Positions 1-64,000 of a stretch of DNA of 64,000 bases are shown piece by piece. The notes beneath the pieces were generated by a model. The model was given only the letters and a program-made list of their open reading frames with translations. It had not been told where the DNA came from and ran no database searches. Position 1 is the stretch's first letter. Each line of letters begins with the position of its first letter. The DNA is taken from contig NZ_CP014839.1 in NCBI RefSeq assembly GCF_001931675.1, positions 3,410,001-3,474,000 of the forward strand, written 5' to 3'. The DNA is from Pandoraea thiooxydans (GTDB taxonomy: Bacteria > Pseudomonadota > Gammaproteobacteria > Burkholderiales > Burkholderiaceae). Both the position numbers and the translations under genes were made by a program.

Positions 1-95
1 TGCTTGGTTGGCGCGATCGCGATCTTTCCGGGGGTGGGAAATTCGTGGTATTCGAGCGCGGCATCGCGCAGTTTTTTGTCAATAGGTGTGGACAT
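1..95 (-). CDS. maeB: NADP-dependent malic enzyme, N-terminus (runs off the left edge)
   Basis: Only 31 codons are inside the window. They begin MSTPIDKKLRDAALEYHEF and go on to PTPGKIAIAPTK, the typical opening of the long (about 760 residues) MaeB-type malic enzymes of Burkholderiaceae, in which a malic domain is fused to a phosphotransacetylase-like domain. The enzyme decarboxylates malate to pyruvate and yields NADPH in the cytoplasm. The gene is divergent from thiL, its usual neighbour in this family. A minus-strand TACAAT box (complement of 138-143) lies about 40 bp upstream of the ATG and may be its -10, but no good -35 is visible. The call rests on recall of the family N-terminus; no catalytic residue can be seen. 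Confidence 0.8.
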   Translation of the reverse strand, partial: MSTPIDKKLRDAALEYHEFPTPGKIAIAPTK

Positions 96-212
96 GAAAG
101 CAGCCTGCATTCAATAAGAAAAAACTACCCTGGCCGCATTGTATCGCCAATCTACCCCGCGATTTACCGCAAAAAAGGATAAGGCGAAGAACTTTTTAGG
201 GCGGAAACCCGC

Positions 213-241
213 TTGACAGCATGCTTGGATATCACATGTAC
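213..241 (+). promoter_or_regulatory. Candidate thiL promoter
   Basis: A consensus -35 hexamer TTGACA stands at 213-218, about 120 bp ahead of the proposed thiL start. The -10 region 17 bp downstream (around 236-241, ATGTAC) is a poor match, so only half of the promoter is convincing. Confidence 0.3.
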
Positions 242-339
242 GGCCCCGAATGTGACAAATCGACGTCCCTCGGACGTTACCCATCGATATGGGGTGGCGA
301 CGGATTTACAATATCGCCTTACAACAAGCCATCCAGATC

Positions 340-1314
340 GTGCTGACCGAATTCACCCTCATCGAGCGCTATTTCGCGCATGCGACCCCCGCCGCCGGCC
401 ATGTGCGACTGGGCGTCGGCGACGATTGCGCGCTGATAGCGCCGCCCGCCGGCAGCCTCCTGGCGGTATCCACCGACATGCTGGTCGAGGGGCGCCACTT
501 CTTCGCCGATATGGCGCCACGCGCGCTCGGTCACAAAACGCTGGCAGTCAATTTGTCCGATCTGGCAGCCATGGGCGCCCGCCCGCTGGGCTTTACGCTG
601 GCGCTGGCGTTGCCCGAGGCAGATCCTGACTGGCTGGCGCCGTTCAGCGAGGGGCTGGCCGCGTTGGCCAACCGGTATGCATGCCCGCTGATCGGCGGCG
701 ACACCACCCGGGGCCCGCGCAATCTGTGCGTCACCGTTTTCGGCGAAGTTCCCGATCAACAGGCCCTGCGCCGCGACGCCGCCGTGGCTGGCGACGATAT
801 ATGGGTGTCCGGCGCGCTCGGCGATGCGCGTCTCGCACTGGGCGCGCTGCGTGACGAATGGGCGCTGTCCGATGAAGCATTGGCTGACAGCCGTCGCGCG
901 CTCGAGTGGCCCGAACCTCGCATCCAACTTGGCATGGCTTTGCGCGGCATCGCTCACGCCGCGCTCGACATCTCGGACGGCCTGCTCGGCGATCTTCGCC
1001 ATATACTGGAGCGCTCGCATGTCGCGGCGTGCGTGAATGTCGACGCCGTGCCGCACTCTCCCTGGCTCGCCGCTCAAAGCGAAGCGGTCCGCCGCACCTG
1101 CGCGTTGGCCGGCGGGGATGATTACGAGTTGTGCTTTACGGCACCGGCCGCCGCGCGTGCGGCGCTCGACGAGATCGCCCAGAGCCTTGCACTGCCGCTG
1201 ACGCGCATTGGCGCCATCGTGCCGCTCGAGCGCCCCGGCAGCGCCCTGACCCTGCATGACAACGCCGGACAACCGGTTTCCCTCGCATTCCAGAGCTTCG
1301 ATCATTTTCGATGA
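340..1314 (+). CDS. thiL: Thiamine-monophosphate kinase
   Basis: ThiL phosphorylates thiamine monophosphate to thiamine diphosphate with ATP, the last step of thiamine cofactor synthesis, in the cytoplasm. The 324-residue product has the family landmarks in order: GDDCA at residues 27-31 (ATP/Mg site), STDMLVEGRHF at 44-54, GGDTT at 119-123, ISDGLLGDL near 210 and GGDDYELCF near 255. I chose the GTG at 340 because homologues begin with (M/V)LTEF.LIERYF; an in-frame ATG at 289 would add 17 unconserved residues. No strong Shine-Dalgarno is seen at either start. The stop overlaps the pgpA start (ATGA), so the two are probably translationally coupled. Confidence 0.93.
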   Translation: MLTEFTLIERYFAHATPAAGHVRLGVGDDCALIAPPAGSLLAVSTDMLVEGRHFFADMAPRALGHKTLAVNLSDLAAMGARPLGFTLALALPEADPDWLAPFSEGLAALANRYACPLIGGDTTRGPRNLCVTVFGEVPDQQALRRDAAVAGDDIWVSGALGDARLALGALRDEWALSDEALADSRRALEWPEPRIQLGMALRGIAHAALDISDGLLGDLRHILERSHVAACVNVDAVPHSPWLAAQSEAVRRTCALAGGDDYELCFTAPAAARAALDEIAQSLALPLTRIGAIVPLERPGSALTLHDNAGQPVSLAFQSFDHFR

Positions 1315-1862
1315 ATTCCGCTCCTTCTCCCGACCAGCCCAATCCGCCGCACGGCAAACCGCTGCCAGGCAGCGCCCCGGCACGACGGCCGATCACCGTG
1401 GGTTTCATGCTCTCCCACCCGGCCCACTTCATCGCGCTGGGCTTCGGCAGCGGTCTGTCGCCGATGGGCCCCGGAACGGTCGGCACATTGTTTGGCTGGG
1501 CGTCCTACCTGGTATTGAGTCTTTACCTCTCCGTGTCGGATTGGGCCGTGCTGCTTGCGTTGAGCATCGTCGGCGGAGTCTGGATATGTGGCCGCACCGC
1601 CCGCGCGCTGGGTGTTTCCGACCCTGGTTCGGTGGTATGGGATGAAATCGTCGCCTTCTGGCTGGTATTGCTGGTGGTGACTCCGGCATCGTTTTGGGGA
1701 CAATGCGTCGCGTTTTTGCTATTCCGCTTCTTCGACGCAGTCAAGCCGCCGCCGGTGCGCTATTTCGACCGCACCGTCAAGGGCGGCTTGGGTATCATGC
1801 TGGACGATCTGGTCGCCGCTTTTTGCACTTTGCTGGTGATCGCCCTGTGGCATGCCCTTTGA
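1311..1862 (+). CDS. pgpA: Phosphatidylglycerophosphatase A
   Basis: This 183-residue inner-membrane enzyme removes the phosphate from phosphatidylglycerol phosphate to give phosphatidylglycerol. After a proline-rich N-terminal tail of about 30 residues come the family motifs GSGLSPMGPGTVGTL (residues about 45-60), VVWDEIVAFW (near 106-115), FRFFDAVKPPP (near 136-147) and GGLGIMLDDLVAA (near 159-171), which carry the conserved acidic residues. Several hydrophobic segments are visible, as expected for a membrane protein. It overlaps the end of thiL by 4 bp; the thiL-pgpA pairing is common in proteobacteria. The long N-terminal tail may mean that the true start is a little downstream, but the coupled ATG at 1311 is attractive. 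Confidence 0.93.
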   Translation: MNSAPSPDQPNPPHGKPLPGSAPARRPITVGFMLSHPAHFIALGFGSGLSPMGPGTVGTLFGWASYLVLSLYLSVSDWAVLLALSIVGGVWICGRTARALGVSDPGSVVWDEIVAFWLVLLVVTPASFWGQCVAFLLFRFFDAVKPPPVRYFDRTVKGGLGIMLDDLVAAFCTLLVIALWHAL

Positions 1863-1889
1863 AGGGTGCCGCGCACGTAACGAAGCAGC

Positions 1890-2387
1890 ATGACAAATAC
1901 TTTATTGCATCAACTGGCGGTCAAGGCCGGCAATCGTCTGCGCGAGGAGCGCCTGCTGCTGGCCACGGCCGAGTCCTGTACCGGCGGCATGGTGGCGGCG
2001 GCAATGACCGACATCTCCGGCAGCAGCAATTGGTTCGAACGGGGATTCGTTACCTATTCCAATCAAGCCAAGATCGACATGATCGGCGTTCCGGCTGAAC
2101 TCATCGACAAGCACGGCGCGGTCAGTGAGCAGGTCGCGCGTGCCATGGCGGAGGGCGCGCTGCGAAACAGCCGCGCGCAATTGTCGCTGGCGATTACCGG
2201 CGTTGCCGGACCGGGCGGCGGCACCGCCGAAAAGCCCGTAGGAATGGTGTGTTTTGCCTGGACCAACCGTCTAACGACGGTCGTTGAGACGCAGCATTTC
2301 AAGGGCGACCGGGCCCAGGTACGCAATCAGGCGGCGCAGCACGCCTTGCGCGGCCTGCTCAAGCTGATCGACACCGCCGAGGCATAG
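1890..2387 (+). CDS. pncC: Nicotinamide-nucleotide amidohydrolase (CinA C-terminal domain protein)
   Basis: The product deamidates nicotinamide mononucleotide to nicotinate mononucleotide, recycling the pyridine nucleotide left by DNA ligase and sirtuins. The 165 residues match the stand-alone CinA C-terminal (PncC) domain: ATAESCTGG around residues 25-33, which holds the catalytic Ser, then GSSNWFERGFVTYSNQAK and ITGVAGPGGGTAEKPVG near 108-125. There is no N-terminal MoaB-like domain, so this is the short PncC form rather than full-length CinA. It starts 27 bp after pgpA and probably shares its transcript. It converges on pyrF with only 26 bp between the stops, and I see no terminator in that gap. 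Confidence 0.92.
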   Translation: MTNTLLHQLAVKAGNRLREERLLLATAESCTGGMVAAAMTDISGSSNWFERGFVTYSNQAKIDMIGVPAELIDKHGAVSEQVARAMAEGALRNSRAQLSLAITGVAGPGGGTAEKPVGMVCFAWTNRLTTVVETQHFKGDRAQVRNQAAQHALRGLLKLIDTAEA

Positions 2388-2413
2388 CCCGCCGCCGCAT
2401 CCCGGCAGCGCCG

Positions 2414-3241
2414 TTACCGGGGCGCCGAGCGGTGCTCGTTGATGGCATCCCGGGTTTGGCAAGCCGCCTGCGCGGCCGCCTGCCCAAAATCTTCGCCGCT
2501 GCCAGCGTAGATAATGGCGCGCGACGAATTGATCATCATGCCGCTGCCGTCGGCCGTGCGGCCTGCCGTGACGGTCGCCGCCACGTCCCCGCCCTGAGCG
2601 CCGATCCCCGGAATCAGCAGCGGCATATCGCCGACGATCGCGCGCACCGCCGCGATTTCGTTCGGGAACGTCGCGCCGACCACCAGACCGATCTGGCCGC
2701 TGGTGTTCCAGGGACCGGCTGCCAGCCGCGCGACGACCTCATACAGCGGCTGGCCGTCGGCCGTGCGCAGGAACTGAAGGTCGCTGCCCCCCGGATTCGA
2801 GGTGCGGCACAACACGATCACGCCCTTGTTCCCGTATCCGAGGTAGGGCGCAATCGAGTCGAAACCCATGTACGGGTTGACCGTGACCGCATCGGCCTGA
2901 TACCGCTCGAATGCTTCTTTGGCATATTGTTCGGCGGTGCTGCCGATGTCGCCCCGTTTGGCATCGAGCACTACCGGCAGGCCAGGATGGTGCTCGTGAA
3001 TGTGGGCAATCAGCCGCTCCAGTTGAATTTCGGCGCGCTGCGCAGAAAAATAGGCGATCTGCGGCTTGAACGCACAGGCATAGGGTGCGGTTGCATCGAC
3101 GATGGTCCGGCAAAACTCGAAGATCGCATCGGGATTGCCCCGCAGATGCGCCGGCAGTCGTGACGGCTCCGGATCGAGCCCCACACACAGCAGAGAGTCT
3201 CGTTCATGCCAGGCGGCACGCAGTTGATCGATGAATGTCAT
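2414..3241 (-). CDS. pyrF: Orotidine-5'-phosphate decarboxylase (type 2)
   Basis: PyrF converts OMP to UMP, the last step of de novo pyrimidine synthesis. The 275-residue length and the motif [18 protein letters not shown] (about residues 90-107), containing the catalytic Lys/Asp cluster, place it in the longer 'type 2' subfamily (actinobacteria and many beta-proteobacteria) rather than the roughly 240-residue E. coli type. The N-terminus [10 protein letters not shown] and the C-terminal PGIGAQGGD phosphate-binding segment are also present. The ATG at 3241 is the first reasonable start; no clear Shine-Dalgarno precedes it. It stands alone; another pyrimidine gene, pyrC, is about 16 kb away. 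Confidence 0.94.
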
Positions 3242-3397
3242 GGTGGTTGCGCGATGAAAACGTGCGCCATTTTAACTCACCGCATCCGAGGGCAGCTCCG
3301 TTCCTCGCGACGCTCGGCGAGACTGCCGCGATGCGGCGCAGGCGGGTCACCCAAGAACAGCGCCAGCCGTTTATTGGCATAGCTAATCATTGGTTTG

Positions 3398-3406
3398 TGC
3401 TAGATT
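3398..3406 (+). promoter_or_regulatory. Candidate extended -10 promoter for the MscS channel gene
   Basis: TGC-TAGATT at 3398-3406 fits an extended -10 element about 70 bp upstream of the channel start. A TTGGCA at 3374-3379 could serve as -35, but the 21 bp spacing is too long. Confidence 0.3.
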
Positions 3407-3477
3407 GTTGGGCAAACCTGTTGGCAATGCGCCGCCGGATATCTCTGGACAGAACATTCAATAGGAGCAAAAAACCC

Positions 3478-4332
3478 ATGAATCACGCATCCCTCGCCGC
3501 CGCAACAGACGCGCTCTGGACTGCCGCGGCACAAAACGCTTTGCATTATGGTGTCACGGCAATCCAGGCAATCGTGATCCTGCTGTTGGGCTGGTGGCTT
3601 TCCAACCTTCTGACACGCATCGTCAGACGCGCGCTGGACCGCTCGCCCCAGTTCGACAAGACGCTCAAGCCTCTGACCTATTCGGTCGTGCAATGGTCGG
3701 TGCGAGGTATCACGATCGTCGCTGTTCTGGCGCAGTTCGGAGTCCAGACAGCCAGCATCATTGCCGTGCTGGGTGCCGCCGGCCTGGCCATCGGCCTGGC
3801 GCTGCAAGGCACGCTGCAGAACATCGCAGCCGGCACAATGCTGTTGGTGCTGCGGCCTTTCAAGATCGGCGACTATATTTCGGCAGGCAGCAGCATCGGC
3901 GGGACGGTCGAAGAGATCGGCCTGTTCACCTCGACACTTACCACGGCCGATGGCGTATACATGTCGGTGCCCAACAACCAGATCTGGGGCAGCGCGATCA
4001 CCAATTACAGCCGCAATTCACGCAGACGCATGGACATCACCGTGAATATCGACCTGCGCGACGATCTGGACAGCGCCATCGCGGCATTGAGCTCGCTGAC
4101 TGCCACGCACGAACACGTGTTGCGCGACCCCGCGCCGGAAGTCATGGTCAAGGAGATACACGAACAGGCCGTCGTCATCAACGTGCGGCTGTGGACCTTG
4201 AGCGAATACTATTGGGCGGTGTATTGGGAGCTGCAACGCGGGGTGAAGAAAACCGTCGAGGCCGCGGGCTGCTCGCTGCCATATCCGACCCGCACGATTG
4301 TCATGACACCGGCGCCCACCACGCCGCAGTGA
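3478..4332 (+). CDS. mscS: Small-conductance mechanosensitive channel, MscS family
   Basis: The channel opens under membrane tension to release solutes during hypo-osmotic shock. The 284-residue product has the three-helix MscS plan: TM1 at about 24-45 (GVTAIQAIVILLLGWWLSNL), TM2 at about 68-88, and the pore helix TM3 from about 91 with the Gly/Ala-packed AAGLAIGLALQGTLQNIAAG, followed by the beta domain (RPFKIGDYI, then VPNNQIWGSAITNYSR) and an alpha/beta cytoplasmic cage. I take the ATG at 3478 because AGGAG stands 8 bases upstream; an upstream in-frame ATG at 3235 would add 81 residues without family likeness. Its 3' end faces mtgA, only 3 bp away. Confidence 0.92.
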   Translation: MNHASLAAATDALWTAAAQNALHYGVTAIQAIVILLLGWWLSNLLTRIVRRALDRSPQFDKTLKPLTYSVVQWSVRGITIVAVLAQFGVQTASIIAVLGAAGLAIGLALQGTLQNIAAGTMLLVLRPFKIGDYISAGSSIGGTVEEIGLFTSTLTTADGVYMSVPNNQIWGSAITNYSRNSRRRMDITVNIDLRDDLDSAIAALSSLTATHEHVLRDPAPEVMVKEIHEQAVVINVRLWTLSEYYWAVYWELQRGVKKTVEAAGCSLPYPTRTIVMTPAPTTPQ

Positions 4333-4335
4333 TCG

Positions 4336-5064
4336 CTAGGGCGGCAACTCGGCCGCGCCCATGCGGCGCGCAATGACGCGCGTTCGACGCGCCAGATATG
4401 CGGAGTTGCGGTGCGCATCGTAATAGCGCGGACGCGGCAGCATGACAGCGAGGCGAGCCGCCTGCCAGGGTGTCAGTTGCGCGGCCGACACGTGGTAGTA
4501 GTGCTCGGCCGCAGCCTGCGCACCAAAAATACCCTCGCCCCATTCGACCGAATTCAGATAGATTTCGAAGATGCGCTCTTTGCTCATCCAGAATTCGAGC
4601 ATCCAGGTAATGCACAATTCCTCGGCCTTGCGAATGTAGCTGCGCTCACCCGATAGGAAGAGGTTCTTCGCAAGCTGCTGGGTGATGGTCGAGCCGCCCG
4701 CCACGATATGACCTCTTTTCTCGTTCTTCTCCCAGGCATTGAGCATCGCATCGATTTCAAAACCATTGTTATTGACGAAATCGGCGTCCTCGCTGGCAAT
4801 GATGGCCCGCTTCAGATTGCGGGATATTCGATCGTAAGGCATCCAGACACGCTCGATGCGTGCCTGCGGATCGGTCTGGCGAAGTCTGTCCTGGGCCGCA
4901 CGCATGAACGCCGTCGAACCCGGATTGAAATGCGTCCACCAGGCGATCTGCAAAAAGTAGTAGCACTGCGTGGCCAACACGCCTGCCGCGAAAACCATCG
5001 CGACATAACCGCACCAGCGCCGCACACCCCAACGCGCATTCGACCCGCGCCTGCGGCTCGTCAC
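4336..5064 (-). CDS. mtgA: Monofunctional biosynthetic peptidoglycan transglycosylase
   Basis: MtgA polymerises lipid II into glycan strands at the outer face of the inner membrane without a transpeptidase domain. The 242 residues comprise a basic N-terminus, one membrane anchor (about 17-40) and a GT51 domain. The conserved catalytic-Glu motif reads ASEDADF (about 90-96) and the second motif [20 protein letters not shown] (about 122-141) continues to RKAEE. Length fits the family. Its start overlaps the aroE stop (ATGA), so aroE and mtgA are probably co-translated. Confidence 0.94.
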
Positions 5065-5957
5065 TCGCCGCCCCCCGCCTGGGCATAGCGCTCGCGCAGC
5101 ATTTTCAGCACCGGCGCGGTTTGCGGCCGCACGCCCCGCCAGCGAGCAAACGACTCCGCAGCCTGCTCGACCAGCATGCCCAGGCCATCGGCTGTGAGCG
5201 CCGCGCCATGCGCGCCGGCGAAGCGCAGGAATATCGTCGGTTGCTTGCCGTACATCATGTCGTAGGCCAGCGCATCGTGCCCGAACACATCGGCGGGCAA
5301 TGGCGGCAAATCACCCTGCAGGCTGCTGGCCGTGCCGTTGATCACGACATCGAACCCGCCGGCAATGTCATGCCATGAGCCCGCCGCAAGCGTGACGCGG
5401 AGTGCCTGGGCTTGCGCACCGAAGTGCGCGGCCAGCGCCCGGGCCTTGTCGGGCGTCCGGTTGGCGATGAAAATTTCCGCCGGCCCGCTTTGCAGCAACG
5501 GCAGCAGCACACCGCGTGCGGCGCCGCCGGCACCCAGCAGCAGCACACGGCGGCCTCGCAGCGGCCGCGCCAGATTGACTTCGATATCGCGCACCAACCC
5601 TACCCCGTCGGTGTTGTCGCCCTCGATTTCCCCGCCTTCGAAACATAGCGTATTGACCGCCCCCGCGGCGCTGGCCCGCGGGCTCAAGCGCGTGGCCAGC
5701 GCATGCGCCTCGAGCTTGAAAGGCACGGTGACGTTGAGACCTTTGCCGCCTTGTGCGGCGAATTCGCGCACTGTCGCGACAAACCTGTCGAGCGGCGCCA
5801 ACAGGCGCTCGTACACCAGGTGCTGGCCGGTCTGCGCGGCAAATTGCGCATGGATAAACGGCGATTGGCTATGTTCGACCGGATGGCCGATCACCGCGTA
5901 GCGATCGGGCTGCTCAGCGGCAGCATCGGCGATGTCCCCGTGATTTTCGCGTGTCAT
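5061..5957 (-). CDS. aroE: Shikimate 5-dehydrogenase
   Basis: AroE reduces 3-dehydroshikimate to shikimate with NADPH in aromatic amino-acid synthesis. The 298-residue product shows [20 protein letters not shown] near the N-terminus (shikimate-binding serines), NVTVPFK (catalytic Lys), [11 protein letters not shown], the nucleotide loop [22 protein letters not shown] for NADP phosphate binding, and [10 protein letters not shown] near the end. I start at ATG 5957 (MTRENHGD); the longer reading begins with TTG at 5996 and adds 13 residues. A minus-strand TATACT (complement of 6043-6048) about 85 bp upstream could be the -10 of an aroE-mtgA promoter. The stop overlaps the mtgA start by 4 bp. Confidence 0.93.
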
Positions 5958-6078
5958 GTTAATCAGGCTTGAGCCGCATTTCGCGGCCGAGATCAAAAAG
6001 GGCTGCGCTGTGCCGTTTGGTGCCGCAACCCGACAGCGCTACAGTATACGCATCCTTGCGCCACCGGCGACGCGCAGT

Positions 6079-7023
6079 TCAGTGGGATGGGCCCTGAATC
6101 GCCTCCGCATGCACGCCGTGGTGGCTGAACGTCATGCGCGTCACGATCTGGAGGATGTCATAGCGCGCGCGCATGGCTTTGGTGAATTTGGCGAAGGGCG
6201 CGCTGGCCCGTACGATCGCGACCGCACGGCGATCCAGTTCGCGGTCGCCCGAACCGCGCTCTATCTCGACGCCGATCACATGGTAGCCATTGCGGTCATA
6301 CCCCAGTTGGCCGTCCTGACTGACGTTGAGCGTCACGATCAACTGACCGTAGAGCCTGCGCCCGCCCGCTTCGGGAAAATGCTCGGTACCAAGACGTTCG
6401 ATCTTGCGCCGCAACGCGTCGTAGTATTCCGCGTAGACGACTTCCCGCGTGTTGGCGGTGATTTGCCCGCGCTTGGGGCGCTCCTCATAGGCACGCACAT
6501 TCTGCGCAATCACGGCTTGCAGCTTGGCAATCTGCTGATCGACCGCCCGCTCGTCCTTGCCGTTTTCGCGCTGCGCAGGCAACGTCCTGGGCCGCTGCTT
6601 CGAAAGCGAGCGCATCTGGGTCAACAACTGTTCCTGCAGAGTCTCCAGCGAACTGACCTGGTGCTCGGCCCGCGCGACGCGGCTGCCCGGCTGCTGCATA
6701 TCGCGCGCGGGCAACGGAGTGGTCGCATGAACCTTGTCCTGCTCGCCGCCGCCGAGCAGGTTGGCTTGTGCGACCAGTTTGGCATTGACCGGTGCGTTAT
6801 CCGATTTTGCGTTGACCAGCACGACGTCGAGCGGTGTATCGGTCGAGTGAAGCCGAAAGGCGTCGGGCGCGACAAAATGCACCGCCAAGACCAGTGCATG
6901 AACCAGCACGGAAAAACTCAATCCCGCCGCCAGCGGGTTTTCGCGAACCCACTTGCTAAATGCGACGAATTGCGTACGGGCATACGGAATGAGCGCGACC
7001 TGCGTGCGGCTAACGTGCTTCAT
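6079..7023 (-). CDS. TonB-family protein (energy-transducer-like)
   Basis: The 314-residue protein has a short cytoplasmic N-terminus, one membrane helix at about 30-50 (AAGLSFSVLVHALVLAVHFV), a long periplasmic middle with a coiled-coil-like stretch (LETLQEQLLTQMRSLSKQ) and a C-terminal TonB domain: LYGQLIVTLNVSQDGQLGYD, then DRRAVAIVRASAPFAKF. TonB proteins pass proton-motive energy to outer-membrane receptors. The usual proline-rich spacer is weak here and no exbB, exbD or receptor gene is in the window, so the partner is unknown. It lies 9 bp after the exoribonuclease gene and ahead of aroE on the same strand, an arrangement I recall from Burkholderia, and may have an envelope role other than iron uptake. 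Confidence 0.82.
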   Translation of the reverse strand: MKHVSRTQVALIPYARTQFVAFSKWVRENPLAAGLSFSVLVHALVLAVHFVAPDAFRLHSTDTPLDVVLVNAKSDNAPVNAKLVAQANLLGGGEQDKVHATTPLPARDMQQPGSRVARAEHQVSSLETLQEQLLTQMRSLSKQRPRTLPAQRENGKDERAVDQQIAKLQAVIAQNVRAYEERPKRGQITANTREVVYAEYYDALRRKIERLGTEHFPEAGGRRLYGQLIVTLNVSQDGQLGYDRNGYHVIGVEIERGSGDRELDRRAVAIVRASAPFAKFTKAMRARYDILQIVTRMTFSHHGVHAEAIQGPSH

Positions 7024-7032
7024 GCGACATGC

Positions 7033-9105
7033 TCACCCACCGGTTCCATCGCCCCGGCTCGTCATTGCGTCGTTTTCATTGTCGGCGGACTCAGCCGCAT
7101 CGCCCTCGGCAATATCGCGCTCGGCGTCGGCCGTGCCAACTTCGTCGCCCTCGTCGATACCGCCGGACTCATCCGTCTCGTCGTCGGAAGCTTCGGCGGT
7201 CACCGCGCCAGCGCCTTCGCCCAACACCTGTGCCAGGCGACAGGAGACGTCGAGCGTGACGTCGTCGACCGAGAGAATATCCAGCAATACCTGCGTGCCC
7301 CTGGCTTGCACGCCAAGCCCCGGCACAATCACGGTCAGCGGTATGTCGTTCAGGCGCACCAGATCGCCCTTGAGCACGCTTGCCTGAATCTGCCGCATAT
7401 TTTCCTGCTGCAGCCAGCGCAGGCACCAGAACCTTTCCATGCGGGCCTGGTGCTCGCCGTAGGCGGCATGCGCCGCCTCGAAATTGGAAACGGTGGCATA
7501 CAGGTCGGCATCTTTCGGCTTGAAGGGCGCGGCGAGCTTGGCGGTGACGCCATACTGCACGCAGGCGAGCAGCTGCCACTGGTTGACCAGGTCGACGTAG
7601 CGACGCAGCGGCGACGTGCTCCACGCATATTGCTCCACGCCCAGCCCCTCGTGAGGCGCCGGCGTGGTCTGCATGCGCGTGCGGTTCACGCCGTACGCGC
7701 GCTGCGCGCGGTAGATGCCGGGCACTCCGCATTCGGCCAGCAACCGTCCCCAGGTGCTGTTGGCCAGAATAGCCATTTCGGCAACGATCAGATCTAGCGG
7801 TGCGCCACGCCGACGCGGCAGGATCGTCACGTGTTCGCCATCGACATAAAAGCTGTAATCCGTCTTGTTTTGCACTTCCGGCTTGAGACCATAGCCCTCG
7901 CGGGCAGCCTGCCGCTTGCCATAAAGCGCTTGCGCAAGCGGCCATAGACGGGCGATCTGGTCTTTGTGCGGGTAGTCGCCGGTGCCGGCGGCCAGCGCCT
8001 CGGCCGTCACGATGTCGTCCAGCTCGTTATGACGCAAATTCGTGGCGATCGGCACCAATTCGGCGCGCGTCTCGGTGGCGATCACGTCGTAACTGGCGGC
8101 GTCGACGATCACATACAGCGACAACGCCGGGCGGGGAGCGCCCTCCTTGAGCGTGTACGCGTCGACCACGGCATCCGGCAACATGGTGATTTTGTCGCCC
8201 GGCACGTACACGGTGGACATGCGCTCGCGCGCGATCGCGTCGATCGGATCTCCGCGCACGATGCCAAGCCCCGGGGCCGCGATGTGAATGCCGATGCGCA
8301 ATCTGCCGTCGGCCAGCGCCTGCACCGACAGCGCATCGTCGATCTCGGTGGTCGTGACGTCATCGATCGAAAATGCCGCCACGTCCGCCAGCGGCAGTTC
8401 GATGCCTGGTTGCGGCGGTTCTTCGATCGGTGGGAAAGCTGTGCCGCGCGGGAAGTACTCGAACAGGAAGCCCGCCTCGTGCAATGCCCGCGGCGATGCA
8501 ATGCCGCCGCACGCGAGCAGTACTTTGGCGTGGGTCGTGCCCAGCGCGGCGGCAGCGGCGTCCAGCGCCTTCCACTCGATGGTGTTCTTGTCGGCCTTGA
8601 ACAGCAGCTGCAGCTCCTTGCCGCGCAACGCATCCGGCAAGCGATGCGCGATCAGTTCGGCCTGATAATGCGCCTGCAGCTCCAGTTGCTGCTGCTTGCG
8701 GGCGAGGCCCGCCAAGGCCGCCTGCAACTGCTCTTGCGGCGCACGCTGATATTGCCCGCGGCCCCGACGCCGAAAGTACACCGGTGCGCCATGCATGCGC
8801 AACACCAGCGCGGCCTGCTGGACGGCCGACGCGCCGTCGCCGAAATACTCGGTCGCCAACGCAGCGAATGCAAACTCCTCGTCTGAAGCACACTCCCACA
8901 GAAACGGCAGATCGATCTCTTCGCCCAGCGTTTCGGCCTGATGCATAAACTCGGTTGGCGTCGGCGCCTCGAAGCGCAACAGCACGTCGCGCCCCTTGAT
9001 CTTGCTGCGTCGCCCTCCCGGCAGCTCGACCTGGTACGACTCGGCCTGCTGGCTCAGGATCGTCCCCGCCTTGAAACTGCCGGATTCCTCAAAAAAAATA
9101 TTCAT
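7033..9105 (-). CDS. RNase II-family (RNB) 3'-5' exoribonuclease
   Basis: This 690-residue protein has an RNB catalytic domain in its middle. The signature AFSIDDVTTTEIDDALSVQ (about 245-263) carries the cluster of metal-binding aspartates, followed by HIAAPGLGI and, near the C-terminal half, STSPLRRYVDLVNQWQLLA, the conserved RNA-binding stretch of the family. The N-terminus is short and lacks an obvious double cold-shock module. The last 55 residues or so form a strongly acidic tail (rich in Asp, Glu, Ala, Gly) without predicted fold. It is likely to degrade single-stranded RNA processively from the 3' end. It is similar to, but not clearly the same as, E. coli Rnb or Rnr, so I give no symbol. 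The ATG at 9105 (MNIFFEESGSFKAG) fits family members. Confidence 0.88.
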   Translation of the reverse strand: MNIFFEESGSFKAGTILSQQAESYQVELPGGRRSKIKGRDVLLRFEAPTPTEFMHQAETLGEEIDLPFLWECASDEEFAFAALATEYFGDGASAVQQAALVLRMHGAPVYFRRRGRGQYQRAPQEQLQAALAGLARKQQQLELQAHYQAELIAHRLPDALRGKELQLLFKADKNTIEWKALDAAAAALGTTHAKVLLACGGIASPRALHEAGFLFEYFPRGTAFPPIEEPPQPGIELPLADVAAFSIDDVTTTEIDDALSVQALADGRLRIGIHIAAPGLGIVRGDPIDAIARERMSTVYVPGDKITMLPDAVVDAYTLKEGAPRPALSLYVIVDAASYDVIATETRAELVPIATNLRHNELDDIVTAEALAAGTGDYPHKDQIARLWPLAQALYGKRQAAREGYGLKPEVQNKTDYSFYVDGEHVTILPRRRGAPLDLIVAEMAILANSTWGRLLAECGVPGIYRAQRAYGVNRTRMQTTPAPHEGLGVEQYAWSTSPLRRYVDLVNQWQLLACVQYGVTAKLAAPFKPKDADLYATVSNFEAAHAAYGEHQARMERFWCLRWLQQENMRQIQASVLKGDLVRLNDIPLTVIVPGLGVQARGTQVLLDILSVDDVTLDVSCRLAQVLGEGAGAVTAEASDDETDESGGIDEGDEVGTADAERDIAEGDAAESADNENDAMTSRGDGTGG

Positions 9106-9151
9106 GAAACTGCCATTGTCCGCAAGAGGCGCTATTGTAAACCCGTCGCAC

Positions 9152-9847
9152 TCAAACGACGCGGGGATCGACCCGGTCGGCGACCGCGCTCTCGTTCAGC
9201 TCGTCGCGGGCATCGGTCTCGAGGTGGGCGACGTCGCCCCATTGCCCGATGCGGCGATTCTCGCCATCGACCTCGATACCGTTGATGCTGGCATTGAGTA
9301 GCGGATAGGTTCGTGGCGCGTCGAGCGGCAGGCCGACAGCCCACCGGTAGAGGCAGTCGAGCACGCCGCCGTGGGCCACGCAGGCGATGCGCGCGCCGGC
9401 ATGGCGCTCCACCAGTTGCTCCACGCCATCGACGATGCGCCGATAGAAGGCACTCAGCGACTCGCCATCGGGCATCGCGTAATGAATGTCGCGGCTTTGC
9501 CAGCGCGCGTAGGGTTCAGGGTACGCGGCATGTATCTCATCGGCCGTCAGCCCCTCGAACGCGCCATAGGACCGTTCACGCAAACGCCCCGTTTGCATCA
9601 CTGGCAAGCCGCAGACGTCGCCCAGTGGCGCTGCGGTCTGGGCCGCGCGCGACAGGTCGCTGCTGTACAGCACATCGATGCGGTCCGCACCAGCCGCCTG
9701 CTCTTGCTGAAATCGGTAAGCGAGTCGCGCCGCCTGCGCCAGCCCGACCTCGGACAACGGGATATCGAGATGCCCCTGGATGCGCTTGTCGCGATTCCAG
9801 GCGGTCTCGCCATGGCGAATCAGAATCAACGTTGTGGATGCTGGCAT
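9152..9847 (-). CDS. gpmB: Histidine-phosphatase superfamily protein (GpmB-like)
   Basis: The 231-residue protein belongs to the phosphoglycerate-mutase-like histidine phosphatases. LILIRHGETAWN (residues 7-18) contains the phospho-accepting His12 and RHG signature; a second Arg sits in YSSDLSRAAQTA, the acidic residue in RERSYGAFEGLT, and the second catalytic His in CVAHGGVLD. Members with this pattern range from cofactor-dependent mutases to small-molecule phosphatases, so the substrate is not settled; 'gpmB' reflects the usual annotation. I chose the ATG at 9847; the longer frame needs a GTG at 9874. It sits 46 bp upstream of the exoribonuclease gene on the same strand. Confidence 0.85.
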   Translation of the reverse strand: MPASTTLILIRHGETAWNRDKRIQGHLDIPLSEVGLAQAARLAYRFQQEQAAGADRIDVLYSSDLSRAAQTAAPLGDVCGLPVMQTGRLRERSYGAFEGLTADEIHAAYPEPYARWQSRDIHYAMPDGESLSAFYRRIVDGVEQLVERHAGARIACVAHGGVLDCLYRWAVGLPLDAPRTYPLLNASINGIEVDGENRRIGQWGDVAHLETDARDELNESAVADRVDPRVV

Positions 9848-9914
9848 AACGGCAGAAAGTCGTTGGCGCGCCACCGACCGGGTTTGCCCGGACCGGATGG
9901 CGTGTCGGTGAGAG

Positions 9915-10541
9915 TTAAAGCAGGTTGGGATTGAGCGTATAGACGCCGGTCAGGTGAGCCTCGGCCAGCACATGGCCAGCCATTGCCTGGCGCACCTGCG
10001 CGCCGTCGAACCGCCCCTCGACCGGCAAGCGCTCGATATCCAGCGCGTACACGGTAAACACGTAATGATGCAGCAGCGTGTCGTTCCACGGCGGGCAGGG
10101 GCCGTCGTAACCGTAGTAATCGCCGGCCATGTCCGGGTCGTTGGCGAACCATCCGGTGTAATCGTTGATGCCGTGCCGCATATTGTGCAGCGCTTCGGGC
10201 CCGAACTTGCCGTGCGGCGTGATGCCATGACTGTGGCTGGTCGCGGCAATCTCACGAACGTCGGCGGGAATGTCGATCAGCACCCAGTGGAAGAAGTCCA
10301 CGCGCGGCAAATCGGCCGGCACCGTGCGCCCCTCCTGGTTGACGTCGTCGCCCTTGCTGGGCACGTCGACGTCATGACAAATCACAACGAACGATTTGGC
10401 CCCCTCCGGCACATCGTTCCACGCCAGATGCGGGTTCTTGTTCTGTGACAATTTGACGTGCTGTTCCGGGTCAATGACGCCAAACGCGAATTCGCCGGGA
10501 ATCGCGGCATTGTCGGCAAATGAATCACTCCAGATTTTCAT
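9915..10541 (-). CDS. YbhB/YbcL-family Raf-kinase-inhibitor-like (PEBP) protein
   Basis: This 208-residue cytoplasmic protein has the phosphatidylethanolamine-binding-protein fold: NPHLAWNDVPEGAKSFVVIC followed by DVDVPSK, then FFHWVLIDIPA and a GYDGPCPPWND segment that matches the conserved ligand-pocket motif GY.GPCPP. An insertion with NDYTGWFANDPDMAGDYYGY is longer than in E. coli YbhB. Bacterial members have no firmly established function. The start is supported by AGGAG 8 bases before the ATG. A gap of nearly 200 bp to dtd suggests its own promoter, though none is convincing. Confidence 0.88.
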   Translation of the reverse strand: MKIWSDSFADNAAIPGEFAFGVIDPEQHVKLSQNKNPHLAWNDVPEGAKSFVVICHDVDVPSKGDDVNQEGRTVPADLPRVDFFHWVLIDIPADVREIAATSHSHGITPHGKFGPEALHNMRHGINDYTGWFANDPDMAGDYYGYDGPCPPWNDTLLHHYVFTVYALDIERLPVEGRFDGAQVRQAMAGHVLAEAHLTGVYTLNPNLL

Positions 10542-10734
10542 ACGGATCTCCTAAGGGAAAAGAGGGAGAATCGCGGCGCCTTTGCTATGGCAAAAGCGGT
10601 CGATCAGCGCTGACAAACTACGGAAATGGCGGCAGGACACAAGCCGCGACGCACGCGTCGGGCGCCCGGCTTTATCCAGGACACCCCGTATTGTGACGAA
10701 ATTCTTGAGACTTGTCCGGGAACCGCGCGACAAG

Positions 10735-11193
10735 CTAGCCGTCCGAGCGCAACCAGAACGTGACAGGCCCGTCATTGACCAGGGCGACCTGCATATAAGC
10801 ACCGAATTCACCCGTTTGCACGACCGGATGGCGCGCGCATGCCTGCGCGACGAAGTAATCGAACAAGCGTCGCCCCTCGTCTGGGGTTGCCGCGGGAGTG
10901 AAACTCGGTCGCGTGCCGCTGGTGGTATCGGCCGCGAGCGTGAATTGAGGCACCAGCAAAAGCCCGCCGGCCCGACCGGCGCCGTCGATATTCTGCACGC
11001 TCAGGTTCATCTTGCCCTGTGCGTCGGAAAATACGCGATAGGCGAGCAATTTGTTCAGCAATTTGTCGGCCACTGCCTGCGTGTCGCCGCGCTCGGCACA
11101 GACCAGCGCCAGCAGCCCGGGGCCGATTTCGCCGACGGTGCGCCCGTCGACGTCGACCTTGGCCTTCAATACCCGCTGTATCAGTGCAATCAT
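10735..11193 (-). CDS. dtd: D-aminoacyl-tRNA deacylase
   Basis: Dtd hydrolyses D-amino acids (and glycine) wrongly attached to tRNA, protecting translation. The 152-residue product has the family landmarks: [13 protein letters not shown] at the N-terminus, [13 protein letters not shown] near the middle (the SQFTL-type motif with Pro in place of Ser), [10 protein letters not shown], and NDGPVTFWL near the end, which supplies the Gly-cisPro selectivity element. The start overlaps the tyrS stop by 4 bp (ATGA), so it is coupled to tyrosyl-tRNA synthetase. That pairing makes sense, since D-tyrosyl-tRNA(Tyr) is the classic Dtd substrate. Confidence 0.94.
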
Positions 11194-12443
11194 GCGTCCG
11201 GCGTCAGCGTCACGCGCGCAAAACGCCGCTTGCCGACCTGCACGACGTAGGTCCCCGCATCGATTTTGAGGCCTTTGTCGGTCACCACGGTGCCATCGAT
11301 GCGCACACCGCCCTGCTCGACATTGCGCAGCGCCTCGGACGTCGACGGCGCCAGTCCAGCCTGCTTGAGCAACTGCCCGACCGCCAGCGGCGCGCCGCCG
11401 AGCGACACCTCGGGGATGTCATCCGGCACACCGCCGCGCGCGCGCAGATTGAAATCTTCCAGCGCGCGCTCGGCGTCGCCAATGGAGTGAAAGCGCGCAA
11501 CGATCTCCTGCGCCAGCAGCACCTTGATATCGCGCGGATTGCGGCCCTGATCGACGTCCCGCTGCATTTGCGCAATTTCCGCCAACGGGCGAAACGACAG
11601 CAACTCGTAATAACGCCACATCAATTCATCGGAGATGCTCATCAATTTGCCGAACATATCAGCCGGCTTCTCGCTGATACCAATGTAGTTGCCCTTGGAT
11701 TTGGACATCTTCTCCACGCCGTCGAGCCCCTCGAGCAGCGGCATGGTAAGAATGCACTGCGGCTCCTGGCCGTACTGCTTCTGCAACTCCCGGCCGACCA
11801 GCAGATTGAACTTCTGATCGGTACCGCCCAGTTCGAGATCGGCCTTGAGCGCGACCGAATCGTAACCCTGCATCAGCGGATACAGAAACTCGTGAATGGC
11901 AATCGGAATGCCGCTTTGAAAGCGCTTGGTGAAGTCCTCGCGCTCGAGCATGCGCGCCATCGTGTAATGCGACGCCAGTTTGATCATGCCGTCGGCGCCA
12001 AGCGCCATCGACCACTCGCTGTTGTAGCGGATTTCCGTTTTGCTGCGATCGAGCACCAGCGCAGCCTGCTCGAAGTAGGTTTTCGCGTTGGTCTCGATTT
12101 GCTCGCGCGTGAGCGGCGGACGAGTACTGTTGCGGCCCGACGGGTCACCGATCAACGAGGTGAAATCGCCGATCAGGAAGATCACGGTGTGGCCAAGATC
12201 CTGCAACTGCCGCATCTTGTTGAGCACGACCGTGTGGCCGATATGAATGTCCGGGGCCGTCGGATCCAGGCCAAGCTTGATGCGCAAAGGTACGCCAGTC
12301 GCTTTGCTGCGGGCCAGCTTTTGCAGAAACTCTTCCTCGACCAGCAATTCGTCGCACCCGCGCTTGGCCACCGCTAATGCGTCACGTGTCGCGTCGGTCA
12401 CCGGGTAGGCCGCAGGTTTTGCCGGTGTGTGTTCAATCGTCAT
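11190..12443 (-). CDS. tyrS: Tyrosyl-tRNA synthetase
   Basis: Class I synthetase that charges tRNA(Tyr). The 417-residue product has [18 protein letters not shown] (HIGH motif, about residues 55-72), the tyrosine-pocket [10 protein letters not shown] and [11 protein letters not shown] (KMSKS loop, about 240-250), followed by a C-terminal S4-like RNA-binding domain ending in [10 protein letters not shown]. The length and the HIGH/KMSKS forms match the TyrRS type common in beta- and gamma-proteobacteria (TyrZ-like). The start is ATG 12443 (MTIEHTPAK); a GTG 15 bp upstream is the alternative. It is divergent from the M23 peptidase gene and overlaps dtd downstream. Confidence 0.95.
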
Positions 12444-12585
12444 AAAAATCGCCCGCACTGATTTGGGATTTACCTTACCGGCCCCGGCGGCGCCCCTTGT
12501 TACAATGCCGCCTGAACCTCGAGTTCGGGCCGCGCAAGGTGCGCTACCGAACGTTTTCTCTTTGAGTTGCGCAGAATTTTACGTG

Positions 12586-13956
12586 ATGTGGCCAAAACTC
12601 CGTGATTTTTTTGCGCGCGAGCTGCTTATTCTGATCGACCCAACGCACGACCTGCATCGCCGCCGCAAGCGGCAGATCATCAGCGTCGTCGGGTCGGTGT
12701 TGACCCTGGGAATGGTGACCGCGTTCGGCATCGCCCCGATGGTGCCCGACGCCGCCTTGCGCGGGGATCGCGTACAAATGCCCATCGCCTTCCCCGACCT
12801 GACACCGCAGATTCGCCAGATCGACGCGCACGAGCAAACCTTCGTCAGCCAGGCCAGCCTGCAGCGGGGCGATACCGTCGATGGCCTGCTGCAACGCCTG
12901 TCGATCAACGATCCACAGGCCGAGCGGTTCATTCAGGCGGACCGCCACGCTCGGGCGCTGTTTCGCCTGCCGTCGGAGCAGTTGATCAGCGCCGTGACCG
13001 ACGATGCGGGCAAGTTGCTCTCGCTCACGGCGATGCTCTCGTTCGACGCCGAGCAGTCGCGCGAGCTCAAGATCTCCCGCAACGCACAGAACAGGCTGGG
13101 CTCGAGGGTGAATGTGCTGCCCAACGAAACGCAATGGGATATGCGTTCAGGCACCATCGACGATAAGTTTTTCCGCGCCATGGACGACGCCGGCGTACCC
13201 GAGAGCGTCGTGGCGCAAATGGTGCGCATTTTCTCGGGCGTCGTGAATTTTCACAAGGACGTGCGCCGCGGCGACCGCTTCCGGCTGGTATTCGAGAACA
13301 TCCAGCAGCAGGGCCGTACGGTCCGATACGGACGCGTGCTGGCAGTCGAGTTCGTCAATCGCGGCAAGACCTATCAGACCGTCTGGTATGCCGAGCCCGG
13401 CCAGGCATCGAACGGCACCTACTATACCTTCGACGGCAAGCACCTCAGGCAGGCCTTCTTGCGCACCCCGGTCGAATTTTCCCGCCTGACGTCCGGTTTC
13501 GGCACTCGCAACCACCCGCTTTTCCAGGACTGGCGGCAACACAACGGCGTCGACTTCGCCGCGCCGGTCGGCACGCGCGTGTTCGCCGCGGGCGACGGCA
13601 CCGTGAGTTTCGTCGGCCAACAGAATGGCTACGGCAATATCGTCATGATCAAGCATGCCGGCGGCTATTCGACGCGCTATGCCCATCTGTCGGGATTCGC
13701 GCCTGGTGTGCGCGCCGGCCAGCGCGTCGCCCAGGGCGCGGTGATCGGCTTCGTCGGGCAAACTGGCTGGGCTACCGGGCCGCATCTTCACTACGAGTTG
13801 CGCTATCGTGGGCAGCCGCTCAATCCGTTCGCGACGTCGTTCGCCGCCGCCCCGCCGCTGGATGGCAAGCGCCTGGAGCGGTTCAACCTGTACACTACGC
13901 ATTTGCTCAAGCGCATCGATCTCATGCGCACCGTGCACATCGCGCAAATCAGCTGA
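12586..13956 (+). CDS. M23-family (LytM) murein endopeptidase
   Basis: The 456-residue protein starts with a basic cytoplasmic tail (RRRKRQ), one membrane anchor at about residues 28-49, a periplasmic N-terminal region with an OapA/LysM-like segment ([13 protein letters not shown]), a Csd3-like middle, and a C-terminal M23 domain. The zinc ligands are intact: HNGVDFAAP (H...D) and [10 protein letters not shown] (HxH), with GFGTRNHP before them. It should cut peptide cross-links in the cell wall, in contrast to degenerate LytM activators such as EnvC. I start at ATG 12586 (MWPKLRDFF); the frame is open 159 bp further upstream but without conserved sequence. A TACAAT at about 12500-12505 may be a -10. 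anmK follows after 2 bp. Confidence 0.9.
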
Positions 13957-13958
13957 CC

Positions 13959-15137
13959 ATGCCAAACGCCGACGAGTCTTCTGCCCATCCACCCGCATCG
14001 TCCGACGTCGGGCCCTGGTACATCGGACTCATGTCGGGCACGAGCCTGGACGGCGTCGATGGCATCCTGGTGCGATTCGACGCCCGTACCGGCCGACAGC
14101 AGACCGGCGCCGAAGCCTACGTGCCGTTTCCGGAGACGCTGCGGGCTGAATTGCTGGCGCTACAGGCACCGGACGCGAACGAAATCCATCGAGAAGCGCT
14201 AGCCGCCAATCGGCTGGCGCAACTATACGCCGCGTGCTGCGGCCAGTTGCTTGAGCGAGCACAACTCACCGCGGGACAAATTCGGGCGATCGGGGTGCAC
14301 GGCCAGACGATCCGGCATCGACCGGGGGAATTCGACGGCATTGGTTACACCCGTCAGATCAACCAGCCCGCGCTGCTGGCCGAACTGACCGGGATCGACG
14401 TCGTCGCGGACTTTCGTAGCCGCGATGTCGCCGCCGGCGGCCAGGGGGCTCCGCTGGTGCCGGCCTTTCATGCGTCGGTCTTCGGCAGCCCCAGCGAGAC
14501 CCGGGTTATCTGCAACATCGGCGGCATCAGCAATCTGACGATCCTGCCGGCGGCCAGCGCGGGCGCCGCAGGACACGCCATCGGCTTCGACTGCGGCCCT
14601 GGCAACGCATTGCTCGACGGCTGGGCCATGCAGCACCTCGGCACCCCTTACGATGCGAACGGTCAGTGGGCCGCCACCGGCGAGGTCGCTCCGTCACTGC
14701 TCGCCGACTTGCTGGCCGATCCTTATTTTGTCGCACCGCCGCCCAAGAGCACCGGACGCGACTTGTTCAACGCAACCTGGTTGACCGGCAAATTATCCGC
14801 TTTCGGGGCAGTCGCACCGGCCGACGTGCAAGCCACCCTGCTCGCCCTGACCGTGCGCGGCATCGCTGACGCGACTCGGCGATACGCACCCGATTGCCGC
14901 ACTCTTTTTGTTTGCGGCGGCGGCGCCCACAACACCAGCCTGATGGCGGCGTTGCGGCAAGACCTTGCGCCTTGCGCGATCGACACGACCGGCGCACTCG
15001 GTATTCCACCTCAGCAGGTCGAGGCACTGGCTTTCGCCTGGCTGGCGCAGCGCTGCGTCGAGCGGCAGCCCGGCAATTTGCCGCGGGTCACCGGCGCGTC
15101 GGGCCCGCGTGTGCTGGGCGCCATCTACCCCGCCTAG
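13959..15137 (+). CDS. anmK: Anhydro-N-acetylmuramic acid kinase
   Basis: AnmK opens the 1,6-anhydro ring of anhydroMurNAc and phosphorylates it to MurNAc-6-phosphate in cell-wall recycling. The 392-residue product has the family start signature [20 protein letters not shown] (about 21-40), [20 protein letters not shown] (base and substrate site), [10 protein letters not shown] (ATP) and FVCGGGAHN near residue 315. It begins 2 bp after the M23 endopeptidase stop and surely shares its transcript; one enzyme cuts murein, the other salvages the released sugar. A rho-independent terminator lies beyond its stop, oriented for the facing gene. Confidence 0.94.
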
Positions 15138-15162
15138 TGCGCCGCCTCGATACTCGGCGCCC

Positions 15163-15188
15163 ATAAAAAAAGGACCCCGCGGGGTCCT
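15163..15188 (-). terminator. Rho-independent terminator of erpA
   Basis: A perfect palindrome AGGACCCC-GC-GGGGTCCT (15171-15188) is flanked on its left by a run of A, so minus-strand transcripts from erpA end in a GC-rich hairpin and a U tract. On the plus strand the hairpin lacks a T run, so it should act only weakly on anmK. Confidence 0.85.
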
Positions 15189-15210
15189 CTCGATAGGCCG
15201 ACAGCCGACT

Positions 15211-15576
15211 TCAGACGGAAAACGACGAGCCGCAACCGCATGTCGTCGTGGCTTGCGGATTCTTGATAACGAACTGTGCTCCGTTGATATCTTCCTTGTA
15301 ATCGATTTCCGCGCCGACCAGGTATTGGTAGCTCATCGAATCGATCAGCAACTTCACACCGTTCTTGTCCATCACGGTGTCGTCTTCGTTGATATCCTCG
15401 TCAAAGGTAAAGCCATACTGGAAACCTGAGCAGCCGCCGCCTTGCACGAACACGCGCAGCTTCAGTCCAGGGTTACCTTCTTCGTCGATCAACTGTTTGA
15501 CCTTGTCGGCCGCGCTGTCAGTGAACAGCAGCGGAGCGGGCATGTCGGTTACAGCGGTCTCTGCCAGAGCACTCAT
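15211..15576 (-). CDS. erpA: Iron-sulfur cluster insertion protein ErpA
   Basis: ErpA is an A-type carrier that delivers Fe-S clusters to apoproteins such as isoprenoid enzymes. The 121-residue product has the three conserved cysteines: [11 protein letters not shown] around residue 50 and the C-terminal CGCG of [11 protein letters not shown]. The start is decided by the ribosome-binding site: on the minus strand GGAGA lies 6 bases before the ATG at 15576 ([11 protein letters not shown]), but only 1-2 bases before the in-frame ATG at 15582. The gene is monocistronic, with its own terminator, and lies downstream of rplM-rpsI on the same strand but behind their terminator. Confidence 0.93.
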
Positions 15577-15706
15577 CAGCATTCTCCAAAAAACGTTTCG
15601 ATCCTATTGTAGGCCTGATTCGAAGATCGTGCAGATACCCCTAAAGAATCAAGGCATTATCGGGATCGGCGGCAAACAGGCAGCCGCACCGCACCGTCGG
15701 GAAAAG

Positions 15707-15731
15707 AAAAAGCCGCACAAGGCGGCTTTTT
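15707..15731 (-). terminator. Terminator after rpsI (bidirectional form)
   Basis: AAAAAGCCGC (15707-15716), a 5-base loop, and GCGGCTTTTT (15722-15731) form a perfect stem with A and T runs on both sides. It lies 25 bp after the rpsI stop in the minus direction and ends the rplM-rpsI transcript. Confidence 0.85.
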
Positions 15732-15755
15732 CCAGGCGAACCAGCGCTCGCGCGA

Positions 15756-16148
15756 TTAACGCTTCGAGAACTGTTTGCGCCGGCGTGCTTTGTGCAGACC
15801 GACTTTCTTACGCTCGACTTCACGCGCATCGCGGGTCACCAGGCCGGCGCCGGACAATGCGGGCTTGAGCGTCGCGTCGTAATCGATCAACGCACGGGTG
15901 ATGCCGTGACGCACCGCGCCGGCTTGACCGGTCTCACCACCACCGGACACGTTGACTTTGATGTCGAACGTGGTGCCGTTGTTGGTCAGTTCGAGCGGCT
16001 GGCGCACGATCATCAGCGAGGTTTCGCGAGCGAAGTATTCGCTGATCGGCTTGCCGTTGACGACGATGTCGCCCTTGCCCGCCTTGATGAAGACGCGGGC
16101 CACGGCGCTTTTGCGGCGGCCGGTGCCGTAGTTCCAATTTCCAATCAT
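15756..16148 (-). CDS. rpsI: Small-subunit ribosomal protein S9
   Basis: The 130-residue protein is a full-length S9: it opens [20 protein letters not shown], has the RQPLELT and [15 protein letters not shown] segments in the middle, and ends with the very basic tail [11 protein letters not shown] that reaches into the decoding centre and touches P-site tRNA. AAGGGG stands 6 bases before the ATG. It follows rplM by 10 bp, the conserved bacterial pair, and the two are co-transcribed. Confidence 0.97.
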
Positions 16149-16158
16149 GGCTGGCCCC

Positions 16159-16587
16159 TTAGATCTCGAGCGACTTCGGTTGTTGCGCTTCGTGCGGATG
16201 ATTGCCGTCGGCGTAAACCTTCAGCTTCTTGATCATCGCATAGCCCAACGGACCTTTCGGCAGCATGCCCTTGACCGCTTTTTCCAGCGCACGGCCCGGG
16301 AAACGCTCTTGCATCTTGCCGAACGTCGTTTCGTAAATACCCCCCGGGTAGCCGGAGTGGCGATAGTATTTCTTGTCGGTGACCTTGGCGCCAGTCACTT
16401 TCAATTTCGCCGCGTTGACGATGATGATGTAATCGCCGGTATCAACGTGCGGGGTGAATTCAGGTTTATGCTTGCCGCGCAAACGGCGTGCCACTTCGCT
16501 GGCGACACGGCCGAGGACTTTGTCCGTCGCGTCAATCACGTACCATTCGCGCTTCACCTCATGCGGCTTTGCGGAAAACGTCTTCAT
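16159..16587 (-). CDS. rplM: Large-subunit ribosomal protein L13
   Basis: The 142-residue L13 starts [20 protein letters not shown], has [20 protein letters not shown] and the YRHSGYPGG segment, and ends [21 protein letters not shown]. It binds 23S rRNA early in 50S assembly. It is first in the rplM-rpsI operon. A near-consensus promoter (see 16690-16718) and a leader of about 97 nt precede it. Confidence 0.97.
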
Positions 16588-16684
16588 GATCGATCCAAAT
16601 TTGACCTGCCCAATCTTTTGTCTTCCTGCTTATTGGTTGCTGCAGGCTCTCCCAGTTCTTTTCCGCGGGCATTTCCGGAAAAGC
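16588..16684 (-). promoter_or_regulatory. rplM leader with 5' hairpin (possible autoregulatory leader)
   Basis: From the predicted start site (near 16683) to the rplM ATG the transcript has about 97 untranslated nucleotides. It opens with a perfect 7-bp stem, CTTTTCC against GGAAAAG (complement of 16658-16664 and 16677-16683), with a 12-base loop. Ribosomal-protein operons often carry such leaders for feedback by their own product; whether L13 or S9 binds here is inference. Confidence 0.35.
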
Positions 16685-16689
16685 CGTTG

Positions 16690-16718
16690 ATTATACAGAA
16701 ATTTGCTGCGACAAGGAA
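16690..16718 (-). promoter_or_regulatory. rplM-rpsI promoter
   Basis: On the minus strand a perfect TATAAT (complement of 16690-16695) stands 17 bp from TTCCTT (complement of 16713-16718), a weak -35. The distance to rplM leaves a leader of about 97 nt. Confidence 0.6.
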
Positions 16719-16769
16719 AACAAATGGGGCGCGGCGTGCAATTTCCGTCGGGACTTTGGAAACGGCCAT

Positions 16770-16800
16770 AAAAAAACCCGAACCGCTAAGGGTTCGGGTT
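16770..16800 (-). terminator. Terminator of the small RNA
   Basis: AACCCGAACC (16775-16784) and GGTTCGGGTT (16791-16800) form a perfect 10-bp stem with a 6-base loop. On the minus strand it is followed by seven U residues (A run at 16770-16776). It ends a transcript coming from the right, where no protein gene exists on this strand. Confidence 0.88.
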
Positions 16801-16863
16801 AAATCCACCAAAGGAGGAGGGTGGAGGAGACACCTGCCGATTGCGCTACTGCTGCAATCCATG
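16770..16863 (-). ncRNA. Small RNA candidate with loop-displayed anti-Shine-Dalgarno motif
   Basis: A free-standing minus-strand transcript of about 94 nt is predicted: promoter at 16870-16898, start near 16863, terminator at 16770-16800. Three hairpins are visible. The first (16839-16859) pairs GATTGC with GCAATC around a 9-base loop. The second (16804-16825) pairs TCCACC with GGTGGA around the 10-base loop CTCCTCCTTT. The third is the terminator. A second CTCCTCC (complement of 16823-16829) lies 10 nt before the one in the loop. Both are complementary to Shine-Dalgarno GGAGGAG. The long U tail and the exposed C/U-rich loop fit an Hfq-type trans-acting regulator like the alpha-proteobacterial anti-SD small RNAs. 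I cannot match it to a named Burkholderia sRNA. A short coding frame through it has no ribosome-binding site. Confidence 0.72.
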
Positions 16864-16869
16864 AAAACC

Positions 16870-16898
16870 ATTATAGGCACATCGTTTGTGCAATGCAA
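16870..16898 (-). promoter_or_regulatory. Promoter of the small RNA
   Basis: Minus-strand TTGCAT (complement of 16893-16898), a 17-bp spacer and TATAAT (complement of 16870-16875) form one of the best sigma-70 promoters in the window. Predicted start is near 16863. Confidence 0.75.
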
Positions 16899-16923
16899 GA
16901 AATTTACACTGCGAAACACAAAA

Positions 16924-16934
16924 TCACATTGTGA
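16924..16934. promoter_or_regulatory. Small palindrome upstream of the small-RNA promoter
   Basis: TCACA-T-TGTGA is a perfect 11-bp inverted repeat located 25 bp upstream of the small-RNA -35 box, in an AT-rich stretch (about 16900-17030) with no gene. It could be an activator or repressor site. The half-sites resemble those of CRP/FNR-type proteins but in inverted order, so no regulator is assigned. The rest of 16935-17189 shows nothing beyond a possible TACAAT -10 (17153-17158) for the OsmC gene. Confidence 0.3.
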
Positions 16935-17189
16935 AATTTTGACCGTGCCAAATAAATTTCCCAATGCATTCAAATACTTAGAAAGTAATTTCAGAATCCT
17001 CCACTTATTTTTAGAGTCGTCGCTCTAACCGTCTTGGTGGATCTCGCAGGGAATATGCCGATACCCGCACCTATTGCATCGCAGCATAATGACTGCCAAT
17101 CGTTGCGCTGGTGCGAGCCACGACACGTCCGACCAACATCACAAATCGTCTGTACAATTTTCATTTAAGCAGCAAAATCGGAGCAAGCA

Positions 17190-17612
17190 ATGGAATGCAA
17201 GGTAAGTTGGCTGGGGCAGGACGGCATGGGGTTCGTGGCCGAAACCGGCAGCGGCCATATCGTCGCGATGGATGGCGCGCCGGAGGGCGGCGGGCATAAC
17301 CTGGCCCCGCGTCCGATGGAAATGGTGCTGCTGGGTACGGGCGGCTGCACCGCCTACGACGTCGTCCTGATTCTGAAGAAGAGCCGCCAGGAGGTTCATG
17401 GCTGCAGCGTGGTGCTCAAGGCGGAGCGCGCGAGCGAGGATCCCAAGGTATTTACCAAGATCCATTTTCAATTTACCGTCACGGGCCGGAATCTGAATCC
17501 GGCGACGGTCGAGCGAGCGATCAAGCTGTCTCACGACAAATACTGCTCAGCTTCGATCATGCTGAGCAAGACGGCCGAATTGACTCACGGGTTCGATATC
17601 GTCGACGCCTGA
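17190..17612 (+). CDS. OsmC-family protein
   Basis: The 140-residue protein fits the OsmC/Ohr/YhfA fold. It has two cysteines in the family positions: LLGTGGCTAYDVVLIL (about residue 53) and the later KYCSASIML (about 117), the pair that in relatives reduces organic hydroperoxides. It lacks the long N-terminal segment of Ohr and is closest in length to YhfA-type proteins, whose substrate is unknown. GGAG stands 8 bases before the ATG. It is monocistronic and converges on rnpB. Confidence 0.88.
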   Translation: MECKVSWLGQDGMGFVAETGSGHIVAMDGAPEGGGHNLAPRPMEMVLLGTGGCTAYDVVLILKKSRQEVHGCSVVLKAERASEDPKVFTKIHFQFTVTGRNLNPATVERAIKLSHDKYCSASIMLSKTAELTHGFDIVDA

Positions 17613-17635
17613 GCCCGCGTCGCGCGAGCTTAAAG

Positions 17636-18048
<413 letters not shown>

Positions 18049-18053
18049 GGCGT

Positions 18054-18062
18054 AGTCTAGCA
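18054..18062 (-). promoter_or_regulatory. rnpB extended -10 promoter overlapping the upstream stop codon
   Basis: On the minus strand TGC-TAGACT (complement of 18054-18062) fits an extended -10, with start near 18047-18048, exactly where the RNase P RNA should begin. The TAG of TAGACT is also the stop codon of the DUF3025 gene. No good -35 is seen. Confidence 0.5.
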
Positions 18063-18902
18063 CGCAGCGACGGTGCGGCGCCGGCCGGTGCGGAACACCG
18101 GCGTATCGGCGTAGAAACCGGCATCCTCATTGGCCGGCCACCAGCCGGGAATCCCCAACACGGGAAGCGGAGCGAACATCGCGCTGTGCAACGGCGAGTC
18201 TCGCAGGCTCGCCGCCACCCGTCGGTCGAGCTCGCCGATGCGCTCTGCCGGGGCAAGTGAAAAGAACTCGCCGTCGACCGGCACCACCCAGGCATGCGCG
18301 GTAATCGATTTATAAGGCCGCACCAGCTTTTCCAATAATGCGTGGCCGAATACCAGCGCCTCGCAGCATTGCCCCCAGTCGGCGCGCCGGCCAAGCATTA
18401 GATCGTGCCAATCGAAGCGTCGCAACGTGTCGGCCATCGTCATATCGCTACAGGCAAACAACACGGCATTCTCGTCGAAGAGCGTTGCCGCATCGCGGGC
18501 CCGCCCGCGCTCGGCGCCGATGCCGGCGCGCGCGATCTCCGCTGCCTGACGGGCGTTCAGGCATGCTTTGATGCGCGGAAAAGTCAACCAAATCAAAGCG
18601 TTGAAAAAGTCATGCGGGTTGATTCGCGTGGGCACTTCACCGCTCGCGTGGATGTGCGCCTCATAAGCGCATCCGGCCGGCAAGCTCGCTTGCGGCACGA
18701 ATCGGATCGGCTTGCCGGCCGCGTTGCGCAGGCCGCGGCGGCCAGCCTCGAGATCAAGCGCCGCACGCCAATCGCCGGTGCCGGCGGCATATCGCCCGAC
18801 CGTCGCGGTGGTGGAAAACCAGGGGCGAGCCCAGTCGATGGCAGCCAGCGCGGCGCCGACATCCGTCTGATCGGGCAAAGACGTCAAGCCCGCAACTTCC
18901 AC
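18057..18902 (-). CDS. DUF3025 domain-containing protein
   Basis: This protein of about 281 residues belongs to the uncharacterised DUF3025 family. Recognisable features are [10 protein letters not shown] near the N-terminus, the central [20 protein letters not shown] with [13 protein letters not shown] (family core with His and Asn/Asp residues), NAVLFACSD and a C-terminal [20 protein letters not shown]. No signal peptide or membrane helix is seen. The start is uncertain: GTG at 18902, GTG at 18896 and TTG at 18887 (overlapping the pyrC stop as TTGA) are all possible; an ATG at 18977 would overlap pyrC by 94 bp. Overlap with pyrC implies co-transcription. Function unknown. Confidence 0.8.
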
Positions 18903-19921
18903 GGCAGCACTTCGCCGCCTCGCAGCGGGACGACCGTCGCACCGTCGCCCAGCGGCAACTCCGCAGGTAACGTCCATGGTTCACGGACCAGCTCGATTTT
19001 GTCCGTATTGCGCGGCAACCCATAGAAATCAGGCCCGTGAAAACTGGCAAAGCCTTCGAGCTTGTCCAGCGCGCCAGCCGCCTCGAACGCCTCGGCGTAA
19101 AGCTCGACGGCGTGCAGCGCGGTGTAGCATCCGGCGCAGCCGCAGGCATGCTCTTTCAGGCCGCGCGGATGCGGAGCGCTGTCCGTGCCGAGGAAAAAAC
19201 GCGGACTGCCGGAGGTCGCCGCCGACACCAATGCCTGGCGGTGCACCTCGCGCTTGAGCACCGGCAGGCAGTAATAATGCGGACGGATACCGCCGGTGAA
19301 GATGGCATTGCGGTTGTATAGCAGGTGATGAGCGGTGATGGTCGCGGCGATCGGCCCCTCGGCTTGCCGCACGTAGTCGGCGGCGTCGCGCGTGGTGATG
19401 TGCTCGAAAACCACCTTGAGCGCCGGAAACTGGCGCCGCAACGGCAACATCACCTGATCGATAAACACTTTCTCGCGATCGAAAATATCGATCGCCGAGT
19501 CGGTGACCTCGCCATGCATCAGCAGCGGCATGCCGACTTCCTGCATGGCCTCCAGCGTCCTGGCGCATTTGCCCAGATCGGTGACGCCAGCGTCGGAGTT
19601 GGTGGTCGCTCCGGCCGGGTAGAGCTTCACGCCATGCACGATGCCCGAGTCCCGCGCGCGCCGGATTTCGTCCGGCGGCGTATTGTCAGTCAGATACAGC
19701 GTCATCAGCGGCTCGAAAGCGCAGCCGGCGGGCAGCGCCGCCAGGATGCGCTCCCGGTATGCCTGCGCCTGGGCCGTGGTCGTCACCGGCGGCTTGAGGT
19801 TGGGCATGATGATGGCGCGGGCGAATTGACGGGCGCTGTCGGGCAGCACGCTGCGCAGCGTGGCGCCGTCGCGCACGTGCAAATGCCAGTCGTCGGGCCG
19901 CGTGAGAGTAAGCTGGGTCAT
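18884..19921 (-). CDS. pyrC: Dihydroorotase (type II)
   Basis: PyrC cyclises carbamoyl-aspartate to dihydroorotate in pyrimidine synthesis. The 345-residue product matches the short type II enzymes: DWHLHVRDG (residues about 10-18, first zinc-binding His pair), [25 protein letters not shown] (carbamylated Lys), [21 protein letters not shown] (zinc His), [13 protein letters not shown] and GTDSAPH (catalytic Asp). The ATG at 19921 ([11 protein letters not shown]) is chosen by family length; the frame stays open 207 bp upstream without conserved sequence. A palindrome spans its likely -10 (see 19999-20024), and its leader holds a GC-rich hairpin. Confidence 0.95.
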
Positions 19922-19998
19922 GATCGGTACCAGTGAGGCCGGCTGCCGCCGGCGGCGGCCGGCGCCATGTACGGCGAGGAACGTGAGTGCTATGCTTG

Positions 19999-20024
19999 AA
20001 CAGCCTTTTATTGTAACGGCTGTT
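19999..20024. promoter_or_regulatory. Palindrome spanning the likely pyrC promoter
   Basis: AACAGCC (19999-20005), 12 bp, then GGCTGTT (20018-20024) form a perfect 7-bp inverted repeat. The centre contains minus-strand TACAAT (complement of 20010-20015), a good -10 for pyrC with a leader of about 80 nt. An operator over the promoter is the simplest reading; the same repeat could fold as a hairpin only in a transcript starting further upstream. Confidence 0.45.
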
Positions 20025-20091
20025 GGCGCCGCCGCATCATTGCCGCGGCAGCAGGGGCGACACAGCCGGGATTCGCCTACCGGGTCAGCAC

Positions 20092-20922
20092 ATGTGCCAA
20101 TTGCTGGGGATGAACTGCGCCACCCCAACCGACATCACGTTTTCGTTTACCGGCTTCGCCGCGCGCGGAGGCGTCACCGATCACCATGCCGATGGCTGGG
20201 GCATTGCCTTTTTCGAAGACAAGGCATGCCGTCTCTTTATCGATCATCAGTCCGCCGCGACGTCGCCCATCGCGGAGCTGGTCAAAAGCTACCCGATCAA
20301 ATCGAAAAACGTCATCGCCCATATCCGCAAGGCAACGCAAGGCCGCATCGAGCTGGAGAATTGCCATCCGTTCCAGCGTGAGCTGTGGGGCCGGCACTGG
20401 ATCTTCGCTCACAACGGTGATCTGAAGGACTACCAGCCCTTCCTGAGCGGCGTCTATCAGCCGGTCGGCACCACCGACAGCGAGCTGGCCTTTTGCGACA
20501 TCATGCAGGGCCTGCGCAAGCGATTTCCCGGCTCGCAGCCACCGCTCAACGAGTTATTCCACACGCTCGAGGAGATCACGCGCTCCATTACCCGGCACGG
20601 CGTCTTCAACTATATGCTGTCGAACGGTCAGGCCCTGTTTGCCCATTGCTCGACCCGCCTGCACTATATCGTGCGCCAATGGCCCTTTCAGGCGGCGCAT
20701 CTGATCGACTCCGACATGACCATCGATTTCGCTCAGTACACGACCGAGGCCGACCGCGTGTCGGTCATCGCCACCGCTCCGCTGACCGACAATGAAACCT
20801 GGACCAGCTTTGCCCCCGGCGAACTGATCCTGTTCGAGGCCGGTCAGCCCACGCTGAAAACCGTGGTGCCGATACCCGACGAGGTCCGGCTGAAAAACGC
20901 GCAAAACTCCGCCTGCCTCTAG
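20092..20922 (+). CDS. Class II glutamine amidotransferase (YafJ-like)
   Basis: A stand-alone N-terminal-nucleophile amidotransferase domain of 276 residues. The start is fixed by chemistry: ATG at 20092 gives MCQLLGMN, placing the nucleophile Cys at position 2, where it must be free after Met removal. Further landmarks are [12 protein letters not shown] (about 31-42), [10 protein letters not shown] and FAHNGDL (glutamine and oxyanion residues). There is no synthetase domain attached, so the acceptor of the ammonia is unknown; E. coli YafJ is the nearest named relative I recall. It is divergent from pyrC, and a terminator in the opposite orientation follows it. Confidence 0.9.
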
Positions 20923-20930
20923 ACCTTCCA

Positions 20931-20959
20931 AAATAAAAAAGCGCGCCGCAGCGCGCTTT
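20931..20959 (-). terminator. Terminator of gltL
   Basis: AAAGCGCGC (20938-20946), loop CGCA, GCGCGCTTT (20951-20959) make a perfect 9-bp stem. The A-rich 20931-20940 gives a U tract on minus-strand transcripts leaving gltL. Confidence 0.8.
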
Positions 20960-20979
20960 GACGTTCGCTCAGGTCCAGC

Positions 20980-21705
20980 TCAGTGCAGGATCTTGGCAAG
21001 AAAATCCTTGGCCCGGTCCGACTTCGGGTTGGCGAAGAAATCTTCCTTGCGATCATCTTCGACGATTGCGCCGTGATCCATGAAAATTACGCGGTGCGCG
21101 ACCTTCCTGGCAAAGCCCATCTCGTGCGTGACGACCATCATCGTCATCCCTTCCCGAGCCAGTTCCACCATCACGTCGAGGACCTCGTTGATCATTTCCG
21201 GATCGAGCGCCGAGGTCGGCTCGTCGAACAGCATTGCAATCGGCTCCATGCATAATGCGCGCGCAATCGCCACGCGCTGCTGCTGGCCACCCGACAGTTG
21301 CCCCGGATATTTGCCCGCGTGCGCCTTGAGCCCGACCCGGTCGAGGAGCTTCATGCCCTTCTCCATCGCCTCGTCCTTGCTGCGCCCCAGCACCTTGATT
21401 TGCGCGAGCGTCAGGTTCTCGGTGATCGACAGATGCGGGAACAGCTCGAAATGCTGGAAAACCATGCCCACGCGCGAGCGCAGCTTGGCCAGATTCGTCT
21501 TGGGCGCGCCCACGGAAATGCCGTCGACGATGATTTCCCCTTGCTGAAACGGCTCCAGACCGTTGACGGTTTTGATCAAGGTCGATTTGCCCGACCCCGA
21601 CGGCCCGCACACCACGACCACCTCGCCTTTTTTCACTTCAGTGGTGCAATCGGTCAGCACCTGAAACTGACCGTACCACTTCGAGACGTTCTTGAGTGAA
21701 ATCAT
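20980..21705 (-). CDS. gltL: Amino-acid ABC transporter ATP-binding protein (GltL-like)
   Basis: The 241-residue ATPase of a polar amino-acid importer, closest to GltL of the glutamate/aspartate system. It has [10 protein letters not shown] (Walker A), Q-loop [29 protein letters not shown] (signature), [13 protein letters not shown] (Walker B) and VVTHEMGFA (H-loop). AAGGA stands 7 bases before the ATG at 21705; the frame is open further upstream but without conserved sequence. Normally gltI, gltJ and gltK lie between gdhA and gltL in Burkholderia; here no substrate-binding or permease gene is present, and the gap to gdhA is only 273 bp. The protein may serve permeases encoded elsewhere or be a leftover of a deleted operon. 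Confidence 0.88.
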
Positions 21706-21860
21706 TTCACAATCCTTTGTTGAAGACTTCTCGTCCGCCGCGTATCCCGCCGGTCCGGACGATCCCGGCATGATACGCCGCCTGTGCCCACATGCAGGCT
21801 GAAGGCGGCATATCTGTCGGCCCGTGGCAGACACGAACAGCTCGGATCGCCCTTCAACAA

Positions 21861-21888
21861 ACACAAAGGGGGCTGTGAAAGCCCCCTT
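21861..21888 (-). terminator. Terminator of gdhA
   Basis: AAGGGGGC (21866-21873), 7-base loop, GCCCCCTT (21881-21888), followed on the minus strand by a T-rich TTTGTGTTTG. It lies about 90 bp after the gdhA stop and separates gdhA from gltL. Confidence 0.75.
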
Positions 21889-21978
21889 GAAATGATCATT
21901 CAAAGTCCGCCGGAACACGCAATTCTCGGACGGAGCCAACGCTGGGGCGATGGCTCCGGCATGCCGGCGAAATACAAC

Positions 21979-23265
21979 TCAGGGATACAGGCCGCGCATC
22001 TGACGCGCCTGCAGGATTCGTGTACAGGCCACGATAAAGGCAGCGGTACGCAGCGATACCTTGTGGTCCTGGGCCACGTGCCACACCCCGTCGAACGCTT
22101 CACGCATGATGCGCTCCAGGCGGTGGTTGATCTCCTCTTCGGTCCAGAAGAAGCTGGAGAAATCCTGCACCCATTCGAAATAGCTGACCGTGACGCCACC
22201 CGCGTTGGCGACCACGTCCGGCACCACCAGCGTGCCGTTTTCGTGCAGGATGTCGTCCGCCTCGGGCGTGGTCGGGCCATTGGCCCCTTCGACCACGATC
22301 TTGGCGCGAATCTGCCCGGCATTATGTTGGGTAATCTGCCCTTCGAGCGCGGCCGGAATCAGAAACTCGCAGTCCAGCCCCCAAAATTCGCTGTCCGGAA
22401 TCTTGTCGGCGCGAGCGAAGCCGCCGACCCCGCCGGTCTCGGCCACGTGCGCGAGCAGCGCCGGCACGTCGAGGCCGCCGCCGTTGTAGATCGTACCGGT
22501 GTGATCCTGCACGCCGACCACCTGCGCCCCGGCCTCATGGAACAGGCGCGCGGCAATGCCGCCCACGTTGCCGAAGCCCTGCACGATGACGCGCGCACCC
22601 TTCACTTCCAGGCCAATATGCCGGGCCGCCTCGCAGCTCACCACGAACACGCCGCGGCCGGTCGCTTCACGACGTCCCAGGCTGCCGCCCAGCGAAATCG
22701 GCTTGCCGGTGACGACCCCGCTGGCGGTGGATCCCTCGTTCATCGAGTAGGTATCCATCATCCACGCCATGATCTGCTCATTGGTGTTGACGTCGGGCGC
22801 GGGAATATCCTTGGTCGGCCCGATGATGATATTGATTTCGCTGGTGTAGCGGCGCGTCACGCGCTCGAGTTCGGCCATCGACAGCTTGCGCGGATCCAGC
22901 CGGATGCCGCCCTTGGCGCCGCCATACGGCACATTGACCGCGGCGTTCTTGACCGACATCCAGGCCGACAGCGCCATCACTTCCGACAACGTCACATCCT
23001 GGTGAAAGCGCACGCCGCCCTTGCCCGGGCCGCGCGAGGTGTTGTGCTGCACGCGATAGCCTTCGAAGTGGGCGATCGTGCCGTTGTCCAGCTCGATCGG
23101 CACATCGACGATCAGAATGCGCTTGGGACGCTTGAGGGTCTCGACCCAGCGCGACAACGAACCAAGATAGGGGGTGACGCGATCGACCTGTTGCAGGTAA
23201 ATCCCCCACGGGCCCAGGTCGTCGGGTCGCAGGTAGGAAGGCAAGGCATGGGTGGTTTGGGACAT
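21979..23265 (-). CDS. gdhA: Glu/Leu/Phe/Val dehydrogenase (glutamate dehydrogenase)
   Basis: The enzyme interconverts glutamate and 2-oxoglutarate plus ammonia with NAD(P). The 428 residues show [20 protein letters not shown] (substrate site), [14 protein letters not shown] with the catalytic Lys, [13 protein letters not shown] (catalytic Asp), [10 protein letters not shown] and the dinucleotide-binding VQGFGNVGG. Length and the PDVNT form fit the catabolic-type hexameric enzymes of this family. A LysR gene ends 174 bp upstream on the same strand, and the gap may hold the regulated promoter. The downstream neighbour is gltL, behind a terminator. Confidence 0.94.
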
Positions 23266-23439
23266 CGGTGATCTCCAGCATCTGGGTTACCGCGACAGCC
23301 CCCGCCATCCAGAAGATGGCAAAGGGCCGGGACTCGTGATCCTGATTCGCGTTGCCGCATCGACGCTGTGTTTGTCGATACGACTGGGCGCACTTTAAAA
23401 AAACCCAGGCCAAGAATCCAATGCCAATTTCACATGCTT

Positions 23440-24453
23440 CTATGCAATTTTTGCATAATCATTCGACGATTCCGCGCTACCGGCCATGCCGCTAACGGCT
23501 TCCCATAACGCCTGCATCGCGTCGCGCTTGGCGCGATCGCGCCGGCTGCGCGCTTCGCCGAACGCCAGGCGGTCCCGATACAGGCGAATCTCCATCTCCA
23601 GATGCAGGTCGCCAGCGTTCGCTGTCCGTTCTTTAGGTGCGATGCGCGTCGCGCCATCGAGCCGTACCAATTGGCCCTGTTTCACCTCATCGGTCACGGC
23701 ACTGTGCGGCAGGAAGGCCACGCCGTGTCCGGCCAGCGCCATCGATTTGAGCGCTTCGGCCATATCGGTTTCGTAGCACTTGTCCAGATGCGGCGCCGCG
23801 GCCGCATCGGCCAGCAACAAATCGGCCATGCGCCCCAAATACGCGTTCGGCGTATAGGCCAGATACGGCACCGGCGCGGCGGACGTACCCGGCAGACGGT
23901 ACAAGGGCTTGCCTTGCGCATTCGTTGCGCTGTAGGGGTCGAAGGACTCGGCGCCGAGAATCAGCTTGTCGTAGCGGGCCGCATCGAGCTGCAGCGGCTG
24001 GCGCGGGTGGTAATAGCACATCAGCAGATCGCACCCGCCGTCGGTCAGCGACATTGCCGCGTCGTGCACATTCAGCGCCCGCAGCCGGCAGCGCAGCTTG
24101 CCCACGCGCTGTTCCAGGGTCTCGAGCCAGCGGGGGAAGAAGGTCAGCGACAGCGTATGCGGCACGGCAAAATCGATCACCGAGGCATCGGCCGAGCGCT
24201 GCTCGCGCAGCAGCGCTCGTGCCTCCTGGGCCTGCGCCAGCAGGGTGAGCGCCTGCTCGTAGAACACTTCGCCGGCTGGCGTCAGGTTGGTCGGGTAGCT
24301 GGAGCGATCGATCAATTCACTGCCGAGCCATGCCTCGAGCGCCTGGATGCGCCGCGAGAACGCCGGCTGAGTCACGTGCCGCAGTTCGGCAGAGCGGCTG
24401 AAACTGCGTGTCTTCGCCAGCGACACGAAATCCTCTAGCCATTTGATTTCCAT
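23440..24453 (-). CDS. LysR-family transcriptional regulator (HypT-like)
   Basis: This 337-residue regulator has an N-terminal winged helix-turn-helix (about residues 1-60: EIKWLEDFVSLAKTRSFSRS, then TQPAFSRRIQALEAWLG) and a C-terminal effector domain. The pattern SELIDRSSYPTNLTPAGEVF is like that of HypT (YjiE), a hypochlorite-responsive LysR protein, although I cannot check the Met/Cys residues by alignment. It sits between the Atm1-type exporter (24 bp upstream) and gdhA (174 bp downstream) on one strand, a place that suggests control of gdhA. A perfect palindrome overlaps its own stop codon. Confidence 0.85.
   Translation of the reverse strand: MEIKWLEDFVSLAKTRSFSRSAELRHVTQPAFSRRIQALEAWLGSELIDRSSYPTNLTPAGEVFYEQALTLLAQAQEARALLREQRSADASVIDFAVPHTLSLTFFPRWLETLEQRVGKLRCRLRALNVHDAAMSLTDGGCDLLMCYYHPRQPLQLDAARYDKLILGAESFDPYSATNAQGKPLYRLPGTSAAPVPYLAYTPNAYLGRMADLLLADAAAAPHLDKCYETDMAEALKSMALAGHGVAFLPHSAVTDEVKQGQLVRLDGATRIAPKERTANAGDLHLEMEIRLYRDRLAFGEARSRRDRAKRDAMQALWEAVSGMAGSAESSNDYAKIA
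23441..23457. promoter_or_regulatory. Palindrome between the LysR gene and gdhA
   Basis: TATGCAA-TTT-TTGCATA is a perfect inverted repeat with 7-bp arms, overlapping the last codons of the LysR gene and lying about 176 bp upstream of gdhA. It contains the T-N11-A spacing typical of LysR boxes. As a site for the adjacent regulator it is plausible but unproven; its coding overlap means it could also be chance. Confidence 0.35.
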
Positions 24454-24477
24454 GGTGCCCCTTCCCCGGTTGCAGGC

Positions 24478-26385
24478 TCAAGCCGATGCGGCTACCGCCG
24501 GCGCTACATCGGCTGCCATCTCGTCATCCCGATCGTCGCGCCGTTGCTGCAGCCACCACATTTGCGCATACAGCCCGCCGGCCTGCAGCAACGATTCGTG
24601 CGTGCCGCGCTCGACGATGCGCCCCTTGTCCAGCACGAGAATCTGCTGGGCATGCACCACGGTCGAGAGCCGATGCGCAATCACCAGCGTGGTGCGCTCT
24701 TGCGCGATTTGCCGCAACTCCGTCTGGATCGCCTGCTCCGAGCGTGAGTCGAGTGCCGACGTTGCCTCATCGAAAATCAGGATATGCGGGTTCTTCAGGA
24801 TCGTTCGCGCGATCGCGACCCGCTGCTTTTCGCCTCCGGAGAGCTTCAGGCCGCGCTCGCCGACCATTGACTCATAGCCGGCGGGCAGGCTCTCGATAAA
24901 GTCGTGAATGTGAGCAGCACGCGCCGCGGCGATGACCGCCTCGCGATCGGCCGACGGATTGCCATAGGCGATGTTGTAGTAGATCGTGTCGTTGAAGAGC
25001 ACGGTGTCCTGAGGCACGATCCCAATCGTCGCGCGCAGCGAATCCTGCGTCACTTCGCGAATATCTTGCCCGTCGATAGTGATGCGGCCGGCGTTGGCCC
25101 CGCCGGCGTATCCGACATCGTAGAAGCGAAACAACAGTCGCGACAGCGTCGACTTGCCCGACCCGCTGTGACCGACCACCGCGGTGGTGGTGCCGGCCTG
25201 GATCCTGAAATCGACGTCGAACAATATCTGCCGTGCCGGCTCATAACCGAAATTGACATGCTCGAAACGCACCTCTCCGCCGCGGCACATCAGCGGCTGC
25301 GCGCCGGGGGCGTCCGCCACCTCGCGATTGGCGTCGAGCAGCGAAAACATCCGATCCATGTCGGTCAAAGCCTGCTTGAGCTCGCGGTAGATCACACCCA
25401 GAAAATTCAGCGGGATGTACAACTGCAGCATAAAAGTATTGACCAGCACCAGGTCGCCCAGCGTCATGCGCCCGCTCATCACCTCCCCGGTCGCATGCCA
25501 GAGAATCAGCACCAGTCCGCTGGCAATGATCACCTGCTGGCCAAAATTGAGCACCGACAGGGAGTTCTGCGAGCGTATCGCGGCGTTGCGATAGCGCTTG
25601 AGATTTTCGTCGTAGCGGCGCGCCTCGAAGTCTTCGTTGCTGAAATACTTGACGGTCTCGTAGTTGATCAGCGAATCGATCGCCCGTGTATTGGCCTTCG
25701 AGTCGAGTTCGTTCATGGTGCGGCGAAAATGCGTGCGCCACTCGGTCACCCGCACGGTGAAAGCAATATAGAGCGCCAGCGCCACCAGCGTCACCACGAC
25801 ATAAAAAATGTCGTAATGAATAAAAAAGTAGCCCAGCACCAATCCGACTTCGATCAAGGTCGGCAAGATGCTGTACAGCGAATAGGAAATGATCGATTGG
25901 ATGCCGCGCGTGCCCCGCTCGATATCGCGGCTCATGCCGCCGGTCTGCCGCTCGAGATGAAAGCGCAGCGAGAGCGAATGCAGATGCCGGAACACCTTGA
26001 GCGCGATTTGCCGCACCGCGCTCTCCGTGACCTTGGAAAATAGAATCTCCCGCAATTCAGTAAACAGCGAAGTCGACAGCCGCAATACACCGTAAGCAAC
26101 GACCAGCAGCCCGACACCACCGACCATCACAAGGGCCGGCGTTTGCTGTGCGCGCGCCAGCGTCGAGAGTTGGGCGAAGCCGGTCAGATGATCGACGATA
26201 TGCTTCATGAGCACGGGGACGCCGAGATTGGCAACCTTGGCCCCAATCAGGCACAGTAAAGCAAAGCCTACCCGCCCCTTGAAGTCGATCAGGTAGGGGA
26301 ACAGCGAGCGAAGAATCTGCCAATCGCTGCGCGACTTGCTCTGCGACGAGGGAAGCGGCGAATCGGCGTGGGCGTACCGGCGCAT
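24478..26385 (-). CDS. Atm1-type ABC exporter (fused membrane and ATPase domains)
   Basis: A half-transporter of 635 residues, active as a homodimer in the inner membrane. Residues about 25-330 hold six membrane helices. The C-terminal ATPase has [20 protein letters not shown] (Walker A), the Q-loop GIVPQDTVLFNDTIYYNIAY, GERGLKLSGGEKQRVAIART (signature), ILIFDEATSALD (Walker B) and IAHRLSTV (H-loop). The YYNIAYG and RGLKLSGGEKQ forms match the Atm1/ABCB7 group, whose bacterial members export glutathione conjugates or heavy-metal adducts; MsbA-like lipid flipping is the alternative. It precedes the LysR gene by 24 bp and is divergent from a thioesterase gene. Confidence 0.87.
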   Translation of the reverse strand: MRRYAHADSPLPSSQSKSRSDWQILRSLFPYLIDFKGRVGFALLCLIGAKVANLGVPVLMKHIVDHLTGFAQLSTLARAQQTPALVMVGGVGLLVVAYGVLRLSTSLFTELREILFSKVTESAVRQIALKVFRHLHSLSLRFHLERQTGGMSRDIERGTRGIQSIISYSLYSILPTLIEVGLVLGYFFIHYDIFYVVVTLVALALYIAFTVRVTEWRTHFRRTMNELDSKANTRAIDSLINYETVKYFSNEDFEARRYDENLKRYRNAAIRSQNSLSVLNFGQQVIIASGLVLILWHATGEVMSGRMTLGDLVLVNTFMLQLYIPLNFLGVIYRELKQALTDMDRMFSLLDANREVADAPGAQPLMCRGGEVRFEHVNFGYEPARQILFDVDFRIQAGTTTAVVGHSGSGKSTLSRLLFRFYDVGYAGGANAGRITIDGQDIREVTQDSLRATIGIVPQDTVLFNDTIYYNIAYGNPSADREAVIAAARAAHIHDFIESLPAGYESMVGERGLKLSGGEKQRVAIARTILKNPHILIFDEATSALDSRSEQAIQTELRQIAQERTTLVIAHRLSTVVHAQQILVLDKGRIVERGTHESLLQAGGLYAQMWWLQQRRDDRDDEMAADVAPAVAASA

Positions 26386-26492
26386 GGATTTATCGAGTCG
26401 GGATTTTGAGATGAGAAACGGGTATATTCTCGCAGAAGCCGGAGCCTCGCGCTGACGGCCCCCGCAACCGCCTCTGAATCAGGATCCCCCCT

Positions 26493-26894
26493 ATGGAATC
26501 GACCAACCTCCCTTCCCTGCCCGAGAACAAGCTGCCCACGCTGCGAGTCATGCCGATGCCGGCCGACGCCAACGTCCATGGCGACGTTTTCGGTGGTTGG
26601 ATCATGGCCCAGGTCGACATCGCCGGCTCGATTCCGGCCACCGAACGCGCCAACGGACGGGTCGCGACGATCGCGGTGAATTCATTTCTGTTCAAGCAGC
26701 CGGTCTTCGTCGGCGACCTGCTCAGTTTCTACGCGCAAATCATCAAGACCGGCACCACCTCGATTACCGTCGACGTCGAGGTTTATGCGCAGCGCACCCG
26801 TTTGTCGCATGAAATCGTCAAGGTAACCGAAGCCACCCTGACCTATGTCGCCACCGACGAGCACCGCAAGCGCCGTCCGCTGCCCCCCGTGTAG
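26493..26894 (+). CDS. yciA: Acyl-CoA thioesterase (YciA-like hotdog fold)
   Basis: The 133-residue protein hydrolyses acyl-CoA to free acid and CoA. NVHGDVFGGWIMAQVDIAGS (residues about 28-47) is the hotdog-fold active-site segment with the catalytic Asp, and FKQPVFVGDLLSFYAQI and VDVEVYAQRT follow as in YciA. It normally forms a trimer of dimers. The gene is alone, divergent from the Atm1-type exporter, and followed by a long gene-free stretch. The substrate range cannot be read from the sequence. Confidence 0.88.
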   Translation: MESTNLPSLPENKLPTLRVMPMPADANVHGDVFGGWIMAQVDIAGSIPATERANGRVATIAVNSFLFKQPVFVGDLLSFYAQIIKTGTTSITVDVEVYAQRTRLSHEIVKVTEATLTYVATDEHRKRRPLPPV

Positions 26895-27452
26895 CACCGC
26901 GCCCGAGTGCGGGTGCAATACGTCTCATACGTCCGATACGTAGCGAAGCACGCCATAGCGTTACCGCACTCAATCCGCGTCAAGGGGCGGCGCTCGGCGG
27001 CCGCCCCCGCCACACGTCCGTCCCGCCAGCTCAAGCCCATCCGTTGTCATCGACACCACCACGCCCTCACTGACTCTGCCGTATGCAGCGCGTCAATCAG
27101 ACGAACTCGAAACAAGAAATTTTATATTTATAATCAATCATTTAAAAAATTTCCCTGGGTGAACTTTCAGGGTTTCTGCAAGCTCGCTCGTACAATCAAG
27201 CTTTCTTGCGATAGCGTTATAGGGAGGATGACCGGCGTTGAAAGGTTCGCGATACAGCTCAGTTCAACCGCCAGTCAACCTCCTAAAATTGCGATCATCA
27301 TGCGTGGTTGATAGTCGCTGAGGCTACTCACAAAAAAAGCTGCACCATTCCAAAGCAAGAAAATGCAGCGTGGAGCAATCGTAAAAAAATCGGTCATTTC
27401 ATGACGAAGAGCAGGCCGCATTCGCGCCGGAGCACAGGGAGTTGCAGCACGC
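26895..27452. other. Gene-free, partly AT-rich interval
   Basis: No convincing gene lies here. From about 27100 to 27410 the sequence is much richer in A and T than the flanks, with TATAAT at 27129-27134 (no -35), and a CCCTG/CAGGG hairpin at 27153-27172. At 26918-26941 the hexamer ATACGT occurs three times with a strict 9-bp period. A 28-codon frame beginning at 27227 has GGGAGG directly touching its ATG, too close to work. The stretch could be a decayed insertion or hold an unrecognised small RNA. Confidence 0.5.
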
Positions 27453-28217
27453 TCAAGAAAAACGCGAGAAATCAGGCCGGCGCTTTTCGAAAAATGCCGT
27501 GAATGCCTCGCGCGCCTCGGGTGCCTGCAAGCGTCGGCCGAACTCCAGCGCCTCTTCGGCGATGCGCTCGTCCACCATGGCGTGCTGATCGCCCTTCATA
27601 AGGCGCTTGGTCGCGCGCAGCGACGCGGCTGGCAGTTGGACCAGTTTGGCCGCCTGGGCCTGGGCAAACGACAGCAGGTCGGTAGCCGGCAGGATGCGAT
27701 TGACCAGCCCCATCGCATGCGCGTCGAGCGCATCGAAGGGCTCGCCGAGCAGGAGTTTTTCGGCGGCGCGCTGGTAGCCCGTCAAGCGCGGCAGCAGCAG
27801 GCTCGAGGCGGCTTCGGGGCATAACCCGAGTTGCGTGAACGGTAGCGAGAATCTGGCATTGTCGGCCGCATAGACCAAATCGCAATGCAGCAGCAACGTA
27901 GTGCCCACGCCGACCGCCGGGCCTGCCACCGCAGCGACGATCGGCTTGCTGGCGTGACTGATGTGATGCAGGAATTGGAATACCGGAGCATCTTGGCTGG
28001 TCGGCGGGTGCTTCATGAAATCTTCCAGGTCGTTTCCCGCGGTAAAGACATCCGCCTGGCCCTGGATCAGGATCGCGCGTATGTCGCTGTCGGCCTCGGC
28101 CTCGGTCAGCGCGTCGGCCAGCGCCTGGTACATGGCGGCGGTGATGGCGTTCTTCTTGTGAGCCCGGTTGAAGGTCATGCTCAGCACGTGATGGCTGCGC
28201 TCGATAAGGATGTCCAT
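27453..28217 (-). CDS. Enoyl-CoA hydratase/isomerase family protein
   Basis: A crotonase-fold protein of 254 residues, last gene of the beta-oxidation operon. MTFNRAHKKNAIT, FTAGNDLEDFM (oxyanion-hole segment), and GPAVGVGTTLLLHCDLVYA are visible, with LGLCPEAASSLLLPRLTG where the second catalytic acid normally lies; the AGNDLEDF form is common in the PaaG/Eci-like branch that does hydration or double-bond isomerisation. GAGGGA precedes the ATG at 28217; the frame is open 123 bp upstream without conserved sequence. It follows the thiolase gene by 74 bp. The exact reaction is not fixed by these motifs. Confidence 0.88.
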   Translation of the reverse strand: MDILIERSHHVLSMTFNRAHKKNAITAAMYQALADALTEAEADSDIRAILIQGQADVFTAGNDLEDFMKHPPTSQDAPVFQFLHHISHASKPIVAAVAGPAVGVGTTLLLHCDLVYAADNARFSLPFTQLGLCPEAASSLLLPRLTGYQRAAEKLLLGEPFDALDAHAMGLVNRILPATDLLSFAQAQAAKLVQLPAASLRATKRLMKGDQHAMVDERIAEEALEFGRRLQAPEAREAFTAFFEKRRPDFSRFS

Positions 28218-28291
28218 GCTGTCCCTCGTTATTGTTCCAGAAGCGTCAACGGCCCGCGCGAGCGAGCCGTTGACGTCGATGCGAAACGCGC

Positions 28292-29491
28292 TCAGAGGCG
28301 CTCGAAAATACCGGCGGCTCCCATGCCGGTTCCCACGCACATCGTCACCATCCCGTATTTGAGGTTATGCCGCCGCAAGGCGTGCACCACGGTGGCCGAG
28401 CGCACCGCACCCGTGGCGCCCAGCGGATGCCCCAATGCGATGGCGCCGCCGACCGGGTTGACTTTGCTCGCATCGAGGCCGAGGTCCTTGATCACCGCCA
28501 GCGACTGCGCGGCAAACGCCTCGTTCAACTCGATCCAGCCCATATCGTCGAGCGACAGGCCGGCGGCGCGCAGGGCGGCGGGGATTGCCTCCTTGGGACC
28601 GATGCCCATGATCTCCGGCGGCACGCCCCGCACCGCGAACGAGACGAAGCGCGCCAGCGGCGTCAGATTGAATTGCTTGAGGATTTTTTCGCTGACGATA
28701 ATCAACGCGCCAGCGCCGTCCGACGTCTGCGAGCTATTGCCCGCCGTGACCGAGCCTTTGTTGGCGAACACCGGCCGCAGCTTGGCCAGCCCTTCGAGCG
28801 AGGTATCCGCGCGCGGCCCCTCGTCGAGCGACAGCAGGCGTTTCTTGAGATCGATCTGCCCGCTGGCCAGATTGGGGAATTTCTCGATGACTTCGATCGG
28901 TGTGATTTCGTCGGTGAATTCACCCGCCTGCTGCGCCTTGAGCGCTTTCTGGTGGGAGGCCAGCGAAAACTCGTCCTGCGCCTCGCGGCTGATCTGCCAT
29001 TGCTGCGCCACCTTCTCGGCCGTCAGGCCCATGCCGTAGGCAATGCCGACGTTCTCGTCGCGCTCGAAAATCGACGGTGACAACGACGGGGTATTGCCCA
29101 TCATCGGCACCATGCTCATGCTCTCGACGCCGGCCGCGATCATCACGTCGGCCTGCCCGACGCGGATGCGGTCAGCGGCCATCGCCACGGCCGTCAGGCC
29201 GGAGGCACAAAAGCGATTGACCGTGACACCTGCCACGCTGGTCGGCAAGCCCGACAGCAACGCGCCGATGCGCGCCACGTTCAGGCCCTGCTGCGCCTCG
29301 GGAATCGCGCAGCCGACGATGATGTCCTCGATCAGTTTGGTGTCGAGCTCCGGCACCTGGCCGACGGCGCTGCGCAAAATCGTTGCCAGCAGGTCGTCCG
29401 GACGCAGATGCTTGAAGCTGCCCTTGGGGGCCTTGCCGATCGGCGCACGCGTGGCGGCAACGATATAGGCGTCTTGCAGTTGTTTGCTCAT
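28292..29491 (-). CDS. Acetyl-CoA C-acyltransferase (3-ketoacyl-CoA thiolase)
   Basis: The 399-residue thiolase cleaves 3-ketoacyl-CoA to acetyl-CoA and a shortened acyl-CoA. It has VNRFCASGLTAVAMA with the acyl-accepting Cys (about residue 90), the His of NEAFAAQSLA, GGAIALGHPLGATGA and the second Cys in MVTMCVGTGMGAAGIFE. Start: ATG 29491 (MSKQLQDAYIVAATR) with GGAG 8 bases upstream; the open frame before it is not conserved. It lies 22 bp after the hydroxyacyl-CoA dehydrogenase gene and works on its product. The FadA/FadI branch is likely, as opposed to the biosynthetic PhaA type, because of the operon. Confidence 0.93.
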   Translation of the reverse strand: MSKQLQDAYIVAATRAPIGKAPKGSFKHLRPDDLLATILRSAVGQVPELDTKLIEDIIVGCAIPEAQQGLNVARIGALLSGLPTSVAGVTVNRFCASGLTAVAMAADRIRVGQADVMIAAGVESMSMVPMMGNTPSLSPSIFERDENVGIAYGMGLTAEKVAQQWQISREAQDEFSLASHQKALKAQQAGEFTDEITPIEVIEKFPNLASGQIDLKKRLLSLDEGPRADTSLEGLAKLRPVFANKGSVTAGNSSQTSDGAGALIIVSEKILKQFNLTPLARFVSFAVRGVPPEIMGIGPKEAIPAALRAAGLSLDDMGWIELNEAFAAQSLAVIKDLGLDASKVNPVGGAIALGHPLGATGAVRSATVVHALRRHNLKYGMVTMCVGTGMGAAGIFERL

Positions 29492-29513
29492 GACTGTCTC
29501 CAATGGGCGGGGC

Positions 29514-31946
29514 TCAGTTGCGCACCGGCTTGCCGGTCTGCAACATGCCCATGATGCGTTCCTGGGTTTTCGGCATTCCCAGCAAATCGATAAAGGCACG
29601 GCGCTCCAGGGCGAGCAGCCAGTCTTCGTCGACCAGGCTGCCGGCCTCGACGTCGCCGCCGCATACGATTTCGGCAATGCGCGAGGCGATCAGGAAGTCG
29701 TGCGCCGAGATGAAATTGCCGTCGCGCATATTCACCAGTTGCGCCTTGATGGTAGAGATGCCCGAACGCCCCGCCACCGGAATGCCGGCGGGCTTGAGCG
29801 GCGGGCGGTAACCGCTCGCCGCCAGCGCGCGCACTTCGTTACAGGCCACCGCCAGCAACTCGTGCACGTTGAATACGATGGTGTCGGACGGTTTGAGGTA
29901 CCCCATCTCGAGCGCCTCGAGCGCCGAGCCGGAGACCTTGGCCATCGCAGCGTTTTGAAAGGCGTTCTTGACGAACTCCAGATAGTTGGTGCTGCCGGCC
30001 GCCTCGGCTGCCGCCGCGGCGCGCAGCGCCGCTTCCTTGAGGCCGCCGCCGCCCGGCACCAGGCCGACGCCGACCTCGACCAGACCGATATAGCTCTCCA
30101 GCGCGACCACCCGCTTGGCACTTTGCAGCATCAGCTCGCATCCGCCGCCCAGCGCGATACCCGACACGGCGGGAACCACCGGCACCTGCGCATACTTGAT
30201 GCGCATCATGCAATCCTGGAACTTCTTGAGGAACGGCTCGATCCCCTTGGGGCCGCCCATCATGAATGCCGGCATCGCCGAGGCCAGGTCGGCGCCCGCC
30301 GAGAAGGGCCCGCCGGGCGCGCCGAGCTTGAGCGAGGTCGGCTGCCACACGACCAGGCCCCTGTACTGCTGCTCGGCCAGCGTCACGGCCTTGAGCAATC
30401 CATCGATCACGTCCGGCCCGATGGTGTTCATCTTGCTCTTGAACGACACGATCAGTACGTCGCCCTCGCCCGCCCGGTCATCGACCCACAGGCGAACCGA
30501 GTCGCTCTCTTCGATGGTCTTGCCGAAGCTGCGCGGATCCGCGCCCGCTTCGCCATATAGCGACGCCTGGAATACCTGGCGTCGATAGACCGGCAGGGTA
30601 CTGCGCGGCACGAATGCCTGCTTGGCCGGCGACCACGAGCCTGCCGCACCATGCACGCCGCCTTGCTCGGCAACCGGCCCGTCGATCACCCAGGCTGGCA
30701 GCGCGGCGTTGCTCAGCGCTTTGCCGGCATCGATATCTTCCTTGACCCATTGCGCCACCTGGGTCCAGCCGGCTGCCTGCCAATCCTCGAAAGGCCCGCT
30801 GTTCCAGCCGAAGCCCCAGCGGATCGCGAAGTCGACGTCGCGTGCGTTGTCGGCGATCTGCTCCAGATAGACCCCGATGTAATGAAACACATCGCGGAAC
30901 ACCGCCCACAGGAATTGCGCTTGCGGGTGGGTCGACTCACGCAGCAGCTTGAAGCGCTCGGCCGGCTCTTTCTTGAGGATGCGCAGCACCAGCTCGTCGG
31001 CCTTCTTGCCGGCCTCGACATAGTTGCCGCTGACCGGGTCGAGCACCTTGATCGCCTTGCCTTCCTTTTTGTAGAAGCCCGCGCCGCTTTTCTGCCCGAG
31101 CGCGCCCTTGTCCACCAGCGCCTGCAGCACCGGCGGCGTGGCGTAGACGGGATAGAAGGGATCGTCCTTCAGGTTGTCCTGCATCGTCTTGATGACGTGC
31201 GCCATGGTGTCCAGGCCCACCACGTCGGCGGTACGGAACGTCGCCGATTTGGCGCGGCCAAGCTTGCTGCCGGTCAGATCGTCGACGACGTCGAACGGAA
31301 TGCCGTACTTCTGTGCCTCGGCGAAGACCGCCAGGATCGAGAAAATCCCCACACGATTGGCAATGAAGTTCGGCGTGTCCTTGGCTCGCACGACGCCTTT
31401 GCCCAATGTGCTGGTGAGAAACGCTTCGAGCTGATCGAGAATGGCCGGTTGGGTCGAAGGTGTCGGAATCAGCTCCACCAGGTGCATATAGCGCGGCGGA
31501 TTGAAGAAGTGGACACCGCAAAAGCGCGCCTTGAGTTCGTCGTCGAATCCCTCCGAGAGTTCGGTAATCGACAGCCCCGAGGTGTTCGACGCGAAAATCG
31601 CGTGAGGTGCCAGATGAGGCGCAACCCTCTTGTAAAGGTCGTGCTTCCAGTCCATGCGCTCGGCGATCGCCTCGATCACCAGATCGCACTCCTGAAGTTT
31701 CGCCAAATCGTCTTCATAGTTGGCGGCTTCGATAAACTGCGCGCTGCGTTTGACTCCGAACGGTGCGGGATTGAGTTTCTTGAGCGACTCGACTGCTTTG
31801 AGAACGATGCCGTTCTTCGGGCCTTCTTTGGCGGGCAGGTCGAACAGCACCACCGGCACTTTGGCGTTAATCAGGTGCGCCGCGATTTGCGCCCCCATCA
31901 CACCAGCGCCGAGTACGGCGACCTTGCGGATAATCAGATTGCTCAC
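29514..31946 (-). CDS. 3-hydroxyacyl-CoA dehydrogenase / enoyl-CoA hydratase fusion
   Basis: An 810-residue bifunctional beta-oxidation enzyme. The NAD-binding dehydrogenase comes first: KVAVLGAGVMGAQIAAHL at about residues 8-25, then FASNTSGLSITEL and CGVHFFNPPRYMHLVELIPT (catalytic His/Glu). A crotonase domain follows in the C-terminal half: GGPFSAGADLASAM and VSGIALGGGCELML, with VEVGVGLVPGGGG. This order (dehydrogenase then hydratase) is the reverse of E. coli FadB, so I avoid that symbol. The start is GTG 31946, set by a strong GGAGG six bases upstream. It is 72 bp downstream of the acyl-CoA dehydrogenase gene. Confidence 0.93.
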   Translation of the reverse strand: MSNLIIRKVAVLGAGVMGAQIAAHLINAKVPVVLFDLPAKEGPKNGIVLKAVESLKKLNPAPFGVKRSAQFIEAANYEDDLAKLQECDLVIEAIAERMDWKHDLYKRVAPHLAPHAIFASNTSGLSITELSEGFDDELKARFCGVHFFNPPRYMHLVELIPTPSTQPAILDQLEAFLTSTLGKGVVRAKDTPNFIANRVGIFSILAVFAEAQKYGIPFDVVDDLTGSKLGRAKSATFRTADVVGLDTMAHVIKTMQDNLKDDPFYPVYATPPVLQALVDKGALGQKSGAGFYKKEGKAIKVLDPVSGNYVEAGKKADELVLRILKKEPAERFKLLRESTHPQAQFLWAVFRDVFHYIGVYLEQIADNARDVDFAIRWGFGWNSGPFEDWQAAGWTQVAQWVKEDIDAGKALSNAALPAWVIDGPVAEQGGVHGAAGSWSPAKQAFVPRSTLPVYRRQVFQASLYGEAGADPRSFGKTIEESDSVRLWVDDRAGEGDVLIVSFKSKMNTIGPDVIDGLLKAVTLAEQQYRGLVVWQPTSLKLGAPGGPFSAGADLASAMPAFMMGGPKGIEPFLKKFQDCMMRIKYAQVPVVPAVSGIALGGGCELMLQSAKRVVALESYIGLVEVGVGLVPGGGGLKEAALRAAAAAEAAGSTNYLEFVKNAFQNAAMAKVSGSALEALEMGYLKPSDTIVFNVHELLAVACNEVRALAASGYRPPLKPAGIPVAGRSGISTIKAQLVNMRDGNFISAHDFLIASRIAEIVCGGDVEAGSLVDEDWLLALERRAFIDLLGMPKTQERIMGMLQTGKPVRN

Positions 31947-32018
31947 AGTTTCCTCCTGAAATTGGCGTGTCTGGCCCGGCGGCGCGGCGCATGTGTGCCG
32001 CGCCGGCACGTTCACCGA

Positions 32019-33803
32019 TCAAAACAGCTCGGCGTCGAGTTCCATCAGCGATTTGGCGCCGGCGCGTGCCGCACGGATGTGATAGGCGGTCTCGGGCAGC
32101 AACTTGGCAAAATAGAAGCGGGCCGTAGCCAGCTTGCTTGCGTAGAACGTATCGCCGCTGCTCTGCTTGTCGAGGGCGATGCGCGCCATGCGCGCCCAGA
32201 AATAGGCGAATACGAGGTGACCGACCACACGCAGATAATCGACCGCGGCGGCGCCCGCCTCATCCTGGTTGCTCATCGCTTTCATGCCGATTTCCATCGT
32301 CAGCTTCTGCACCTTGTCACCAAGATCGGCGAGCGGATTGACGAACTCCTGCATCTCTTCCCTGGTGCCTTCGCGCTCGACGAAGTCCTGCACCAGTTGG
32401 CCGAATTTCTTCAACTTGGCGCCCATGTCGCCGAGCACCTTGCGGCCCAGCAGATCGAGCGACTGGATCGTGTTGGTTCCTTCGTAGATCATGTTGATGC
32501 GCGCATCGCGCACGTATTGCTCCATGCCCCATTCGGCAATATAGCCGTGGCCGCCGTATACCTGCATGCCCAGGTTGGTGCAAAGGAACGCATTGTCGGT
32601 GAGAAAGGCCTTGATGACCGGCGTGAGCAACGCCACGAGGTCGGCGGCTTCCTTGCGCGCACTTTCATCGGCATGCGAGAGTTCGCGGTCGATTTGCAGC
32701 GCGGTCCAGTAAGAGAAGGCACGCGCACCTTCGGCATAAGCTTTCTGGGTCAGCAGCATGCGCCGCACGTCCGGATGAACGATAATCGGATCGGCGGGTT
32801 TGTCGGTCGCCTTGGGGCCAGTGAGCGAACGCATTTGCAAGCGCTCTTTCGCGTAGACGAGCGAATTTTGATAAGCCACCTCGGTCAGCCCCAGGCCCTG
32901 CATGCCGACGCCCAGACGCGCGGCATTCATCATGATGAACATCGCGTTCAGGCCTTTGTTCGGCTCGCCGACCAGCCAACCCTGTGCGTTATCGAGATTC
33001 ATCACGCAGGTGGCGTTGCCGTGGATGCCCATCTTGTGTTCGATCGAGCCGCACCGCACCCCGTTGCGCGCCCCCGGATTGCCGTCGGCATCGGGAATGA
33101 ACTTGGGAACCACGAACAGCGAAATGCCTTTGGTTCCGGGCGGCGCATCGGGCAGACGCGCCAGCACGAGATGGATGATGTTGGCGGCCATGTCGTGCTC
33201 GCCAGCCGAGATGAAGATCTTGGTGCCGCTGATCGAATACGAGCCGTCCGCCAGCGGTTCGGCCTTGGTCCGGAGCAAACCCAGATCCGTTCCGCAATGC
33301 GGCTCTGTCAGGCACATTGTGCCGGTCCATTCGCCGGAGACGATCTTCGGCAGATACAGACGCTGCTGCTCGGGCGTGCCATGCGCATGCAGGCATTCAT
33401 AGGCGCCGTGCGACAGGCCGGGGTACATGGTCCAGGCCTGGTTCGCCGAGTTCAGCATCTCGTAAAGCGCGTTGTTCATCAACATCGGCAAACCCTGTCC
33501 GCCGTGCGCAGGATCGCACGCCAGTGCCGGCCAGCCGGCTTCCACATACTGGCGATAGGCCTCCTTGAAGCCTGTCGGTGTTTTCACCTCGCCGTCGTGA
33601 TATTGGCAACCTTCACGATCACCGACCTGATTCAGCGGGAACACGACTTCGCTGCAAAACTTCCCGGCTTCCTCGAGAACCTGGTTGATGGTGTCAGCGT
33701 CGACATCGGCATGCGCCGGCAACGCTTTCAGCTCTTGTTCGACATTCAGCAATTCATGCAATACGAACTGCATATCGCGCAGCGGCGCCGTGTACTTTCC
33801 CAT
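32019..33803 (-). CDS. Acyl-CoA dehydrogenase (long form with extra C-terminal domain)
   Basis: A FAD enzyme of 594 residues that makes the first double bond of beta-oxidation, longer than the roughly 380-residue short-chain types. WTGTMCLTEPHCGTDLGLL (flavin/substrate site), GTKIFISAGEHDMA, and the C-terminal YGGHGYIAEWGMEQYVRDAR with IYEGTNTIQSLDLLGRKV (catalytic Glu region) are clear. The form is that of the 'DmdC-like' acyl-CoA dehydrogenases with an added C-terminal domain. Start: ATG 33803, preceded by GGAGA. First structural gene after the TetR regulator (87 bp), so it heads the operon. Confidence 0.93.
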   Translation of the reverse strand: MGKYTAPLRDMQFVLHELLNVEQELKALPAHADVDADTINQVLEEAGKFCSEVVFPLNQVGDREGCQYHDGEVKTPTGFKEAYRQYVEAGWPALACDPAHGGQGLPMLMNNALYEMLNSANQAWTMYPGLSHGAYECLHAHGTPEQQRLYLPKIVSGEWTGTMCLTEPHCGTDLGLLRTKAEPLADGSYSISGTKIFISAGEHDMAANIIHLVLARLPDAPPGTKGISLFVVPKFIPDADGNPGARNGVRCGSIEHKMGIHGNATCVMNLDNAQGWLVGEPNKGLNAMFIMMNAARLGVGMQGLGLTEVAYQNSLVYAKERLQMRSLTGPKATDKPADPIIVHPDVRRMLLTQKAYAEGARAFSYWTALQIDRELSHADESARKEAADLVALLTPVIKAFLTDNAFLCTNLGMQVYGGHGYIAEWGMEQYVRDARINMIYEGTNTIQSLDLLGRKVLGDMGAKLKKFGQLVQDFVEREGTREEMQEFVNPLADLGDKVQKLTMEIGMKAMSNQDEAGAAAVDYLRVVGHLVFAYFWARMARIALDKQSSGDTFYASKLATARFYFAKLLPETAYHIRAARAGAKSLMELDAELF

Positions 33804-33890
33804 AACAGTCTCCGAACTAAATAAAGCTACCTGTTTCGCCCAACGGGATCGGTATCGGTGCCGCACCAGCAATTGCGCGGCGCCGAATCC

Positions 33891-34484
33891 TCACCCGCTT
33901 TGATATGACAAAATCAATTTCTCCAGCGCGATCCTGGCTATTTCGACCGCGCCCGGCTCTCGCAAAAACCGTGCGTCGTGGTGCAAGCCCAGCGTCAGGC
34001 TGTACATCTCGAACAGCATCAGGTGCGGATCGGCATCCTGCCGCAAATGACCGACTTCCTTGGCCTGCGTTATCGCTCGCAATAACGCTCGCCGCCATGC
34101 CTGCACGCTGGCGACCAACTGGTCGCGTACCGCGCTCTCGGCGCGATCGTCGTACTCCACCGCCCCGCTGATATAGATGCAGCCTGTCGTCACTTCCCGG
34201 ATACGCTTGTCCATCCACCGGTTCACCAGCGCTCGCAAACGCGGCAAGCCGCGCGGCAACACCATGCTGGGGAAAAAAACCTCTTCCTCGAAGCGTCGGT
34301 GATATTCCCGGATGACCTCGACCTGCAGATCCTCCCGAGACCCGAAATGCGCGAACACGCCGCTCTTGCTCATTTGCATGCGATCGGCCAGCAACCCGAT
34401 GGTCAATCCCTCGAGTCCATCCCGGCCCGCCAGTTCAAGTGCGGCATTCAGGATCGCAGCCCGTGTTTGTTCGCCTTTTCGCAT
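33891..34484 (-). CDS. TetR-family regulator of the beta-oxidation operon
   Basis: The 197-residue repressor has an N-terminal TetR DNA-binding domain (RAAILNAALELAGRDGLEG, then LADRMQMSKSGVFAHFGSRE at about residues 27-46) and a C-terminal ligand domain that starts with VEVIREYHRRFEEEVF and has no sequence signature I can assign. It precedes four fatty-acid oxidation genes on the same strand, so acyl-CoA or fatty acid is a likely inducer. Its own upstream region has a promoter (34533-34561) and a perfect palindrome (34570-34587), pointing to autoregulation. The start at ATG 34484 matches the family; open frame upstream is not conserved. It may correspond to the FadP-type regulators described in beta-proteobacteria, by context only. 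Confidence 0.88.
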   Translation of the reverse strand: MRKGEQTRAAILNAALELAGRDGLEGLTIGLLADRMQMSKSGVFAHFGSREDLQVEVIREYHRRFEEEVFFPSMVLPRGLPRLRALVNRWMDKRIREVTTGCIYISGAVEYDDRAESAVRDQLVASVQAWRRALLRAITQAKEVGHLRQDADPHLMLFEMYSLTLGLHHDARFLREPGAVEIARIALEKLILSYQSG

Positions 34485-34532
34485 AACTTTTAACCGCTCG
34501 CACACGTTGAAATAAAATCGAACGGCCGTCCT

Positions 34533-34561
34533 ATTATTGTGTGGGGCCGCATGCCAAACAA
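34533..34561 (-). promoter_or_regulatory. Promoter of the TetR gene and its operon
   Basis: Minus-strand TTGTTT (complement of 34556-34561), 17 bp, AATAAT (complement of 34533-34538). It lies about 50 bp upstream of the TetR start. Confidence 0.5.
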
Positions 34562-34569
34562 GCAATTTA

Positions 34570-34587
34570 TTAGAAATCGTTTTCTAA
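34570..34587. promoter_or_regulatory. Probable TetR operator (perfect palindrome)
   Basis: TTAGAAA-TCGT-TTTCTAA is a perfect inverted repeat with 7-bp arms, 18 bp in all, the usual size of a TetR-family site. It lies 9 bp upstream of the -35 box of the regulator's promoter and nowhere near another gene start. Binding by the adjacent regulator is inference from position and symmetry. Confidence 0.6.
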
Positions 34588-34632
34588 ATCCATCGACGTT
34601 CGGTGGTGTTTCCGACGTATCGATGGTTCGGC

Positions 34633-35772
34633 TCACTCATATTTGCCGTTTGTAATGATTTTCATGCTGAGGCGATAAAATAGATATGCACCCCAACTGG
34701 CCAGGCGTCGGGGTAGCGCACGCCCGGCAAAGCGCGCGGGGTCAATCCGGTGCGCCTGCTCGAATGCGGCGGCGATGCGCTGGCGCAACTCCGGGACCAA
34801 CGGATGATTCAGGACTACGACATTGGCTTCGTGATTGAGGAACAGGCTGAACGCGTCGAGATTCGAAGAGCCAACCGTTGCCCAGTGGTTGTCGACTACC
34901 GCGACCTTGCCATGCAATTGAGTGCGATCGTACTCGGCGATGCGAACCCCGGCCTTCAGCAGCTTGCCGTATAACGAGGGAACGGCAAGATCGAGCAAGG
35001 GGAATTCCTTGTGCCCGATCAGTACGGCAACCTGAATGCCGCGCCCGGCCGCAGCGACCAACGCGCGCCGCACGCGCCGGCCCGGCACGAAATACGGATT
35101 GGCCAGCCAGACCGTTTCACGGGCATGGCCGATCGCCATCAGATACGCTTTTTCAATCGCGCGCCGATTTCGAATATTGTCGCGCGCGGCAAACGCCGCC
35201 ATCGGCTCGCCGGTCGGCTTCAGGCGGTAGCGTCGACGTCGGATCAACGGCCCCATATCGCCGGGCGACAACCGTTGCCATTGCATATCGAACGCCCGCC
35301 AGATGTCGTGCACGATAGGGCCCCGGCATCGCACGGTGAAATCCCAGCGCGGTTCCGGTAGTTTGCCGCCATGCACATCGACATCGTCGATGATATTGAT
35401 GCCGCCGACGAAACCATACAGGCGGTCGATGACGGCGAGCTTGCGGTGAGTGCGCGAAAAACCCTGCTTGCCGAACAGGCGCGGGTTATAGACACGGTGC
35501 GCGATGCCGCCAGCGGCCCAGTCGGCAAATAGGGGCAAGCCGCCGGTACCGATGCCGTCGGTGATGACACGCACCGTCACGCCACGCTGCGCGGCCCGCA
35601 GCAGCGCCGCCGAGACCCGTTGCCCAACGGTATCGTTGGCGAAAATATATGTCTCCAGCACGACTTCCTGCCGGGCCTGCTCGATCGCATCGATCAAGGC
35701 CGAGAAATATGCCGGCCCCTGAAACAGCAAATCCAGTTCGTCGCCTTGCCTGAAATGCAGCCGGGTCTTCAT
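34633..35772 (-). CDS. clsB: Phospholipase-D-type cardiolipin synthase (ClsB-like)
   Basis: The 379-residue enzyme carries two HKD motifs: FSRTHRKLAVIDRLYGFVGG (first, about residues 104-123) and RTQLHGKVAVVDNHWATVGS followed by SNLD (second, near 290-312). Two such motifs in one chain mark phospholipase-D-fold phosphatidyl transferases. The lack of long N-terminal membrane helices favours the ClsB type, which can use phosphatidylglycerol, over ClsA. It follows nudB by 18 bp, an arrangement usual in this family. The TetR regulator lies 148 bp further downstream with its own promoter. Confidence 0.88.
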   Translation of the reverse strand: MKTRLHFRQGDELDLLFQGPAYFSALIDAIEQARQEVVLETYIFANDTVGQRVSAALLRAAQRGVTVRVITDGIGTGGLPLFADWAAGGIAHRVYNPRLFGKQGFSRTHRKLAVIDRLYGFVGGINIIDDVDVHGGKLPEPRWDFTVRCRGPIVHDIWRAFDMQWQRLSPGDMGPLIRRRRYRLKPTGEPMAAFAARDNIRNRRAIEKAYLMAIGHARETVWLANPYFVPGRRVRRALVAAAGRGIQVAVLIGHKEFPLLDLAVPSLYGKLLKAGVRIAEYDRTQLHGKVAVVDNHWATVGSSNLDAFSLFLNHEANVVVLNHPLVPELRQRIAAAFEQAHRIDPARFAGRALPRRLASWGAYLFYRLSMKIITNGKYE

Positions 35773-35790
35773 GCCTTCTCCCGGCCCGCC

Positions 35791-36252
35791 TCAGCGGACC
35801 CGTTGCGGCAATTGCCGAATCGCCTCGGCATTGGACGGCGAGAAACATTGCGCCGCAGCCTCCTGCCAGGGCATCCACCGGTATCCGACATGCTCGCGCG
35901 CAGACAGGCTCACCGCCGTGCCCGCCGGCACTTGCAGGCCGAACCAGTGCTCGGTGTTGCGCGTGACGCCAGGCGCGTAGCGATAGCGCCAGTGGGGATA
36001 GATGCTGTATTCGATCGTGTGATGCCAGTCGCAAAGATTCTCGGCCGGCACCGCAGCGCTGCCGACCACGATGCCGGTTTCCTCCCTCACCTCGCGTGCC
36101 GCGGTCTCAAGCAACGGTTCGTCGTGCGCATCCTTGCTGCCGGTGACGGACTGCCAGAAACCGGTTGGCTCGACTCGCTCCAGGACCAGCACGTCAAGTT
36201 CCGGCGTGTAGATGACCACCAGCACGGATTCGGGGATTTTGAACGGTTTCAT
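35791..36252 (-). CDS. nudB: Dihydroneopterin triphosphate diphosphatase (Nudix)
   Basis: The 153-residue Nudix hydrolase releases pyrophosphate from dihydroneopterin triphosphate in folate synthesis. The Nudix box reads GSKDAHDEPLLETAAREV continuing to REETGI (about residues 38-61), with all catalytic Glu residues in place. LVLERVEPTGFWQSVTG just before it and YRWMPWQEAA near the end match NudB. It stands 60 bp after the aspS terminator and next to aspS, as in E. coli, where aspS and nudB are also neighbours. Confidence 0.92.
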   Translation of the reverse strand: MKPFKIPESVLVVIYTPELDVLVLERVEPTGFWQSVTGSKDAHDEPLLETAAREVREETGIVVGSAAVPAENLCDWHHTIEYSIYPHWRYRYAPGVTRNTEHWFGLQVPAGTAVSLSAREHVGYRWMPWQEAAAQCFSPSNAEAIRQLPQRVR

Positions 36253-36310
36253 GCAGCGTCAACTGTCGGAATAGAGACTCCATTGTAAAAGCCCCCGGCG
36301 CAATGCTCAA

Positions 36311-36339
36311 AAACAAACGCCCCAGCCTGGGCTGGGGCG
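36311..36339 (-). terminator. Terminator of aspS
   Basis: CGCCCCAGCC (36318-36327), TG, GGCTGGGGCG (36330-36339) form a 10-bp stem. The A-rich 36311-36317 gives a U-rich tail in the minus direction, 23 bp after the aspS stop. It separates aspS from nudB. Confidence 0.82.
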
Positions 36340-36361
36340 CGTTGAGCTGGGGAAGGTCGCC

Positions 36362-38164
36362 TCAAACCTTGGGCGATTCGGCTTGCCGCAGACGGATATG
36401 CAGTTCGCGCAACTGCCGCTCGTCGACCGGCGACGGCGCCTGCGTGAGCAAACATTGAGCACGCTGGGTCTTCGGGAACGCAATGACATCGCGAATCGAA
36501 TCGGCGCCGGCCATCATGGTCACGATGCGATCGAGGCCGAAGGCGATACCACCATGCGGCGGCGCGCCATATTGCAGCGCATCGAGCAGGAAACCAAACT
36601 TCGCGCGGGCCTCGTCGTCGCTGATCTTGAGAGCCCGGAAGACCTGGCTTTGCACGGCCTCCTGGAAGATCCGCACCGACCCGCCGCCGATTTCCCAGCC
36701 GTTGAGCACCATGTCGTAGGCCTTGGCCAAACACTTGCCGGGGTCGGACTCCAGATAAGCGATATGCTCGTCCTTCGGGCTGGTGAACGGATGGTGGCTC
36801 GCCACCCAGCGGGCATCTTCTTCGTCGTATTCGAACATCGGAAAATCGACGACCCACAGCGGCTGCCAACCGGCTTCGAACAGGCCATTGCTGCGGCCAA
36901 ATTCGGAGTGCCCGACCTTGAGACGCAACGCGCCGATCGCATCGTTGACGATCTTGGCCTTGTCGGCGCCGAAGAAAATAATGTCGCCGCCCTGCGCGCC
37001 GGTGCGCTCCAGAATTGCCGAGATCGCTGCGTCATGCAGATTCTTGACGATCGGGCTTTGCAGGCCGTCGCGCCCCTTGCTGACGTCGTTGACCTTGATC
37101 CACGCCAGCCCCTTGGCGCCATAAATCTTCACGAATTCGGTATAGCTGTCGATCTCGCTGCGCGACAACTCGGCGCCGTGCGGCACGCGCAGCGCGACCA
37201 CGCGCCCGCCCTCGGTCGTCGCCGGGGTCGAAAACACCTTGAAGTCGACGTCAGCCATCACGTCGGTCAGCTCGGTGAATTCCAGCTTGACGCGCAAGTC
37301 GGGCTTGTCCGAGCCATAGCGGCGCATGGCTTCGCTATGCTGCATCACCGGGAACTGCGCCGCGAGTTCGACATCGATGGTGTTCTTGAATACGCGACGG
37401 ATCATGTTTTCGAACAGATCGCGAATTTCCTGTTCGTCGAGGAACGCCGTCTCGCAATCGATCTGGGTGAATTCGGGCTGGCGGTCGGCACGCAGATCTT
37501 CGTCGCGGAAGCACTTGGTCACCTGGTAATAGCGATCGAACCCCGCCACCATCAACAGTTGCTTGAACAGCTGCGGCGACTGCGGCAGCGCGAAGAAATG
37601 GCCGGGGTTGACACGCGAAGGCACCAGATAGTCGCGCGCGCCTTCCGGCGTGCTCTTGGTGAGCATCGGCGTTTCGATGTCGATAAAGCCCTGCTCATCG
37701 AGGTATCGGCGCGCTTCCATGGCCACCTTGTAGCGCAGGCGCAGGTTGTACTGCATCTGCGGGCGCCGCAGATCGAGCACGCGATGCGTGAGGCGGGTGG
37801 TCTCCGACAGGTTCTCGTCGTCGAGCTGGAACGGCGGCGTCACCGATGCGTTGAGCACGTTGAGCTCATGGCAAAGCACCTCGATCTTGCCGCTGGTCAG
37901 ATTGGCGTTCTCGGTGCCGGCCGGACGGGCTCGCACCAGACCGACGATCTGCAGGCAGAACTCGTTGCGCACGCTCTCGGCCGCCTTGAACATCTCCGGG
38001 CGATCCGGGTCGCAGACGATTTGCACCAGGCCTTCGCGGTCGCGCAAATCAATGAAAATGACCCCACCGTGATCGCGGCGGCGCTGCACCCAGCCGCACA
38101 GTTTGACGGTTTGACCGAGCTGCTGCTCGGTCACCAGACCACAGTAAGAAGTTCGCATCGACAT
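36362..38164 (-). CDS. aspS: Aspartyl-tRNA synthetase
   Basis: Class II synthetase of 600 residues, the bacterial type with an inserted GAD domain. The N-terminal OB fold ([20 protein letters not shown]) binds the anticodon. Motif 2 is [18 protein letters not shown] (about 216-233) and motif 3 is [15 protein letters not shown] (about 540-555), with [20 protein letters not shown] before motif 2. Whether it also charges tRNA(Asn) cannot be told here. It follows DUF502 by 51 bp, and a terminator stands after its stop. Confidence 0.96.
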
Positions 38165-38215
38165 GTTGGTATTCCGTTCTTAAAAATCAAAGCATCACTG
38201 CATGACCGACGACCG

Positions 38216-38857
38216 CTACATGGGCGGGCCGGGCCGGTGACGCGGGTTGTGCAGGGGGGCAACCACGCCCATCGACACAATATATTTGAGCGCGGCATCC
38301 ACACTCATATCCAGCTCGATCACATCGGCTCGCGGCAGCATCAGGAAGAAACCCGACGTCGGATTCGGTGTGGTCGGCACATAAACGCTCACGTAATCGC
38401 CCTGCAGGTGATTGACGACATCGCCGCCGGGCACGCCGGTCAGGAACGCGATGGTCCAGGAGCCCGCGCGCGGGTACTGCACCAGCAAGGCTTTGCGAAA
38501 TGCGTTCCCGTTACTCGAGAGCAGCGTATCGGAGACCTGTTTGACGCTGCCGTAGAGCGAGCCGACCACGGGAATGCGCCGCAGGATCGCCTCCCACCAT
38601 TGCACCAGCTTCTGGCCGATGAAATTGTGGGCCAGCAGTCCGACGACGAAAATGAACGCCAATGTCAGGAACGCGCCAAGTCCGGGGATGTGCATCCCGA
38701 CCAGCCGCTCCGGCTGCCAGCCCTGCGGCAACAGCAGCAGGGTCTGATCCATCGTGCCGATGATCAGACCGAGCACCCACAGCGTGATGGCCAATGGCAC
38801 CAGCACCAGCAAGCCGGTCAGGAAGTAGGTTTTCAGCGCGGTTTTCTTGATGGACAT
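38216..38857 (-). CDS. DUF502 membrane protein
   Basis: The 213-residue protein has two membrane helices near the N-terminus (about residues 12-34, FLTGLLVLVPLAITLWVLGL; and about 60-80, AFLTLAFIFVVGLLAHN), then a soluble part with IPVVGSLYGSVKQVSDTLL and YVPTTPNPTSGFF, the conserved DUF502 patches. Its function is not established; a role in membrane or envelope maintenance has been suggested for plant relatives (COV proteins). It lies between fmdB (41 bp) and aspS (51 bp), a conserved beta-proteobacterial arrangement. Confidence 0.87.
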   Translation of the reverse strand: MSIKKTALKTYFLTGLLVLVPLAITLWVLGLIIGTMDQTLLLLPQGWQPERLVGMHIPGLGAFLTLAFIFVVGLLAHNFIGQKLVQWWEAILRRIPVVGSLYGSVKQVSDTLLSSNGNAFRKALLVQYPRAGSWTIAFLTGVPGGDVVNHLQGDYVSVYVPTTPNPTSGFFLMLPRADVIELDMSVDAALKYIVSMGVVAPLHNPRHRPGPPM

Positions 38858-38898
38858 GGCAAGACCCGTTTAAGCGGCGAAAACAGTGCGACGCGGCA

Positions 38899-39210
38899 TC
38901 AATGGCATGCGCAGGAACCGCCGCATCCGCCACCCGCATCGCCGCCGGATTTGCCGGCGCTGTCGCTCGCGCCGGACGACGTCGAATCACTTTTGGTGGT
39001 GGAATCGGGCGCGGGCGATTTGCTGGCGCCGCCCTTGAAATCGGTTGCGTACCATCCCGAGCCCTTGAGCTGAAAACCAGCCGCGGTGAGCTGCTTCTTA
39101 AAGGTCGGGCGACCGCATTCGGGACACTCCGTCAACGGAGCGTCGCTCATTTTTTGCAGAACATCTTTGGCGAAACCGCAAGATTCACAACGATAGGCAT
39201 AAATAGGCAT
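38899..39210 (-). CDS. FmdB-family zinc-ribbon protein
   Basis: A small protein of 103 residues. The N-terminal zinc ribbon has two CxxC pairs: YRCESCGF (Cys 8 and 11) and ECPECGRPTF (Cys 29 and 32). Then comes FQLKGSGWYATDF, conserved in the family, and a Ser/Gly/Lys-rich tail ending in GGGCGGSCACH, whose three Cys and one His look like a second metal site. The start MPIYAYRCE is typical. FmdB proteins are thought to be regulators, but the role is not known. It heads the fmdB-DUF502-aspS transcript. Confidence 0.9.
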   Translation of the reverse strand: MPIYAYRCESCGFAKDVLQKMSDAPLTECPECGRPTFKKQLTAAGFQLKGSGWYATDFKGGASKSPAPDSTTKSDSTSSGASDSAGKSGGDAGGGCGGSCACH

Positions 39211-39334
39211 GGCTCTTTCCAGTTGGAAAATCACGCAAAGCCTTGAATTATAACCGCTTGTTTGGCTTTTCGGGGATCGTCTCGCGAACCCGCGCGCCAC
39301 GGTTCGCACAAGCGGCCCGGACGGCCCGCGCCCG

Positions 39335-39940
39335 TTAGCGGCGCTGCCAAACCATCCATCGCTCCCGCCCCGCGAAAACCGGCAACGAGTCGTCGACCGG
39401 CGCTTCCTGCACGAGTGAGAACGCCGGGGATAGCAACGCCAGCAATGTCGCGCGGTCCATCCCGAAAGGCGGCCCGCCGGGCGTATCGCCAAGAAAGAAG
39501 AACCCCGCCAGGCGGCCGCCGGTCGGCAGCAATTCGCCCACACGCCGCGCGTATGCTGCGCGCAGGTGCGGCGGCAGCGCGCACAGGAACGCCCGTTCAT
39601 ACACCCAATATACGGGCTTTGCCGGCTCGAAGGTAAAAAAATCGGCTTGCTGCACATGCGCGCCGTGGCGGCCCAGGCCGGCTCGCGCGGCCGCTACCGC
39701 CGACGCGGAGAAATCGATCGCACTCACCGGCCAGCCAAGCTCAGCCAGCCAGCCGACCTCGTGCGCCGCGCCGCATCCGGGAATCAGCGTCGACAGCGGG
39801 GCCGGCTCGGCACCGACGAAGTCGCGTACTGCCTGCGGCACGCCCCCGGCGTCCCAGGGTGTGAAAGCCTGCTCGAAACGCTCGTCCCAAAAAGCAGGAT
39901 CGCCCGGATCACGATTGGTGAATTGTGGCTTGTCGCTCAT
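39335..39940 (-). CDS. SAM-dependent methyltransferase, thiopurine S-methyltransferase family
   Basis: The 201-residue protein has the class I SAM-binding fold of the TPMT family. [18 protein letters not shown] at the N-terminus, [20 protein letters not shown] (motif I, about residues 50-69), [13 protein letters not shown] and QADFFTFEP (acidic loop) are clear, followed by [14 protein letters not shown]. In bacteria such proteins methylate sulfur, selenium or tellurium compounds; the substrate is unknown here. Start ATG 39940 overlaps the ubiB stop (ATGA), so it is translated with ubiB. Confidence 0.85.
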
Positions 39941-41496
39941 GCCAGAGACATCCACAGGAAGGTGAGAATGACGCCGACGGCGACGCCGCCCAGCAGGTAC
40001 AGCGCGCTGCCGATCAGCCGATTGGTGCGACGCTGCTCCTCCAGCAGCGCACGCAGCAGTGCGTCGTTCGGCGGCGCCGCGTGAGCCGACAGCGCCTGAT
40101 GCACGAGGCGCGGCAATTGCGGCAGCGTCTTGCTCCATTGGGGAATCTCGGCCTTAAGTCGGTCCAGCCATCCCCGCAGGCCGAGCTGCTCGCTCATCCA
40201 GCGCTCGAGATACGGTTTGGCGGTTTTCCAGAGATCGAGGTCGGGATCGAGCTGCCGGCCGAGTCCTTCGATATTGAGCAGCGTCTTTTGCAGCAGCACC
40301 AGTTGCGGCTGAATCTCGACGTGAAATCGGCGCGATGTCTGGAACAGTCGCATCAATACCATCCCGAGCGAAATTTCCTTGAGCGGGCGATCGAAGTATG
40401 GTTCGCACACGGCCCGAATCGCCCCCTCCAGCTCTTCGACGCGCGTATCGGGCGGCACCCAGCCCGATTCAAGGTGCAACGCGGCGACGCGGTGATAATC
40501 GCGCCGGAAGAATGCCAGGAAGTTTTGCGACAGGTAATTTTTGTCGAACTCGGACAATGCCCCGACGATGCCGCAGTCGAGCGCGATGTAGCGGCCGAAA
40601 GTGGCCGGATCGATGCTCACGAGAATGTTGCCCGGATGCATGTCGGCATGGAAAAACCCGTCGCGCAGGAACTGCGTGAAGAATATCTGCACGCCCTCTT
40701 CAGCGAGTTTTTTCAGATCGACGCCGGCTTCACGCAGCACCTCGACCTGACTGATCGGCACGCCGTGCATGCGCTCCATCACCAGCACGTTGCTGGAGCT
40801 GTATTCCCAGTACATCTCGGGCACCAGCAGCAGGTCCGAGTCGGCGAAATTACGACGCAACTGGGCCGCGTTGGCCGCCTCTCGCATCAAATCGAGTTCG
40901 TCGTGCAGGTATTTGTCGAATTCCGCGACCACCTCGCGCGGCTTGAGGCGCTTGCCGTCGGCCCACAGCCGCTCGATCCAGCCGGCGACATCGCGCATCA
41001 GCGCCAGATCACTGTCGATCACCGACAGCATGCCCGGGCGCAAGACTTTGATCGCTACTGCCTTGCCGGCATGCGACCCCACTTTGAGGCGCGCAAAGTG
41101 CACCTGGGCGATCGATGCGCTGGCCACCGGAACTCGCTCGAATTCGTCGAAAGTGTCCTCCAGGGGCCCGCCGAGCGATTTTTCGATCAGTCGCACCGCC
41201 GTGTCGGAATCGAATGGCGGCACCTGATCCTGAAGTCGAGCCAGCTCGGCTGCGATATCGGCCGGCAGCAGGTCCCGGCGGGTGGAGAGCACTTGTCCGA
41301 ATTTGACGAAAATCGGCCCCAGACTCTCGAGCGCCAGGCGCAGGCGCTCGCCGCGCGGGGCATCGAGCTTGCGGCCAAAAGTGCCCAGTTTGACCAGCAG
41401 GCGTATGCCGCGATGACGCACGCCTGACAAGGCGACCTCGTCCAGCCCATAGCGAAATATCGTCAACCCGATTTTGGCGATACGGAAAATGCGCAT
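39937..41496 (-). CDS. ubiB: Ubiquinone biosynthesis regulatory kinase-like protein UbiB
   Basis: UbiB is a member of the atypical ABC1/ADCK kinase family needed for coenzyme Q synthesis. The 519-residue product has the KxGQ motif in [19 protein letters not shown] (about residues 60-78), ALA-rich nucleotide segment [19 protein letters not shown], and the catalytic [11 protein letters not shown] followed by ALDCGIVG. Two hydrophobic segments at the C-terminus ([20 protein letters not shown]) anchor it in the inner membrane. It follows ubiJ by 5 bp and overlaps a methyltransferase gene. Its length is close to the E. coli protein (546). Confidence 0.94.
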
Positions 41497-41501
41497 CGTT
41501 C

Positions 41502-42152
41502 TTATTGCTCCTCGTCGGGCCGGGACGAACGGGACGATGCCCGTGCAGGCGTCTCGCGGTTCAGTCGCTCGAGGCGCTTTTCAAGGCGAGCAAGATCGTC
41601 ACGCATGCGCGTGACCTGCGCGGAAAACTCATCCAATTCGGGGCGCCGCACCAATTGAGGGTTCTCCTCGACCAGATAGTCGACCAGCGATTCCACGGCG
41701 GTCCTGCCGGTGCGTTTGGCATGGTCGGCCGCGGCGCGTGCCGTCTCGGTCAAGCGATGGGCAGCGGTGTCGCCAATCAGCCGGCTCAGATCCTCCGCCA
41801 CTTCCCAGCGCAAATGCTGCGCCAAATAGGAAATGGTGTTGGCAAACTCCGCATCGCCCTCGATTTTCACATGCTTCATGACCGCGGCTTGGCCGCCCGC
41901 CGCAAAGTCACTCAGCGCGGAGAGCGGCACTTCGATGCGCACATTGCTCGCGGACTGTGCCGGCACCTCGTCCTGAGCCCGAACATAGCCGTCCTCCGTG
42001 ACTTGCAGGTGCAAGGTGATTAGCGTGACGGTCAACTGGGCGGTGTGGCCGGCATGCTGGCTTAGCCGCTCGCGCGCCCACGATTCACGCGCGAGCAAGT
42101 GATTTATGGCAGCAGCAAATGGCCTGGCGGCAGGTTTGGCGGCAACGGTCAT
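41502..42152 (-). CDS. ubiJ: Ubiquinone biosynthesis accessory factor UbiJ (SCP2 domain)
   Basis: The 216-residue protein has an N-terminal SCP2 lipid-binding domain ([20 protein letters not shown], then [13 protein letters not shown] and [19 protein letters not shown]) and a C-terminal coiled coil ([18 protein letters not shown]). UbiJ is part of the soluble Ubi complex that holds ubiquinone intermediates in the cytosol, together with UbiK. It sits just upstream of ubiB, as in E. coli (ubiE-ubiJ-ubiB); here a Tim44 gene lies between ubiE and ubiJ. The terminator at 42171-42196 stands between that gene and ubiJ, so ubiJ-ubiB needs a promoter of its own or read-through. Confidence 0.9.
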
Positions 42153-42170
42153 GGGAATACTGGCAGGAAT

Positions 42171-42196
42171 AAGAAAGCCCGCGCTGGGCGCGGGCT
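42171..42196 (-). terminator. Terminator after the Tim44-domain gene
   Basis: AGCCCGCG (42176-42183), loop CTGGG, CGCGGGCT (42189-42196) with AAGAA on the left, giving UUCUU after the stem in the minus direction. It lies 65 bp after the Tim44 gene stop and about 18 bp upstream of the ubiJ start. Confidence 0.72.
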
Positions 42197-42260
42197 CTCA
42201 TTGTACGGCAGGTAAGCCGATTCGACGGCGGATTCGCTCACGCGAACATGCGAGGCACCG

Positions 42261-43208
42261 TCAGTTCAACTGCTGGATACCGGCCAAGAGCCAGCCACCG
42301 CCGCCCGCAATGGGCTTGGTGAGATTCCAGACCTCGTTGAACGGCTCCGCCGGCGCCCCCTCGCTCTCCCGCAGAAGGCCGGAAAAGCGCACGCTGGCCA
42401 TATGCTCCGCACCGGCCTCGTCGATGCCAAGCAGCTCGGCGTCGAGCTTGACGACGTCGGTGCGATTGACACCAGGCGCACGCTCGTCGAGATCCATCTT
42501 GATTTCCGCGTACATCTCGGGCGTCGTGAACTCCCGGATGTCCGCCATGTTGCCAGCGTCCCAGGCCGCTTGCAGACGGACGAAATTGACCTTCGCGTGG
42601 CGCAGGAACACGTCAGTGTCGAAATCCGCAGGCACGCCCCACGGCTGGCCTGCAGCCAGGCCGCCGGCCCCGCCGGGCAGCGGACTCACCGCCGGCGATG
42701 CCGAAACCTCGCGCAGCGCCGGTTGTGTGTTTGCCCCGTTGGCGTAGCCACCGTTGGCGGCGTAGGCCGGCTCAACTGGTCTGCTGCCGCGCAGGCGGCG
42801 AATCAGCCAAATCACCGCGAAGGCAATCAAGGCGATCACGATCGCATTGGCCAGCATTTGCGCCGCGGCACCGGCCAGGCCGAAGTGGGACAGAAGCGCG
42901 GCAATGCCCAAGCCAGCGGCGATGCCGGCAAGGGGCCCGAGCCACCGGTTGCGGGGCTGGGTTTGAGCCCCGGCCGCGGCCGGCGTCGCAGCCGAACGGG
43001 GTTGCTGCGCCTGCGCCGGCGCTTGCGTCGACTGGGGCGCCAGCTGACGCTGCGTCACGGTCGACGACTGCTTGCCGATGCTGCGGCTGCCGCCCATGCG
43101 CCGCGCTTCGGCATCATTGGCCACCAGGCCCAGGGTCAACACACCGGCGACGAATCCCAGCAGAACTTTGCTTCGCACGAACTGCAGCATAGACTCCGAT
43201 TTCTCCAT
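42261..43208 (-). CDS. Tim44-domain-containing membrane protein
   Basis: A protein of 315 residues. It starts with a signal-like helix (LLGFVAGVLTLGLVANDAEA, about 16-35), then a Gln/Pro/Ala-rich linker, two hydrophobic stretches (about 90-108 and 115-136, MLANAIVIALIAFAVIWLI), and a C-terminal Tim44-like domain (about 195-315: FLRHAKVNFVRLQAAWDAGN and FTTPEMYAEIKMDL, ending VWNLTKPIAGGGGWLLAGIQ). The Tim44 domain binds lipid or protein; bacterial members have no firm function. It follows ubiE on the same strand, and a terminator follows it. Confidence 0.87.
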   Translation of the reverse strand: MEKSESMLQFVRSKVLLGFVAGVLTLGLVANDAEARRMGGSRSIGKQSSTVTQRQLAPQSTQAPAQAQQPRSAATPAAAGAQTQPRNRWLGPLAGIAAGLGIAALLSHFGLAGAAAQMLANAIVIALIAFAVIWLIRRLRGSRPVEPAYAANGGYANGANTQPALREVSASPAVSPLPGGAGGLAAGQPWGVPADFDTDVFLRHAKVNFVRLQAAWDAGNMADIREFTTPEMYAEIKMDLDERAPGVNRTDVVKLDAELLGIDEAGAEHMASVRFSGLLRESEGAPAEPFNEVWNLTKPIAGGGGWLLAGIQQLN

Positions 43209-43242
43209 AACTTGTCGATAGATGGCGTTTGGCGCGATGCCG

Positions 43243-43974
43243 TCAATATTTGGTACCGACGTGCAGCGCCACCACCCCTGCCGTCAGATTGAAGTATTCG
43301 ACCCGCTCCAACCCCGCTTGTTCCATCATTTCCTTCAACGCCTCTTGATTAGGATGCATCCTAATAGACTCGGCCAGGTAGCGATAACTTTCGGCATCCT
43401 TGGCGATACGCTCGCCCAGCCAGGGCAAGACTTTGAAGGAATACGTGTCGTAGACCTTTTCGAGCGGTTGCCAGACCTTGGAAAACTCGAGCACCATGAC
43501 TTTGCCGCCCGGTTTGATGACACGTCTCATCTCAGCCAGCGCGGCGTCCTTGTGCGTCATGTTGCGCAGGCCAAAGGCCACCGTGACGACATCGAAATAA
43601 TTCGATGGAAACGGAATCTTTTCCGCGTCGCACAGCAACGTGGGCGTCACGACGCCATGATCGAGCAGGCGATCGCGCCCGACCCGCAGCATCGATTCGT
43701 TGATATCGGTCAGCCAGACTTCCCCGGTCGGGCCGGCCCGCTTGGCAAAAGCGCGCGCCAGATCACCGGTGCCGCCGGCGATATCGAGTACCTTGAAGCC
43801 GGGCCGCACCGCCGCACGGGCGATCGTGAACGCCTTCCATGCGCGATGCAGGCCCCCCGACATCAGGTCGTTCATTACGTCGTACTTGGCGGCCACCGAG
43901 TGAAACACGCCGGCCACTTTCTCGGCCTTCTGAGTTTCGTCGACAGTTTTGAATCCAAAATGCGTCTGTGCCAT
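43243..43974 (-). CDS. ubiE: Ubiquinone/menaquinone C-methyltransferase
   Basis: UbiE methylates the ring carbon of 2-polyprenyl-6-methoxy-benzoquinol in ubiquinone synthesis. The 243-residue product starts [20 protein letters not shown], then [20 protein letters not shown], the SAM motif [17 protein letters not shown], and near the middle [16 protein letters not shown], all characteristic. The ATG at 43974 with GGAG 6 bases upstream is preferred over a TTG at 43986. It lies 30 bp after the DUF971 gene. Confidence 0.95.
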
Positions 43975-44004
43975 GCCCTTCTCCAAAATCCCCGCCGCGC
44001 AGCG

Positions 44005-44400
44005 TCAGTGCCGTCCGGCCGTCATCGGCGCATCGCGCTCGACGCCGGCGGCGGCCAGTTTATTCAGATATTCCTGCCACAGCGCGGCTTGCCGCACGCA
44101 CAGGTCGAACAGGTAGTCCCAGGAATAGATGCCGGTGTCGTGACCATCCGAGAACACCGGCTTCACAGCGTAATTGCCCACCGGCTCGAGTGCGGTGATC
44201 TCGACATCCCGCTTGCCGGTTTGCAGCGTCTCCTGCCCTGGCCCGTGCCCGCGCACCTCGGCCGAGGGCGAATAAACGCGCAGCAACTCGAAGGGCAGTC
44301 GATATGAATGCCCATCTTCATAGGCCAGTTCCAGCACCCGCGACTGACGATGCAACGTCAGGGAAACCGGGATGGGGGTGTCTCGTTCAAGGCCGCTCAT
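44005..44400 (-). CDS. DUF971 (gamma-butyrobetaine hydroxylase N-terminal-like) protein
   Basis: The 131-residue protein has the DUF971 domain: LTLHRQSRVLELAYEDGHSY and RLPFELLRVYSPSAEVRGHG near the start, then NYAVKPVFSDGHDTGIYSWD and a C-terminal helix (ALWQEYLNKLAAAGVE). The same small domain occurs at the N-terminus of eukaryotic carnitine-synthesis oxygenases and in Fe-S scaffold-associated proteins; the bacterial role is not settled. The ATG at 44400 fits homologues. It lies between the HIT gene (46 bp) and ubiE (30 bp) on one strand. Confidence 0.86.
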   Translation of the reverse strand: MSGLERDTPIPVSLTLHRQSRVLELAYEDGHSYRLPFELLRVYSPSAEVRGHGPGQETLQTGKRDVEITALEPVGNYAVKPVFSDGHDTGIYSWDYLFDLCVRQAALWQEYLNKLAAAGVERDAPMTAGRH

Positions 44401-44446
44401 GCGCCGCTCCGCAAGTGTCAAACAAAAAAACCGGGCCGTCAGGGTA

Positions 44447-44890
44447 TCACGCCTGAGCGCCGCCGAAGGTGTTTTGCAATTCTGCCACGACGGCCTCGCG
44501 CAGCGCCGGCAACCGGGCCCGCCGGGCACTCAGCGCCGTTGGCGCGATCTCCCGCTGTGGCGAGCTCCACACCGAGCCCGGGAAATGCGGGTCGTCGCCA
44601 AAACGCGGAATCACATGCCAATGCACGTGCGGCACCTGGTTGCCCAGACTCGCCAGATTTACCTTGTCCGGCGCCAGAGCCTTGCGCTGCGCGCGCTCGA
44701 GCGCGAATACCGCCTGCATCAGATGCTGCTGCTCGGCGGCCGTGAGATCGGACATCTCGGCGACGTGGGCGTGCCAGATCACGCGGCAAAATCCGGGATA
44801 ACCGGCTTCGTCGGCCAGCACCACACGCAGTCTGGCGTCGCGCCACAGCAGCTCGCCGCCATCGGTTTGGCAAAAGGGACAATTCGTCAT
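44447..44890 (-). CDS. HIT-domain protein
   Basis: The 147-residue protein has the histidine triad HVHWHVIPRF (about residues 91-100), the active site of HIT nucleotide hydrolases, which cleave phosphoramidates or dinucleoside polyphosphates. The N-terminus MTNCPFCQTDGGELLW has two Cys in a CxxC arrangement, possibly a zinc site. I choose the ATG at 44890; a TTG at 44908 would overlap the antiporter stop as TTGA and add 6 residues. Substrate unknown. Confidence 0.87.
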   Translation of the reverse strand: MTNCPFCQTDGGELLWRDARLRVVLADEAGYPGFCRVIWHAHVAEMSDLTAAEQQHLMQAVFALERAQRKALAPDKVNLASLGNQVPHVHWHVIPRFGDDPHFPGSVWSSPQREIAPTALSARRARLPALREAVVAELQNTFGGAQA

Positions 44891-44904
44891 GGAGTAATTC
44901 AGTG

Positions 44905-46560
44905 TCAAGGATTGATGCGCCCCGCGCCAAGGGCAATTTCAGCATAGTCGATTTCGCGCAGAATCTCGCGCAGGGTCTCGTCATTGATACGATGAGTGAC
45001 GCGCAAGCGGGCCAGTTCGGTACGCTCGGCCTGCAACGCGCTGCGCCGCAGCGCCCGTTCGACCTCCACCACCCTTCGCGCGTGCGCACGCGTTTCATCG
45101 GCACCGACGGCCGCCTCCATGCGTGCGCGGTAGCGCACCATGACGCGCGCGGCAATTTCGGCGCATAACGCCCGATCGGCCTCGTCGCCGCTCAGTGCAA
45201 TCTTTTCCTGAGTCTCGTCGATGGCGCGAATCGCCGCCTCCGCGGCGCTCGCTCGCGCCTCGCGCGCCTCACGCTGGAGCGGGTCCTCGTCCCGCGCACG
45301 CATGCCGCGCAGCAGCCATGGCAAGCCGATACTGCCGGCCAGCAGCGACAGCAAAATCACGCCGGCAGCCAGAAAAATCAACAGATCCCGGCCCGGAAAC
45401 GGCTTGCCGTCGAGCATGGCCAGCGGCACCGACAGCGCGGCGGCCAGCGTCACCGCGCCTCGCACGCCGGACAGCGAAATCAGGCTGATCATCCGCGTAC
45501 TCACGCGCAGCGGCTTCTCGCCCCGAAAACGTCCGACGAAATTGATCGCGCGCCAGGCAACGAAGACCCAGCAAAAGCGCAAAATCACCAGCGCCAGCGA
45601 GATGGCGACAACGTAAAACAGCAATTGCCCGACACGCTCGACGGTTGCAAAGTGCCCGTTCGGCCGCACCGCGGCGCGTACGATATCAGGCAATTGCAGC
45701 CCAAGCAGCACGAAGATCATGCCGTTGAATACGAACTCCTGCATCGACCAGACCCCGGTGCCCATCACGCGGGTGGCGCTGCGACTTGTCAATACGTCGG
45801 TGTAATTAACCGTCATGCCGGCGGCCACTGCAGCCAGAATGCCGGAAAAATCGAAATGCTCGGCCAACAGATAAGCCGCGAATGGCAGCAGCAGGAGCAA
45901 CAGAATCTCGGTGGCGGGTTCCTCGCTATTGATCGAGAAGAATCGGCGCCGCAAAAAGGAAAAGAGCCAGGTCAGCGCCCAGCCGGTGGCCAGGCCGCCA
46001 AGCGCTACCACGAAAAAGCTGAGTGTCGCCGCGCGCCACGAAAACACGCCGGTAAGGGCGGCGGCCAGCGCAAACTTGAACGCCACCAGGCCCGATGCGT
46101 CGTTCATCATCGCCTCGCCCTCGAGCAAGTGCATCAGGCGCGAGGGCATCGTCAGCCGGCCGGTCAGCGCCGACACCGCGACAGCGTCGGTCGGCGAGAG
46201 CACGGCCGCCAGGGCAAACGCCACCGCCAACGGAATCACCGGAATCAGCCAATGGATGAACCAGCCGACGCCCGCCACGGTAAACAGCACCAAGCCGAGC
46301 GCCATGGTCAGAATCGGCACCCGCAGGCGCCAGAACTCACGCTTGGGGATACGCCAGCCATCGACAAACAGCAGCGGCGGGATGAATAGCAGGAAAAAGA
46401 TGGCAGGATCGAGCGACACATGCAGGCCCCAGCCCGGCCACGCGAGCGCCGCGCCGACGGCGATCTGCACCAAAGGCACCGGCACCTTCACGAAACTGAC
46501 CAGCACGCCCGTCAGGCCGACGGCCACGAGCAGGATCAGCGACGTCAACACCGCATCCAT
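44905..46560 (-). CDS. CPA1-family Na+/H+ antiporter
   Basis: This 551-residue membrane protein exchanges sodium (or another cation) for protons across the inner membrane. Around a dozen helices fill residues 1-420, with ALAAVLSPTDAVAVSALTGR (about 118-137) and LLEGEAMMNDASGLVAFKFA (about 145-164), the latter with the conserved Asn-Asp ion-binding pair of electroneutral or CPA1 exchangers. The cytoplasmic C-terminal tail of about 120 residues is rich in charged residues. It follows the DUF3683 gene by 39 bp and is upstream of the HIT gene on the same strand. Confidence 0.9.
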   Translation of the reverse strand: MDAVLTSLILLVAVGLTGVLVSFVKVPVPLVQIAVGAALAWPGWGLHVSLDPAIFFLLFIPPLLFVDGWRIPKREFWRLRVPILTMALGLVLFTVAGVGWFIHWLIPVIPLAVAFALAAVLSPTDAVAVSALTGRLTMPSRLMHLLEGEAMMNDASGLVAFKFALAAALTGVFSWRAATLSFFVVALGGLATGWALTWLFSFLRRRFFSINSEEPATEILLLLLLPFAAYLLAEHFDFSGILAAVAAGMTVNYTDVLTSRSATRVMGTGVWSMQEFVFNGMIFVLLGLQLPDIVRAAVRPNGHFATVERVGQLLFYVVAISLALVILRFCWVFVAWRAINFVGRFRGEKPLRVSTRMISLISLSGVRGAVTLAAALSVPLAMLDGKPFPGRDLLIFLAAGVILLSLLAGSIGLPWLLRGMRARDEDPLQREAREARASAAEAAIRAIDETQEKIALSGDEADRALCAEIAARVMVRYRARMEAAVGADETRAHARRVVEVERALRRSALQAERTELARLRVTHRINDETLREILREIDYAEIALGAGRINP

Positions 46561-46599
46561 CGGGGTGCCTACGTCGCCCAGGGCCGCTGTGCGCGACGA

Positions 46600-49500
46600 C
46601 TACACCAGCACGCGCTCGATGCCGCCATTGTTTGCCTGACTCACGTAGTTTTCCAGCCAGCTGGCGCCGAGCACGTGCTTGGCCATTTCGACGACGATGT
46701 AGTCGGCATCGACATTGACGTCCTCGCTGTAACGCGACAGCCCTTGCAGGCACGACGGGCAGCTCGTCAGGATCTTGACGTCGCTGGCGTTGCCCTCGCG
46801 CAGCTTGGCCGCGCCCCGGCGCATCTCTTCTTCCTTGCGAAACCGCACCTGCGTCGAGATATCCGGCCGCGTGACCGCCAGCGTACCCGATTCGCCGCAG
46901 CAACGATCATTCTTCGCAATCCGGTAACCATTTTGCTCGGCGCCCATCAACTGATTGACCAGTTTGATCGAGTCCATCGTCTTGATCGGCGTGTGGCAGG
47001 GATCGTGGTACATGTAGCGCACCCCTTCCACGCCTTGCAGGCGCACGTCCTTCTCGAGCAGGTATTCGTGGATATCCAGAATCCGGCAGCCGGGGAAGAT
47101 CTTCTCGAATTCGTAGCCGGCCAGCTGATCGTAGCAAGTGCCGCAGGAAACGATCACCGTCTTGATATCGAGATAATTCAGCGTATTGGCCATCCGGTGA
47201 AACAGTACTCGGTTGTCGGTAACGATCTTCTCGGCCTTGTCGAACTGACCCGAGCCACGCTGCGGATAACCGCAGCACAGATAGCCCGGCGGCAGCACGG
47301 TCTGCACGCCGGTGTGCCACAACATCGCCTGTGTCGCCAGGCCGACCTGCGAGAACAGCCGCTCCGAGCCACAGCCCGGGAAATAGAACACCGCCTCCGA
47401 GTCGGCCGTGGTGGTCTTCGGATTGCGAATGATCGGCACGATCTTGTCGTCTTCGATATCGAGCAGAGCGCGCGCGGTCTTTTTCGGCAAATTGCCCGGC
47501 ATCTTCTTGTTGACGAAGTGAATCACCTGCTCCCGCACCGGCGGCTTGCCGACCGTGGCCGGCGGATGCTGGGTCTGTTTGCGGGCGAATTTCTTCAGAA
47601 AATCATTGCCGAAACGCTGCGCCTTGTAACCCCATTCGATCATGACCTTGCGGGTCAGGTTGATCGTCTCGGGATTGGTCGCATTCAGAAAGAACATGCT
47701 CGCGGCCGAGCCGGGATTGAATTTCTTCTTGCCCATCTTGCGCAACAGGTTGCGCATGTTCATCGAGACGTCGCCGAAGTCGATCTTCACCGGGCAGGGC
47801 GTCACGCACTTGTGGCACACCGTGCAATGGTCGGCCACGTCGTTGAATTCCTCCCAATGCTTGATCGACACGCCGCGCCGCGTCTGCTCCTCGTAGAGGA
47901 ACGCCTCGATCAGCAGCGAGGTGGCCAGAATCTTGTTGCGCGGGCTGTACAGCAGATTGGCGCGCGGCACGTGAGTCGCACACACCGGCTTGCATTTGCC
48001 GCAGCGCAGGCAATCCTTGACGCTATCGGCGATCGCGCCGATATCCGACTGCTGCATGATGATCGATTCGTAGCCCATCAAGCCGAAGCTCGGGGTATAA
48101 GCGTTGCGCAGATCGGCCGGCAACTCCGGCAAGTGCAGCAGCTTGCCCTTGTTGAAGCGCCCCTGCGGATCGATGCGTTCCTTGTAGACCCGGAACTCGG
48201 CGATCTCGTCGTCAGTGAGGAATTCGAGCTTGGTAATACCAATGCCGTGTTCGCCGGAAATCACGCCATCGAGCGAGCGCGCCAACTTCATGATGCGCGC
48301 CACGGCCCGGTGCGCGTCCTGCAGCATCTCGTAATTGTCGGAATTGACGGGGATGTTGGTATGCACGTTGCCGTCGCCGGCATGCATGTGCAGCGCCACG
48401 AAAACCCGCCCGTGCAGCACCTTTTTGTGAATCGCCTGGCATTCGGCCAGAATCGGCTCGAACTCGCCGCCATTGAAAATCTTGCGCAACTCGCCGCGCA
48501 CTTCGCTCTTCCACGAAATGCGCACCGTGCGGTCTTGCAGGATATCGAACACCGTCGCCGCGGGCTGCCGCTTCAGGCGCTCGCCAAGCATCATGTTCAA
48601 ATCGCGAATGCCGTGCCGATTGAGCAGTGGAATCGCCTCGGCCAGCGGCGCATCGAAATGATCGCGCAGGTACAGCCAGCGCTCGCGCACCTCGCGCAAC
48701 AGGGTCAGCGCCTGTTGCACGCGGTCCTCCAGCAACTCGGCCGACGGAATCTCATTGGCGTCGTCGCTCTTGCCCAGCGGCAGATTGCCAGCCCCGAAGA
48801 ATGTCTCGAGCGCATCGATCAGCTGCAGCTTGTTCTTGAGCGACAGCTCGATATTGATGCGCTCGATACCGTCGGTATATTCGCCCATCCGGTCGAGCGG
48901 AATCACCACGTCCTCGTTGATCTTGAAGGCGTTGGTATGCTTGGCGATGGCCGCCGTGCGCGAGCGGTCCAGCCAGAATTTCTTGCGCGCCTCGGCCGAC
49001 ACCGCGACAAAGCCCTCGCCGCTCTTGCCGTTGGCCATGCGCACCACCTCGGAGGTGGCCTGCGCCACGGCAGCATCGTCATCGCCGACGATGTCACCGA
49101 TCAGCACCATCTTCGGAAAAGCGTTGCGCTTGGATTTGGTCGCATATCCGACCGCGCGCAGATAGCGTTCGTCGAGGTGCTCAAGCCCCGCCAGAATCGC
49201 GCCGCCCTGCTGCGTCTGGGCGAACATATAGTTCTTGATGTCGACGATGCTCGGGATCGCTTCGCGCGCCTGGCCGAAAAACTCGAGACAGACCGTGCGC
49301 GTATGCGCCGGCATCTTGTGCAAAATCCAGCGCGCGCTGGTAATCAGGCCGTCGCAGCCTTCCTTCTGGACACCCGGCAGGCCGGCCAGGAATTTATCGG
49401 TGACATCCTTGCCGAGCCCTTCCTTGCGAAAGCGCTGCCCCGCGATCTCGAGCATTTCGCTGCGCAGCAGCTTGATGCCGGGGGCATGATTGCCGTCGAA

Positions 49501-50592
49501 CCACTTGAGCTCGAACCTGGCCACCGGCACGTCGTGAATTTTTCCGCAATTGTGATCCAGCCGCGTGACTTCAAGCCAATTGCCGTCCGGATCGACCATG
49601 CGCCACCAGGCCAGGTTGTCCAGCGCCGTGCCCCACAGCACGGCCTTCTTGCCGCCCGCGTTCATGGCGACGTTGCCGCCAACGCACGAAGCGTCGATCG
49701 AGGTCGGATCGACCGCGAACACATAACCAGCCTGCTCGGCCGCGTCTGCCACCCGCCGGGTGACCACGCCGGCACCCGAGAAAATCGTCGGCACAGGGTT
49801 CTCGACGCCGGGCAACGACGTCAGCTCGACCGCCCCCAGCATTTCCAGCTTCTCGGTATTGACCACCGCCGACAGCGGCGTGAGCGGAATCGCGCCGCCG
49901 GTGTAGCCGGTGCCGCCGCCGCGCGGAATCACGGTCAGGCCGAGCTCGAAGCACCCCTTGAGCAGCGCGGCGATTTCTTCCTCGCTGTCGGGCGTGAGCA
50001 CCACGAACGGGTATTCCACCCGCCAGTCGGTCGCGTCCGTCACGTGCGAGACGCGCGACAGACCGTCGAACTTGATGTTGTCACGTGCGGTCACCCGTCC
50101 CAGCACGCGCTGCGCGCGGCGGCGCAAGTCGCTCATCTGGGCAAACTCGGCGGCAAACGCGTCCACCGCGCGGCGTGCGGCCGCCGTCAGCTGCTCGACC
50201 CGGCTGGCGCGCTCCTGGCCGTGGGCATCGCCGTGCTCGGCCACATCGGCGCGGCGCCGTTTCTCGATTTCGCTCAGACGGTGGTTCAACGCATCGATCA
50301 ACAAGCGTCGCCGTTTCGGGTTATCGAGCAAATCGTCCTGCAGATACGGATTGCGGCGCACCACCCAAATATCGCCCAGCACCTCGTACAGCATGCGGGC
50401 CGATCGCCCGGTGCGGCGCTCCGCGCGCAGCTCGTCCAGGATATGCCAGGCTTGCTCGCCCAGCAGGCGAATCACGATTTCCCGATCGGAGAACGACGTG
50501 TAGTTGTAGGGAATCTCGCGCAGGCGCGGCGGCATGGCGGCCACCGCCTGTTTGGCATCGTGCGGATCGAAGGCAGGCAGGGGAGCATTCAT
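46600..50592 (-). CDS. DUF3683 FAD-linked oxidase with Fe-S and cysteine-rich (CCG) domains
   Basis: A very large single-chain oxidoreductase of 1330 residues. An N-terminal DUF3683 region (about 1-150, [19 protein letters not shown]) precedes an FAD-binding type 4 domain (about 185-370; [20 protein letters not shown] near residue 222), a FAD-oxidase C domain (to about 800, with [15 protein letters not shown]), two [4Fe-4S] motifs, [11 protein letters not shown] (about 862) and [12 protein letters not shown] (about 925), and two cysteine-rich CCG domains (PGYLCCGYP and [10 protein letters not shown]). This resembles YdiJ/GlcDF-type enzymes that oxidise 2-hydroxy acids and pass electrons to quinone; the substrate is inferred, not seen. 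It is followed by the antiporter gene. Confidence 0.9.
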
Positions 50593-50995
50593 CTTGTCGG
50601 TCTCGTGGTTGCGGCGGGATTAACGCCGTCGGCGAGCGTCTCACGGGACGCGCCGGAAATCAGGTCAGGTTGCGTTCGAGCGAGCAGCCGTGGCGGCGTT
50701 TGCGCGCGCCTTGGCCGTCATCCTGGATAGTCAAGATCGCCAGTTGCCGCAAGCGCCGTGCAGACTCGCACGGGCAGCCCGGTTGCGGCGACAGGGACGT
50801 GCCGGCCGGCACGTAAAGGTACGGAGGTCGAAGCGCATGCCCAACTCTTTCTTCCGGCAGATAAGGAAATTTTTATCGGATGTTCGGATTGTACTGCATC
50901 GCACTGCAACATGCGGCGCGCCGATCGGGTGCCTGCAAGATCGCCGAAGCTGAGGTATCGTAAGCCGCTCATCCCCCTCCAACAAGAGGCGCTCC
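50593..50995. other. Divergent gap between the DUF3683 gene and the molybdenum hydroxylase genes
   Basis: This 403-bp gap must hold the promoters of both divergent transcripts. It contains a perfect 18-bp palindrome at 50797-50814. Further right it is AT-richer (about 50850-50895), but I could not pick a convincing -35/-10 pair for either gene. Confidence 0.5.
50797..50814. promoter_or_regulatory. Perfect 18-bp palindrome, possible operator
   Basis: ACGTGCCG-GC-CGGCACGT reads the same on both strands. It lies in the divergent gap, about 180 bp upstream of the 2Fe-2S subunit gene and about 205 bp upstream of the DUF3683 gene. No T-run follows, so it is not a terminator. A regulator for one or both transcripts may bind here. 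Confidence 0.4.
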
Positions 50996-51454
50996 ATGAT
51001 CTCGTTCCAACTCAACGGCCGGGCCGTTCAGGTCGATGTCGATCCCGCCACCCCGCTACTCTGGACCCTGCGCGATAACCTGTCGATGACCGGCACCAAA
51101 TTCGGCTGCGGCATGGCGCTGTGCGGCGCCTGCACGGTCCATCTCGAGGGCCAGCCGATTCGCTCATGCGTGACGCCCGTGTCGGCAGTCGCCGGCAAGC
51201 ACATCACCACCATCGAGCACGTCGGGGAAGACCCCGTCGGCCATGCCGTGCAAACCGCCTGGGTCAAGCACGACGTGCCGCAATGCGGGTATTGCCAGAG
51301 CGGCCAGATCATGAGCGCCACCGCACTGCTCAAGAGCAATCGCCAGCCAAGCGACGCCGACATCGACAACGCCATGGCTGGCAATATTTGCCGATGCGGC
51401 ACCTACGCCCGCATTCGCGCCGCCATCAAAGACGCCGCCGCGTCACTGGCCTGA
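50996..51454 (+). CDS. iorA: (2Fe-2S) subunit of a xanthine-dehydrogenase-family hydroxylase
   Basis: The 152-residue small subunit carries two [2Fe-2S] clusters for electron transfer. The N-terminal plant-type ferredoxin site is [17 protein letters not shown] (Cys 38, 43, 46) with Cys58, and the C-terminal helical site has [11 protein letters not shown] (near 97-100) and [11 protein letters not shown] (near 132-134). It matches the alpha subunit of isoquinoline 1-oxidoreductase-type enzymes. It has no signal peptide and must be exported by riding with its Tat-signal partner, which begins 16 bp downstream. AGAGG lies a few bases before the ATG. The real substrate is unknown, so the symbol only shows similarity. 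Confidence 0.85.
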
Positions 51455-51470
51455 CCCCAAGGAGACGCTC

Positions 51471-53711
51471 ATGCAGCCATTTCGCTTTCAACTGCCGGCC
51501 GATCCCGACGCCGATGCAGGCAACGCAGCCAGTGCGTCGCGTCGCGCGTTCCTCAAGACTTCCGCCGTCGCCGCCGGCGGCTTTCTGCTCGAATTGAGCG
51601 TGCTGCCCGGCAGCCAGGGCGCGGCGACCGCTGCCGAGACCGCAAACCAGCCTCGCAAGGGTCTGGCACCGGCCGCTTTCGTCCATATCGCGCCGGACGA
51701 AACCGTCACCATCCAGGTCAACCGCCTCGACTTCGGGCAAGGCGTGCAAACCGCGCTGCCGATGCTGATCGCCGAAGAACTCGACTGCGACTGGCAGCAC
51801 GTGCGCAGCGAGCTGGCGCCTGCGGCCGAGGTCTACAAGGATCCCGTCTACGGCATGCAAATGACCGGCGGCTCCGGCTCGGTGGCCCACTCATGGCTGC
51901 AATACCGCCAGATCGGCGCGACCGCGCGCGCCATGCTGGTATCGGCCGCCGCCGCCCGCTGGAAGGTAAAACCGGCGCAATGCCGCACCGAATCCGGCAC
52001 GGTGATCGGCCCGCGTGGTCAGCGTGCCAGCTACGGTTCGCTGGCTGCCAGCGCGCAACGCCAGCCGTTGCCTGCCGACGTCGTACTCAAAGATCCCCGC
52101 GAATTCCGCCTGCTGGGCAAGCCCACGCCCCGGCTCGATGCGCGCGCCAAGTCGACTGGCGTGCCGATGTACGGCATGGATTTCAAGCTGCCGGGCTTGA
52201 AAGTGGCCGTACTGGCACGCCCGCCCGTCTTTGGCGGCAAGGTTGCGCATTTCGATGCAAGCGCCGCGAAAGCGATCAAAGGGGTGCATGAAATCTTCGA
52301 GATTCCCTACGATCGGGGCGGCACGGCAATCGCCGTAGTGGCCGACGGCTACTGGCCGGCCAAAACCGCGCGCGACGCGCTCAAGATCGAATGGAGCCAC
52401 GCCGGGCTCACACCGGCCGACACCGAGGCGATGCTGGCCGAATACCGGACCTTGGCCAAAAATCCAGGCACCGTCGCGCGCCCCGGCGACCTCTCGAAAC
52501 TGGCCTCGGCGCCCAGGAAAATCGTCGCCGAATTCACCTTCCCCTATCTGGCGCACGCGCCGATGGAGCCGCTGAACTGCACCGTGCGATTGAGCGAGCA
52601 TGGCTGCGAGGTCTGGGCCGGCACGCAATTCCAGACCGTCGACCAGCAGGCGGCCGCGCGCGTGCTGGGCCTCAAGCCCGAGCAGGTCAAGCTGCATACC
52701 CTGATGGCCGGCGGCGGCTTCGGGCGGCGCGCGGTGCCCACCTCCGACTACACCGTGGAGGCGGTGCAGGTCGCCAAGGGCTGGCGCGCGCGTGGCCGTC
52801 ACGAGCCGGTCAAGTTGATCTGGAGCCGCGAGGACGGCATCCAGGGCGGCTATTACCGCCCGGTGTACCTGCATCGCGCCGAAATCGGGCTGGACGCGCA
52901 TGGCCAGGTACTCGGGTGGGACCACCGCATCGTCGGGCAATCGATCCTGAGCGGCACGCCATTCGAGAAATTCGCGGTGAAGAACGGCGTCGACAGCACT
53001 TCGGTCGAAGGATTCGCCAACACGCCTTATGCACTGCCGCTGCAGGTATCGGTGCACAACACCGAAGTCAATGTCCCGGTTCTGTGGTGGCGCTCGGTGG
53101 GCAACACCCACACCGCCTACGTGATGGAAACACTGATCGACGAACTGGCCCAGACCGCAAAGCAGGATCCGGTTGCCTATCGGCGCGCGTTGCTGGGCGA
53201 CAGGCATCCGCGCCACCTGGCCGCGCTGGAACTCGCCGTGGCCAAATCCGGCTACGGCACGAAAACCCTGCCCAAGGGCCATGCCTGGGGCGTCGCGGTG
53301 CACGAGTCGTTCGGCTCGGTGGTTGCTTACGTGGTCGAGGCGACGCTGGTCGATGGCAAACCCAAGCTGCTGCACGCCACCGCCGGCGTTTGCTGCAACT
53401 TTGCCGTCAATCCGCTCACCGTCGAGGCGCAGGTTCAAGGCGCCGCGCTCATGGGGCTGGGCACCACGTTGCCCGGAGCCGCCATCACGCTCAAGGACGG
53501 CGTCGTCGGACAGTCCAACTTCGACCGGTACATCGTCGCGCGCATGCCGGACATGCCTCGCATCGACGTGCATCTGGTGCCGTCGGCCGCAGCGCCCACC
53601 GGCATGGGCGAGCCCGGCCTGCCGGCGCTGGCGCCGGCCTATGCCAACGCGATCGCCGCGCTCACCGGCAAGCGCCTGCGCGCCCTGCCGTTCGACCTGG
53701 AGAACGCATGA
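51471..53711 (+). CDS. iorB: Molybdopterin-binding subunit of a xanthine-dehydrogenase-family hydroxylase, Tat-exported
   Basis: The 746-residue catalytic subunit binds a molybdenum-pterin cofactor. The twin-arginine signal SRRAFLKTSAVAAGGFLLEL (Arg 24 and 25) sends the folded enzyme to the periplasm. Two repeated molybdopterin-binding halves follow. LMAGGGFGRRAVPTSDYTVE, then VLWWRSVGNTHTAYVMETLI, and GMGEPGLPALAPAYANAIAA with the catalytic Glu (about 714) are recognisable. No FAD subunit and no cytochrome c gene is next to it, so the electron acceptor is unknown. AAGGAG precedes the ATG. The gene ends 8 bp from the facing YqaA gene. Confidence 0.87.
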   Translation: MQPFRFQLPADPDADAGNAASASRRAFLKTSAVAAGGFLLELSVLPGSQGAATAAETANQPRKGLAPAAFVHIAPDETVTIQVNRLDFGQGVQTALPMLIAEELDCDWQHVRSELAPAAEVYKDPVYGMQMTGGSGSVAHSWLQYRQIGATARAMLVSAAAARWKVKPAQCRTESGTVIGPRGQRASYGSLAASAQRQPLPADVVLKDPREFRLLGKPTPRLDARAKSTGVPMYGMDFKLPGLKVAVLARPPVFGGKVAHFDASAAKAIKGVHEIFEIPYDRGGTAIAVVADGYWPAKTARDALKIEWSHAGLTPADTEAMLAEYRTLAKNPGTVARPGDLSKLASAPRKIVAEFTFPYLAHAPMEPLNCTVRLSEHGCEVWAGTQFQTVDQQAAARVLGLKPEQVKLHTLMAGGGFGRRAVPTSDYTVEAVQVAKGWRARGRHEPVKLIWSREDGIQGGYYRPVYLHRAEIGLDAHGQVLGWDHRIVGQSILSGTPFEKFAVKNGVDSTSVEGFANTPYALPLQVSVHNTEVNVPVLWWRSVGNTHTAYVMETLIDELAQTAKQDPVAYRRALLGDRHPRHLAALELAVAKSGYGTKTLPKGHAWGVAVHESFGSVVAYVVEATLVDGKPKLLHATAGVCCNFAVNPLTVEAQVQGAALMGLGTTLPGAAITLKDGVVGQSNFDRYIVARMPDMPRIDVHLVPSAAAPTGMGEPGLPALAPAYANAIAALTGKRLRALPFDLENA

Positions 53712-53718
53712 TCGGGTA

Positions 53719-54288
53719 CTAACCGGCCAGCGCCCGCAACGGAGCGAGGATGCCCGACCAGAAACTGTCGGGCACCCACAGCAACAGGCCCGTCACGGCG
53801 AGATAGCGCAGCAGCTTGCCGATTGCCATGTAGATCAGGCAGGCGCCCCACGGCAGGCGCAGCCAGCCGGCCAGCGTGCAGAGCGGATCGCCGATGACCG
53901 GCAGCCACGACAGCAGCAGCGTGGCCGGCCCGTAACGGCGCATCCAGGCGAAGTATTTCGCTCCCAGCGTCGGCTGGCCGTTGCGGCGCGCGCGGGGCAC
54001 TGCACCGGCAGCGCCATGCAGTCGGCGCCGCTCGCGCAGCCGTATCACCGCGAGCTTGGCGCCATACCCCATCCACCAGTCGATCATGCCGCCGATCGTG
54101 TTGCCCAGCGTGGCGACCACGATGGTGGGCCACAGCATCTCCGGGTTGAGCTTGACGTAGCCGAACACGGCCGGCTCCGAGCCCATCGGCAGCAGGGTGG
54201 CCGACACCAGGCTGATCAGGAAGACGGCCGGCAGGCCCACCTTCGGCAGTGCCAGCACCCCGAACAACCAATTGATGAAATGTTCCAT
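53719..54288 (-). CDS. YqaA-family (DedA-like) membrane protein
   Basis: The 189-residue protein has four or five hydrophobic segments: about 14-38 (VGLPAVFLISLVSATLLPMG), 50-70 (WPTIVVATLGNTIGGMIDWW), 115-135, 140-160. The patch GNTIGGMIDWWMGYGAK is characteristic of YqaA/VTT-domain proteins, cousins of DedA that may move lipids across the membrane. A Gly/Ala/Arg-rich insertion sits between the halves. I start at ATG 54288 (MEHFINWLFG). It overlaps nothing but lies with its 3' end close to the molybdenum-hydroxylase large subunit, and divergent from a cytidylyltransferase gene. Confidence 0.82.
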   Translation of the reverse strand: MEHFINWLFGVLALPKVGLPAVFLISLVSATLLPMGSEPAVFGYVKLNPEMLWPTIVVATLGNTIGGMIDWWMGYGAKLAVIRLRERRRLHGAAGAVPRARRNGQPTLGAKYFAWMRRYGPATLLLSWLPVIGDPLCTLAGWLRLPWGACLIYMAIGKLLRYLAVTGLLLWVPDSFWSGILAPLRALAG

Positions 54289-54436
54289 GTCGTGAAGAAA
54301 TTCCGGCGCCCGGCCCCGTGCCGGCACCACGCGCGCAAGTCGAGCCCGAAGCGATAAGTCCCGCGCCGCGGCGCAAGGTTCCGCCCCGGGCGCTGTGCGT
54401 AGCGGCGCCCGGGGCGCGCAGCGCATAATACCGCGT

Positions 54437-55069
54437 ATGTCACGACACTCCCTCCTGCCCGTTGCCATTCTGCTGGCCGGCGGCATCGGCAGCCGCTTCG
54501 ACGCCAGCGGCCAGCGCAACAAGTTGCTGCAACCGCTGCCAGGCGACGCATCCGGACGCAGCGTCGCGTCGGCCAGTGCGCACGCATTGCTCGCCGTGCT
54601 GCCACGCGTGATTGCCGTGGTTCGGCCCGATCGCGCCGAACTCATGGCGCAGTTGCGCGCCGCCGGCTGCGAGATCGTATCGAGCGAGGCAACCTTGCGC
54701 GGCATGGGTGCCAGCCTGGCGGCAGGCGTTCGGGCCTCGCTCGCCAACGCACCGCCCACCGCCCTGGGCGCACCGCGAGGATGGCTGGTGGCACTGGCCG
54801 ACATGCCGTTCATCCGACCTGCCAGTATTCGCGCCGTGGTCGATGCGCTGGACGATCCGCAGGCTGTGGTCGCGCCGCGCTACCAGGGCCAGCGAGGCCA
54901 TCCGGTCGCCTTCGGGCAGGCCCACGGCGCCGCGCTGGCCGAACTCGATGGCGATCTCGGCGCGCGCGCGCTGCTGCGCGACAGCGCCCGCGTGAGCTGG
55001 GTCGATCTGGACGATCCCGGCATTGTGCGCGACATCGACACACCGGCCGACCTGGATTTGCAGCAATAA
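54437..55069 (+). CDS. mocA: MocA-like molybdenum cofactor cytidylyltransferase
   Basis: The 210-residue nucleotidyltransferase would join CMP to molybdopterin to form the cytosine dinucleotide cofactor used by xanthine-dehydrogenase-family enzymes. LPVAILLAGGIGSRFDAS at the N-terminus is the NTP-binding loop, GWLVALADMPFIRPASI contains the metal-binding Asp, and RYQGQRGHPVAFG near residue 150 is the pterin-binding patch typical of MocA rather than MobA. Start: ATG 54437; the open frame before it is not conserved. It is close to, though on the other side of yqaA from, the molybdenum hydroxylase genes, which supports the call. Confidence 0.8.
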   Translation: MSRHSLLPVAILLAGGIGSRFDASGQRNKLLQPLPGDASGRSVASASAHALLAVLPRVIAVVRPDRAELMAQLRAAGCEIVSSEATLRGMGASLAAGVRASLANAPPTALGAPRGWLVALADMPFIRPASIRAVVDALDDPQAVVAPRYQGQRGHPVAFGQAHGAALAELDGDLGARALLRDSARVSWVDLDDPGIVRDIDTPADLDLQQ

Positions 55070-55100
55070 AAAAGCCGGATCCCCCGGCGGGAGGTCCGGC
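55067..55100 (-). terminator. Terminator of the glycine-zipper lipoprotein gene
   Basis: GCCGGA (55074-55079) pairs with TCCGGC (55095-55100), with further pairing of CCC and GGG inside. A run of A at 55068-55073 gives six U after the stem on the minus strand. The A run overlaps the mocA stop codon. Confidence 0.72.
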
Positions 55101-55124
55101 AATGTCCGGCAAGCCGGCGCCGCA

Positions 55125-55646
55125 TCAATAGACGCCGGGCGGCGGCGGCGGGGGTGTCCCCGGTGGAGGCGGAGGCGGCTCATCGGCCGGCGGGGGCGGC
55201 GGGTTATAGCGCTGCATCACGCCGCCGCGCACCGGCACCTGATTACCCCGGGCGTACATGCACTGGACGTAGGCGTAATCGTAGCGGCGCTGCGAGCCAT
55301 AGCCGGAGGCAGCCGCACTATCGGCGCCGATCGCGCTGCCGGCCAGCAGGCCGGCCCCGGCGCCGACCGCCGCGCCGCGTCCGCCGCCGAATGCCGCGCC
55401 CGCGAGCGCGCCGACCGCGGTACCCAGCGCGGCGCTGCCAACCGCGCTATCGGTGACGGCCTGCTGCGCTGCCGGTCCGCCGATCTGCTGGTATGCATAC
55501 TGGCGACAGATGGCATCATCGGTCCTGAATTGATCGAACGTCTTGCCGTTGCCGGGCAGGGCCAGCACGGTCGGCCCCACCGGCATCACCGTGCAGCCGC
55601 TGAGCACGGCCGCCGCCACTGCTGTCAAGCAAACCCATCGTTTCAT
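55125..55646 (-). CDS. Glycine-zipper lipoprotein with proline-rich tail
   Basis: A 173-residue envelope protein. The signal ends in a lipobox (VLSGCT, Cys18 lipidated). A glycine-zipper segment at about 68-108 (ALGTAVGALAGAAFGGGRGA and more) may insert in a membrane, as in the OmpA-associated or Rick_17kDa-like proteins. RRYDYAYVQCMYARGNQVP follows, then a C-terminal tail of about 25 residues made mostly of proline (PPPPPADEPPPPPPG). Function is unknown. It is followed by its own terminator and preceded by a second small exported protein gene. Confidence 0.83.
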   Translation of the reverse strand: MKRWVCLTAVAAAVLSGCTVMPVGPTVLALPGNGKTFDQFRTDDAICRQYAYQQIGGPAAQQAVTDSAVGSAALGTAVGALAGAAFGGGRGAAVGAGAGLLAGSAIGADSAAASGYGSQRRYDYAYVQCMYARGNQVPVRGGVMQRYNPPPPPADEPPPPPPGTPPPPPPGVY

Positions 55647-55672
55647 GACATTTCCTCCGCGTTACCGGCGCC

Positions 55673-56017
55673 CTAGCGCGGGCGGGCCGGCACGGTTTGC
55701 CAACCTTCCGGACACGTCTTTACATACGGATAATAGGCACGGGACGAGCGGCAGTAGTACCAGTTGCCGCCTTGATCCTGCGTATCGGTCGGGTCCTGCT
55801 GAATATAGACCGGTGGGCTGGGAGGCGCCACCATCACTGGCGGCGCATAGTAGTACGGCGCGGGCGCATACGGATAATAGGGATACGGATAAGGGTAGCT
55901 GTAGATCGGCGGTCCGATAAACACGCCGACGTGCGTGCGCGCCATGGCAGCGCCCCCGGCACTGCAGAGCACGGCTGCCAGGGTCATGGCCACGCCTAGA
56001 TGCCTGGATATTTTCAT
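55673..56017 (-). CDS. Small exported Tyr/Pro-rich protein, function unknown
   Basis: A 114-residue protein with a clear signal peptide (KISRHLGVAMTLAAVLCSAG, cleavage likely after AMA at about 27). The mature part has a dense Tyr/Pro repeat, about residues 38-55 (YSYPYPYPYYPYAPAPYYYA), and a C-terminal YYCRSSRAYYPYVKTCPEGW with two Cys that may form a disulfide. Proteins with this C-terminal pattern are common but unstudied in Burkholderia. GGGAGAG precedes the ATG. A palindrome (GCCGATT-5 nt-AATCGGC, 56050-56068) lies just upstream. It precedes the lipoprotein gene on the same strand. Confidence 0.75.
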   Translation of the reverse strand: MKISRHLGVAMTLAAVLCSAGGAAMARTHVGVFIGPPIYSYPYPYPYYPYAPAPYYYAPPVMVAPPSPPVYIQQDPTDTQDQGGNWYYCRSSRAYYPYVKTCPEGWQTVPARPR

Positions 56018-56389
56018 GCAACTCTCCCAACGGATCGCATCGAAGACCTGCCGATTCATTCAATCGGCTTTACCTATGACGGCCGCGATGCTTTATTGAT
56101 TCCCGCTTCTGCGCGAATACAGGGAAAGCCTAGGTTTTATGCTGCCCGGCAGTCTTGATCGACGTCATGCCCGACACAGTTTGCGCACACGCGAACACCG
56201 TACGGGCCCATGCCCGGCAAAGACCGCGTCGGTATTTTCGACGCGCCCGGCGCGATCGAACCCAGGCACTCGCCAGCCCGGCTATGGCTCCGTTCACCGG
56301 AACGCGTCCGCTCTCGCGCACCCCCCGGTTGCCGGCGATGCTCTATCATTGAGGCTTTTTCCTGCTTTCGGCGCCGCCCGCCCGACACC
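56018..56389. other. Gap between the small exported protein gene and ilvA
   Basis: No gene is convincing in this 372-bp divergent interval. It holds the 19-bp inverted repeat at 56050-56068 near the left gene, and possible -10 boxes (TATCAT near 56344) before ilvA without a good -35. No leader peptide rich in branched-chain codons is visible upstream of ilvA. Confidence 0.4.
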
Positions 56390-57919
56390 ATGTCCGCCTC
56401 TGCCCTCGATTATTTGAAAAAGGTTCTCACCGCCAAAGTCTACGACGTCGCCCGCGAGAGCGAACTCGAACTGGCGCGCACGCTGTCGATGCGACTGCAC
56501 AACCGCATCCACCTCAAACGCGAGGACAACCAGACGGTGTTTTCCTTCAAGCTGCGCGGCGCCTACAACAAAATGGCCAACCTGCCCGAAGCCGAGCTCG
56601 CGCGCGGCGTGATTACCGCCTCGGCCGGCAATCACGCGCAAGGGGTCGCGCTGTCGGCCGCCAAGCTCGGCTGCAAGGCGGTGATCGTGATGCCGGTCAC
56701 CACCCCGCAGGTCAAGATCGATGCGGTGAAAACCCACGGCGGGCGGGCCGTCGAGGTTGTGCTGGCGGGCGACTCCTACAGCGATGCCTATCAAAAAGCA
56801 GCCGAGCTCCAAGAGGAGCGCGGCCTGACCTTTGTGCACCCGTTCGACGACCCGGATGTGATCGCCGGCCAAGGCACCATCGCAATGGAGATTCTGCGCC
56901 AGCATCCCGGACCGCTGCACGCGATTTTCGTACCGATCGGCGGCGGCGGCCTGATCGCCGGCGTAGCGGCGTACGTCAAGGCGTTGCGCCCGGAAGTGCG
57001 CGTCATCGGCGTGCAGACCCAGGACTCCGACGCGATGGCGCGCTCGATGCACAAAGGCCAGCGCGTGCAGTTGCACGATGTCGGGCTGTTCGCCGACGGC
57101 ACCGCCGTCAAGTACGTCGGCGCTGAAACGTACCGGCTGTGCAAGCAGCACGTCGACGAGGTGATCCTGGTCGATACCGACGCGCTGTGCGCGGCCATCA
57201 AGGACGTCTTTCAGGACACCCGCAGCGTACTGGAGCCGTCCGGCGCGCTGTCGGTGGCCGGCGCCAAGCGCTATGTCGAGCGCGAAAAGCTCAAGGGCGA
57301 GACGCTGGTGGCGATCACCTCCGGCGCCAACATGAATTTCGACCGGCTGCGCTTCGTCGCCGAGCGGGCCGAGGTCGGCGAGGCACGCGAAGCGGTTTTC
57401 GCCGTGACGATTCCCGAGGAACGCGGCAGCTTCAAGCGCTTTTGCGAACTGGTCGGCAACCGCAACGTCACAGAGTTCAACTATCGCATCGCCGATGCCA
57501 CCCAGGCGCATATCTTCGTGGGCATCCAGACGCACAATCGCGACGAGGGCGCGAAGATCGCGGCCAACTTCCAGCGTCATGGCTTTGCCACGGCCGACCT
57601 GTCGAACGACGAGCTGTCCAAGCAGCACATCCGCTACATGGTCGGCGGCCATTCGCCGCTGGCGCGCGACGAACTGCTGTACCGCTTCGAATTTCCGGAG
57701 CGGCCCGGCGCGCTGATGAAGTTCCTCTCGTCGATGAATCCGAACTGGAACATCAGCCTGTTTCACTACCGGAACCAGGGCGCCGACTACAGTAATATCC
57801 TGGTAGGCATTCAAGTGCCGAAGGACGAAAAACGCGTGTTCCAGGAATTTCTCGACACGCTTGGCTATCCTTATTGGGACGAAAGCGAAAACCCGGTGTA
57901 TCGGCTGTTTCTCGCCTGA
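56390..57919 (+). CDS. ilvA: Threonine ammonia-lyase, biosynthetic
   Basis: IlvA deaminates threonine to 2-oxobutanoate, the first step toward isoleucine. The 509-residue product has the PLP domain with VFSFKLRGAYNK (Lys54 Schiff base), SAGNHAQGVALSAAKLGCKA and the phosphate-binding IGGGGLIAGVAAY, and then two ACT-like regulatory domains (about 335-420 and 430-505), which make it the allosteric biosynthetic form. ATG 56390 is chosen by family N-terminus (MSASALDYLKKVL); the upstream open frame is unconserved. The 5'-nucleotidase gene follows 60 bp downstream. Confidence 0.95.
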   Translation: MSASALDYLKKVLTAKVYDVARESELELARTLSMRLHNRIHLKREDNQTVFSFKLRGAYNKMANLPEAELARGVITASAGNHAQGVALSAAKLGCKAVIVMPVTTPQVKIDAVKTHGGRAVEVVLAGDSYSDAYQKAAELQEERGLTFVHPFDDPDVIAGQGTIAMEILRQHPGPLHAIFVPIGGGGLIAGVAAYVKALRPEVRVIGVQTQDSDAMARSMHKGQRVQLHDVGLFADGTAVKYVGAETYRLCKQHVDEVILVDTDALCAAIKDVFQDTRSVLEPSGALSVAGAKRYVEREKLKGETLVAITSGANMNFDRLRFVAERAEVGEAREAVFAVTIPEERGSFKRFCELVGNRNVTEFNYRIADATQAHIFVGIQTHNRDEGAKIAANFQRHGFATADLSNDELSKQHIRYMVGGHSPLARDELLYRFEFPERPGALMKFLSSMNPNWNISLFHYRNQGADYSNILVGIQVPKDEKRVFQEFLDTLGYPYWDESENPVYRLFLA

Positions 57920-57979
57920 AGCCCGCACCGCGGCCCGGCGCCAGGCGGCGCCCGGCCCAACCGCCCGGGAATCGCACTC

Positions 57980-58888
57980 ATGTCATTCACGCTCAACGAT
58001 AAGCTGGTGGTCGCCATCTCCTCGCGCGCGCTGTTCGACTTCGAAGAAGAGAACCGCGTCTACGAGCAGGGCGACCCTGCCGCCTACGAAAAGCTGCAGC
58101 GTGAGCGTCTGGACGTGCCGGCGCAGCCCGGCGTCGCGTTCGGGCTGATCCGCAAGCTGCTCGCGCTCAATACCGAGCGCGAGCGTCGCGTCGAAGTCGT
58201 GATCCTCTCGCGCAGCGATCCGATCAGCGGCCTGCGCGCGTTCCGCTCCTGCCGCGAGCAGCAACTGGCGATCGAGCGTGGCGTGTTCACGCGCGGCAGT
58301 CCCCCATTTCGCTACCTGAAGCCGCTGGCCGCGCACCTGTTTCTCTCCGCCAACCGCGACGACGTGCAGGAGGCGCTGGCCGCCGGCTTTCCCGCCGCGC
58401 ATGTCTACCCGCGCTCGACCGCGCAGGCGGAACTGCGGCCCGATGAGATCCGCATCGCTTTCGACGGCGACGCCGTGCTGTTCTCCGACGAGGCCGAGCA
58501 GGTCTACCAGGCCAGCGGCCTGCCGGAATTCATGCGCCACGAAGTGCAAAAGCGAGACATTCCGCTCGCACACGGCCCGCTCAAGCCGCTGCTCGAAGCG
58601 CTGCATCGGCTGCAGAAACTGGCCGACGACGCCGCGACCATGCGCATTCGCACGGCGCTCGTCACGGCACGCGCGGCCCCCGCCCACGAACGCGCGATCC
58701 GCACACTGATGGCCTGGGAGATCGAAGTCGACGAGGCGATGTTCCTCGGCGGACTCGACAAGGGCACTTTCCTGCGCGAATTCCAACCCGACTTTTTCTT
58801 CGACGACCAACTGCGTCATTGCGAATCGGCACGCGAGGTCACAGCGACCGGCCACGTGCCCATTGGAATCACCAATCATGCAAGCTGA
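57980..58888 (+). CDS. Cytosolic 5'-nucleotidase family protein
   Basis: The 302-residue protein resembles the cytosolic 5'-nucleotidase 1 family (PF06189-type), which dephosphorylates nucleoside monophosphates. Visible are [20 protein letters not shown] at the N-terminus (start of the HAD-like fold), [31 protein letters not shown] around residue 157 with the HAD-type aspartates, and a C-terminal [14 protein letters not shown]. Bacterial members are poorly studied. Its 3' end overlaps queF by 11 bp. Confidence 0.86.
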
Positions 58889-59702
58889 ACACTCGCCGCT
58901 GGGCAAACCCGTCAATTACACCGAGCAATACGACCCCGCTCTGCTCTTCCCGATCGAGCGCCAGCCGGCGCGCGAGGCGATCGGCGTGCCCGCGCCGCTG
59001 CCCTTCTTCGGCGCCGACCTGTGGAATGCCTACGAGTTATCGTGGCTCAACCCGAAAGGCAAGCCGCAGATCGCGCTGCTCACCGCCATCGTGCCGGCCG
59101 ATTCACCCAACATCGTCGAATCGAAGTCCTTCAAGCTCTACCTGGGCTCGTTCGCACAAACGCGCCTGGCCAATGCCGAGGCGGCGCGCCAGCTGATCCA
59201 GCAAGACTTGAGCGAGGCGTGCGGTGCGGCCGTACAGGTGCGGCTTACCGAAGCCACGCATTTCGATCAACTGCGTCTGGCCGAGCTCGAAGGGCTGTCG
59301 CTCGACCGTCTCGACATCGAGACCGACATCTACACGCCGGACCCGACGCTGCTGCACGCCAATCACGACGAAGCGCCCGTGGAAGAGACGCTGGTGTCGA
59401 ACCTGCTCAAGTCGAACTGCCCGGTGACCGGCCAGCCGGATTGGGGCAGCGTGCAGATCCGCTACGTCGGCGCGCCGATCGATCATGCCGGCTTGCTCAA
59501 GTACCTGATCTCGTTTCGCAATCACACCGGCTTTCACGAGCAGTGCGTCGAGCGCATTTTCATGGATATCCTGCGCACCTGTGCGCCCGGCAAACTGGCG
59601 GTCTACGCGCGCTATACGCGCCGCGGCGGCCTCGACATCAATCCGTTTCGCACCAACTTCAATCTGCCGCTGCCCGACAATCGGCGCAATGCGCGGCAGT
59701 AA
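58878..59702 (+). CDS. queF: NADPH-dependent 7-cyano-7-deazaguanine reductase
   Basis: QueF reduces the nitrile preQ0 to the amine preQ1 in queuosine synthesis for tRNA. The 274-residue length fits the two-domain (E. coli-like) form. The QueF motif is [16 protein letters not shown] (about 78-93), and the nucleophilic Cys is in [20 protein letters not shown] (near residue 182). [14 protein letters not shown] later matches the second tunnelling-fold domain. It overlaps the end of the nucleotidase gene by 11 bp, so they are probably coupled. No other queuosine gene is in the window. Confidence 0.94.
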
Positions 59703-59741
59703 CGCGCCGCAGCGGCATCGGCATCAACACGATCCATCGAA

Positions 59742-61013
59742 ATGAACGACATCCCCCATCAAAGCGGCATGATCGATATCGTCGACAAAGGCCTCGGGCC
59801 GCTCGAGGAGCCTTTGCGCCCGGACGACACTGCCGGGCTGCGATGGCAATTGCTACGCGAAGACCTCAGCCTGCCCGCCGCGGTGCTCTACGAGAGGCGC
59901 CTGGCCAACAACCTGGACTGGATGCAGCGGTTCGTCTCCGAATACGGTCTCAAACTGGCGCCGCACGGCAAGACCACCATGGCGCCCAAGCTGTTTGCCC
60001 GGCAACTCGCCGGCGGCGCCTGGGGCATCACGCTGGCCACCGCGCCACAGACCCGCGCGGCTTATCAGCACGGCGTGAGGCGCGTGTTGATGGCCAACCA
60101 GCTGGTCGGCAAGCAGAACATGACGCTGATCGCCGAGCTACTTGAGGACCCTGCCTTCGAATTTTTCTGCCTGGTCGATTCCGCCGCCAGCGTCGATCAT
60201 CTTGGCCGCTTTTTTCGGGCGCGCGGGCAGACCATCCACGTGCTGCTCGAACTCGGCGTGACCGGTGGCCGCACCGGCGTGCGCGACGACGCCGGCCTGC
60301 GCGCGGTACTGGACGCGCTCGTGCAATGGCACGGCACTGTCGCATTGGCCGGCGTCGAATTGTACGAAGGCGTACTCACGGAAGAAGACGAAATTCGTGC
60401 GCTGCTGCGTCGCGCCGTGGCCATCACTCAGGAGCTCGCCCAGGCGGGTCGCTTCGAGCGCCAGCCGGCCATTCTCTCCGGAGCAGGCTCGGCCTGGTAC
60501 GACGTGGTCGCAGAAGAATTCTCCAAAGCAAATATCGGCGCGCCGCTCGATATCGTGCTGCGCCCGGGTTGCTATCTCACGCACGACGCAGGCATTTACC
60601 AGGCGGCACAAACGCAAATCCAGAGCCGCAACCCGATAGCCCACAAGATGCGCGCCGGCCTGTTGCCGGCGCTGCAGGTCTGGGCCTACGTGCAATCGGT
60701 TCCGGAACCGGGCCAGGCCATCGTCGCCCTGGGCAAGCGCGATACCGCGTCCGATGCCGGCATGCCTCGCCCGGCCAGCCACTTCCGCCCCGGCATCCAG
60801 TCAAAGCCGTCGCCCGCGCCCGCGCACTGGGAAGTCATCCGCATGATGGATCAACACGCGTTCTTGCGCATCGCCCCAAACGACGACCTGCAGGTGGGCG
60901 ACATGCTCGCCTTCGACATATCGCACCCCTGCCTGACCTTCGACAAATGGCGGCAAATTCCCGTGCTGGACGACGCCTACCAGGTCATCGACGTGGTCCA
61001 GACGTTCTTTTGA
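59742..61013 (+). CDS. PLP/zinc D-serine dehydratase-like (amino acid deaminase)
   Basis: The 423-residue enzyme has the alanine-racemase-type barrel of the DSD1/D-threonine aldolase family. YGLKLAPHGKTTMAPKLFAR puts the PLP Lys at about residue 77. The C-terminal metal site of D-serine dehydratases is likely in FDISHPCLTFDKW near the end (His/Cys pair). GSAWYDVVAEEFSK and HKMRAGLLPALQVWAYVQSV lie between. It could deaminate D-serine or D-threonine, or cleave a D-beta-hydroxy amino acid; the sequence does not settle it. It lies 39 bp after queF and faces acs. Confidence 0.82.
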   Translation: MNDIPHQSGMIDIVDKGLGPLEEPLRPDDTAGLRWQLLREDLSLPAAVLYERRLANNLDWMQRFVSEYGLKLAPHGKTTMAPKLFARQLAGGAWGITLATAPQTRAAYQHGVRRVLMANQLVGKQNMTLIAELLEDPAFEFFCLVDSAASVDHLGRFFRARGQTIHVLLELGVTGGRTGVRDDAGLRAVLDALVQWHGTVALAGVELYEGVLTEEDEIRALLRRAVAITQELAQAGRFERQPAILSGAGSAWYDVVAEEFSKANIGAPLDIVLRPGCYLTHDAGIYQAAQTQIQSRNPIAHKMRAGLLPALQVWAYVQSVPEPGQAIVALGKRDTASDAGMPRPASHFRPGIQSKPSPAPAHWEVIRMMDQHAFLRIAPNDDLQVGDMLAFDISHPCLTFDKWRQIPVLDDAYQVIDVVQTFF

Positions 61014-61043
61014 CGGCGCGTGCGGACCGCGCACTCCCACGCC

Positions 61044-63026
<1,983 letters not shown>

Positions 63027-63084
63027 GATTGTCTTTAAAAAACGATAGCTTGCGAATTACCCCTCGACAACGAGCGATAAGGAA

Positions 63085-63114
63085 AATAAGCGGCGGCGGC
63101 TTTATGCCGCCGCC
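63085..63114 (-). terminator. Terminator of DUF779, overlapping its stop codon
   Basis: GGCGGCGGC (63092-63100), loop TTTAT, GCCGCCGCC (63106-63114) make a 9-bp GC stem. In the minus direction it is followed by GCTTATTTTCC, a modest U tract. The stop codon of DUF779 (TAA) lies in the loop, so the hairpin uses the last codons of the gene. Confidence 0.65.
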
Positions 63115-63491
63115 TCGACCGGATGCCTTGCCAGCCACGCGATCTCCTCGTCCGTATAGAGTCGCGAGCGCGTCAGAAAGCGCAGGCCGGTGCGTCCTTC
63201 AAGCGAAAACATGCCGCCGGCGCCAGGCACCACGTCGATGATCAGTTGCGTATGCGCCCAGTACTCGAACTGCGATTCGCTCATGTAAAAAGGCGCACCG
63301 CCGATGGCTCCCAGCTTGACGTCCGACGCGCCCACCATGAAATCGCCGCACGGATAGCACATCGGCGCGCTGCCGTCGCAACAGCCGCCGGATTGGTGAA
63401 ACATGACATCGCCATGCTCACGGCGAAGCCTGGCGATCAATTCAAGTGCCGCAGGCGTGGCCACCACGCGCGCCACCATGGATTCATTCAT
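63102..63491 (-). CDS. DUF779 protein
   Basis: The 129-residue protein matches the DUF779 family, which is usually linked to aldehyde dehydrogenases of alcohol oxidation. It has HQSGGCCDGSAPMCYPCGDF (about residues 31-50), a Cys-rich patch with four Cys that could bind metal or react with an aldehyde, and QFEYWAHTQLIIDVVPG. The ATG at 63491 begins MNESMVARVV; the second ATG (codon 5) is an alternative. It lies between an aldehyde dehydrogenase gene and acs. Biochemical role unknown. Confidence 0.87.
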   Translation of the reverse strand: MNESMVARVVATPAALELIARLRREHGDVMFHQSGGCCDGSAPMCYPCGDFMVGASDVKLGAIGGAPFYMSESQFEYWAHTQLIIDVVPGAGGMFSLEGRTGLRFLTRSRLYTDEEIAWLARHPVEAAA

Positions 63492-63522
63492 TGCAATTTT
63501 CCGATCCCTGTCGAAGCATCCG

Positions 63523-63574
63523 GGCCCGCCGCGAACGCACTCGGTAATCGATTGCGTTCGCGGTTCGGTGGGCC
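63523..63574. other. Long hairpin between the aldehyde dehydrogenase and DUF779 genes
   Basis: An 11-bp perfect stem, CCGCGAACGCA (63529-63539) with TGCGTTCGCGG (63553-63563), is extended by GGCCC/GGGCC at 63523-63527 and 63570-63574. There is a 13-base loop and no T run, so it is not a standard terminator. It may dampen DUF779 expression or stabilise the upstream mRNA. Confidence 0.5.
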
Positions 63575-63595
63575 GCTCGCGCGGCACGCGTCCGG

Positions 63596-64000
<405 letters not shown>

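Follow-up and report, generated by a model that had tools for sequence, protein, structure and literature searches.

The window, the whole stretch of 64,000 nucleotides of Pandoraea DNA that was analysed, contains on its minus strand an RNA gene between a divergent osmC-like gene and rplM, the latter lying about 180 nt from the RNA on the same strand. The features of the locus are as follows.

17190–17612, plus strand: osmC-like gene, divergent neighbour (PF02566, E = 2.9 × 10−17)
17075–17083, no strand assigned: another PhaR-like core, TGCATCGCA, with two mismatches over the 17-mer, 107 nt upstream of the osmC start
16885–16901, minus strand: PhaR-like operator TTCTTGCATTGCACAAA, covering the −35 position; core TGCATTGCA at 16889–16897, one mismatch to YTKNTGCRNYGCANMAR
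16893–16898, minus strand: weak −35 hexamer TTGCAT, 3/6 matches to TTGACA
16870–16875, minus strand: −10 hexamer TATAAT, 13 bp past the operator core
16768–16863, minus strand: predicted primary sRNA transcript, about 94–96 nt, placed from the −10 element and the terminator, with a length near that of ncS27 (92 nt)
16839–16859, minus strand: 5′ leader hairpin GATTGC...GCAATC, from the fold, with both-side changes at 2/8 pairs in 15 relatives
16768–16832, minus strand: RF02278 double-hairpin core (cmscan, 68.1 bits, model positions 1–64 of 64)
16823–16831, minus strand: first anti-Shine–Dalgarno element GUCUCCUCC, with GTCTCCTC in 92/93 genomes
16804–16825, minus strand: hairpin 2, stem UCCACC/GGUGGA, from covariation in 32 family members and the fold of the core
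16810–16819, minus strand: loop CUCCUCCUUU, second anti-Shine–Dalgarno element, from sequence, fold and comparison with the 16S tail
16775–16800, minus strand: intrinsic terminator stem-loop of ten pairs, six of them G–C, with covariation
16159–16587, minus strand: rplM (ribosomal protein L13), downstream same-strand neighbour (PF00572, E = 3.5 × 10−46)

All of the elements named in the initial annotation are present on the minus strand: TTGCAT (16898–16893) and TATAAT (16875–16870) separated by 17 bp, CTCCTCC at 16829–16823, the loop CTCCTCCTTT at 16819–16810, a ten-pair terminator and a run of seven T's after its stem (16776–16770). The predicted start near 16863 and the predicted length of 94–96 nt agree with the transcript of about 94 nt proposed there. 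Its description of the promoter as near-consensus holds for the −10 hexamer, which is perfect, but not for TTGCAT, which matches TTGACA at only three of six positions. A plain σ70 promoter was rejected as a reading of the site, the promoter scan having listed none in 15500–18200.

An Rfam search, as the initial annotation had advised, matched positions 16768–16832 (minus strand) with RF02278 (`Betaproteobacteria toxic sRNA') over the full model length, scoring 68.1 bits where the cut-off is 50; this is the only Rfam family at gathering score for the sRNA. The double hairpin, the CU-rich unpaired elements and a second hairpin that is the terminator, all traits of RF02278, are present, and the osmC–rplM sRNA is a stand-alone member of this family, typical of what has been described. 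The statement that no host transcript explains the element is therefore superseded by the RF02278 match and the ncS27 position. The sRNA appears to be the counterpart of Burkholderia cenocepacia ncS27, a 92-nt RF02278 RNA of strain J2315 located between BCAL3348a and BCAL3349 (PMC4603805), with BCAL3348 listed among ribosomal protein genes (PMC5688073). An ncS27-type position between an osmC-side gene and rplM is found here, the neighbours being assigned by Pfam in the window and taken from the papers for ncS27. The two RNAs are further alike in length (92 versus about 94 nt), in their two CU-rich elements (PMC4603805, PMC5688073) and in a 5′ extension, which is removed by processing in ncS27 (PMC5688073). 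ncS27 is expressed, has a mapped 3′ end and is processed to a short form; its overexpression attenuates growth of B. cenocepacia, and the reverse complement of its CU-rich part has the opposite effect (PMC5688073). According to a review, ncS27 also affects amino-acid and carbohydrate use (PMC10987360), and toxicity on cloning in Escherichia coli is recorded for the family (PMC4603805). The family model is shared with ncS27 and its paralogues ncS03, ncS05 and ncS62, which appear as `toxic small RNAs', `double-hairpin RNAs' or bdhR1.

The genome (4,464,185 bases, one contig) contains four RF02278 matches, three of them over the cut-off, and the other copies do not adjoin rplM. One of these (L003, approximately 963049–963108) adjoins open reading frames that, by eye, we take to be an IS21-type transposase pair. 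Of 250 genomes of the order, 160 have an RF02278 match at E 0.001 and 94 have one over the cut-off; among near relatives the family is found in 34 of 41. Both RF02278 and PhaR are missing from a 1.2-Mb genome classified in the same genus.

In 38 of 80 named rplM loci, TCTCCTCC lies between osmC and rplM; in 21, osmC is there without the RNA motif (21/59 osmC–rplM regions), and the remaining 21 have no upstream osmC and no TCTCCTCC-type motif within 700 nt; the closest relatives are Pandoraea (96% identity). The osmC–rplM position of the RNA is, to judge by its recurrence, an old one. A common strand and a neighbourhood fixed in many relatives would also suit an rplM 5′ leader or attenuator in place of a trans-acting sRNA, and attenuated 5′ UTRs, one of them at BCAL3348, are listed in PMC5688073. 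However, a strong terminator stands ahead of rplM, a separate TATAAT-like element lies between this terminator and rplM, more than a third of the osmC–rplM regions lack the RNA and the other RF02278 copies of the genome are not beside rplM. A leader was rejected on the first three of these grounds and is regarded as very unlikely.

The fold of the 96-nt transcript of this stand-alone sRNA is better than expected by chance (z = −3.82, with none of 200 shuffles as good). Hairpin 2, which had been proposed to display the loop, is formed at about 36–46% in the full-length transcript, where the 5′ leader competes, and is absent from the minimum-energy fold; in the 65-nt core its pair probability is 0.85–0.98 and its loop is 99% unpaired, so that the proposed display applies better to the core than to the full-length RNA. 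The first anti-Shine–Dalgarno element, GUCUCCUCC, has a mean unpaired probability of 0.68 in the core and 0.46 at full length. Since the leader competes in the full-length RNA and not in the core, processing would expose the anti-Shine–Dalgarno loop, and the 16768–16832 core is probably the processed form of the transcript.

The RF02278 model leaves out the 5′ leader hairpin, which in 15 rplM-linked copies keeps 93% of its pairs and shows both-side changes at two of eight; over the whole structure these copies contain 15 both-side-changed cells, compared with a shuffled mean of 4.7 (0/500). Hairpin 2 is invariant in the 15 copies, so that the evidence for its covariation comes from the wider set of 32 family members, in which 10 of 13 consensus pairs are changed on both sides with the pair kept in at least one member. 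Conservation of the CU-rich loop and the stems in relatives, on which the initial annotation had made its reading depend, thus holds. The most conserved element is not the CU-rich loop motif, present in 86 of 93 genomes, but the 5′ GUCUCCUC (92/93). The loop CUCCUCCUUU and the 3′ tail of the 16S rRNA of the same genome share CCUCCUUU, and with two CU-rich elements the sRNA could, as first suggested, pair with ribosome-binding sites. Such elements would fit most Shine–Dalgarno sites and would therefore be poor discriminators of targets.

CU-rich anti-Shine–Dalgarno loops, together with a double hairpin, are also the basis of a likeness to the alphaproteobacterial cuckoo RNAs (CcsR1–4), whose architecture the initial annotation had recognized here. 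The comparison is apt for the possible mode of action, but not for membership: RF02278 alone reaches the gathering score, and the sRNA is a single gene with its own promoter, located between osmC and rplM with no adjacent ccaF1 (DUF1127) operon or cluster, whereas CcsR1–4 of Rhodobacter sphaeroides are clustered and arise by processing within an operon that includes ccaF1 (DUF1127) and has an RpoH-type promoter (PMC10253847). Membership was rejected on these grounds and is judged exceedingly improbable. The NmsR sRNAs of Neisseria meningitidis are similar in having two CU-rich unpaired stretches aimed at the ribosome-binding sites of metabolic genes (PMC5688073). Compared by description, they differ from the window sRNA in being a tandem pair in Neisseria.

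The promoter of the RF02278 sRNA carries a site resembling those of PhaR, a repressor of polyhydroxybutyrate (PHB) genes. The site at 16885–16901, TTCTTGCATTGCACAAA, has one mismatch in 17 positions to the Ralstonia eutropha PhaR consensus YTKNTGCRNYGCANMAR (PMC12849132). It also holds the TGC-N3-GCA triplets of the footprinted Herbaspirillum PhbF motif TG[N]TGC[N]3GCAA (PMC3206438) and has TTGCATTGCACA in common with the Sinorhizobium meliloti phaP2 site TTTTATTGCATTGCACACTGA, a further site in that species lying at the sRNA gene mmgR (PMC12542648). The TTGCAT hexamer forms the left portion of CTTGCATTGCACAA, a sequence strikingly conserved in relatives, and makes better sense within a putative PhaR operator than as a `−35' element. 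Between the operator core and the −10 hexamer there are 13 bp, and of the 38 relatives whose −10 could be scored, 30 have exactly this distance; a −10 with at least four of six matches lies at 10–14 bp from 33 of 52 core sites, compared with 9.9% of random anchors. As the box lies over the −35 position, a repressor bound there would block polymerase. The genome encodes PhaR (TIGR01848, 150.2 bits; PF07879 and PF05233), and the gene adjoins open reading frames that we take, by eye, to be phaC- and phaA-like.

Elsewhere in the genome, the stand-alone copy L001 has ATGGTGCGTTGCAGCAA upstream with one mismatch, and L003, the third stand-alone copy, has no core upstream. The second core in the window (17075–17083) recurs 99–118 nt before osmC in 9 of the 38 named osmC–sRNA–rplM regions, and osmC may belong to the same regulon as the sRNA. 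In the 64-kb window the core by itself shows no enrichment (12 found versus 16.3 expected). A genome-wide scan with the consensus at one mismatch gave 89 matches on each strand, where the reversed pattern gave 50; of six exact-match genome sites examined, five lie inside long open reading frames or are of unclear meaning, and the consensus-only list is uninformative.

A survey across Burkholderiales covered 93 genomes with matches over the cut-off, leaving out the genome analysed here, and took from each its best RF02278 match with 300 nt of upstream sequence; PhaR was assigned by TIGR01848 (172/250 genomes). Of 69 genomes with PhaR, 52 have the TGCRNYGCA core in the 150 nt preceding the RNA, and of 24 without PhaR none has it there (Fisher, 1.4 × 10−11), compared with 10/69 and 1/24 in the control stretch from −300 to −150; 200 shuffles gave a mean of 2.26 and a maximum of 6. 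Counted by genus, the core is present in 40/48 with PhaR versus 0/13 without, and by family at least one core is found in 17/19 versus 0/8. TGC-N3-GCA ranks first of all 3+3 dyads with gaps of 0–10 (40/48 genera; control stretch, 11). Among osmC–rplM regions, 33 of the 38 that contain the RNA motif also have the core, compared with 1 of the 21 that do not contain it. The core precedes rplM in 1 of 78 loci and osmC in 22 of 60; the latter count speaks against osmC as a clean control, these cores being partly the site of the sRNA itself or another one in the intergenic region that osmC and the sRNA share. Genomes lacking PhaR fall into eight families, six of them with no PhaR-containing member in the sample, and have another promoter motif in common; the co-occurrence of PhaR and the core is therefore partly phylogenetic, and the effective sample size is below what the Fisher value suggests. 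This other palindrome, approximately ATTAGATAATnCTAAT, lies some 40–60 nt before the RNA (for example in L207, L229 and L239), and dyads of the ATT–AGA type occur in 12/13 PhaR-less genera and, over the control stretch, in none.

Seven further RF02278 paralogues gave a core in four. Twelve named genomes, each with PhaR, yielded 30 copies; 16 of these, from 11 of the 12 genomes, have the core within 200 nt. The Bordetella sp. LUAb4 and Achromobacter copies have TTGCATCGCACAAA, and ATCTTGCATCGCACAAA lies 120 nt upstream of the LUAb4 copy; the Cupriavidus lacunae copy has no core, the C. gilardii core is at −152 and Janthinobacterium has none in the three copies fetched of ten matches. Unlike the window sRNA, the Burkholderia copies examined at the ncS27 position (L014/L290, of a B. 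cepacia-complex species, and L011, of a second Burkholderia) lack the core at the sRNA promoter, and ncS27 itself may therefore not be a PhaR target. Three of the four B. cenocepacia paralogues have a common upstream motif (PMC5688073, Fig. S3), which may be a PhaR-like box. In glucose-rich, amino-acid-poor medium ncS03, ncS05 and ncS27 rise 8.0-fold, 6.9-fold and 4.3-fold, respectively (PMC5688073); this response is as the PhaR model expects, although ncS27, perhaps siteless, also responds.

Phasin genes are classical PhaR targets and provided a positive control. The core lies within 400 nt upstream in 29 of the 30 phasin loci returned from 60 genomes, which shows that, by its placement, TGCRNYGCA is the PhaR box in this order. 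A second link to phasins comes from the fourth RF02278 match of the genome (L004, 1170686–1170743), which scores 30.2 bits, below the cut-off, and begins about 59 nt after the stop codon of a phasin gene (PF09361, 6.9 × 10−32) with two cores upstream. The same order of a phasin gene and an RF02278-like hairpin is found in two genomes of the genus and in Limnobacter (42.1 bits; phasin, 1.8 × 10−28), these phasin genes likewise being preceded by PhaR-like cores, and such hairpins 3′ of phasin genes are possibly 3′ UTR-derived sRNAs. TCTCCTC occurs within 300 nt after the stop in 6 of 30 phasin genes versus 9 of 600 random 300-nt stretches, mostly as a motif match alone. Weak RF02278 matches in three same-genus genomes (L301, L302 and L303) do not adjoin phasins, so that not every weak match is a phasin 3′ UTR.

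The same RF02278 anti-Shine–Dalgarno sRNA could instead have a TGCRNYGCA box that binds another regulator or is a variant promoter element. The box does cover the −35 position, and 17 of the 69 genomes with PhaR lack it, including 7/7 of one family (f22) and 2/2 of another (f48). Bordetella S17 is given only as having a TTGCAT −35 promoter (PMC11722255). A −35 requirement, however, leaves the right half GCA and the second osmC site unexplained, and the same core is upstream of nearly all phasin genes and of no sRNA in the 24 PhaR-less genomes; we consider this alternative rather unlikely.

Our preferred interpretation, which we hold to be likely, is that the locus encodes an RF02278 sRNA in the ncS27 position with a PhaR-repressed promoter, that PHB granules titrate PhaR and that the RNA covers Shine–Dalgarno sites. 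Binding of the operator by PhaR, as well as expression, processing and targets in the Pandoraea strain, are what we infer from sequence. Sequestration of PhaR on nascent granules relieves repression (PMC12849132). Without PHB, PhaR would occupy the palindrome over the −35 position and the promoter would be shut; under carbon excess, PHB granules would form and draw PhaR onto them, and the sRNA would be made together with phasin. The primary transcript would probably be shortened to the double-hairpin core, whose CU-rich elements, the 5′ GUCUCCUCC and the loop CUCCUCCUUU, would pair with the Shine–Dalgarno regions of uptake and catabolism mRNAs, lowering their translation. Repression directed at ribosome-binding sites is shown by a reporter for Bordetella S17 (PMC11722255) and is predicted for the Burkholderia RNAs (PMC5688073). 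Since PhaR can also activate, as for phaP3 (PMC12849132), the sign of its effect is not certain.

Bordetella S17 resembles the window sRNA in being RF02278-like with a TTGCAT −35 and a 17-bp spacer; it is processed by RNase E to a short form, represses targets by pairing with ribosome-binding sites and needs no activator in vitro, and its authors speculate on a repressor yet to be named (PMC11722255). PhaR is a candidate for that repressor. Unlike the window sRNA, S17 has a 190-nt primary transcript and is higher in the Bvg+ mode (PMC11722255). In S. meliloti, PhaR (AniA) represses the sRNA MmgR, which is linked to PHB, through a promoter site of the TGCRNYGCA type (PMC12542648, PMC8401924), a likeness to the control proposed for the window sRNA. 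By description, MmgR differs in belonging to the alphaproteobacterial αr8 family, in its length of 77 nt and in acting on phasin levels.

A broader proposal, favoured with less assurance, is that RF02278 sRNAs form an arm of the PhaR regulon in PHB-making Burkholderiales, the released sRNAs throttling uptake and catabolic translation, with PhaR-less lineages having brought the same RNA under another palindrome, ATTAGATAATnCTAAT. If so, the arm would include stand-alone genes and phasin 3′ UTR hairpins released on granule formation, storage-polymer status would be tied to a broad translational brake, and a betaproteobacterial parallel to the PhaR–MmgR pair of alphaproteobacteria would exist. 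PhaR would then be the sought regulator of the double-hairpin RNAs, besides being the candidate for S17, and would answer the question left open in PMC5688073 of what governs their accumulation. The PhaR–sRNA link also bears on riboregulation of PHB in Cupriavidus necator, which PMC8401924 calls undeciphered. The RNA family itself has already been described; control of the sRNA promoter by PhaR seems to be the new part, no earlier report of PhaR control over RF02278 sRNAs having been found in the open-access literature. The proposal is testable in strains with published PhaR systems.

The tRNA scan over the 64-kb window returned no tRNA. A bacterial class A RNase P RNA lies on the minus strand at 17636–18045 (300.4 bits).
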